A DNA stretch of 27,732 nucleotides. Origin: a virus. Positions within the stretch are counted from its first letter, which is position 1; each line of letters starts with the position of its first letter. Made by a program: the position numbers and the translations under genes. This document shows positions 1-27,732 of the stretch, piece by piece. Under the pieces are notes generated by a model, which saw only the letters and a program-made list of their open reading frames with translations, did no database searches and was not told the origin of the DNA. The DNA is taken from positions 1-27,732 of IMG/VR virus record IMGVR_UViG_3300035680_000071; one strand, 5' to 3'.

Positions 1-439
1 GTCCCATATTATTCTTCCATCCATCGGATCCTATATAAAATTCCATTTCTGAAGGGTCGAAATTGAAATTACTTAGATCTGATATTCTTCCAACCATGAA
101 GAAAGAATTCATTGCAACAGGATTGCTTCCCCTATAATGACAATATGCTTCAGATATTGCAGATATTCCATAGTTACCGGATTCCATAATATCCAATAAT
201 CTTAATATTTCTTCCCGACTTTCTATGAAAAAATCTTCATCCACATGGATAAACCACCTTTCATTTCTATCTTTTATTTCATTTATCCAATAGAACCAGG
301 AGTTTGGCCAGTTACCCCGCCCGTCCATTATAATATGCTCGCTACCAGGGAATTTATCTCTGACTATTTTTTTTTGTATACCTATCCATTTTGTATTTAA
401 AGAGGTGGTTACGAAAATTATATCACTGTCTTTTATCAT
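1..439 (-). CDS. Glycosyltransferase-like protein, 3' end cut by window edge
   Basis: The frame opens at ATG 439 (MIKDSDIIFVTTSLN) and runs without a stop off the left edge, giving 146 residues of the N-terminal part. It contains WFIHVDEDFF at about residues 71-80, where the DED resembles the metal-binding DxD motif of nucleotide-sugar glycosyltransferases, followed by an EAYCHYRGSN stretch. The phage context with a second glycosyltransferase next door (511-1170, divergent) supports a role in modifying a phage or host glycan or DNA base. That is inference. The family is not certain without the C-terminus. The start lies 71 bp from the divergent gene, and the two share the intergenic palindrome GTTTCGAAAC (467-476). 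Confidence 0.65.
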   Translation of the reverse strand, partial: MIKDSDIIFVTTSLNTKWIGIQKKIVRDKFPGSEHIIMDGRGNWPNSWFYWINEIKDRNERWFIHVDEDFFIESREEILRLLDIMESGNYGISAISEAYCHYRGSNPVAMNSFFMVGRISDLSNFNFDPSEMEFYIGSDGWKNNMG

Positions 440-466
440 ACTAATTATAGTTAAAAAATAGGACAG

Positions 467-491
467 GTTTCGAAACAAAAGTCCAATTTTG
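467..491 (+). promoter_or_regulatory. Promoter for the glycosyltransferase/HAD pair
   Basis: TCG (470-472), an 11-nt spacer, then CAATTTTG (484-491), a one-base variant of TAnnTTTG, 19 nt before the ATG at 511. The spacing equals that of the minus-strand promoters in this window. The upstream half is the palindrome GTTTCGAAAC (467-476), so it could also serve the divergent gene starting at 439, whose best -7 candidate is AAAAAATA (453-460, read on the minus strand), but with spacing one base shorter. Confidence 0.5.
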
Positions 492-510
492 GCATATTAA
501 AGATAAAACA

Positions 511-1170
511 ATGTCTAAAAAGCTATCGGTAATAGTACCTTATAGAAACCGGGAGGAGCATATGGAACAATTCATACCTCACATGGAAAAAACACTAAAT
601 TCAGAAAATATAGATTTTGAAATTGTAATAGTTCATCAATCGGATGATAAGAAATTCAATAGAGCAAAGCTTCTTAATATAGGATTTAATGAATCACCCG
701 ATAGCGACTATTACGCTTTCCATGATGTTGATATGCTTCCATTGGATTCTGATTATTCATATCCCGATGGACCAACACATTTAGCTACGGAGGCTGAACA
801 GTTCGGATATAAATTGCCTTATGATGGATATTTCGGAGGAGTTACACTATTCGATAAGGACAGCTTTGTTAAAATAAATGGATATTCAAATTCATATTGG
901 GGATGGGGAGCTGAAGATGATGACGTTCTACTTAGATGTGTCATAATGGGGATTCAAACATATAGAAAAAAATGTAGATATAAATCATTGGATCATACAA
1001 GGGACATAGAGCAGACTCAATATATGCTAAATATACAAAAACTTAGAGAATTCCAGGTAAATCCAACTGCTGATGAGATATCTAAGGATGGATTATCGGA
1101 TCTAAGATATGATAAGTTAAGTGAGGAGAAAATAACAAATAAAACCAGGATGATTAATGTAATTATCTAA
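511..1170 (+). CDS. GT7-like beta-1,4-galactosyltransferase family glycosyltransferase
   Basis: A 219-residue protein with the two signature blocks of glycosyltransferase family 7. The first is FHDVDMLP (residues 70-77), whose DVD is the metal/UDP-sugar motif. The second is GGVTLFD...NGYSNSYWGWGAEDDD (109-138), which matches the acceptor- and catalytic-loop signature WGWGxEDDD. The N-terminal VIVPYRNREEH is also typical of the N-terminal galactosyltransferase domain. No signal or membrane segment is seen, so it is a cytoplasmic soluble enzyme. The donor is probably a UDP-hexose and the acceptor is unknown. It is followed 4 nt later by a HAD phosphatase, probably on the same mRNA. In a phage such an enzyme may glycosylate host surface glycans, virion proteins or modified DNA bases. 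Confidence 0.85.
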   Translation: MSKKLSVIVPYRNREEHMEQFIPHMEKTLNSENIDFEIVIVHQSDDKKFNRAKLLNIGFNESPDSDYYAFHDVDMLPLDSDYSYPDGPTHLATEAEQFGYKLPYDGYFGGVTLFDKDSFVKINGYSNSYWGWGAEDDDVLLRCVIMGIQTYRKKCRYKSLDHTRDIEQTQYMLNIQKLREFQVNPTADEISKDGLSDLRYDKLSEEKITNKTRMINVII

Positions 1171-1174
1171 TCGG

Positions 1175-1726
1175 ATGAATAAACTTAAAGATATCAAAGG
1201 GGACCGTATAGTTATATTTGACCTGGATGACACTCTGATTAAAACTGACGCTAAAATTAAAATAGTCAGTAGAGTAACTAAAAAAGTTATACGAGAAATG
1301 ACTCCGGATGAGTTCAATAGCTTCGAGAATAGCTCCTCCCATATATTAAATTTCGACGATTTTGATTGCCCGGAAATATTAAGGCAGGGTGAATTTATTC
1401 ATTTTATATTCAATAAATTAAAAAATTACTATAGGAGGGGTATACCCGTATCTATACTTACCGCAAGAAGTTCATCCGATCTGGTTAGGGATTTCTTTCT
1501 TTGTAATAGGATAGACATACATCCCGATCTCGTAATAGCAATTAATGATCCCAAATTTAATTATAGCGGAAATATAGCGGAAAGAAAGCAAAAAGCTATA
1601 TCAGATATAATAGATTCCGGTTATACCAATCTCACATTTTTCGATGATAATGATGAAAATCTTAGATTAGCCATGGAGGTTAATGGATATAGAGGGGCTA
1701 AAATAAAATTAGTAAAAGTGGGCTAA
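1175..1726 (+). CDS. HAD-superfamily phosphatase
   Basis: A 183-residue single-domain HAD hydrolase. Motif I is FDLDDTL (15-21), with nucleophile D16 and acid/base D18. Motif II is SILTARSS near residue 96. The conserved Lys is in the AERKQKAI stretch, and motif III is FFDDNDENL near residue 157. The cap insert between motifs I and II is moderate in size. The family removes phosphate from nucleotides, sugars or nucleic-acid ends; the substrate cannot be told from sequence. It could act with the upstream glycosyltransferase on a sugar-phosphate, or be a phage 3'-phosphatase lacking the kinase half. Its 3' end overlaps the convergent gene at 1723 by 4 bp. Confidence 0.8.
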   Translation: MNKLKDIKGDRIVIFDLDDTLIKTDAKIKIVSRVTKKVIREMTPDEFNSFENSSSHILNFDDFDCPEILRQGEFIHFIFNKLKNYYRRGIPVSILTARSSSDLVRDFFLCNRIDIHPDLVIAINDPKFNYSGNIAERKQKAISDIIDSGYTNLTFFDDNDENLRLAMEVNGYRGAKIKLVKVG

Positions 1727-1923
1727 GCTATATCTTTTTTAAGATCCTCGAGTATTCTTGACACTGTAAATTTAAGATGCTCCGTATTTTTAACTATCGT
1801 TTCAGGATCATCATTTTTCAATAAATAACTTACCGTTTCAAGAGACCCTATAGAATATGCTATTTTACTTTTTAGTATAACATTTTCTTTTATTACATCA
1901 TCTTTATATTTTTTATTGTTCAT
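1723..1923 (-). CDS. Small hypothetical protein, helical
   Basis: 66 residues beginning MNNKKYKDDVIKEN and rich in Lys, Glu, Asp, Ile and Leu, with predicted long helices and no membrane segment. No family recognised. It lies downstream of the clpC-like gene and is separated from it by the hairpin at 1971-2006. Its stop overlaps the 3' end of the convergent HAD gene. No promoter of the window's usual type is visible, so read-through from the unfoldase gene is possible. Confidence 0.55.
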   Translation of the reverse strand: MNNKKYKDDVIKENVILKSKIAYSIGSLETVSYLLKNDDPETIVKNTEHLKFTVSRILEDLKKDIA

Positions 1924-1970
1924 TAATTATCTATATTTTAAGATATATAACTGATATAAAGAAATATACA

Positions 1971-2006
1971 AAAAAACCATTCAATATATAAATTGAATGG
2001 TTTTTT
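1971..2006 (-). terminator. Rho-independent terminator after the clpC-like gene (works on both strands)
   Basis: Inverted repeat AAAAAACCATTCAAT (1971-1985) with ATTGAATGGTTTTTT (1992-2006), and a 6-nt loop. T-tracts occur on either strand. It sits 23 bp beyond the stop of the unfoldase gene. Confidence 0.8.
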
Positions 2007-2029
2007 TGGATCACATGATTCTAATGACT

Positions 2030-4096
2030 CTATGCCATATCATCTTTTCTTTTCCTTTTCTGTAGTATCTTAAATTTTACTGGATTCTGTATACCACCAT
2101 CTTTCTCTTTGTCATATGATAATGTAACTGTGCTTTCCTGTGGTATTTTATTTTGTACCATCAGATCAGCTAATGTATCCTCAATATATTTCTGTACTAT
2201 TCTTTTTAATGGTCTAGCACCAAATTTTGGATTATATCCAGCTTCACATATTTTATCTTTAAGATCATCAGCTATTTTAACTTTAAATCCTAGTGATTCT
2301 AATCTAGGAATAACCTTATCCAATTCAACATCAAGTATTTGAAGTAGATCTTTCTTTTCTAATGTTTTAAAATAAACTATATCATCCAATCTATTTATAA
2401 ATTCAGGGGAAAACTTCTTCTCAAGTTCTTTTCTAAGAAACATTTCATTTTCCATTTCAGCATAGTTTTCCTTTGTTGCTGTTGAAAACCCGACACCGCC
2501 ACCAAATTCTTGCAATTTTCTTTGGCCTATATTAGAGGTCAATATGATTAACGTATTCTTGAAGTTTATTTTTCTCCCCATACTATCTGTGATATGACCT
2601 TCATCCAGTATCTGGAGTAGTGTATTAAATATCTCGGGGTGTGCCTTTTCAATTTCATCAAAAAGTACTATTGAATATGGTTTTCTTCTTATTTTCTCGG
2701 TTAATTGTCCTCCGTCTTCGTGTCCAACGTATCCTGGAGGAGCTCCCGTTAATTTAGATACGTCAAATTTTTCCATATATTCACTCATATCAACTCTTAT
2801 TAATGAGTCAGTATCTCCAAACATATATTTAGATAATTCTTTCGCCAATTGGGTTTTACCAACTCCGGTAGGTCCTAATAGCATAAATGATCCTATTGGT
2901 TTATTTGGATCTTTCAGTCCCATTCTATTTCTAAGGATAGCCCTAGCAATTTTTTCTATAGCATGATCTTGACCTATTACTTTTCCACGTAATTCATCAT
3001 TCATCCTGTAGAGCCTTTCGTTTTCAACCTCTGAAACTTTCTTAAGAGGAACCCCTGACATCATCGAAACTACTTCCGCTACTCTTTCACCATCAACAAC
3101 TTTTCTTTTCGCCTTAAGTTTTTCTTCCCATGACTTTATTTCAAGATCCAGAGATAATCTAATTTTTCTTTCCTGATCTCTGTATTTAGCAGCACCCTCA
3201 TAATCTTGCTTTTTTACAGATTTATCTTTTTCCTCAGTTACTTTAATAAGGCTGGTTTCCAAATTAGTTATGCTGTCTGGAATTTTAACATCGCTAAGCT
3301 GTGTTCTACTTCCTGCTTCATCAAGTGCATCTAATGCCTTATCGGGAAAATTTCGATCAGTAATATATCTTTCAGTAAGTTTCACACAATTTAATATGGC
3401 TTCATCCGTATATTTTACATTATGATAATCCTCATATTTACTTTTTATGTTTTCTAGTATCTCTATGGTAGTTTCTGCATCTGGAGGATTTACAATAACT
3501 TTCTGAAATCTTCTTTCTAGTGCACCATCCTTTTCTATGTTCTGTCTATATTCATTCAGCGTGGTTGCCCCGATGCATTGTATCTCGCCTCTAGCTAATG
3601 GTGGCTTAAACATATTGGAAGCATCCAATGAACCCGATGCACCGCCAGCTCCGACCATGGTATGAATTTCATCTATGAAGATTATTATATCCTTATTGTT
3701 TCTGAGCTCCTCTAGTATCCCCTTTACTCTTTCCTCAAATTGGCCTCTATATTTGGTTCCTGCCACCATTGAACCTAAATCCAAAGTAAGTACCCTTTTA
3801 TTGAGTAGACTTCTTGAAACCTTCCTTTGTACTATTTTTAATGCTAATCCTTCGGCAATTGCTGATTTACCAACACCGGGTTCTCCAATTAAAACTGGAT
3901 TATTTTTCTTTCTCCTGGAGAGGATCTGTGAAACTCTCTCTATTTCTTCGTCTCTACCGATTATTGGATCTAATTCACCTCTAATCGCCATCTCTGTTAA
4001 GTCTCTAGAATAAGAATCTAATATGGGAGTTTTTACCCCCTTCTTTGATTTGTATGCTGATGCTAAATCATCATCCTCGTTTTCGTTGTAATTCAT
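2030..4096 (-). CDS. clpC: ClpC-like AAA+ unfoldase lacking the N-terminal domain
   Basis: A 688-residue two-ring Clp/HSP100 ATPase. NBD1 has Walker A GEPGVGKS (71-78), pore loop KYRG (115-118), Walker B IIIFIDEIH (137-145) and arginine finger region ALERRF (192-197). A short UVR-like middle segment (KKQDYEGAAKYRDQERK, 295-311) is the ClpC type rather than the long ClpB M-domain. NBD2 has Walker A GPTGVGKT (408-415), pore loop GYVG (455-458) and Walker B VLFDEIEKAH. VGF at 535-537 sits where ClpC carries its ClpP-docking loop. The usual 140-150-residue N-domain, which binds adaptors, is replaced by about 25 charged residues. The likely role is ATP-driven unfolding of phage or host proteins, possibly feeding host ClpP. 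The call of ClpC over ClpB/ClpA rests on the UVR segment and VGF loop. Confidence 0.9.
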   Translation of the reverse strand: MNYNENEDDDLASAYKSKKGVKTPILDSYSRDLTEMAIRGELDPIIGRDEEIERVSQILSRRKKNNPVLIGEPGVGKSAIAEGLALKIVQRKVSRSLLNKRVLTLDLGSMVAGTKYRGQFEERVKGILEELRNNKDIIIFIDEIHTMVGAGGASGSLDASNMFKPPLARGEIQCIGATTLNEYRQNIEKDGALERRFQKVIVNPPDAETTIEILENIKSKYEDYHNVKYTDEAILNCVKLTERYITDRNFPDKALDALDEAGSRTQLSDVKIPDSITNLETSLIKVTEEKDKSVKKQDYEGAAKYRDQERKIRLSLDLEIKSWEEKLKAKRKVVDGERVAEVVSMMSGVPLKKVSEVENERLYRMNDELRGKVIGQDHAIEKIARAILRNRMGLKDPNKPIGSFMLLGPTGVGKTQLAKELSKYMFGDTDSLIRVDMSEYMEKFDVSKLTGAPPGYVGHEDGGQLTEKIRRKPYSIVLFDEIEKAHPEIFNTLLQILDEGHITDSMGRKINFKNTLIILTSNIGQRKLQEFGGGVGFSTATKENYAEMENEMFLRKELEKKFSPEFINRLDDIVYFKTLEKKDLLQILDVELDKVIPRLESLGFKVKIADDLKDKICEAGYNPKFGARPLKRIVQKYIEDTLADLMVQNKIPQESTVTLSYDKEKDGGIQNPVKFKILQKRKRKDDMA

Positions 4097-4131
4097 ATTT
4101 TATATAATAAGATTAGATCCTTTATTTTATG

Positions 4132-4153
4132 CAAAAGTAGTGTAATATTCCGG
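4132..4153 (-). promoter_or_regulatory. Promoter of the clpC-like gene
   Basis: On the minus strand: CCG (4153-4151), 11 nt, then TACTTTTG (4139-4132), the Bacteroidetes -7 element, with an A/T-rich stretch upstream. The -7 element ends 35 nt before the ATG at 4096. It has the same geometry as seven other sites in the window. Confidence 0.7.
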
Positions 4154-4187
4154 CAATATAAAAATAAAAGGGAGTTTATTTCAAAAA

Positions 4188-4209
4188 AAAATCCGGATAT
4201 CCGGATTTT
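4188..4209 (-). terminator. Terminator after the first collagen-like gene
   Basis: Perfect 22-nt palindrome centred on GGATATCC with flanking A/T runs. Read on the minus strand it is followed by a T-tract (A-run 4183-4191 on plus). It is 21 bp downstream of the stop at 4231. Confidence 0.75.
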
Positions 4210-4230
4210 GTATTATATACTATTTTTATT

Positions 4231-5790
4231 TTAAGTTAATCTTATCCTTACTGCTCCAGCATTATGATAGATACCTCCTGTTGGTACACCACCTGCGGAG
4301 GCACCTATATCATCAGTAAAGTTAAGAGCTGAATAATCGGAGATTTTAAATATTGCTGGTACATCCACTATAGGTGAATTAAGTGTTAATATATTGCCTG
4401 AATATACCTCTATGGTATTTACAATTACCTTATTTCCTGATGTTATTGTTTGGTCACCGTAATATATATTTGCTCCGGTACCTGATCCACCAATAGGACC
4501 AGTTGCTCCAATTCCACCACTTAATTCCAATATACTACATGTTATATTCGAACCATTGAATCTTGCTGTTGGTGGATTCTGTTCTGTTGAAGTTACTGAT
4601 AAATCAAACCAGTAATCTGTACCTATAGTTAATCCGGTAAGTACCGAATTTATATACATATTAGTTACTGCGGACTGTCCATTGAATGTTTCGTATATTT
4701 GGGTAGCTATCGGTGTTCCTGTTAATTGATCACTAGTTATTGGAGGTGTTCCAGTCCCATATCGTATAGAGAATGCATAATTATCAAGAGGTACAAAATC
4801 TGATGTGATATTTACACCAAATGAAAATGAGATGCCAATAGTTCCTATACTGGATGGAGTATATGTAATACCGGACCCTATCATTCTTCCGGTATTTAAT
4901 GGATCCGTCCCGTCACTGTTTATAGTTACATCCCCTGCATTTTCGTATTTATATGGGATTGGATTATATCCAGGTGAAACCCCGCTACTTCCATTAGTTC
5001 CACTGCTTCCATTAGTTCCACTGCTTCCACTGCTTCCTGATGTTCCACTACTTCCACTAGTACCAGATGTTCCTGAAGTTCCGTCTGTGCCTGAGGTACC
5101 ATTAGTTCCCGATGATCCATTAGTTCCAGATGATCCATCAGTACCTGAAGATCCATTAGTTCCTGAAGTACCACTAGTACCAGCAGTTCCCGATGAACCT
5201 GATGTACCGCTTGAACCTGAGGTACCGCTTGAACCTGATGTGCCACTTGAACTTGGTACCACACTTTCACCATTAGCAATCGCAATCCAATCAAAATTCT
5301 CGGCAAACATCCCCGTCGCAACTCTAAACCCGGAAGAGGTCTTATTTGTTATTGTTATTGGACCACTATTTGTAACATCAACAGAAATGGAATAATTTGT
5401 AGACCCGAATGACTGAGCGAAGACAACATCATAGACAGGACCAACCCATCCGGTATCACCAGATGAAACGGTTCCAGATTTAGAACTTAATCCAGCACCA
5501 TTCACTCCGGAAGTACCGTTAGTACCGCTAGTACCGCTAGTACCAGAACTACCTGAGGTACCGCTAGATCCATTAGCACCCGTAGCTCCTGTTATACCAA
5601 TGGGTCCGATCGGACCGGTACCTCCAGTTACTCCAGAATAATATGGCAATTGCGACCAAGGTGCCTGTCCGTCTCCGATTTTAAATTTATTGGTATCTGT
5701 TTCGTATCCAGGTTCACCTGTCATTAAAACCGGGTCATTATATGCCCAGCTTAATGCGTTATCTCTTCTAAGTAATATTCTATAAGGCAT
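4231..5790 (-). CDS. Collagen-like phage tail fibre/adhesin, long paralogue
   Basis: 519 residues. Residues 1-52 (MPYRILLRRDNALSW...GYETDTNKFKIGDG) match the small N-terminal module found at the start of many phage tail and receptor-binding proteins (Mtd N-terminal-like), which usually attaches the fibre to the virion. Two collagen-type Gly-X-X tracts follow, around 60-105 and 180-275, mainly GSSGTSG. They are interrupted by a globular insert around 106-179. The C-terminal 240 residues, with many Thr, Ser and Gly, look like a beta-rich head that could bind the receptor. No signal peptide is present, as expected for a virion protein. It is a paralogue of the neighbour at 5904-6560 and has a terminator on either side, so it is probably its own transcript. 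Confidence 0.8.
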   Translation of the reverse strand: MPYRILLRRDNALSWAYNDPVLMTGEPGYETDTNKFKIGDGQAPWSQLPYYSGVTGGTGPIGPIGITGATGANGSSGTSGSSGTSGTSGTNGTSGVNGAGLSSKSGTVSSGDTGWVGPVYDVVFAQSFGSTNYSISVDVTNSGPITITNKTSSGFRVATGMFAENFDWIAIANGESVVPSSSGTSGSSGTSGSSGTSGSSGTAGTSGTSGTNGSSGTDGSSGTNGSSGTNGTSGTDGTSGTSGTSGSSGTSGSSGSSGTNGSSGTNGSSGVSPGYNPIPYKYENAGDVTINSDGTDPLNTGRMIGSGITYTPSSIGTIGISFSFGVNITSDFVPLDNYAFSIRYGTGTPPITSDQLTGTPIATQIYETFNGQSAVTNMYINSVLTGLTIGTDYWFDLSVTSTEQNPPTARFNGSNITCSILELSGGIGATGPIGGSGTGANIYYGDQTITSGNKVIVNTIEVYSGNILTLNSPIVDVPAIFKISDYSALNFTDDIGASAGGVPTGGIYHNAGAVRIRLT

Positions 5791-5814
5791 CTTTTTGATG
5801 TATTTTATTTATGA

Positions 5815-5846
5815 TTAAGTATATATCCATATTAACATATACTTAA
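5815..5846. promoter_or_regulatory. Palindromic dyad upstream of the collagen-like gene
   Basis: TTAAGTATAT (5815-5824) and ATATACTTAA (5837-5846) form a 10-bp inverted repeat with a 12-nt gap, 25 bp upstream of the ATG at 5790. No TAnnTTTG box is visible here. It could be an operator or a late-promoter element. Confidence 0.35.
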
Positions 5847-5858
5847 ATTAGAAACACG

Positions 5859-5887
5859 AAAAACCCGACATATAATATCGGGTTTTT
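5859..5887 (-). terminator. Terminator of the envelope/fibre operon
   Basis: AAAAACCCGA (5859-5868) pairs with TCGGGTTTTT (5878-5887) across a 9-nt loop and is extended by an outer AGAAAC/GTTTCT pair. It is 17 bp beyond the stop at 5904, and no comparable terminator was seen between here and 13908. Confidence 0.8.
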
Positions 5888-5903
5888 CTGGTTTCTAATT
5901 ATA

Positions 5904-6560
5904 TTATAAATACAGAGGTATGTAATATGCTGTAGCTCCTATCGTTATTTCTCCCCATGTGGAGGGCGAAGCAGTATTGCCAGGTTGAGTAGAAGAAAAT
6001 TCTATAGATGCTCCAGTAGCTCCTATTGCTCCAGTAGCTCCTATTGCTCCAGTAGCTCCAACTTCTCCAGTAGCTCCAACTTCTCCAGTAGCTCCTATTG
6101 CTCCAGTAGCTCCTATTGCTCCAGTAGCTCCTATTGCTCCAGTAGCTCCTATTGCTCCAGTAGCTCCTATTGCTCCAGTAGCTCCTATTGCTCCAGTAGC
6201 TCCTATTGCTCCAGTAGCTCCAACTTCTCCAGTAGCTCCTATTGCTCCAGTAGCTCCTATTGCTCCAGTAGCTCCTATTGCTCCAGTAGCTCCAACCGGT
6301 CCAGTAGCTCCAACCGGTCCTCCTGAAGGTCCAGTAGCTCCAGTAACTCCCATTGCTCCAGTAGCTCCAGTGGAACCTGTAACACCAATCGGTCCTGTAA
6401 CACCATAATATGGATTTAGATCCTTCCAAGTTGTTAGTCCATCACCGACTCTTAGTATTCCAGTGTCCGTTTCATACCCAGGTTCGCCCGAAAGTAATAC
6501 GGGATTATTAGATTCCCAATTTTGAGTGGTGTCTCTTCTTAATATTATTCGATAAGCCAT
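5904..6560 (-). CDS. Collagen-like phage tail fibre protein with near-perfect repeats
   Basis: 218 residues. Residues 1-53 ([17 protein letters not shown]...[12 protein letters not shown]) are the same virion-attachment module as the neighbour at 4231. Residues 54-185 are a Gly-X-X collagen tract dominated by the six-residue unit GATGAI or GATGEV, about 17 copies. A short C-terminal tail ends in YYIPLYL. The repeats are nearly identical at DNA level (18-bp unit), so copy number may change by slippage without breaking the frame. The role is probably a short trimeric fibre or spike decoration. Confidence 0.8.
6009..6300. repeat. 18-bp tandem repeat inside the collagen-like gene
   Basis: On the plus strand the unit CCAGTAGCTCCTATTGCT recurs about 17 times, with a few units reading CCAACTTCT in the second half. 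It encodes [12 protein letters not shown]. Each unit is six codons, so gain or loss keeps the frame. Confidence 0.9.
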
Positions 6561-6595
6561 TTCGGTTCTTTATTTTCTTTCTGTATATATCTTTA

Positions 6596-7051
6596 TTATT
6601 CTATCTTGTTTACAGCATCTATTATTGCTTTTTTTATAGCATTCGATACTGTCATCTTAGAGAATGGTACTTGTCCATCAACCAGTTCTATCATTACTGC
6701 TCTAACCTCGGTATCTGATTCACCCAGACCCTCGTATTTAATCCCATTGTAATATATTCTAATACCAACCTGTGTTATTTGATTGGTTTTTTCCATGCCT
6801 GCTATCCTTAATGATTTTTTAGGTATACCGAAATAATAAACCTCTATTTCCATAGGATTTCCTTTTTCTGAAAGACAATATTTTTCGGATAATATATCCT
6901 CAGCTATTTGTTGGATACCAAATCTGATATCTCTATTTCCCATCTCCCTTAATTTAGCAGTAGAATAAACCGAATCAATCTTAACACATATTTCTGTTTG
7001 TGTAAATGCCATAACTGGCATCAGAAGTAGTAAAAATAATAAATTTCTCAT
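6596..7051 (-). CDS. Secreted small CsgG-like protein
   Basis: 151 residues with a clear signal peptide (MRNLLFLLLLMPVMAFTQT; cleavage near 18). The mature part contains IEVYYFGI, QVGIRIYYNG and a C-terminal FSKMTVSNAIKKAIIDAVNKIE. These echo the C-terminal half of the CsgG-like protein at 10310-11029 (IEVYDFSV, RLGLQVKFVD, TTKKSLETASSRIVSRMI). It is therefore probably a truncated member of the CsgG/curli-export-like family acting in the periplasm or outer membrane. It is the penultimate gene of the operon. The assignment is by motif resemblance only. Confidence 0.55.
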   Translation of the reverse strand: MRNLLFLLLLMPVMAFTQTEICVKIDSVYSTAKLREMGNRDIRFGIQQIAEDILSEKYCLSEKGNPMEIEVYYFGIPKKSLRIAGMEKTNQITQVGIRIYYNGIKYEGLGESDTEVRAVMIELVDGQVPFSKMTVSNAIKKAIIDAVNKIE

Positions 7052-7073
7052 TAGTTAGTATTTTATTTTTTAT

Positions 7074-8747
7074 TTAATATGTTACCTGTCCCGAAAATCC
7101 AGGAGCGATTAGATAATAATTTGTAGACCCCCCACTGACCGGGGTGGATATCGTAAATGAACTTACTCCGGGGTAGATTGATTTTAAATTTACTGTTCCT
7201 GAATTCAATGAGTTAAATTGGGAAACAGTATAAAGTGAGGATGGTTGAGATCCAATCCAGCTAGGAAATATCCCGTTTTTCTTTCCCCAAACATAATATG
7301 AATCGGATATTGTAATTTTGCCATCATTGTTTACGTCAAACATATTCCAATGTATAGATTTTCTTGTGGTTGTTCCAATTACAATATTGCCTATTGAACT
7401 TAAATCTGATGTTTGGTGAGTAGTAATTGGAGTAGGTGCATCAACTTTTATATACCATTCAGTTGCAGGATTCGTTGATTGACTAAAAGAATAATATCCA
7501 TTAGAATTTGTATAGACCGTTTGATATAAAGCCCAAGGAGTAAAATCGTTGATATAATCAAATTCAATTACATAAGGGAGAGTAGTGTTCGGTAGATCAT
7601 TCCATTGTCCATTACCTACGAATTGAGCGTAATCTTCATTTCCTGAGTTATTAGGTTCTCCGCCATTCCAATTAACATATTGATTTAGCTTGTATCTATA
7701 TGCATATAAATTGTATGTTCTATCTAATTCATCGGCAGTTAAAGCTCTATTAAAAACTTGAAAATCTCCTAATCTAAAAGATCCATAAGCACCACTTCCC
7801 ATATTAGTAGTTTCAGTCAATCCTATTCCAAAAAATTCTCCATTTCCTGAATATAAATGTGCAGCTTCTCTCTGAAAATTAACAGATCCGAAATTAACAT
7901 TATCTAAATAACCTTTCATGGTTGTTCCATTATAAGTTATTGCTACTAAATGCCAAGCATTAAGTGTAATAGTAGTACTTAATTGTTGAATTCCAATTCC
8001 TGTCCAAAATCCAACTCTCAATGTGTTTCCTCCAGTAATTTCTATAACAGATTCATGCCAACCGGATGTAGGACTTCCAGTTCCTAGTTCGTTAACAATA
8101 ACGCCATTCCCTGTAGGATAAACCCAAGCAAACAAAGTGATGTGATTGGTATTTCCCATTGCCGAAGCCAAGTTTCCGGTTATTGCATATTGATTAGCTC
8201 CATTGAAGCTTAGATACTTACCACCAGTACTTGTATATGTCGGTGAATTGTATAAAGTAGCATTAAATCCTCCTTTGATATCAACTAGGGTCGAACCTGA
8301 AGAATATGATGAAACGTCATAATCTGCTACTCTATTTGCAGTTACTTGAGTTTCTGTCCATCGATATCCACCTAAAGGTTCAGAATAAGTATATCCAGCA
8401 ACTTTATCTTGATAATATCCAATCCAACCTGATGGCCATGTATTAAAGAGAAAATTATTCTCAGCTGCATTTGAAACTGTAGCAAGATGTCCACCCATAT
8501 TTTCACAAGCAGTTTTAGCAGCAGTCCATGTCATAGAACCTGTTGAACGATAATATGAGTGACCATTGTAATTAGTTTGTGAGGTAAATCCGGTTAAAGT
8601 TGGGGTTGTTCTTTTATATAGCTTTACTGGAACATTTACTGCTCCTGTACCATTCGCGTTATAGATGTATCCCGAATAGGAAAACGTTTGCGCATAAGTA
8701 GCACATGTTATCAGAATTACGATTAGACTGGTTATAAACTTTCTCAT
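7074..8747 (-). CDS. Secreted C-type lectin with a LamG domain inserted, plus dockerin-like module
   Basis: 557 residues with signal peptide MRKFITSLIVILITCATYAQ. Residues 56-132 are the first half of a C-type lectin fold (MTWTAAKTACENMGGHLATVSN, then WIGYYQD). Residues 150-347 look like a laminin-G/concanavalin-like domain (LSFNGANQYA, FAWVYPTG, WHLVAITYNGT, GYLDNV, LGDFQVFNRALTADEL). Residues 356-397 then resume the lectin (YVNWNGGEPNNSGNEDYAQF, QWNDLP, YVIEFD). Residues 469-482 contain a calcium-loop motif, DVNNDGKITISD, in a dockerin-like module also present in the T9SS protein at 12007. The product should be exported and bind carbohydrate. It overlaps the 8744 start by 4 bp, indicating translational coupling. 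Confidence 0.8.
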   Translation of the reverse strand: MRKFITSLIVILITCATYAQTFSYSGYIYNANGTGAVNVPVKLYKRTTPTLTGFTSQTNYNGHSYYRSTGSMTWTAAKTACENMGGHLATVSNAAENNFLFNTWPSGWIGYYQDKVAGYTYSEPLGGYRWTETQVTANRVADYDVSSYSSGSTLVDIKGGFNATLYNSPTYTSTGGKYLSFNGANQYAITGNLASAMGNTNHITLFAWVYPTGNGVIVNELGTGSPTSGWHESVIEITGGNTLRVGFWTGIGIQQLSTTITLNAWHLVAITYNGTTMKGYLDNVNFGSVNFQREAAHLYSGNGEFFGIGLTETTNMGSGAYGSFRLGDFQVFNRALTADELDRTYNLYAYRYKLNQYVNWNGGEPNNSGNEDYAQFVGNGQWNDLPNTTLPYVIEFDYINDFTPWALYQTVYTNSNGYYSFSQSTNPATEWYIKVDAPTPITTHQTSDLSSIGNIVIGTTTRKSIHWNMFDVNNDGKITISDSYYVWGKKNGIFPSWIGSQPSSLYTVSQFNSLNSGTVNLKSIYPGVSSFTISTPVSGGSTNYYLIAPGFSGQVTY

Positions 8748-10309
8748 AATAACATTCTTGTTCCTAGCATTATGGTATAATTAAGTGCATTCTCATTAAG
8801 AGCCCATGCACCTCCACAGTTTACGTTAAGTTTAAATCTCTTACTTAAACTTACATTAGTACCAACTATAGGTAAAACCACGTGCGGTGATTTTAATAGT
8901 ATATCGTTATAATAACTAACATAAGGAGCATAAACATATAATCCCAGAAGTTTAATGTCTATTCTCTTTGAAACTTTAAAATCATACATGGTACCAGCTA
9001 TTGCTGCAGTACCTACAAATTCCTCACCATATACATTACCGTAAGATCCAGTTAGCATATAAACTGCTTTAAATTTACCACGTTTGCCTATATTCCACAT
9101 TTGACCAAGAGCTAATGTACCATACAATGATGATCTTCTATCGAATCCTAATGTTACTGTACCTGATATAAGATCTATTCTTTTCTTTTTAATGAAAGCA
9201 TAGAATCCTGTTATGTTTGGCCCTTTTATAGCTGTTGTATAATCTGCATTAATTCCCCATGATCTTGCACCATCCCATCTCATCGAGGTATAACCTCCCG
9301 TTACTTTACCACCTGCGGTTACATCCGAATCCTTGAAATTGAATCCAACAAAATCACTACTGGCTAATATCGTTGGTCTGTTTCCATTTTTATTAGACGG
9401 TGAGCCACCGCTGTTTGTTGAATTTTGTACTGAAGCAACAGATCCACCAACTATATTCGTTTTTCCTTCGCTTTCTGTAGGGGTTTCTGTGGTAGTAGTA
9501 GATTCGCTTTTTCCATTGCCTCCTTCTGTGGAACCCCCGCTCCCATTAGTATTGCTGCTATTCTGACCAGTAGATCCACTTGATCCGCTTGAAGTGCCTG
9601 TCTGACCTGATCCTGTTGTTCCTCCAGATCCTGTTGTTCCTCCAGATCCTGTTGTTCCTCCAGATCCTGTTGTTCCTCCAGATCCTGTTGTTCCTCCAGA
9701 TCCTGTTGTTTGGTCATTAGATTGCGTAGACCCGTTAGTAGCTGTAGAGCCCCCGGTATTATTACTACCGTTAGCATTACTATTTCCGTTATTGCTGCTG
9801 TTGTTTCCATTATTACCTCCCTGATTTTGAGAACCACCAGATCCTGTTGTTCCTCCAGATCCTGTTTGTTTATTCTTACCTTTATTGTTCCCACCATTTG
9901 ATGAATTCTGTACACTCCCCACGCCGGATAATATATTAGTTGATCCTGCAGTAGCAGCCATATCGCTAAGTGCAGATAATGAATTAACTATACCTATAAA
10001 ATTTATAGCGGTGTTCTGTGCAATATTAACTGTTGACGATAAGCCAACTATAGTTGCGCATGGATTGTTCCCCCCATAATTGGAATAAACATTTTGTGTC
10101 CATGTTTCAAATCCGCCATTATAAAAATCTATTGGCTGGAATGTTTGGATTTCTCCGTAATAATTAACTGTGATCCCATTGGAAGGAACCTGTAGAGATT
10201 TTATTGACCCTGTACATGGATCGGTATAAGAATACGTGAATGTTTGCCCATATCCAATTACATTGAATGCGAGAATAAGAAATAATGTTGATATGGTTTT
10301 AGCATACAT
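8744..10309 (-). CDS. Secreted protein with low-complexity linker and putative outer-membrane beta-barrel
   Basis: 521 residues with signal peptide MYAKTISTLFLILAFNVIGYGQ. An N-terminal globular part (23-130) is followed by a Gly/Ser/Thr/Asn-rich linker (about 135-300) that includes tandem GGTTGS hexapeptides. The C-terminal part (about 305-521) has alternating hydrophobic/polar segments, such as SWGINADYTTAIKG, GTVTLGFDRRSS, YGTLALGQMWNI and FKAVYMLTGSYG, and ends in TIMLGTRMLL, the pattern of outer-membrane beta-strands. I infer an outer-membrane protein of host-like type. It follows the CsgG-like gene directly (1-bp spacing) and overlaps the lectin gene. Its exact function is unknown. Confidence 0.6.
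   Translation of the reverse strand: MYAKTISTLFLILAFNVIGYGQTFTYSYTDPCTGSIKSLQVPSNGITVNYYGEIQTFQPIDFYNGGFETWTQNVYSNYGGNNPCATIVGLSSTVNIAQNTAINFIGIVNSLSALSDMAATAGSTNILSGVGSVQNSSNGGNNKGKNKQTGSGGTTGSGGSQNQGGNNGNNSSNNGNSNANGSNNTGGSTATNGSTQSNDQTTGSGGTTGSGGTTGSGGTTGSGGTTGSGGTTGSGQTGTSSGSSGSTGQNSSNTNGSGGSTEGGNGKSESTTTTETPTESEGKTNIVGGSVASVQNSTNSGGSPSNKNGNRPTILASSDFVGFNFKDSDVTAGGKVTGGYTSMRWDGARSWGINADYTTAIKGPNITGFYAFIKKKRIDLISGTVTLGFDRRSSLYGTLALGQMWNIGKRGKFKAVYMLTGSYGNVYGEEFVGTAAIAGTMYDFKVSKRIDIKLLGLYVYAPYVSYYNDILLKSPHVVLPIVGTNVSLSKRFKLNVNCGGAWALNENALNYTIMLGTRMLL
9604..9712. repeat. 18-bp tandem repeat in the linker of the barrel protein
   Basis: About six copies of GATCCTGTTGTTCCTCCA on the plus strand, encoding GGTTGS. 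A further partial array at 9838-9863 shows the same unit. In-frame copy-number change is possible. Confidence 0.85.
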
Positions 10310-11029
10310 TTACGATTTAAAAATTCCTTTTTTGATCATTCTAGATACTATTCTTGAGGAAGCTGTCTCTAGTGATTTTTTTGTTGTTGTTCCTATTGTG
10401 GATTGGTTGAATTTAATATCACTATCATCAACGCCATCCAATATTGATGCTGTTTTAATTGTAGTTGCCTCACCTAATCCAGATCCCATTAAGACCTCAC
10501 CAGTTTCGGAATCTACAAATTTAACTTGAAGTCCTAATCTTGTTACTTGTGTTGTTTTAGATTCTCCGTTCAATTTAAGAACCTCATCATCAGATACCGA
10601 AAAGTCATAAACCTCTATATAAACAAAATATTTAGCTAACTTAATTTTTCCTCTGCCGTCCATTTTATTTTCAGTAAACCCCTTATCCGAAGCCTTAAAT
10701 TGCTGGATCATCCTTTCCTTAATCTCCAACTTATCCTCAGTGAACACAAATCTGTTTGTCATCTCAAGATATTCTAAAACTATATTGGTTACACCAAGGC
10801 CGACTCTCTTATCTTTTAATTCCGGATAAAATTCATAGAGTTCCTCACTAATACCAATCTTTAATATTTGTATTGGTATTTTTATTGTGTCCGTATATTC
10901 AGCTACAACATCTATTGATTGCTTCTTTTCAAACTCAGCTTGATACTGTTCAGTTTTTACTGAACCCGGCTGTGCATAAATACTTGAAGTAGCAAGAATT
11001 AAAGATAGTAGTATTAGTGAGAATCTCAT
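10310..11029 (-). CDS. CsgG-family (curli-export-like) secreted protein
   Basis: 239 residues with signal peptide MRFSLILLSLILATSSIYAQ and no lipobox Cys at the cleavage site. The core shows the CsgG-type pattern: VTNIVLEYLEMTNRFVFTE, then AKYFVYIEVYDFSVSD, LGLQVKFVDSETGEVLMGSG and a C-terminal helix TTKKSLETASSRIVSRMIKKG. Classical CsgG is an outer-membrane lipoprotein forming a nine-subunit pore for curli subunits. Here the lipidation Cys is absent, so either it is periplasmic or assembly differs. It is directly followed by the barrel candidate, which may be its partner. Family confidence is moderate and transport function is inference. Confidence 0.65.
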   Translation of the reverse strand: MRFSLILLSLILATSSIYAQPGSVKTEQYQAEFEKKQSIDVVAEYTDTIKIPIQILKIGISEELYEFYPELKDKRVGLGVTNIVLEYLEMTNRFVFTEDKLEIKERMIQQFKASDKGFTENKMDGRGKIKLAKYFVYIEVYDFSVSDDEVLKLNGESKTTQVTRLGLQVKFVDSETGEVLMGSGLGEATTIKTASILDGVDDSDIKFNQSTIGTTTKKSLETASSRIVSRMIKKGIFKS

Positions 11030-11045
11030 ATAAATTTAATTTTAA

Positions 11046-11279
11046 TTAATCTTCTTTCTTCTTAGAGAAGATCTTATTAGCTGCACCTAAACCAAGTGCA
11101 CCAAAAGCAAGAGCTGCAACTGCATTAATTAGTGCTGGAGCTGGTGCTACATCCTCAGTTGAGAATGAATTGTGATACATTGTAACACAAAGTGAAACTG
11201 CACACATGATACCAACAAATCTGTTGGATGAATAATTTCCCTTTTCATCTTGGAAAATTTGGCTAAAAAACTTTTTCAT
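11046..11279 (-). CDS. Small two-span membrane protein, holin candidate
   Basis: 77 residues. Two hydrophobic segments, about 23-42 (FVGIMCAVSLCVTMYHNSF) and 49-68 (PALINAVAALAFGALGLGAA), are flanked by a charged N-terminus (FFSQIFQDEKGNYSSNR) and a C-terminal SKKKED tail. Size, topology and tail fit phage holins. It is clustered with two other small membrane proteins (11291, 11660), so the three could form the lysis set. Confidence 0.6.
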   Translation of the reverse strand: MKKFFSQIFQDEKGNYSSNRFVGIMCAVSLCVTMYHNSFSTEDVAPAPALINAVAALAFGALGLGAANKIFSKKKED

Positions 11280-11290
11280 TTTTAATTTTA

Positions 11291-11641
11291 TTATTTTTCT
11301 ATAGTGTTAGATAAAGCAACACCATCTTCTTCATCCACCTTCTGGATGAGCATTTTATCCCTGTCTTCAGAGTTAAACCAATAATCAACAACTTTATTTA
11401 GATTACCAACAAAAGCACCTAATAGTATAAGTAACATTTCTTTCCAGTCCTCGTTAATAGTAGCTCCAAGAAAAACTCCTGCATTGATACCAACTATTAT
11501 TAATGTAAATAATCCAAGTACTATAGCAGTAATTCTCCATCTATTAGATTGCATCTGCTGAAGCATATGATAGAATCTATTGTTGTCTGCCACTTTAGTC
11601 AGATCTTCTTTACCAAAGCCTAGTGATTTTTTTAATGACAT
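11291..11641 (-). CDS. Membrane protein, holin-like
   Basis: 116 residues with two membrane segments, about 34-58 (WRITAIVLGLFTLIIVGINA) and 66-90 (MLLILLGAFVGNLNKVVDYW). A soluble N-terminal helix precedes them and an acidic cytoplasmic tail (KMLIQKVDEEDG) follows. The segment LLILLGAFVGNLNKVVDYWF resembles the last span of holin-like proteins seen in phages and gene-transfer agents. It is 11 bp upstream of the second small membrane gene and probably acts with it in membrane permeabilisation. Confidence 0.55.
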   Translation of the reverse strand: MSLKKSLGFGKEDLTKVADNNRFYHMLQQMQSNRWRITAIVLGLFTLIIVGINAGVFLGATINEDWKEMLLILLGAFVGNLNKVVDYWFNSEDRDKMLIQKVDEEDGVALSNTIEK

Positions 11642-11659
11642 AAATTTAATTTATTTTAA

Positions 11660-11992
11660 TTACCAAGGAGCATCAGTTGATTCGTCCTTTTTCTTTTCCT
11701 CTTTCTTTTCAACAGGTTTTTCTACAACACGTTCTTTGATAATAGTGTGTGTTCCACCATTGTTTTGTTGTTTCTGAGTGTTTTCCTGGTTTTGCTGTAC
11801 GTTAACTACAACTGGAGCCGGAGCTACCTGCTCGGTTTTAGTTTCTTCCTTATCCTCGTTTCCGCCGAATAATAGTGTAGAAATCCAAACCCCACCACCT
11901 GCGATAACAGTTGTTAGAGTACCGATTATGGTTTTCTTTAATCCCGACCAAGTACCATCGTTGGTCTCAACGTTGTTTGTTTCTTCTGACAT
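11660..11992 (-). CDS. Single-span membrane protein with charged tail, spanin-like candidate
   Basis: 110 residues. One hydrophobic segment at about 20-42 (TIIGTLTTVIAGGGVWISTL) is followed by a long polar tail rich in Glu, Lys and Gln, with Val-Ala-Pro repeats, ending in ESTDAPW. Such a short anchor with an extended periplasmic tail is compatible with an inner-membrane spanin or a holin accessory, but no family is recognised. It is the first of three consecutive small membrane genes. Confidence 0.5.
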   Translation of the reverse strand: MSEETNNVETNDGTWSGLKKTIIGTLTTVIAGGGVWISTLLFGGNEDKEETKTEQVAPAPVVVNVQQNQENTQKQQNNGGTHTIIKERVVEKPVEKKEEKKKDESTDAPW

Positions 11993-12006
11993 TTTTTTAC
12001 TTTTTT

Positions 12007-13908
12007 TTACTTTTTAATTATTTTAGCTGTCGCTATTTGGCTTGCTTTGATATTTAATGTTGCAACATATAAACCAGCTGATAGTTCACCAATATCATAA
12101 GTGTACTGATATTTTCCCTTTGGCATATTAGTTTTCATTAAATCAACTACAAGTTTTCCGTTTATATCGTAAATCGATAGTGTTATATTTTCTTTCTCTG
12201 AAACCTCAAAAGCAACCATTATTTTATCGTCTACTGGATTTGGATATACTATTATCTTGTTACCGAGTAGATTTAAGTAGCCTGATGAGATATTCATTAT
12301 TTTAACTTCACCGTGGGTTGGATTTATGATCAGATCAGTTGCAATAGAATTACCCGCATATTTCCTTGTTACCCATAATGGACTAGCATTCCAATCTGAC
12401 TGTGGTTCAAGTGCAAGAAACTTAAGATTAAATAGGTTTTCACCATCATTTATTGGATGTTGATTTCCTGAGATATCAAATCCTCCCCATTCGATCGTAT
12501 TTTCAACTGGATTAACGAAACTCATCCAATCCATTGATTTTTCACTATTAACTATTTCCTTAAATTCTAATAAAGATGGATCGTAGTATAATGCCATTTG
12601 TAGCGATCCTATTGGACCTGAATTAGATTTTAATGTAACAGGTATCGTTACAAGATTTGCTTCATCTACAGTCACCTTAGGCATGTTAATTTCAATCGTA
12701 GACAATGTAGTGTCATCATATTGCGTTGTCACGTCCATTATATAATTTGGTGTGTTGTTCGGATTTATAATAGTTATCGGAACTAAACGAGCCATGTTAT
12801 ATCCTGTACCATTGGCATCTCCATATCCAAGTACATAAAATGTGACCGAATCTGGTTGGCCTGGTAATATATCGAACGTTAGATTAGTTACCCCTGGTAT
12901 TGATTGTGTCTGATTTGTTGAAGATCCATTGATCGATGCATATTCGGAAGCACTAAAGAATCTGATGTCAGGTACGTTATTTGGCCAAGCACTAAATCTT
13001 CCCGCTATTCTACCATATATTCCGTAAACGTCCGACATTGTAATGTTACCTGAATTATTTACATCGGAAGAATAATAATCAAATCCGGATGGTTGAAGTT
13101 GTCCAAGAACATATTGATTAACTCTTTGCGCATCGGCCACAGTAACTATATTACCTACTGATAATGTATCACCCTGAACTGCAAGTCTAACGTCATAGTA
13201 TGTGGTGTCTATCGATTTTGAAAAATTGAATTCACCATTAAGATCAGTAGTGTCAATCTCATCTATAGACCAAGTCGATCCGGTTTTAGGTTTCTTCTCT
13301 AGAGCAAGAGTTAGATTCTTAGCTGGCGATCCGGTAACGTTAACAAAGTTACCCTGGTAATTAAACATTACAGAATTAATAACCCCACCGTAATTATGAA
13401 GGGTTAATAGATCATCAAGACCATCTATATTTGAGCTTAGATTATTGAATGTTGTTGTTCCAGTTACCTCAATATTAGTTATATTATTAGTGAAGGTTTG
13501 AAAGTTTGCTGAATGTTGTAATTCTATATTAAATAATGCACCTGATGGAATAGTAAAAGTGCTACTACTACCAGTGTAAACGATAGTTACTGTAATGCTA
13601 CCTTCCGATAGATTATTCTCGTATTGAAGTACCTGTGCAAATGATGTATTTGTTGATGTTACTATAGGAGCTCCACCGCCGAATGCATTCTTATCATACC
13701 AAACTCTGTATTGCAAACCGGTGATCAAGGTAGATGTCGTGTTTTGATAACATAGACCTATATTGGTTTTTCCTGATGCTACAGTACCTACCTGATATTG
13801 TGAATTGACCATAACATAGACTCCATTTCCCGGAGCTGTTGGACATTGTGAGAATCCTAGATATGGTATCAGCAGGATTCCAAAAATGAGAATGAGTAAT
13901 TTTTTCAT
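12007..13908 (-). CDS. Secreted dockerin/cohesin-like protein with T9SS type A sorting domain
   Basis: 633 residues with signal peptide MKKLLILIFGILLIPYLGFS. Residues 251-304 form a dockerin-like module (NIVTVADAQRVNQYVLGQL, then DVNNSGNITMSD, a calcium-loop motif). Residues about 410-500 look like a cohesin/CBM-type beta sandwich (VTIPVTLKSNSGPIGSLQMA, YYDPSLLEF). Residues 547-633 are a textbook Por-secretion C-terminal domain: IIVYPNPVDDK, ITLSIYDINGKLV, IGELSAGLYVATL, ending AKIIKK. T9SS exports such proteins across the outer membrane of Bacteroidetes and anchors them on the surface. This product should therefore use the host T9SS. It is the first gene of the operon running to 5904; no promoter of the CCG type was found upstream. 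Confidence 0.85.
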   Translation of the reverse strand: MKKLLILIFGILLIPYLGFSQCPTAPGNGVYVMVNSQYQVGTVASGKTNIGLCYQNTTSTLITGLQYRVWYDKNAFGGGAPIVTSTNTSFAQVLQYENNLSEGSITVTIVYTGSSSTFTIPSGALFNIELQHSANFQTFTNNITNIEVTGTTTFNNLSSNIDGLDDLLTLHNYGGVINSVMFNYQGNFVNVTGSPAKNLTLALEKKPKTGSTWSIDEIDTTDLNGEFNFSKSIDTTYYDVRLAVQGDTLSVGNIVTVADAQRVNQYVLGQLQPSGFDYYSSDVNNSGNITMSDVYGIYGRIAGRFSAWPNNVPDIRFFSASEYASINGSSTNQTQSIPGVTNLTFDILPGQPDSVTFYVLGYGDANGTGYNMARLVPITIINPNNTPNYIMDVTTQYDDTTLSTIEINMPKVTVDEANLVTIPVTLKSNSGPIGSLQMALYYDPSLLEFKEIVNSEKSMDWMSFVNPVENTIEWGGFDISGNQHPINDGENLFNLKFLALEPQSDWNASPLWVTRKYAGNSIATDLIINPTHGEVKIMNISSGYLNLLGNKIIVYPNPVDDKIMVAFEVSEKENITLSIYDINGKLVVDLMKTNMPKGKYQYTYDIGELSAGLYVATLNIKASQIATAKIIKK

Positions 13909-13975
13909 AGATGTTTATTTTGGTTTATTTTGGTTCGGAATATTTATCTGAAATTGCTCTTTTTTAGGCCACAAA

Positions 13976-14007
13976 AAAAGTCGATACTTTTAAATGTACC
14001 GACTTTT
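13976..14007 (-). terminator. Terminator ending the tRNA array transcript
   Basis: AAAAGTCG (13976-13983) pairs with CGACTTTT (14000-14007). Read on the minus strand the stem is followed by a run of T (A-run 13973-13979 on plus). It lies directly after the last tRNA-like element. Confidence 0.75.
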
Positions 14008-14017
14008 AAATGTTTAG

Positions 14018-14086
14018 TAAAGCATATCGGATTCTAACCGATGTTCCCGCTACACGCGGAGTCCTAGAACGCTAGACGAAAGCTTC
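14018..14086 (-). other. tRNA-like element with contracted anticodon arm
   Basis: Acceptor GAAGCTT/ATGCTTT (6 of 7 pairs), D-arm GTCT...GGAC, T-stem ATCGG/CCGAT with loop TTAGAAT instead of TTCGAAT. Only 18 nt lie between the D and T arms (a normal tRNA has about 23), folding as CCG-CGTGTAG-CGG. If read as an anticodon it would be UGU, but position 33 is G, not U. Confidence 0.5.
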
Positions 14087-14156
14087 AACCAATTCAAGCA
14101 ATCTGTAAATCACTTTCATTGGCTCTGTGTTAAATATTACAGTATCTAACACATAG
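14087..14156. other. Structured spacer
   Basis: No tRNA or ORF. Contains TGTGTTA...TAACACA (14126-14153) and CCAAT...ATTGG (14090-14122) stem-loops. Confidence 0.4.
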
Positions 14157-14228
14157 TAGCCCGTAGGGGAATCGAACCCCTCTTTCCAGGATGAAAACCT
14201 GACGACCTAACCGATAGTCGAACGGGCC
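14157..14228 (-). tRNA. tRNA-Glu(UUC)
   Basis: Acceptor GGCCCGT/ACGGGCT, anticodon arm CAGG-TTTTCAT-CCTG with anticodon TTC, T-loop TTCGATT. Normal cloverleaf, no encoded CCA. Confidence 0.93.
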
Positions 14229-14532
14229 ATGTTCACTTAGTGAGATGTGCTAAGCTAGATTTTAACGGGTTACTCTAGCTGTTTCGAGAACCATCACTCC
14301 CATGGGTACGAGCCATGCGAAGCTTTTCATTAGTGTCTTACCACATAAAAACCTGTCAAGCTACTGAGAGGCTCTGCTACCTGCCTTTGTTCTCAGTTCC
14401 AGTATTTTAACTAATTTGACTCATTACCACCCATGAGATGATTGCTTTCCAAACCAGCTTTCGGTTACCACCTGGACATTAACCGAGATCCTTTAATGAG
14501 ATCTAAACATGGAGGGTATCTCTTACCCTTTG
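14229..14532 (-). other. 300-bp structured spacer containing tRNA-like elements
   Basis: No ORF and no canonical T-loop. 14419-14500 has acceptor-like CTCATTA/TAATGAG (7/7) and a standard D-arm GGAT-CTCGGTTAAT-GTCC, but a degenerate T-loop. 14329-14415 is bounded by ATTAGT/ACTAAT and holds a 7-bp hairpin ACTGAGA/TCTCAGT. 14255-14281 holds the AGCTAGA/TCTAGCT hairpin. These may be decayed or non-canonical tRNAs. Confidence 0.45.
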
Positions 14533-14619
14533 CGGAGGAGGTGAGATTCGAACTCACGGACCCCTTTCAGGATCGCCGGTTTTCAAGACCGGTGCACTAA
14601 ACCACTATGCGACTCCTCC
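14533..14619 (-). tRNA. tRNA-Ser(UGA), copy 1
   Basis: Acceptor GGAGGAG/CTCCTCC with discriminator G, anticodon arm CCGGT-CTTGAAA-ACCGG (TGA), long class II variable arm, T-loop TTCGAAT. 87 nt. Confidence 0.94.
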
Positions 14620-14620
14620 G

Positions 14621-14768
14621 GTTAAAAAGATAATGATGGAGTACCCTTCTCGCTCCAATCTTAAGTGCTTTCCTGAGTTTTACTGGATCCAGGCACAAGG
14701 GGTGGTGAACTTTTTTTACCTATTTCGGTTTGTCGACAACCTACGTAGAAAGAACCATTATCTTTTTG
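14621..14768 (-). other. Spacer bracketed by a 12-bp inverted repeat
   Basis: AAAAAGATAATG (14624-14635) is exactly complementary to CATTATCTTTTT (14756-14767), so about 120 nt fold into one closed domain. Inside are GGAG/CTCC and GTGC/GCAC sub-stems and a GGTTGTCGACAAACC hairpin. No ORF or T-arm. Confidence 0.5.
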
Positions 14769-14840
14769 CGGTCCCACGGAGAATCGAACTCCGAACTCTG
14801 CCGTGACAGGGCAGCATTATAGCCGTTTAACTACAGGACC
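14769..14840 (-). tRNA. tRNA-Asp(GUC)
   Basis: Acceptor GGTCCTG/TGGGACC, discriminator G, anticodon arm CTGCC-CTGTCAC-GGCAG (GTC), T-loop TTCGATT. Confidence 0.94.
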
Positions 14841-14846
14841 ATTATA

Positions 14847-14909
14847 ACGAGGACGCAGCGGGATGAACCTCTCTTTCTCTGTACCGCGAATAAACAGAGA
14901 CTGCCTCGT
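14847..14909 (-). other. Compact hairpin element between tRNAs
   Basis: Outer stem ACGAGG-CAG/CTG-CGT-CCTCGT (9 bp with a 3-nt bulge) encloses hairpin TCTCTG/CAGAGA and a T-arm-like AGGTTCATCC. 63 nt. It resembles an armless tRNA fold, but this may be coincidence. Confidence 0.35.
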
Positions 14910-14966
14910 ACCGTCGTTGAAAAGTCTTTCGACAAATCAGAGCGTTCCGGTGTACTTTTAAATTTG

Positions 14967-15068
14967 GTGACTAATAAGGATTCGAACCTTAAACCTGCGT
15001 CCCCTTTCCGTGAGTGCTAAGCACTATTCTTGTACTCCGTTCTGCTGTGCTCCAATACACTATAGCCA
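14967..15068 (-). other. Oversized tRNA-like element
   Basis: 102 nt. Acceptor TGGCTAT/TTAGTCA (6/7), D-arm GTGT-ATTGGA-GCAC, perfect T-arm TAAGG-TTCGAAT-CCTTA, and encoded CCA-like 3' end. The region between the D and T arms is about 60 nt and lacks a normal anticodon arm. It contains hairpin AGTGC-TT-AGCACT and a possible CGGAGT/ACTCaCG stem. The anticodon cannot be assigned. Confidence 0.5.
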
Positions 15069-15118
15069 ATCGTCAGTTTCGAACCTGACAGCCTCAAGGT
15101 AATTAATCTTGAGATTTG
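15055..15118 (-). other. tRNA 3'-half-like sequence
   Basis: Anticodon-arm-like CTCAAG...CTTGAG (9-nt loop), then a T-arm-like GTCAG-GTTCGAAA-CTGAC. No D-arm or partner for the acceptor strand is found. It overlaps the 5' end of the element at 14967-15068. Confidence 0.3.
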
Positions 15119-15219
15119 TGGACCGGGCAGGATTCGAACCTGCGACGCCTAGTAGATGTTAGTTATTCTTGGCCTTCGAATACATCCACCTTAGTGTTTA
15201 CCAACTTCACCACCGGACC
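15119..15219 (-). other. Oversized tRNA-like element with extended anticodon stem
   Basis: 101 nt. Acceptor GGTCCGG/CCGGTCC (6/7), canonical D-arm GTG-AAGTTGGTAAA-CAC, perfect T-arm GCAGG-TTCGAAT-CCTGC. The anticodon stem GGTGG/CTACT continues without a break into ATGT/ACAT, so a 30-nt insert replaces the 7-nt loop. Inside it is TATTC/GAATA. Confidence 0.55.
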
Positions 15220-15408
15220 GTTTCGAATCTGAATTGAGCGATTCAGATTCTACTTAATTAGTTGAGCTTCTATTTTTCGTCGGGAAGCCCCCTTGTCAGG
15301 AAAATTAGACCTTACTTTGTCACACAAACTTTTAAAGTTGTAGAATTCCACTGGTTTACTTCACTACCCAAACCTCTATCTTCTACAGGGATAACTAAAA
15401 GCGACTCG
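15220..15408. other. Spacer with a strong hairpin
   Basis: GAATCTGAAT (15225-15234) pairs with ATTCAGATTC (15241-15250), 10 bp with a 6-nt loop and no T-tract. The remaining 150 nt show no ORF, T-loop or promoter box that I can support. Confidence 0.4.
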
Positions 15409-15481
15409 TAGCGGAGGCAGGACTCGAACCTGCGACCTTTGGGTTATGAGCCCACTGAGCTACCAACTGCTCTACTCCGCA
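15409..15481 (-). tRNA. Initiator-type tRNA-Met(CAU), copy 1
   Basis: Anticodon arm GTGGG-CTCATAA-CCCAA carries the initiator signature of three consecutive G:C pairs (GGG/CCC). The first acceptor position is unpaired (T1/T72) before GCGGAG/CTCCGC. T-loop TTCGAGT. Confidence 0.85.
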
Positions 15482-15486
15482 ATATG

Positions 15487-15634
15487 TGGTCACGGTAGGA
15501 ATCGAACCTACTATATCAATTACTTACTTAGTCACTTACCATGCTGCTTAACCGGTATCTCGGGCAGTAATACTAAATCATCATTAATCCATTGGCCAAT
15601 CAGCATTACATACTGACCTATAGCTTTCGCAACC
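15487..15634 (-). other. Oversized tRNA-like element
   Basis: 148 nt, fitting between the two initiator tRNAs with about 6-nt gaps. Perfect T-arm GTAGG-TTCGATT-CCTAC and acceptor 3' strand CGTGACC. The best 5' partner is GGTTGCG (7/7 with two wobbles) at 15628-15634. The intervening 115 nt have no clear anticodon arm. It may instead be a 3' fragment only. Confidence 0.4.
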
Positions 15635-15639
15635 TTTAG

Positions 15640-15712
15640 TAGCGGGGGCCGGACTCGAACCGACGACCTTTGGGTTATGAGCCCAATGAGCTACCTACTG
15701 CTCTACCCCACG
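15640..15712 (-). tRNA. Initiator-type tRNA-Met(CAU), copy 2
   Basis: Anticodon arm TTGGG-CTCATAA-CCCAA with GGG/CCC, first acceptor pair mismatched (C1/T72), T-arm GTCGG-TTCGAGT-CCGGC. It differs from copy 1 in acceptor and D-arm. Confidence 0.85.
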
Positions 15713-15759
15713 ATATATTTTCAATGAACTGTTTATTATATGTTATTTTTATTACTCTG

Positions 15760-15781
15760 CAAATATAATAATGTTTCACGG
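15760..15781 (-). promoter_or_regulatory. Internal promoter of the tRNA array
   Basis: On the minus strand CCG (15781-15779), 11 nt, TATATTTG (15767-15760), A/T tract upstream. It lies 48 nt before tRNA-Met copy 2, so it would express the distal tRNA block to 14018. Confidence 0.65.
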
Positions 15782-15817
15782 GTAATAAAAATAATATCTA
15801 ATTTTTTTAATTAAAAG

Positions 15818-15903
15818 CGGAGAGCGGAGGAATCGAACCTCATACGGTTTCCCGTACGTCACGCTTAGCAGGCGGACCCGATCGCCATCACGGATCACTC
15901 TCC
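15818..15903 (-). tRNA. tRNA-Ser(GCU)
   Basis: Acceptor GGAGAGT/GCTCTCC, discriminator G, loop CTGCTAA (GCT), long variable arm GTACGG/CCGTAT, T-loop TTCGATT. The anticodon stem is weak beyond CGC/GCG. Confidence 0.88.
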
Positions 15904-15908
15904 AATTG

Positions 15909-15994
15909 TACCCCGGGCGGGAGTCGAACCCGCACGGACCTTACGGCCCACTGAATTTTAAGTCCAGCGTGTCTACCAGTTTCACCACCGGGGC
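15909..15994 (-). tRNA. tRNA-Leu(UAA)
   Basis: Acceptor GCCCCGG/CCGGGGT, anticodon arm CTGGA-CTTAAAA-TTCAG (TAA), class II variable arm, T-loop TTCGACT. Confidence 0.93.
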
Positions 15995-15999
15995 ATTTG

Positions 16000-16080
16000 T
16001 ACTCAAGGAGGGAATCGAACCCTCACGCCGAAGCACTAGATCCTAAATCTAGCGTGTCTACCTAATTCCACCACTCAAGC
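16000..16080 (-). tRNA. tRNA-Leu(UAG)
   Basis: Anticodon arm CTAGA-TTTAGGA-TCTAG (TAG), variable arm present, T-arm GAGGG-TTCGATT-CCCTC. Acceptor GCTTGAG/CTTGAGT pairs through three G:U wobbles. Confidence 0.9.
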
Positions 16081-16097
16081 AATTGATCCGATCATAA

Positions 16098-16781
16098 TCA
16101 CGAATTCTTCTGTATTTTTATATCCCTATCTAAATCTCTTTGTCGGGGTTTTCTTTTTATATTTTTTATATTTCTCCCCATATAAGTTGGTGTTAGTGCG
16201 TCACAATTTGGACAAATCAACCTAAAATTATTTTCTAGGTTATTTTGGGGATTTCCGTCAATGTGATCCAATATTAATGGTATATTTACGCCATTCCAAC
16301 TTTCATTTTTACAAATTTCACAGCAGTGTCCTCTTTTTAATATTAAAAACTTCTTAATAGTTTTTCTGTTTGAATCAGTAAAAATCCCGCCGTCTAATTT
16401 TTCCTGATTTATTTTTGTTATAGATTTACTATGACATTCTGGTGAACAGTATTTGGTTCTTTTTTCTTTATCTACTGTATTAAAACAGATCGGACAATTT
16501 TTTAGATTTTTTTTCCCTCTACTTATATTTGAACACGTCACTGAGCAATATTTTCTTGTCTTGCCAGATTTCTCATTATCGAACTCATCTCCACAACAAA
16601 GGCAAATTAGAATATCGATATTTCTTAAGTTGTCGAATTGAGATTGATTTATTCCATATTTTTTCAAAAGATGGTTTTTAATTGAATTGTAACTTTTACC
16701 TATTACTTCTGATATTTCTCTATATTTTTTTCCATCCTCTAGTAATTTTTTAGCAAGAATAGACTCGGTTTCATTCCACAT
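16098..16781 (-). CDS. HNH homing endonuclease with HTH and zinc-finger modules
   Basis: 227 residues. An N-terminal helix-turn-helix-like segment (1-42, REISEVIGKSYNSIKNHLLKK) is followed by two treble-clef-type Cys clusters (60-83 CLCCGDEF...YCSVTC and 96-117 CPICFN...YCSPECH). The HNH nuclease core follows at 152-195 (HCCEICKNE, LILDHIDGNPQNN, RLICPNCD). This arrangement is typical of free-standing phage homing endonucleases that cut an unoccupied allele and copy themselves in. It sits 17 bp beyond tRNA-Leu(UAG) inside the tRNA array, presumably targeting tRNA-region sequence. No intron is visible around it. Confidence 0.88.
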   Translation of the reverse strand: MWNETESILAKKLLEDGKKYREISEVIGKSYNSIKNHLLKKYGINQSQFDNLRNIDILICLCCGDEFDNEKSGKTRKYCSVTCSNISRGKKNLKNCPICFNTVDKEKRTKYCSPECHSKSITKINQEKLDGGIFTDSNRKTIKKFLILKRGHCCEICKNESWNGVNIPLILDHIDGNPQNNLENNFRLICPNCDALTPTYMGRNIKNIKRKPRQRDLDRDIKIQKNS

Positions 16782-16912
16782 AAATTTTATTTTTATAATT
16801 ATATATTCTAAAGTTGATTTCGAATCGTCGACTATATTAGCCCTGAGAATCTAAACTAATTCAAAACCTTTGATGGATCTTAATAAAAGCCATAATCTTA
16901 GTAATAAAAAAG
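16782..16912. other. Spacer with possible tRNA remnant
   Basis: GATTTCGAATCGTCGAC (16814-16830) resembles a T-arm. No matching acceptor or anticodon arm is found. Confidence 0.25.
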
Positions 16913-16987
16913 GGTGACCGGTCGGGATCGAACCGACGACCTTCTGGACCACAACCAGACGTTCTAACCAACTGAACTACGGCCACC
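16913..16987 (-). tRNA. tRNA-His(GUG)
   Basis: Anticodon arm TCTGG-TTGTGGT-CCAGA (GTG). The extra 5' G (-1) faces C73, the His identity element, above acceptor GTGGCCG/CGGTCAC. T-loop TTCGATC. Confidence 0.95.
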
Positions 16988-16992
16988 ATGTA

Positions 16993-17415
16993 TTATTTTG
17001 TGCTGAGGTATTCCTCTATTTCAGCATCATTTGCTAATCTAATAGGAACGAATAATGCAAATCCATTATCATCCTCGAAGTGATTACAAGTATCTAAACG
17101 AAATCCGAATTTATATCTCCAGTGTTCAAATAAGTTTTTTTCAGCTATCCATTTACCAACATTAGCATTTCTATATTCACCGAAGTAAAATTGTCCATCT
17201 ACAAGATCTGCTTTCGGTATTGCTCCAGCAGCTATAAGTCTGGGTACATAGAATTCTTTATACTCCTTTTCTTCAACTCTAGGAATACCTGGAACGTCGC
17301 ATGGATTTTCAAATTTCTTTAAATTATTCCAGTATTTAATCATAGCTTCTTTCCTGTTAGCTCTTTCCTCCTCGATCTTAGCTTTTGCTAAAGCTATTTT
17401 TTCTATATCATTCAT
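16993..17415 (-). CDS. Conserved-looking phage hypothetical protein
   Basis: 140 residues from the chosen start MNDIEKIALAKAKIEEE. An earlier in-frame ATG at 17442 would start inside tRNA-Cys, so it is rejected. A charged N-terminal helix is followed by a globular part with FYFGEYRNANVGKW and HWRYKFGFRLDTCNHFED, rich in aromatic residues. No membrane segment or known motif. It is embedded between tRNA-Cys and tRNA-His and transcribed with them. Confidence 0.7.
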   Translation of the reverse strand: MNDIEKIALAKAKIEEERANRKEAMIKYWNNLKKFENPCDVPGIPRVEEKEYKEFYVPRLIAAGAIPKADLVDGQFYFGEYRNANVGKWIAEKNLFEHWRYKFGFRLDTCNHFEDDNGFALFVPIRLANDAEIEEYLSTK

Positions 17416-17433
17416 AAGCAAGTTATTAATTAG

Positions 17434-17505
17434 AGGCACCAATAGGAATCGAACCTATCTCTTCCGCTTTGCAGGCGGACGCCTGAGCCAATCGACCACA
17501 GTGCC
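17434..17505 (-). tRNA. tRNA-Cys(GCA)
   Basis: Acceptor GGCACTG/TGGTGCC, discriminator T, anticodon arm TCCGC-CTGCAAA-GCGGA (GCA), T-loop TTCGATT. Confidence 0.95.
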
Positions 17506-17520
17506 ATTTTTATTTATTAG

Positions 17521-17593
17521 ATCCTCCGACAGGGATCGAACCTGCAACCTGCTGATTACAAATCAGCTGCTCTACCAATTGAGCCACGGAGGA
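17521..17593 (-). tRNA. tRNA-Thr(UGU)
   Basis: Acceptor TCCTCCG/CGGAGGA, anticodon arm GCTGA-TTTGTAA-TCAGC (TGT), T-loop TTCGATC. Confidence 0.95.
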
Positions 17594-17598
17594 ATGTG

Positions 17599-17685
17599 CG
17601 GAAAGTATAGGATTCGAACCTATGGCACCCTTTCGGATGCACACGCTTTCCAAGCGTGCTCCTTAAGCCACTCGGACAACTTTCC
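17599..17685 (-). tRNA. tRNA-Ser(GGA)
   Basis: Acceptor GGAAAGT/ACTTTCC, discriminator G, anticodon arm CACGC-TTGGAAA-GCGTG (GGA), long variable arm, T-loop TTCGAAT. Confidence 0.95.
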
Positions 17686-17694
17686 ATTCATTTG

Positions 17695-17778
17695 CGGAGG
17701 AGTGAGGTATCGATCCCCATACCCGAGGGTACCGCTAGTTTTCAAGACTAGGTCAAGCGCCAGCTTAATTACTCCTCC
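17695..17778 (-). tRNA. tRNA-Ser(UGA), copy 2, degenerate T-loop
   Basis: Acceptor GGAGGAG/CTCCTCC and anticodon arm CTAGT-CTTGAAA-ACTAG (TGA). The T-loop is ATCGATA instead of TTCGANT, and the D-arm is atypical. Possibly a decaying duplicate of the copy at 14533. Confidence 0.7.
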
Positions 17779-17817
17779 TTTTTTGGCTTCCAATATGTCA
17801 AAGATCTCGTAAAATAA

Positions 17818-17847
17818 AAAAGGTCTCCTTTTTAGAGGAGACCTTTT
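17818..17847 (-). terminator. Terminator/attenuator hairpin after the 33-aa ORF
   Basis: AAAAGGTCTCC (17818-17828) pairs with GGAGACCTTTT (17837-17847), 11 bp with an 8-nt loop and T-run on the minus strand. It stands between the micro-ORF stop (17868) and tRNA-Ser (17778). Confidence 0.85.
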
Positions 17848-17867
17848 AGATTTAAGTTTTTATATAC

Positions 17868-17969
17868 TTATACCAATACCTTCTCCTTTTCAACGCACAG
17901 TGATAACTCACAAGATGTACTTGTTGTATCTAAATGCAGTGACGATAATGTGTATTGTACTTGTTTCAT
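17868..17969 (-). CDS. 33-residue micro-protein or leader peptide
   Basis: Opens at ATG 17969 and encodes MKQVQYTLSSLHLD...CVEKEKVLV, rich in Ser, Thr and Leu, with two Cys. It has its own strong promoter (18019-18040) and a terminator 21 nt past the stop, forming a complete small transcription unit at the head of a tRNA block. No homologue recognised. It could be a leader peptide or a highly expressed small phage protein. Confidence 0.55.
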   Translation of the reverse strand: MKQVQYTLSSLHLDTTSTSCELSLCVEKEKVLV

Positions 17970-18018
17970 TTTATGTTATTTTGAGATTTATATATCTTTC
18001 TCCCTTTTAATTTCTATG

Positions 18019-18040
18019 CAAAAATAGGGAAAAGTTTCGG
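18019..18040 (-). promoter_or_regulatory. Promoter of the 33-aa ORF
   Basis: On the minus strand T-tract, CCGAAAC (18040-18034), then TATTTTTG (18026-18019) with exactly 11 nt from CCG. The -7 box ends 49 nt upstream of the ATG. Confidence 0.75.
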
Positions 18041-18088
18041 ATAAAAAAAATATTTTCTATTATTTTCTAAATATTATTCGATAATTAG

Positions 18089-18160
18089 TAGTCCCAGAAG
18101 GATTCGAACCCTCATCTTCCCATCCGTAGTGGGAAATTCTATCCGTTAAACTATGGAACT
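18089..18160 (-). tRNA. tRNA-Arg(ACG)
   Basis: Acceptor AGTTCCA/TGGGACT, anticodon arm TCCCA-CTACGGA-TGGGA (ACG; A34 would be deaminated to inosine), T-arm GAGGG-TTCGAAT-CCTTC. Confidence 0.92.
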
Positions 18161-18277
18161 ATGGACGAGTCTCTCCCCGTTCGTCACCCTCCACTTTTTT
18201 GCGCATCAAATTGGATCTACTTCCTAAAAGCTATTCCTCTTATCCATTGTGGCAGCAGACAGGTCAACGCCACATCG
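18161..18277. other. Spacer without recognised gene
   Basis: 117 nt. I see no T-loop, promoter box or credible ORF; the plus-strand frame here is antisense to tRNA-like sequence. Confidence 0.3.
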
Positions 18278-18476
18278 TGTGTTGTACAGGATTCGAACCT
18301 ATACCCAACGGCCTTATGTACCGTTTACGGACCCTATGACCTGTTACATGAAGTAATTAATTTCATTACGCATATCACCTAGCACTCCGTGTCCCTGTGG
18401 CCCTTTTTAAGATAGTGTCTAGAATCTTCTTAATATCTACCCATCGGAAGCTCTGACCAAATTGAGCTAACAACAC
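18278..18476 (-). other. tRNA-like element split by about 120 extra nucleotides
   Basis: 5' strand GTGTTGT (18470-18476) and 3' strand ACAACAC (18279-18285) pair 7/7. A canonical D-arm GCTC-AATTTGGTCA-GAGC lies at the 5' end, and a T-arm ATAGG-TTCGAAT-CCTGT at the 3' end. A possible anticodon arm ACGGT-ACATAAG-GCCGT is near the 3' half, so the insert would lie near tRNA position 26. Total 199 nt. It is spaced 5 nt from the next element. Confidence 0.55.
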
Positions 18477-18481
18477 TTTTG

Positions 18482-18596
18482 AGTTACTGATAGGATTCGA
18501 ACCTATGCCAATCCCACGTCTCGCATCCAATCTGAAAGGGAATCGAACCCTACGCACGGTTACAGGGAGACTGCTCTTCCGCTAAGCTACAGTAAC
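18482..18596 (-). other. tRNA-like element with a 44-nt anticodon loop
   Basis: Acceptor GTTACTG/CAGTAAC (7/7), D-arm GCTT-AGCGGAA-GAGC, anticodon stem GTCTC (18567-18571) with GAGAC (18518-18522), T-arm ATAGG-TTCGAAT-CCTAT. The loop is 44 nt instead of 7 and itself contains a second T-arm-like GGG-TTCGATT-CCC. 115 nt. The anticodon cannot be read. Confidence 0.6.
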
Positions 18597-18789
18597 ATAA
18601 ATGGAGCTTGCCGACGCTGTATTCACTATGGATTGATTTATTATTATAACCCTACGGGATAATTAATTATCACCATCTACAGGTCTACTAATGTGGTTTA
18701 TAGCAATGTGGTTTACGCCAACAACACGTTTACTCCTACTGCATCCATAAAAGAATTAATCATCATCACGGACCGACAAACTCTATTTG
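18597..18789. other. Spacer with small repeats
   Basis: Contains the direct repeat AATGTGGTTTA twice near 18690-18715 and the 14-bp palindrome GATAATTAATTATC (18658-18671). No T-loop or credible ORF. Confidence 0.3.
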
Positions 18790-18859
18790 CTACCAGCATA
18801 GGAATCGAACCTAATATCTCCCTTACGATCGGGTGCGTATGCCAATACGCCAACTGGTA
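18790..18859 (-). tRNA. tRNA, probable Thr(CGU)
   Basis: Acceptor TACCAGT/GCTGGTA, D-arm GCGT-ATTGGCAT-ACGC, T-stem TTAGG-TTCGATT-CCTAT. The anticodon arm CCC-GATCGTAA-GGG is imperfect. Taking T33 before CGT gives Thr, but the loop is 8 nt unless one mismatch is allowed. Confidence 0.55.
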
Positions 18860-19223
18860 ATATTATGGGTTATGAAAATGATAAAGTGTATAGACTATGC
18901 TAACGACAATGCCAACGTCAAAGACCTTCCTTTACTACAAAGGCAAAGTCAAAAACCAAGTCTCTTTTTGCTAACCAATTATCTGTCTAGTGGTAAAGAT
19001 TCCTCTTTCTCTATGAGATTTCAGTAACTTGTTTAACAATTGAGTTCTATCTCAGTTTTTTTTGTTTTTGTAAAGGAAGCGGTTGCTGTTTTATCTGTTT
19101 CCGTAGAAACACTTAAATTAGTTTATAACTATCATCGATAAGATTTTATATAAAACATTACCACCTTCAATCAAATGGTTATGGAATCGTCTCCTGACTA
19201 TCCATAACCAACCCCACTTTTAA
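18860..19223. other. 360-bp noncoding region
   Basis: No credible ORF or tRNA. Holds a 14-nt hairpin GTTTC-TACG-GAAAC (19097-19110, minus strand), closed by C-UACG-G, an extra-stable tetraloop class, and TGGTTATGGA/TCCATAACCA (19176-19210, 10 bp) just past the stop of the gene at 19224. It could carry the 3' end of that mRNA or a small RNA. Confidence 0.4.
19176..19210 (-). terminator. Hairpin downstream of the 305-aa gene
   Basis: 10-bp stem with 15-nt loop, 14 bp after the stop at 19224. It lacks a T-tract, so termination is doubtful; it may be an mRNA-end stabiliser. Confidence 0.4.
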
Positions 19224-20141
19224 TTATTCTGAAACCTCAGATAGAAACATATCAATTGTTTCTTTAAATCTTGGATCAACCTCAATTCTTAGAGCTGAGA
19301 TTCGAGCGATCTCTTTTTGTCTTTTTTCTTCGAATAAATCCGAAGCTTCTCTATAGCTAGATCTGTATTCTTCCATTGCTTTATTATAAGCATCAAGAAC
19401 ATTATCGTTGTGTTCTTTTATTCCAGCCTGAGCAACTGCATTTTCTTTAGCAATCCTTGCATTTTCCGAAGTAACAAGGTTCTTTATTTTTGCTTTAAAG
19501 TAGTTAACCCTTTGTTCATGCTTTCTGTGGGTAGAAGCAAGATCTTCATGGATTTTTAAAAGATCATCACTTGTGTGATGAATCTCAACCTTAACCGGAG
19601 TCTTTTTTCCAGCCTCGATTTCCATCCATTCCAATTTCTTAATATTCGGAAGCTCACTTCTTAATTGATCTAATTTACCACCTTTGTGGATGAATTGACC
19701 AACATGGGAAGCATATGCTTCAGCCTCCAAATATTCATTATATTCGGCAGTCGATAACTGTTCCCATCCCCATTTTTCATCAACCTCGTTTAACTTCTTG
19801 ATTGATTTTAATTCTCCCTTAACAGGCTGGTCCCTATCGAATTCAAATTCATCCCATTTGACATCGTTTAGCATTTCCTCCTTGGCTTTGATATTCTCCA
19901 TAAGAAATGATTGGGTTGCATGCAGCTTAGACTTTTGATCAAGAAGCTCATTAACATTCACCGGGATTGGTTTAGCCTCAACTTCATGATATTCCATTCC
20001 ATCGACAGTGATCGATTTGCTGATATTATTTATATCAGCTAATTTAAAGTTGATGTCTCTAGCTCTTTGGTTACAAAGATTTGATACTGACTGAGCCTGT
20101 GACATTGAAAGACCCTTTGATTCTAATGAATTTCTTCTCAT
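19224..20141 (-). CDS. Phage hypothetical protein, coiled-coil rich
   Basis: 305 residues, highly charged, with long predicted helices at about 60-100 and 205-290 (KHEQRVNYFKAKIKNL, EEKRQKEIARISALR). An N-terminal helical part includes SLESKGLSMSQAQSVSNLCN. No signal peptide, membrane span or catalytic motif. It has its own CCG-type promoter (20184-20205) and stands as a single gene inside the tRNA array. No function proposed. Confidence 0.75.
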   Translation of the reverse strand: MRRNSLESKGLSMSQAQSVSNLCNQRARDINFKLADINNISKSITVDGMEYHEVEAKPIPVNVNELLDQKSKLHATQSFLMENIKAKEEMLNDVKWDEFEFDRDQPVKGELKSIKKLNEVDEKWGWEQLSTAEYNEYLEAEAYASHVGQFIHKGGKLDQLRSELPNIKKLEWMEIEAGKKTPVKVEIHHTSDDLLKIHEDLASTHRKHEQRVNYFKAKIKNLVTSENARIAKENAVAQAGIKEHNDNVLDAYNKAMEEYRSSYREASDLFEEKRQKEIARISALRIEVDPRFKETIDMFLSEVSE

Positions 20142-20183
20142 ATTTATTATCTTTAAAGATTAACTATATTTTTATTATTTCTG

Positions 20184-20205
20184 CAAATGTATCACATAGA
20201 TACGG
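20184..20205 (-). promoter_or_regulatory. Promoter of the 305-aa gene
   Basis: On the minus strand CCG (20205-20203), 11 nt, TACATTTG (20191-20184), T-tract upstream; the -7 box ends 42 nt before the ATG. Confidence 0.75.
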
Positions 20206-20237
20206 GGTAAAAAAATTATTTAGCAAAAATTAACTAA

Positions 20238-20696
20238 TTAACATTCAACTAATGAATTAACTAGCATTTTAACTGTTCCGATATCTGCACGACCTTGGTA
20301 TTGTTTATTGAATTCTCCAATAGTTTTACCAACAAGTGCTTGAGAATTTGTAATTACTCCAGCAAAACCTTGCATGATTACTGTCAAGGCATCCGCAATC
20401 TCTTGTTCACTCATCTGAGCAGGCATGTATTTTTTCAGAATACTAATTTCATCCTGTTCTTTAGTAACCAATTCTGGTCTATTTGCCAAATCATACATTT
20501 TAATAGATTCCTCACGTTGTTTGATTCCTTTGCTGACAATTTTAATTACCTCATCGTCAGTTGCAATCCATGTTGGACTTGCCTTTTCTGAATTAGTAAT
20601 AGAAGCCTTGATGCTATTTAAAGCCATTTTAGCATTTTCGTCCTTTGCTTTCATTGCAGTTACGAAATCTGCATTTATCTGTTCTCTAATTGTCAT
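20238..20696 (-). CDS. yqeY: GatB/YqeY-domain protein
   Basis: 152 residues matching the YqeY family over its full length: an N-terminal helical part (INADFVTAMKAKDENAKMAL), DDEVIKIVSKGIKQREESI, NRPELVTKEQDEISILKKYMP and the C-terminal YQGRADIGTVKMLVNSL. This is the same fold as the tail domain of GatB, which contacts tRNA in the amidotransferase that makes Asn-tRNA and Gln-tRNA. Stand-alone YqeY proteins have no firmly assigned activity. Its position inside the tRNA array suggests a tRNA-binding or charging role, which is inference. It appears to be transcribed with the adjacent tRNA-like element. Confidence 0.88.
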   Translation of the reverse strand: MTIREQINADFVTAMKAKDENAKMALNSIKASITNSEKASPTWIATDDEVIKIVSKGIKQREESIKMYDLANRPELVTKEQDEISILKKYMPAQMSEQEIADALTVIMQGFAGVITNSQALVGKTIGEFNKQYQGRADIGTVKMLVNSLVEC

Positions 20697-20728
20697 AATC
20701 TTTTAATTATTAATCTTCATTATTTTTG

Positions 20729-20854
20729 TGGGTAACAGGGGAATCGAACCCTGGATTTGCAATTACTCGAGTCTTGCTGTTTCCTTATTAACCTTAGTCA
20801 TGGATGACGCCAAAATTACGCGTTGGCTCCGGTTCCCACCCCGGAAGGTTACCC
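20729..20854 (-). other. Oversized tRNA-like element with 50-nt variable region
   Basis: 126 nt. Acceptor GGGTAAC/GTTACCC (7/7), D-arm TCCG-GGGTGGGAAC-CGGA, anticodon-like arm ACGC...GCGT (9-nt loop or G:G mismatch), then about 50 nt with hairpin GCAA...TTGC, then T-arm AGGG-TTCGATT-CCCC and discriminator A. The anticodon is unclear. Confidence 0.55.
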
Positions 20855-20859
20855 ATTTA

Positions 20860-21252
20860 TTATACTACATCCTCGAAGCTACCTCCGAAGAAATATAGAA
20901 CTGCTCTAATATTTCTTTGTTCATTACTTAGAGATTCCATTTTTATTCTTTCGATAGAAACATATCCCTGTAAAGAACTTAATCTATTTCTTTTAGAAAC
21001 TAATTCCTGATTGGAATTTGAAATCTCGACGAAAGCAGCTTCTCTTGATTCTGCATTAGTGTAAAGTTTCTTCCCATTATCGTCCAACTGAGCGCCAATC
21101 TCGCTTTTTATTGTTGCCTCGATCTGAGAAATCTCATTGTTCGTTGTTTGAATCTCCTCGTTATGATCAAGGATTCTTCCTTGAATTTCAGAAATTCTTG
21201 ATGGGATATCTAATAAATCACCCGCTAATTTTGATAATCTTTCTTTGTTCAT
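20860..21252 (-). CDS. Phage hypothetical protein, coiled coil
   Basis: 130 residues beginning MNKERLSKLAGDLLDIPSRI, with heptad-rich segments (IQGRILDHNEEI, TTNNEISQIEATI) and a central LDDNGKKLYTNAESREAAFVE, followed by SKRNRLSSLQGYVSIERIKME. The DNGK...YTNAESR block recalls a family of small proteins of mobile elements and phages of unknown role. No membrane segment. It lies between tRNA-Tyr and the oversized element at 20729, whose 5' end is 6 bp from its stop. Confidence 0.7.
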   Translation of the reverse strand: MNKERLSKLAGDLLDIPSRISEIQGRILDHNEEIQTTNNEISQIEATIKSEIGAQLDDNGKKLYTNAESREAAFVEISNSNQELVSKRNRLSSLQGYVSIERIKMESLSNEQRNIRAVLYFFGGSFEDVV

Positions 21253-21267
21253 TTTTAAAAAATTTAG

Positions 21268-21350
21268 TGGGCCAGGTAGGATTCGAACCTACACGCCCCG
21301 AAGGGACCGGATTTACAGTCCGGCGAGCCAACCAGTTGCTCAACTGACCC
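21268..21350 (-). tRNA. tRNA-Tyr(GUA), copy 1
   Basis: Acceptor GGGTCAG/CTGGCCC, anticodon arm CCGGA-CTGTAAA-TCCGG (GTA), class II variable arm, T-loop TTCGAAT. Confidence 0.95.
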
Positions 21351-21370
21351 GATTAAGGGATGTTTCGATA

Positions 21371-21586
21371 TTATATAGTTATCCAGCGGATTAAAAGTTT
21401 CGAGTCCATCGATGATAAGAAATCAGCATCACCCATGTCTTCAATAGGAACTTGAAATTGCACAATGGAGTCATTCGAAACTAAATGCGCAGAATAATAA
21501 GCAACACTCTTTCTAATCATCCTCAAAACTGCATGTGGATTTTCCTTATACAGTGATTTTTTAATTTCATTTAATTCCATAACCAT
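21371..21586 (-). CDS. Small hypothetical protein
   Basis: 71 residues: MVMELNEIKKSLYKENPHAV, then RMIRKSVAYYSAHLVSNDSIVQF. Mixed alpha/beta, no membrane span. A second ATG two codons in (21580) is an equally good start. It lies between the two tRNA-Tyr genes. No family recognised. Confidence 0.6.
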   Translation of the reverse strand: MVMELNEIKKSLYKENPHAVLRMIRKSVAYYSAHLVSNDSIVQFQVPIEDMGDADFLSSMDSKLLIRWITI

Positions 21587-21601
21587 TTATTTTTTTATTG
21601 G

Positions 21602-21685
21602 TGGGAATGGTAGGATTCGAACCTACTCAGGCGCAAGCCAACGGATTTACAGTCCGTCCCAACTCTCCAACTCTGGCGCATTCCC
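21602..21685 (-). tRNA. tRNA-Tyr(GUA), copy 2
   Basis: Acceptor GGGAATG/CATTCCC, anticodon arm ACGGA-CTGTAAA-TCCGT (GTA), variable arm, T-loop TTCGAAT. Body differs from copy 1. Confidence 0.94.
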
Positions 21686-21692
21686 TTATATA

Positions 21693-21883
21693 AGATCCAA
21701 TTCAGACTTTAGACCGCTACTAACACCTTGATTCCATACCCTTGAATTTCTAGCTGAAGGTTTCCATACCCTCCCTCGGATGCCTCCGCGTGCGCTCACA
21801 CCGGCTTAATTCTACTCTTTGGAGATGACTTTTGTCTGTTCATCTTATTCCTCCTTTTTTATCCTTTCGGACTAATTGGATCT
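21693..21883 (-). other. Spacer domain closed by a 10-bp inverted repeat
   Basis: AGATCCAATT (21693-21702) is complementary to AATTGGATCT (21874-21883), closing about 190 nt. Inside are the micro-ORF at 21796 and two copies of TTCCATACCC (near 21730 and 21760). No tRNA. Confidence 0.45.
21796..21843 (-). CDS. 15-residue basic peptide with strong Shine-Dalgarno
   Basis: ATG 21843 encodes MNRQKSSPKSRIKPV then TGA. AAGGAGGAA (21848-21856) with 6-nt spacing precedes the start, the only classical Shine-Dalgarno I noticed in a window whose other genes lack one. Two following mini-ORFs (METFS, MESRC) also start after GGG(A)GGGT. Reality is uncertain. Confidence 0.35.
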   Translation of the reverse strand: MNRQKSSPKSRIKPV

Positions 21884-21887
21884 TTTG

Positions 21888-21962
21888 TAGTCCCTGCCGG
21901 AATCGAACCGACGACCTATTGTGTGTAAAACAATCGCTCTAAACCAACTGAGCTAAGGGACT
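21888..21962 (-). tRNA. tRNA-Val(UAC)
   Basis: Acceptor AGTCCCT/AGGGACT, anticodon arm ATTGT-TTTACAC-ACAAT (TAC), T-loop TTCGATT. Confidence 0.95.
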
Positions 21963-21978
21963 GTAGAGAAGCTGATTT

Positions 21979-22500
21979 TTATTTCAGCTTCTTTGAGTAT
22001 ACGTTTTTAATTCTACCGTCTTTATAGAAAATACGACAGTCAGGTTTAGTCCATCCATAAAGATTGGCCATAATCTGTGCATATTGCTCTATTGAATCGA
22101 GCCTGATTTTACCTATGATTCTATCAGATCCGTATTTTTTTTCTATAATAGGTTCTGTAAGCCATACAGATTTACCATATTCTGCTTTGATTTTCTTGAT
22201 AGCATCATCGCCATTTGCACCCTTGGGATCTGTCAACCATTCGGAGATCTCGTAACCTCCCCATTTGGAGTTGATATTTTCTAGATCTACTAAATTCCCG
22301 GATCTGTACCATCTATCTCCGCAACACGGACAATCCGAACCTTCATCTACACCATCCCAATAGCACCCAAGATCTTCCGCTATATTGATTGCTTCTTCCT
22401 CAGATTCAGCCTCAATGAAAAGTCGGTGACAAAGTTTATCATCAACTACGAATGATCCTCCGCTGTTGTTTTGTGACAGTTCATAGAATTTTGTTTTCAT
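21979..22500 (-). CDS. Conserved phage protein (DUF7296-like)
   Basis: 173 residues. The N-terminal part FYELSQNNSGGSFVVDDKLCHRL with IEAESEEEAINIAEDLGCYWDGVDEG and the Cys cluster CPCCGDRW (about 57-64) is a pattern I recognise from small proteins widespread in large myophages, function unknown. The Cys pairs may bind zinc. The C-terminal 75 residues are less familiar. It has its own promoter at 22515-22536. The DUF number is from memory and needs checking. Confidence 0.75.
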   Translation of the reverse strand: MKTKFYELSQNNSGGSFVVDDKLCHRLFIEAESEEEAINIAEDLGCYWDGVDEGSDCPCCGDRWYRSGNLVDLENINSKWGGYEISEWLTDPKGANGDDAIKKIKAEYGKSVWLTEPIIEKKYGSDRIIGKIRLDSIEQYAQIMANLYGWTKPDCRIFYKDGRIKNVYSKKLK

Positions 22501-22514
22501 CTTTTTATTTTTTA

Positions 22515-22536
22515 CAAGATTAATAAAATACTACGG
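22515..22536 (-). promoter_or_regulatory. Promoter of the DUF7296-like gene
   Basis: On the minus strand CCG (22536-22534), 11 nt, TAATCTTG (22522-22515; one mismatch to TAnnTTTG), T-tract upstream; 14 nt before the ATG. Confidence 0.55.
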
Positions 22537-22557
22537 GATTAAAAAATAATAAGATAA

Positions 22558-22755
22558 TTATTTCCATCTGGTTTTTCTGCTATGTTTCCATGTTTTATAA
22601 CTTCTATATTTTATTGAGGGATGACCTTTTTTAAAATTTAATCCTTCATCCCAATACATAGGAAATTCCCATTTTAACCAAATTAATCGGTAGTCTCTAG
22701 AACAAGTTGCCTTATTCAATTTTGCTCTGTTTGTGTTTTTACTCATTTTACTCAT
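22558..22755 (-). CDS. Small basic hypothetical protein
   Basis: 65 residues, very rich in Lys, Arg and Trp (YRLIWLKWEFPMYWDEG, YKTWKHSRKTRWK). A second start at 22746 is possible. Net positive charge suggests nucleic-acid binding, but no family is recognised. A hairpin TTAGGTT/AACCTAA (22758-22775) covers the 5' leader, 2 bp upstream of the start. Confidence 0.6.
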   Translation of the reverse strand: MSKMSKNTNRAKLNKATCSRDYRLIWLKWEFPMYWDEGLNFKKGHPSIKYRSYKTWKHSRKTRWK

Positions 22756-22757
22756 TT

Positions 22758-22775
22758 TTAGGTTATTAAACCTAA
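22758..22775 (-). promoter_or_regulatory. Hairpin in the leader of the basic protein gene
   Basis: 7-bp stem with ATTA loop directly upstream of the ATG, further flanked by CTCAT/ATGAG. It could occlude or mark the ribosome binding region. Confidence 0.4.
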
Positions 22776-22815
22776 TGAGCGTCGAATTTCTTTTTCATAT
22801 TAATTTATTTTTTAG

Positions 22816-22889
22816 TAGCGAGAGTAGGAATCGAACCTACGGCCTCGGGGTTATGACTCCCGCGCTCTAACCATCTGAGCTATCTCGCC
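22816..22889 (-). tRNA. tRNA with anticodon CAU (elongator Met or lysidine-type Ile)
   Basis: Acceptor GGCGAGA/TCTCGCT, D-arm GCTC-AGATGGTTA-GAGC, loop GTCATAA, stem CGGG/CCCG with an A:C at 31-39, T-loop TTCGATT. It lacks the initiator GGG/CCC signature. Ile is otherwise only doubtfully represented in the array. Confidence 0.88.
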
Positions 22890-22894
22890 ATGCA

Positions 22895-22948
22895 TCCCGT
22901 TACTTGTGCACAAGCCGTGGCATTACGGGATCGATGTGGTTCCACATT
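22895..22948 (-). other. Two hairpins in the Met/Gly tRNA spacer
   Basis: TCCCGT/ACGGGA (22895-22900 with 22925-22930) encloses the 12-bp palindrome CTTGTGCACAAG. ATGTGG-TT-CCACAT follows at 22934-22947. No T-tract. Confidence 0.45.
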
Positions 22949-22951
22949 CTG

Positions 22952-23023
22952 AGCAGGTATGGGGAATCGAACCCCAATCTCCAGATTGGAAGTCTGGAGT
23001 AATAGCCGTTATACGATACCTGC
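22952..23023 (-). tRNA. tRNA-Gly(UCC)
   Basis: Acceptor GCAGGTA/TACCTGC, discriminator T, anticodon arm CCAGA-CTTCCAA-TCTGG (TCC), T-loop TTCGATT. Confidence 0.95.
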
Positions 23024-23027
23024 ATAG

Positions 23028-23063
23028 AGTGTAGTAGGGCTGCAGTCCCTTGAGGCACCTACA

Positions 23064-23065
<2 letters not shown>
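23028..23065 (-). other. Hairpin in the Gly/Gly tRNA spacer
   Basis: AGTGTAG (23028-23034) pairs with CTACACT (23059-23065), enclosing GGG-CTGCAGT-CCC. Confidence 0.4.
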
Positions 23066-23327
<262 letters not shown>

Positions 23328-23351
23328 TTTATTGTTAATATATTATTTTTG

Positions 23352-23423
23352 AGGACCCGGTAGGATTCGAACCTACGACCAGCGCATTAACAGTGCGCTG
23401 CTCTACCACTGAGCTACAGATCC
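23352..23423 (-). tRNA. tRNA-Asn(GUU), copy 1
   Basis: Acceptor GGATCTG/CGGGTCC, anticodon arm GCGCA-CTGTTAA-TGCGC (GTT), T-loop TTCGAAT. Confidence 0.95.
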
Positions 23424-23429
23424 TTATTG

Positions 23430-23503
23430 CTCTCCCGACTGGACTCGAACCAGTGACCCTCTGATTAACAGTCAGATGCTCTAACCAACTGAGCTACAGG
23501 AGA
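23430..23503 (-). tRNA. tRNA-Asn(GUU), copy 2
   Basis: Acceptor TCTCCTG/CGGGAGA, anticodon arm TCTGA-CTGTTAA-TCAGA (GTT), T-loop TTCGAGT. Discriminator G. Confidence 0.95.
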
Positions 23504-23536
23504 ATTTTTAGTTGTCGATTTTTTACAAATCTTATG

Positions 23537-23613
23537 TTGGCAGAATGGGATTCGAACCCACATATAACCAGTTAACCTTTCTACCGCGTATCAGGCGGAG
23601 GGTATATCTGCCA
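23537..23613 (-). other. Non-canonical tRNA-like element overlapping an endonuclease gene
   Basis: Acceptor TGGCAGA/TCTGCCA (7/7) and T-arm GTGGG-TTCGAAT-CCCAT are sound. The middle does not fold as D-arm plus anticodon arm. The best hairpin is CCGC-CTGATAC-GCGG (would read GAU, Ile) placed where the D-arm should be, while a D-loop-like AACTGGTTATA sits next to the T-arm. Its first 23 nt are also the 3' end of the endonuclease at 23591. Confidence 0.5.
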
Positions 23614-24250
23614 ATATATTTTTAATGCTATTTTTAATATTATCCTCTGGAAACTTTATTCTAAATATTCTCCATCCATTCTCCATCAATTTTTTATCTT
23701 TTTTAATATCTATTAACATTCTCTCGTTTTGATTATGCTGTCTTCCGTCTATCTCGATAGCAATTTTATGATCAACGATTGCAAAATCTATAAAATATGG
23801 ATGAAATGGATATTCATATTCATATTGTATGCCATATTCATCAAGAATTGATTTTGCTATACTTTCAGGATATGACATCTCAAATTTTGACCTTGTTCTC
23901 CACCCGAACTTAATGTCTGGATTTTTGTGTTTTTCATAAGCTGATTTTGAAGAAGCTTCCGTTATATTTTTTCTATAATCATCATCCAGCCATTTTAATT
24001 GTGCGGCGCATTTTCTTGAACAACATGTCTGTAGACGTTTTGACCAAGAAATTTCAAATTTATTTTTACAGTGGCCACATTCTTTTATTTCTGGCGGGTT
24101 TCCCTTTCCTGTCAATGTTTTCGAAACCTTATAATTTATTTCCGATCTTTTAGATTTAGTACTAAATCCTCTAGAGCATTTTAGAGAGCAAAATCTCCCG
24201 CTACCCAATTCACCATTATGTACATTCCCACAATTTTCACAACTTTGCAT
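23591..24250 (-). CDS. Zinc-finger plus PD-(D/E)XK (Vsr/DUF559-like) homing endonuclease
   Basis: 219 residues. Two Cys4 clusters (C4-C25: CENCGN...FCSLKC; C58-C81: CGHCKN...CCSRKC) suggest DNA-binding zinc ribbons. The C-terminal half carries a nuclease core of the very-short-patch-repair/DUF559 type: YEYPFHPYFIDFAI with D155, then AIEIDGRQHN with E166 and D168, and NGWRIFRI. Such proteins act as free-standing homing endonucleases in phages. The stop lies 23 nt inside the tRNA-like element at 23537, so insertion may have replaced the 5' part of that tRNA. Confidence 0.8.
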   Translation of the reverse strand: MQSCENCGNVHNGELGSGRFCSLKCSRGFSTKSKRSEINYKVSKTLTGKGNPPEIKECGHCKNKFEISWSKRLQTCCSRKCAAQLKWLDDDYRKNITEASSKSAYEKHKNPDIKFGWRTRSKFEMSYPESIAKSILDEYGIQYEYEYPFHPYFIDFAIVDHKIAIEIDGRQHNQNERMLIDIKKDKKLMENGWRIFRIKFPEDNIKNSIKNILADIPSA

Positions 24251-24353
24251 AAAATAGATTTTTTATCTATATATCTATTCGAACCAATAACTTTTTGCAA
24301 ATGCACTTTACGTATTACGTACCTTGCTATTCCATATGTCAATGAACAATTTG

Positions 24354-24424
24354 TTGTCCCTGGAGGATTCGAACCTCCACCGCGTGGACCAAAACCACGT
24401 GTCCTGCCATTAGACCAAAGGACA
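24354..24424 (-). tRNA. tRNA-Gln(UUG)
   Basis: Acceptor TGTCCTT/AGGGAC, anticodon arm CGTGG-TTTTGGT-CCACG (TTG), T-loop TTCGAAT. Confidence 0.95.
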
Positions 24425-24434
24425 ATTTAATTTG

Positions 24435-24507
24435 CACGCCGGGCAGGAATCGAACCTACAACCCCTGGTTTTGGAGACCAGTGCTCTACCAATTGAGCTA
24501 CCGACGT
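24435..24507 (-). tRNA. tRNA-Trp(CCA)
   Basis: Acceptor ACGTCGG/CCGGCGT, discriminator G, anticodon arm CTGGT-CTCCAAA-ACCAG (CCA), T-loop TTCGATT. Confidence 0.95.
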
Positions 24508-24517
24508 ATTTTAATAG

Positions 24518-24590
24518 TGGAGCTACCGGGGATCGAACCCGGGTCCTCTGAGTGCAAGTCAGAAATTTTAGCCAATTAAACTACGGCCCC
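24518..24590 (-). tRNA. tRNA-Ala(UGC)
   Basis: Anticodon arm TCTGA-CTTGCAC-TCAGA (TGC), T-arm CCGGG-TTCGATC-CCCGG. Acceptor GGGGCCG/TAGCTCC has one C:A mismatch; the usual Ala G3:U70 pair is present. Confidence 0.92.
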
Positions 24591-24596
24591 ATTTTG

Positions 24597-24672
24597 TCGG
24601 GAAAGCAGGATTCGAACCTGCGAGCTCCTGCGTCCAAGGCAGGCGAGGACGACCTAACTCCTCTATTTCCCG
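24597..24672 (-). tRNA. tRNA-Pro(UGG), copy 1
   Basis: Acceptor CGGGAAA/TTTCCCG, anticodon arm CCTGC-CTTGGAC-GCAGG (TGG), T-loop TTCGAAT. Confidence 0.94.
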
Positions 24673-24681
24673 TTTATTCTG

Positions 24682-24754
24682 TCGGGGTGGCCAGGCTCGA
24701 ACTGACGGCCTCCTGGTCCCAAACCAGGCGATCTACCAACTGATCTACACCCCG
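24682..24754 (-). tRNA. tRNA-Pro(UGG), copy 2
   Basis: Acceptor CGGGGTG/CACCCCG, anticodon arm CCTGG-TTTGGGA-CCAGG (TGG), T-loop TTCGAGC. Confidence 0.94.
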
Positions 24755-24780
24755 TTATATAAATGAAATTCATTTATGAG

Positions 24781-24855
24781 TGATCCCGGTGAGATTCGAA
24801 CTCACGACTCCCTCATTAAAAGTGAGGTGCTCTAAACCAACTGAGCTACGGGATC
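24781..24855 (-). tRNA. tRNA-Lys(UUU)
   Basis: Acceptor GATCCCG/CGGGATC, anticodon arm CCTCA-CTTTTAA-TGAGG (TTT), T-loop TTCGAAT. Confidence 0.95.
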
Positions 24856-24877
24856 ATTATTTTTTAATTAATGGCCA

Positions 24878-24894
24878 TAGCTTAATCTAAGCTA
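24878..24894 (-). other. Hairpin in the Lys/Phe tRNA spacer
   Basis: TAGCTTA-ATC-TAAGCTA, 7-bp stem with 3-nt loop. The rest of the 85-nt spacer is AT-rich with no gene. Confidence 0.35.
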
Positions 24895-24940
24895 GAGGAC
24901 CTTACTGTTTTCGCTTCATTTTAATATTTAATTTATTCTG

Positions 24941-25013
24941 TGGTGAGGGACGGGATCGAACCGTCATCATCGGATTTTCAGTCCGCTGCATAGACCAACT
25001 TTGCTACCTCACC
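24941..25013 (-). tRNA. tRNA-Phe(GAA)
   Basis: Acceptor GGTGAGG/CCTCACC, anticodon arm GCGGA-CTGAAAA-TCCGA (GAA), T-loop TTCGATC. First tRNA of the array in transcription order. Confidence 0.94.
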
Positions 25014-25019
25014 CAATAA

Positions 25020-25054
25020 AAAAACTCCGATTCTTTTTGAGAATCGGAGTTTTT
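25020..25054 (-). terminator. Terminator/attenuator hairpin between the 42-aa ORF and the tRNA array
   Basis: AAAAACTCCGATTCT (25020-25034) pairs with AGAATCGGAGTTTTT (25040-25054), 15 bp with a 5-nt loop, T-runs on both strands. 23 nt after the ORF stop and 6 nt before tRNA-Phe. Confidence 0.85.
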
Positions 25055-25077
25055 AATATTTAAGTTTTATTATTATC

Positions 25078-25206
25078 TTAACCTACTATTACATCTTCCG
25101 GTTTCTCGTATTGGCCATTATACCATTTTGCAATCCCCACCTGTACAAACGGGTTATTGCCTTGTGGCATAAAATTAATGGCGATATTTCCGAAGAATGT
25201 TTTCAT
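25078..25206 (-). CDS. 42-residue micro-protein or leader peptide
   Basis: ATG 25206 encodes MKTFFGNIAINFMPQGNNPF, then VQVGIAKWYNGQYEKPEDVIVG. Composition is that of a folded beta-type mini-protein rather than random translation. It has a private CCG-type promoter (25260-25281) and a terminator hairpin 23 nt past the stop, the same layout as the 33-aa ORF at 17868. No homologue recognised. Confidence 0.6.
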   Translation of the reverse strand: MKTFFGNIAINFMPQGNNPFVQVGIAKWYNGQYEKPEDVIVG

Positions 25207-25259
25207 TTTGTTTTTAATGTTTAATAGACTATATATCTAATTGATTTTAATATTTTATG

Positions 25260-25281
25260 CAAATTTATAATAAAGTTTCGA
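25260..25281 (-). promoter_or_regulatory. Promoter of the 42-aa ORF and possibly the tRNA array
   Basis: On the minus strand T-tract, TCGAAAC (25281-25275), then TAAATTTG (25267-25260) with the same 11-nt spacing; the ATG is 53 nt further on. No other promoter-like site was found before the first tRNA. Confidence 0.7.
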
Positions 25282-25322
25282 TTAAAAAAAATATTTTTTG
25301 ATTTTTTTTTGATTTTTATTAT

Positions 25323-25718
25323 TTACATATATGTGGTAGGAGAAAATAAGCTATTGAATGTCATAGATACTCCCTGTATTTTTTTATTCAGCATAGTAAA
25401 TGAATCCGAAGGACTAGCCTTCCATTTACCACCGCTATTGAATGGACCGTTTGAATCCTCTGGGGTTATTCCGGTTGTGAATGTACCGTTAGGAAAAAAT
25501 ACTAATCCCCATGTATGCTCTTTCTTAAATATACCTTTGGGCGATTTTACCTCGATTATCCAAGAATTATTTGGTGGGTTCATCCTAACAGGTCCTCCTC
25601 CATGGAAGTGGTCTTCTTTAGCTCCAGCTTTTTTAAGAAAATCCGGCATCTTTGGTAAAGCTGCCTCCTCGTTAATTGGATACGAGAAACTTTCGAAAGT
25701 TTTTATATTATTGCTCAT
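25323..25718 (-). CDS. Putative internal virion protein with cleavable capsid-targeting N-terminus
   Basis: 131 residues. MSNNIKTFESFSYPINEEAA resembles the T4 internal-protein targeting peptide (MKTYQEFIAE), with INE as a possible prohead-protease site of type (I/L)XE. The remainder (FHGGGPVRMNPPNNSWIIEV, KKEHTWGLVFFPNGTFTTGI, GGKWKASPSDSFTMLN) looks like a small beta-rich domain of unknown function. Its start overlaps the stop of the 434-aa gene, indicating coupling. The virion role is inference. Confidence 0.6.
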   Translation of the reverse strand: MSNNIKTFESFSYPINEEAALPKMPDFLKKAGAKEDHFHGGGPVRMNPPNNSWIIEVKSPKGIFKKEHTWGLVFFPNGTFTTGITPEDSNGPFNSGGKWKASPSDSFTMLNKKIQGVSMTFNSLFSPTTYM

Positions 25719-27022
25719 TATTTACAAACTGTTCTTATTTTAAATTGGGTTCCAGCTACCGGTGAGAAAGCAACTAATTTAACTGCGTCTCTTACTGCAT
25801 TTTTAGTAACCTCTATACTTAAACTCTTTATGTCAGCCTTTGGAGATTCTTTTAATGCACCAGATTTAAGCAGATCGTATGTCCATTCCCAAACTTTATT
25901 GGTGTCATCTATTTTAATTTCACTAAGATCCTTATTTCTATAGACCTCTATTTTTCCTGCTGAATCAAAAAATTCCGGACAAAGTTCTTTGATAGGTTTT
26001 AGACCAAGCGAAGATAGTTTAGTCTCTATTGCTTTAACCAATGAACCACCTTTATTGATAACATTATTAAGGTAATCCTTATAATCAATAACTAAATAAT
26101 TTTTTCCTCCAATGTTCTCTCTTTTACCAGGAGCATTTTTACCCGCTTTAGCATCTGCATTTAACGCATCCTCTTTTTCCTTGCTATATTCACCTCTAAT
26201 ATATTTAGCACCGAATGCACCCATAAATGGTGAAAGTTTAATCTCCTTTCCTGAGTATGAAAATAATATAGCATCTGGTATAACTAATGGATCAAAGAAT
26301 ATCTCCATTTTCTGGCCAGCCTTAGCTGTAAGGTAAACTGTTTTATCATAACCTGCATATCCGTTGCTAGCATCAGCCTTTCTACCAGAGAAACTTTTAT
26401 CCATTTTACATGATATCTTTATATCATCACCAATTGGTTCACCACTTGCTACGAGTGTCGCAGAAATAAATTGATTGTCCTTAAATTTCTGATCATCCGG
26501 ATTATCACCTTTAGATTTATCATAATCTGGTCCAATATTAGGCATTGGCTTATTTATGAATTCCATTTTCTTTTCGGCGGACTTAAGAAATTCCTTCCTG
26601 TCCATACCTTCACCGAATGTATTGTACATTAGGTCTTTTATCAACTCAACAACAGTATTACCTCTAGCTTTACATAGGCCGTCATTATCTGTTGAATAAC
26701 CTGCAGCCTTTAATGCTTTTGCAACAGATCCTGATGGATTGACAGGAACCTTACTTGATGCTGAAGATATTGTTACATTAAGTTTCTGACCGATGTAGTT
26801 CTGATTATTTAAAACTGGAATTATCCTATTTTTAAAATCTACCTCTAATTTTTTTATCTGATCTGGACTTACGTCATCTTTTTTAAATTCACCGCTATCA
26901 AATTTAAAATCCCAAGGGGAGGATTTAGAGTCAGCCTCATTTAGAGTTCCGTTTGGAGTCTCTGTTAAAAGCTTATAATTTATGAAATCACTTAATGATT
27001 CGAAAACAAATTTCTTAGACAT
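25718..27022 (-). CDS. Putative packaged structural/internal protein
   Basis: 434 residues. The N-terminus MSKKFVFESLSDFINYKLLTE shares the FESxSxxIN pattern of the neighbour and offers LTE (19-21) and LNE as (I/L)XE sites. The body is Lys- and Asp-rich with no membrane span. Recognisable blocks (TAKAGQKMEIFFDPLVIPDA, GGKNYLVIDYKDYLNN, AVRDAVKLVAFSPVAGTQF) match no family I know. It is transcribed with the CAP gene upstream and the 131-aa gene downstream. The internal-protein idea follows T4 biology and needs proteomics. Confidence 0.6.
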   Translation of the reverse strand: MSKKFVFESLSDFINYKLLTETPNGTLNEADSKSSPWDFKFDSGEFKKDDVSPDQIKKLEVDFKNRIIPVLNNQNYIGQKLNVTISSASSKVPVNPSGSVAKALKAAGYSTDNDGLCKARGNTVVELIKDLMYNTFGEGMDRKEFLKSAEKKMEFINKPMPNIGPDYDKSKGDNPDDQKFKDNQFISATLVASGEPIGDDIKISCKMDKSFSGRKADASNGYAGYDKTVYLTAKAGQKMEIFFDPLVIPDAILFSYSGKEIKLSPFMGAFGAKYIRGEYSKEKEDALNADAKAGKNAPGKRENIGGKNYLVIDYKDYLNNVINKGGSLVKAIETKLSSLGLKPIKELCPEFFDSAGKIEVYRNKDLSEIKIDDTNKVWEWTYDLLKSGALKESPKADIKSLSIEVTKNAVRDAVKLVAFSPVAGTQFKIRTVCK

Positions 27023-27063
27023 TCTTATTTGGATTTATTTTAACTATATATCCAATAGCAATA

Positions 27064-27660
27064 TTAGTATTTTTCAATAAAATATATTGTGGTATATGCA
27101 ATTTTATTCTCCTGTCCACCGATAATAACACTCTTAACAATTACACAAATACCGACATAACAATTATCAAGGTCCAATCTCATTACCGCATCGTGGCCTG
27201 GTGATTTTGAAAATTTTGTTATTATATCCTTAGCGAGCATATCATCGGATTTTTGAGAAGCAGTGAAATAGTTTCCGCCGTTTGCATTTGCCATATTACA
27301 GATCTCACCTAAAGTATAATTGGTACTTTCCTTAATTATACCGAATTCCTTTCCTCTATCCTCGGGGGTTTTTAATTCCTTAAAGTTCGGGACGTCGATT
27401 GTTTCAGTGTGTGCATCCATTTGCTCTGATCCATCATCAACCTCCATTATTTGCTTCATTTTATTAAAGCTAACTCTGGACATCCATTGGGTGTGGTGAT
27501 AAGCAGCTTTATTTATGGTATCTGAATATTTTACCGGTTTTAGCTTATTTAATTTTCTATAAGCATTAAGTTCTTTTAAGACCAATCCTTCTAAATTGGT
27601 CTGAGCATATAGAACATTTTGAACTAGAGTTAATAATAGGAATAGAATCATTTTTTTCAT
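27064..27660 (-). CDS. Secreted CAP/SCP-domain protein
   Basis: 198 residues with signal peptide MKKMILFLLLTLVQNVLYAQ. The mature part is a CAP (SCP/PR-1) domain: LNAYRKLNKLKPVKYSDTIN, AAYHHTQWM (H55/H56), GEIC (E119) and SPGHDAVM (H156), which supply the usual His/Glu cluster. CAP proteins are extracytoplasmic and of varied or unknown activity; some bind sterols or glycans. In a phage it may act in the host periplasm or on the surface together with the other exported proteins. First gene of the operon to 25323. Confidence 0.85.
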   Translation of the reverse strand: MKKMILFLLLTLVQNVLYAQTNLEGLVLKELNAYRKLNKLKPVKYSDTINKAAYHHTQWMSRVSFNKMKQIMEVDDGSEQMDAHTETIDVPNFKELKTPEDRGKEFGIIKESTNYTLGEICNMANANGGNYFTASQKSDDMLAKDIITKFSKSPGHDAVMRLDLDNCYVGICVIVKSVIIGGQENKIAYTTIYFIEKY

Positions 27661-27664
27661 ATAT

Positions 27665-27686
27665 CAAATGTAATATATGTAATCGG
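27665..27686 (-). promoter_or_regulatory. Promoter of the CAP operon, almost touching the start codon
   Basis: On the minus strand T-tract, CCG (27686-27684), 11 nt, TACATTTG (27672-27665), only 4 nt before ATG 27660. Transcription would begin at or just after the ATG, implying a leaderless mRNA or use of the ATG at 27651. Confidence 0.6.
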
Positions 27687-27732
27687 ATAAAAAAAATAAT
27701 TTACGTATTATTTATTATAAACCATATTTTGA

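What the first reader, a model, noticed from the sequence alone, without database searches (positions are those of the whole stretch)
18482..18596. tRNA gene with 37 extra nucleotides inside its anticodon loop
All four helices of a tRNA can be drawn (acceptor 7/7, D, anticodon stem GTCTC/GAGAC, T), but the anticodon loop is 44 nt and contains its own T-arm-like motif. Phage tRNA introns described so far are group I introns of hundreds of nucleotides, so a 37-nt insert would be new, or the gene is a chimera of two tRNAs. A non-translating decoy for host anticodon nucleases would also fit.
Basis: partly seen in the sequence, partly recalled or inferred. Interest (0 to 1): 0.75.

Follow-up and report, generated by a model that had tools for sequence, protein, structure and literature searches.

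The report
tRNA-like phage RNAs with replaced anticodons
A tRNA-shaped phage gene with extra letters in its anticodon loop is one of several in its genome, and over a hundred virus fragments carry a constant tRNA-like frame around ever-changing inserts, so these may be small working RNAs in a tRNA coat rather than broken tRNAs.

Summary
It is not alone: the phage has eight tRNA-like genes with abnormal anticodon domains (one weak), four of them sharing the shell AGTCAGG...CCTGACT. That shell occurs in at least 120 stretches of public virus contigs, 59-205 nt in all. Of 175 unique copies only 16 have anything like a normal anticodon arm (25 of 25 ordinary phage tRNAs do). Related inserts keep pairs through double changes, and in 12 of 17 insert families the flanking DNA does not align. 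One Bacteroidetes CRISPR spacer matches the shell. I read the class as tRNA-shelled, non-decoding RNAs. The locus itself has another shell (GTTACTG) without known relatives, so it belongs by architecture only; a chimeric pseudogene or an intron-bearing tRNA-Thr remains possible. Function is inferred, not shown.

The parts
18482..18596 (-). the finding: 115-nt tRNA-like gene with enlarged anticodon domain
   Evidence: RF00005 47.4 bits full length; ARAGORN intron mode tRNA-Thr(tgt) i(37,37); identical in L003-L006
18590..18596 (-). acceptor stem 5' strand GTTACTG
   Evidence: sequence; 7 of 7 Watson-Crick with 18483-18489
18573..18587 (-). D arm GCTTAGCGGAAGAGC
   Evidence: sequence; alignment
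18567..18571 (-). anticodon-position stem 5' strand GTCTC
   Evidence: sequence; pairs with GAGAC 18518-18522 (reader; also the MFE fold) or GGGAT 18511-18515 (Infernal)
18523..18566 (-). 44-nt loop: CCTGTAA followed by 37 extra nt
   Evidence: sequence
18537..18551 (-). T-arm-like hairpin AGGG-TTCGATT-CCCT inside the insert
   Evidence: sequence; paired in the MFE fold
18490..18506 (-). outer T arm ATAGG-TTCGAAT-CCTAT
   Evidence: sequence; alignment; not formed in the MFE fold
18483..18489 (-). acceptor stem 3' strand CAGTAAC (18482 is the discriminator base)
   Evidence: sequence; alignment
18279..18476 (-). second oversized tRNA-like gene directly downstream: GTGTTGT/ACAACAC acceptor, D arm, T arm, 198 nt
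   Evidence: (one of the 4 long-only cases against 0.185 expected), coordinates checked; ARAGORN intron mode tRNA-Pro(agg) i(35,106)
15119..15219 (-). 101-nt tRNA-like gene with leucine-type D arm (my reading) and long stem-loop in the anticodon position
   Evidence: RF00005 37.9 bits; fold
14968..15067 (-). weak 100-nt tRNA-like gene
   Evidence: RF00005 21.8 bits, below the gathering score of 29; acceptor 6 of 7

Best explanation
The gene is, by architecture, one of a class of tRNA-shelled non-decoding RNAs of Bacteroidota phages. Acceptor, D and T arms are kept as a tRNA-like shell, while the anticodon domain is enlarged or replaced by another fold. Inferred mechanism: the transcript is trimmed like a tRNA (RNase P at the 5' end, RNase Z or exonucleases and CCA addition at the 3' end), the shell makes it stable and recognisable to tRNA-binding enzymes, and the insert is the working part, for example a binder of a host or phage factor. 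Shown here: shell, inserts, recurrence, kept pairing in insert families, independence from flanking DNA. Not shown: transcription, processing, charging, any target.
For: Same phage: 258474 (169 nt), 259150 (129), 259425 (86) and 303655 (97) share one shell; 330465 (this gene, 114 without the discriminator), 330585 (198), 333842 (100) and 333993 (101, weak) have others. Positions that the search does not impose are conserved: T8 167, G9 158, G10 155, G12 147, A14 149, A15 150, G18 147 of 175. Only 16 of 175 have an anticodon-like arm in place (at least 4 of 5 pairs, 7-nt loop, U33), against 9 with shuffled inserts and 25 of 25 ordinary phage tRNAs; the finding fails too. Double changes that keep pairs: 31 against 12.0 in column shuffles over 17 insert families; L140/L178 keeps 4 of 23 pairs by double change, none broken; the Lak pair L266/L268 7 of 23, L267/L269 6 of 24, none broken. 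In 12 of 17 families no flank aligns by blastn. 82 of 121 stretches hold no other ARAGORN tRNA, so the shells are not leftovers of tRNA arrays. In genome contigs of 84,980 species only 8 stretches match, all MAG contigs, one being a CRISPR-type array whose spacer is the shell.
Against: The finding's own shell GTTACTG has no relative: insert and 5'-half patterns hit only the four copies of the same phage, a pattern for an insert-free version hit nothing, and 1 of 50 relative records gave just an 18-nt T-arm match; so its own conservation cannot be tested. Its minimum-energy fold is no better than shuffles and lacks the outer T arm. Requiring a pairing 5' strand is loose: 37 of 180 shuffled upstreams pass too. 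17 of the 31 double changes come from one five-member family that also has 26 broken cells, and the shared shell inflates the fold scores. Inserts as a set are only modestly more structured than shuffles (pseudoknot p<=0.05 in 18, MFE in 22, of 132). The G023/G027 pairs show just one double change each. No 14-nt antisense target in the phage was found for seven stretches tested. No RNA data exist.
Confidence: 0.5

Rival explanations
1. Chimeric or decaying tRNA pseudogene: two neighbouring tRNA genes fused by a deletion, leaving the T arm of the first inside the anticodon loop of the second.
For: The insert carries a T-arm-like hairpin followed by CAGATTG, which pairs with only 3 of the 7 acceptor bases; the array has other odd genes such as 18789-18859; no relative of the shell shows selection; the MFE fold does not form the outer T arm.
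Against: All four outer helices can be drawn without a mismatch (7/7, 4/4, 5/5, 5/5), and a fusion of unrelated genes would rarely give 7 of 7 Watson-Crick pairs. The two T arms differ in their stems, so recent duplicates are unlikely. tRNA-like genes with abnormal anticodon domains recur in relatives whose held records have few or no normal tRNAs.
Confidence: 0.27
2. A tRNA-Thr(UGU) gene with a short intron of the kind reported in Lak megaphages, removed by nucleases and rejoined by the phage's Rnl1-like ligase.
For: ARAGORN intron mode gives tRNA-Thr(tgt) with 37 nt; Lak phages have tRNA introns, one in Thr(TGT) that may encode a tRNA (PMC6784885); the phage encodes an Rnl1-like ligase.
Against: C33 instead of U33, an 11-nt variable region after splicing in this register, a normal tRNA-Thr(tgt) nearby, no RtcB or tRNA_int_endo found in the phage (host not tested). 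In three Lak inserts that I read by eye the insert seems to sit between 36 and 37 with two A before the 3' stem; here no AA precedes GAGAC or GGGAT. Intron mode also calls a tRNA, with scattered isotypes in those printed, in 122 of 175 shells, so it is a weak guide.
Confidence: 0.13
3. Decoy that binds host anticodon nucleases, tRNA-sensing defence or tRNA-modifying enzymes without being usable in translation.
For: The phage carries an Rnl1-like ligase, which suggests pressure from RNA-cutting defences; shells are constant while inserts vary; phage tRNAs are reported to evade tRNA-targeting defences (PMC10264068; title and abstract start seen in the listing).
Against: The anticodon loop, the usual target, is what is missing. 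No test of binding exists. Near-identical inserts in surroundings that do not align suggest that the insert itself matters.
Confidence: 0.1

Closest known systems
tRNA introns of Lak megaphages (Devoto et al. 2019, PMC6784885)
   Same: Huge Bacteroidota phage with related major head protein (about 44% identity); tRNA genes with short extra sequence in the anticodon loop, one Thr(TGT) case carrying a tRNA-like insert.
   Different: The three nested Lak genes that I read have a U33-type loop and an insert that ends with its own tRNA-like acceptor; the finding has C33, a partial tRNA in the insert and no AA before the 3' stem. 159 of 175 AGTCAGG-shell copies have no anticodon-like arm in place, so intron is a doubtful word for them.
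tmRNA (RF00023)
   Same: tRNA-like ends around a non-anticodon middle.
   Different: No RF00023 match at 18200-18900; the phage has a separate tmRNA at G001 157762-158221. A tag reading frame in the inserts was not searched for.
Bacterial Y RNA YrlA (RF02553)
   Same: Non-decoding RNA with D-arm and T-arm mimicry (recalled).
   Different: In the RF02553 alignment the T arm comes before the D arm, here the order is that of a tRNA; 19.4 bits against a gathering score of 69, and that weak match spans two neighbouring genes. No Ro60 (TROVE) match in this phage.
Group I introns in tRNA genes
   Same: Insert in the anticodon loop.
   Different: 37 nt is far too short, and Rfam reports no group I intron in the window at gathering scores.
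GOLLD and ROOL RNAs
   Same: Non-coding RNAs of phages often near tRNA genes (recalled; only a listing seen).
   Different: Much larger (recalled); no match to any Rfam family but tRNA in the window at gathering scores.

Membership tests
canonical bacterial tRNA | acceptor, D and T arms can form | tested here: met
   7/7, 4/4, 5/5 pairs; RF00005 47.4 bits; but the MFE fold lacks the T arm
canonical bacterial tRNA | 5-bp anticodon stem with 7-nt loop and U33 | tested here: not met
   44-nt or 51-nt loop, C at the U33 position
Lak-type tRNA with intron | insert in the anticodon loop of a tRNA gene of a huge Bacteroidota phage | tested here: met
Lak-type tRNA with intron | removal of the insert restores a normal tRNA | tested here: not met
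   C33 and an 11-nt variable region remain in the GTCTC/GAGAC register; C33 remains in the other
Lak-type tRNA with intron | intron-free orthologue exists | tested here: inconclusive
   none found by exact pattern in viral contigs or by blast in 50 relative records; many records are fragments
AGTCAGG-shell RNA family described here | shell sequence AGTCAGG...CCTGACT | tested here: not met
   the finding has GTTACTG...CAGTAAC; the same phage has four genes with the AGTCAGG shell
AGTCAGG-shell RNA family described here | tRNA shell with non-canonical anticodon domain | tested here: met
group I intron | catalytic core recognised by Rfam | tested here: not met
   no match in the window at gathering scores
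archaeal-type tRNA intron | tRNA splicing endonuclease and RtcB encoded by the phage | tested here: not met
   PF01974 and PF01139 not found in the 373-kb record; the host was not tested
tmRNA | RF00023 match | tested here: not met
   none at 18200-18900 up to E 10
YrlA Y RNA | RF02553 above its gathering score and a Ro60 gene | tested here: not met
   19.4 of 69 bits; TROVE not found in G001
anticodon-nuclease decoy | binds or blocks the nuclease | not testable with these tools
   no binding data

The most novel reading that the evidence does not exclude
Bacteroidota phages carry a mobile class of RNAs built like cassettes: one constant, tRNA-derived shell that host tRNA enzymes process, around a fast-changing payload in place of the anticodon arm. 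The payloads act on host or rival factors, and hosts can answer by aiming CRISPR at the constant shell. The gene at 18482 is a member with a private shell.
Probability: 0.35. Interest if true: 0.92.

Novelty: new variant of a known kind. Interest (0 to 1): 0.74.

Why it matters
Phage tRNA genes are usually read as translation helpers or as escapes from anticodon nucleases. A widespread set of phage RNAs that keep the tRNA body but not the anticodon would mean that part of what is counted as odd, intron-bearing or undetermined tRNA in huge phages is a separate class of non-coding RNA. It is directly testable by tRNA-seq, and the constant shell gives a handle for finding more. Nature may here wrap other RNAs in a tRNA scaffold as bioengineers do (recalled).

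Tried and rejected
Pseudoknot as a common insert fold: several inserts showed one by eye, but only 18 of 132 clusters reach p<=0.05 (about 6.5 expected), so I dropped it as a class rule. Antisense guide idea: no 14-nt complement elsewhere in the phage for seven stretches (the antisense part counted the locus itself by a script error and is not used; the stretch for the 198-nt gene was placed 4 nt off). Conserved neighbour gene: 105 downstream and 107 upstream proteins fall into only 2 and 4 clusters of three or more. Flank grouping (82 groups of 162 flanks, one of 59) was confounded, as I judge, by tandem shells inside the flanks and is not used. Canonical/non-canonical split (159 and 179 of 338; shells 9 and 137): its rule calls anything of 100 nt or more non-canonical and misfiles some ordinary tRNAs, so I rest instead. 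Y RNA: permuted and below threshold; TROVE in 2 of 7 records tested, not in this phage. RtcB or archaeal endonuclease: none found. Shell in deposited phages: a 74-nt shell query matched 672 of 50,697 records weakly, none over 80% of its length. One search printed nothing because the locus files are bundled; one search repeated it. The output was cut in the middle; its counts were replaced. Shell pattern in 56 records: 4 hit (G001, G005, G009, G046), 52 did not, many being fragments and including Lak-A1, B1, C1, LR756500, LR756502 and LR745206. The full 31-nt CRISPR spacer was in no other locus held; its 27-nt core was in one, L217.

Full report
What is there. The window is a 27,732-base fragment of a phage that also appears in IMG/VR as two 373-kb records and two shorter ones. 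A terminase large subunit and a major head protein were recognised, Lak megaphages share about 44% identity in the head protein, and sorting tails of the Bacteroidota type 9 secretion kind in its proteins point to that phylum (my reading). The window holds 29 ARAGORN tRNAs and 31 Infernal tRNA matches, all on the minus strand. The gene at 18482-18596 is among the Infernal matches (47.4 bits) and is missed by default ARAGORN. All outer helices can be drawn. The unconstrained minimum-energy fold keeps the GTCTC/GAGAC stem but not the outer T arm.

Chance. A scan of the phage for acceptor, D arm and T arm up to 140 nt found 37 genes on one strand and none on the other, against 0.5 per strand in Markov sequence. 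Given the phage's 42 T arms, long-only genes number 4 against 0.185 with shuffled upstream DNA: 258474, 259150, this gene and the 198-nt gene directly downstream of it at 18279-18476.

Not alone. In the phage, four genes share the shell AGTCAGG...CCTGACT (one base varies in two of them), with inserts of different length (258474, 259150, 259425, 303655); a shorter remnant lies at 259633. Relatives were picked by the head protein (174 found, 80 kept), and nine records were searched for tRNAs: 7 had matches. In three records with almost no tRNA, G005 (1 match), G009 (2) and G046 (1), there are oversized ones of 117, 110 and 132 nt, and these have the same shell. Two pairs of genes with other shells in G023 and G027 align throughout, with one double change each.

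The shell family. Together with the cellular loci, three loci of relatives and the phage itself, 194 motif matches were examined; 180 have a pairing 5' strand, 175 are unique, in 122 sources, 59-205 nt, median 104. That 5' criterion passes 37 of 180 shuffled upstreams and imposes some letters, so I rest on positions that it does not impose: 8, 9, 10, 12, 14, 15 and 18 keep their commonest base in 147-167 of 175. An anticodon-like arm in place (at least 4 of 5 pairs, 7-nt loop, U33, variable region up to 24 nt) is found in 16 of 175, in 9 of 175 after shuffling the inserts, and in 25 of 25 ordinary tRNAs of the phage. ARAGORN calls a tRNA in 37 of 175 by default and in 122 of 175 with introns allowed, with scattered isotypes in those printed, which would explain why annotation has not joined them (inference). 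82 of 121 stretches have no other ARAGORN tRNA. The genes lie between genes: 1 of 180 lies inside an ORF over 150 aa; the nearest downstream ORF is on the same strand in 135 of 180, opposite in 24, absent in 21; it starts within 60 nt in 51 of 159.

Are the inserts real. Of 175, 40 fall into 17 families and 135 are singletons. Double changes that keep pairs number 31 against 12.0 in column shuffles; 17 of them come from one five-member family that also has 26 broken cells, and 14 of 17 alignments fold with z below -2, which the shared shell inflates. Cleaner cases: L140/L178 keeps three insert pairs and one D pair by double change; two pairs of Lak genes keep 7 of 23 and 6 of 24 pairs by double change with no broken pair, and in the first the start of the insert is letter-identical over 23 bases. 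In 12 of 17 families no flank aligns by blastn over up to 800 bases (some flanks were shorter or too short to compare), 3 have homologous flanks, 2 partly. So the unit is kept, or moves, independently of its surroundings.

Hosts. In genome contigs of 84,980 species a slightly narrower 3' shell pattern occurs in 8 stretches, all MAG contigs, 6 of them labelled as Bacteroidota taxa; six stretches have complete shells, one lacks the 5' strand, and one (DITN01000042.1, Bacteroidetes UBA6183) is a CRISPR-type array of 77-nt period in which a spacer reads the T arm and acceptor of the shell. Cas genes were not looked for. That supports Bacteroidota hosts and shows that the shell can be a target. A shell query found nothing over 80% of its length in 50,697 phage records.

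What it does. Shown: a tRNA-like frame is kept while the anticodon arm is not. From established knowledge: such a frame is what RNase P, RNase Z and CCA addition recognise. Inferred: the RNA is processed and stabilised as a tRNA and the insert is the active part. For the finding itself this rests on architecture only, since its shell has no relative. The intron reading meets C33, a long variable region, a normal Thr tRNA nearby and no RtcB or archaeal-type endonuclease in the phage, but an Rnl1-like ligase is present and host enzymes are unknown. A chimeric pseudogene stays possible.

What is known. Lak tRNA introns were reported in 2019 (PMC6784885, section 12 read; supplement not seen). PMC8346664 notes that Lak tRNAs contain introns (passages). 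My searches listed no paper whose title or abstract start describes the shell family; the lists were capped and most papers of subscription journals are not in that library. So: a new variant of a known oddity for the locus, with a larger class behind it.

Noticed in passing
L257, about 640-670 (DITN01000042.1): CRISPR-type array with 77-nt period in a Bacteroidetes MAG; one spacer equals the T arm and acceptor of the AGTCAGG shell (27-nt core also in L217).
   Followed up: partly
L265:164-322; L272 reverse strand 1854-2018 and 9484-9670: Three Lak tRNA inserts share, by eye, a 5' hairpin, the letters AAATTAAACT and an inner tRNA-like unit whose acceptor ends near the insert's 3' end, apparently between positions 36 and 37; RNase Z cutting there plus a ligase could splice them.
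   Followed up: partly
L027:17762-18221 (G001 157762-158221): The phage carries a tmRNA gene (RF00023, 64.3 bits) not called by ARAGORN, directly followed by a homing endonuclease-like gene (L027:18273-19112).
   Followed up: partly
L030:1222-2358: T4 Rnl1-like RNA ligase in the phage; no RtcB found.
   Followed up: partly
L259 and L260 (G023 201420-202187, G027 223870-224631): Ro60/TROVE-like 530-aa frames inside the tRNA regions of two relatives; a Y RNA partner may be nearby.
   Followed up: no
window 17694-17778: Serine-type tRNA-like gene, by my reading, not called by ARAGORN or Infernal; 90 bases here are 94% identical to a 642-kb uncultured phage (LR756502.1).
   Followed up: no
G001 256737-256985, 303752-303880; window 14240-14520: Gaps between tRNA-like genes hold stretches that look structured by eye, some closed by complementary ends; no Rfam match at gathering scores.
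   Followed up: no
window 18789-18859: tRNA-like gene with good acceptor but a 6- to 8-nt anticodon loop, isotype undetermined.
   Followed up: no
window 15488-15634: T arm with acceptor CGTGACC that could pair with an upstream GGTTGCG, 147 nt end to end: a possible further oversized tRNA-like gene, seen by eye only.
   Followed up: no
window 23591-24250 and 16098-16781: Endonuclease-like genes within the tRNA array: DUF559 type and a zinc-finger/HNH-looking protein without a Pfam match.
   Followed up: no
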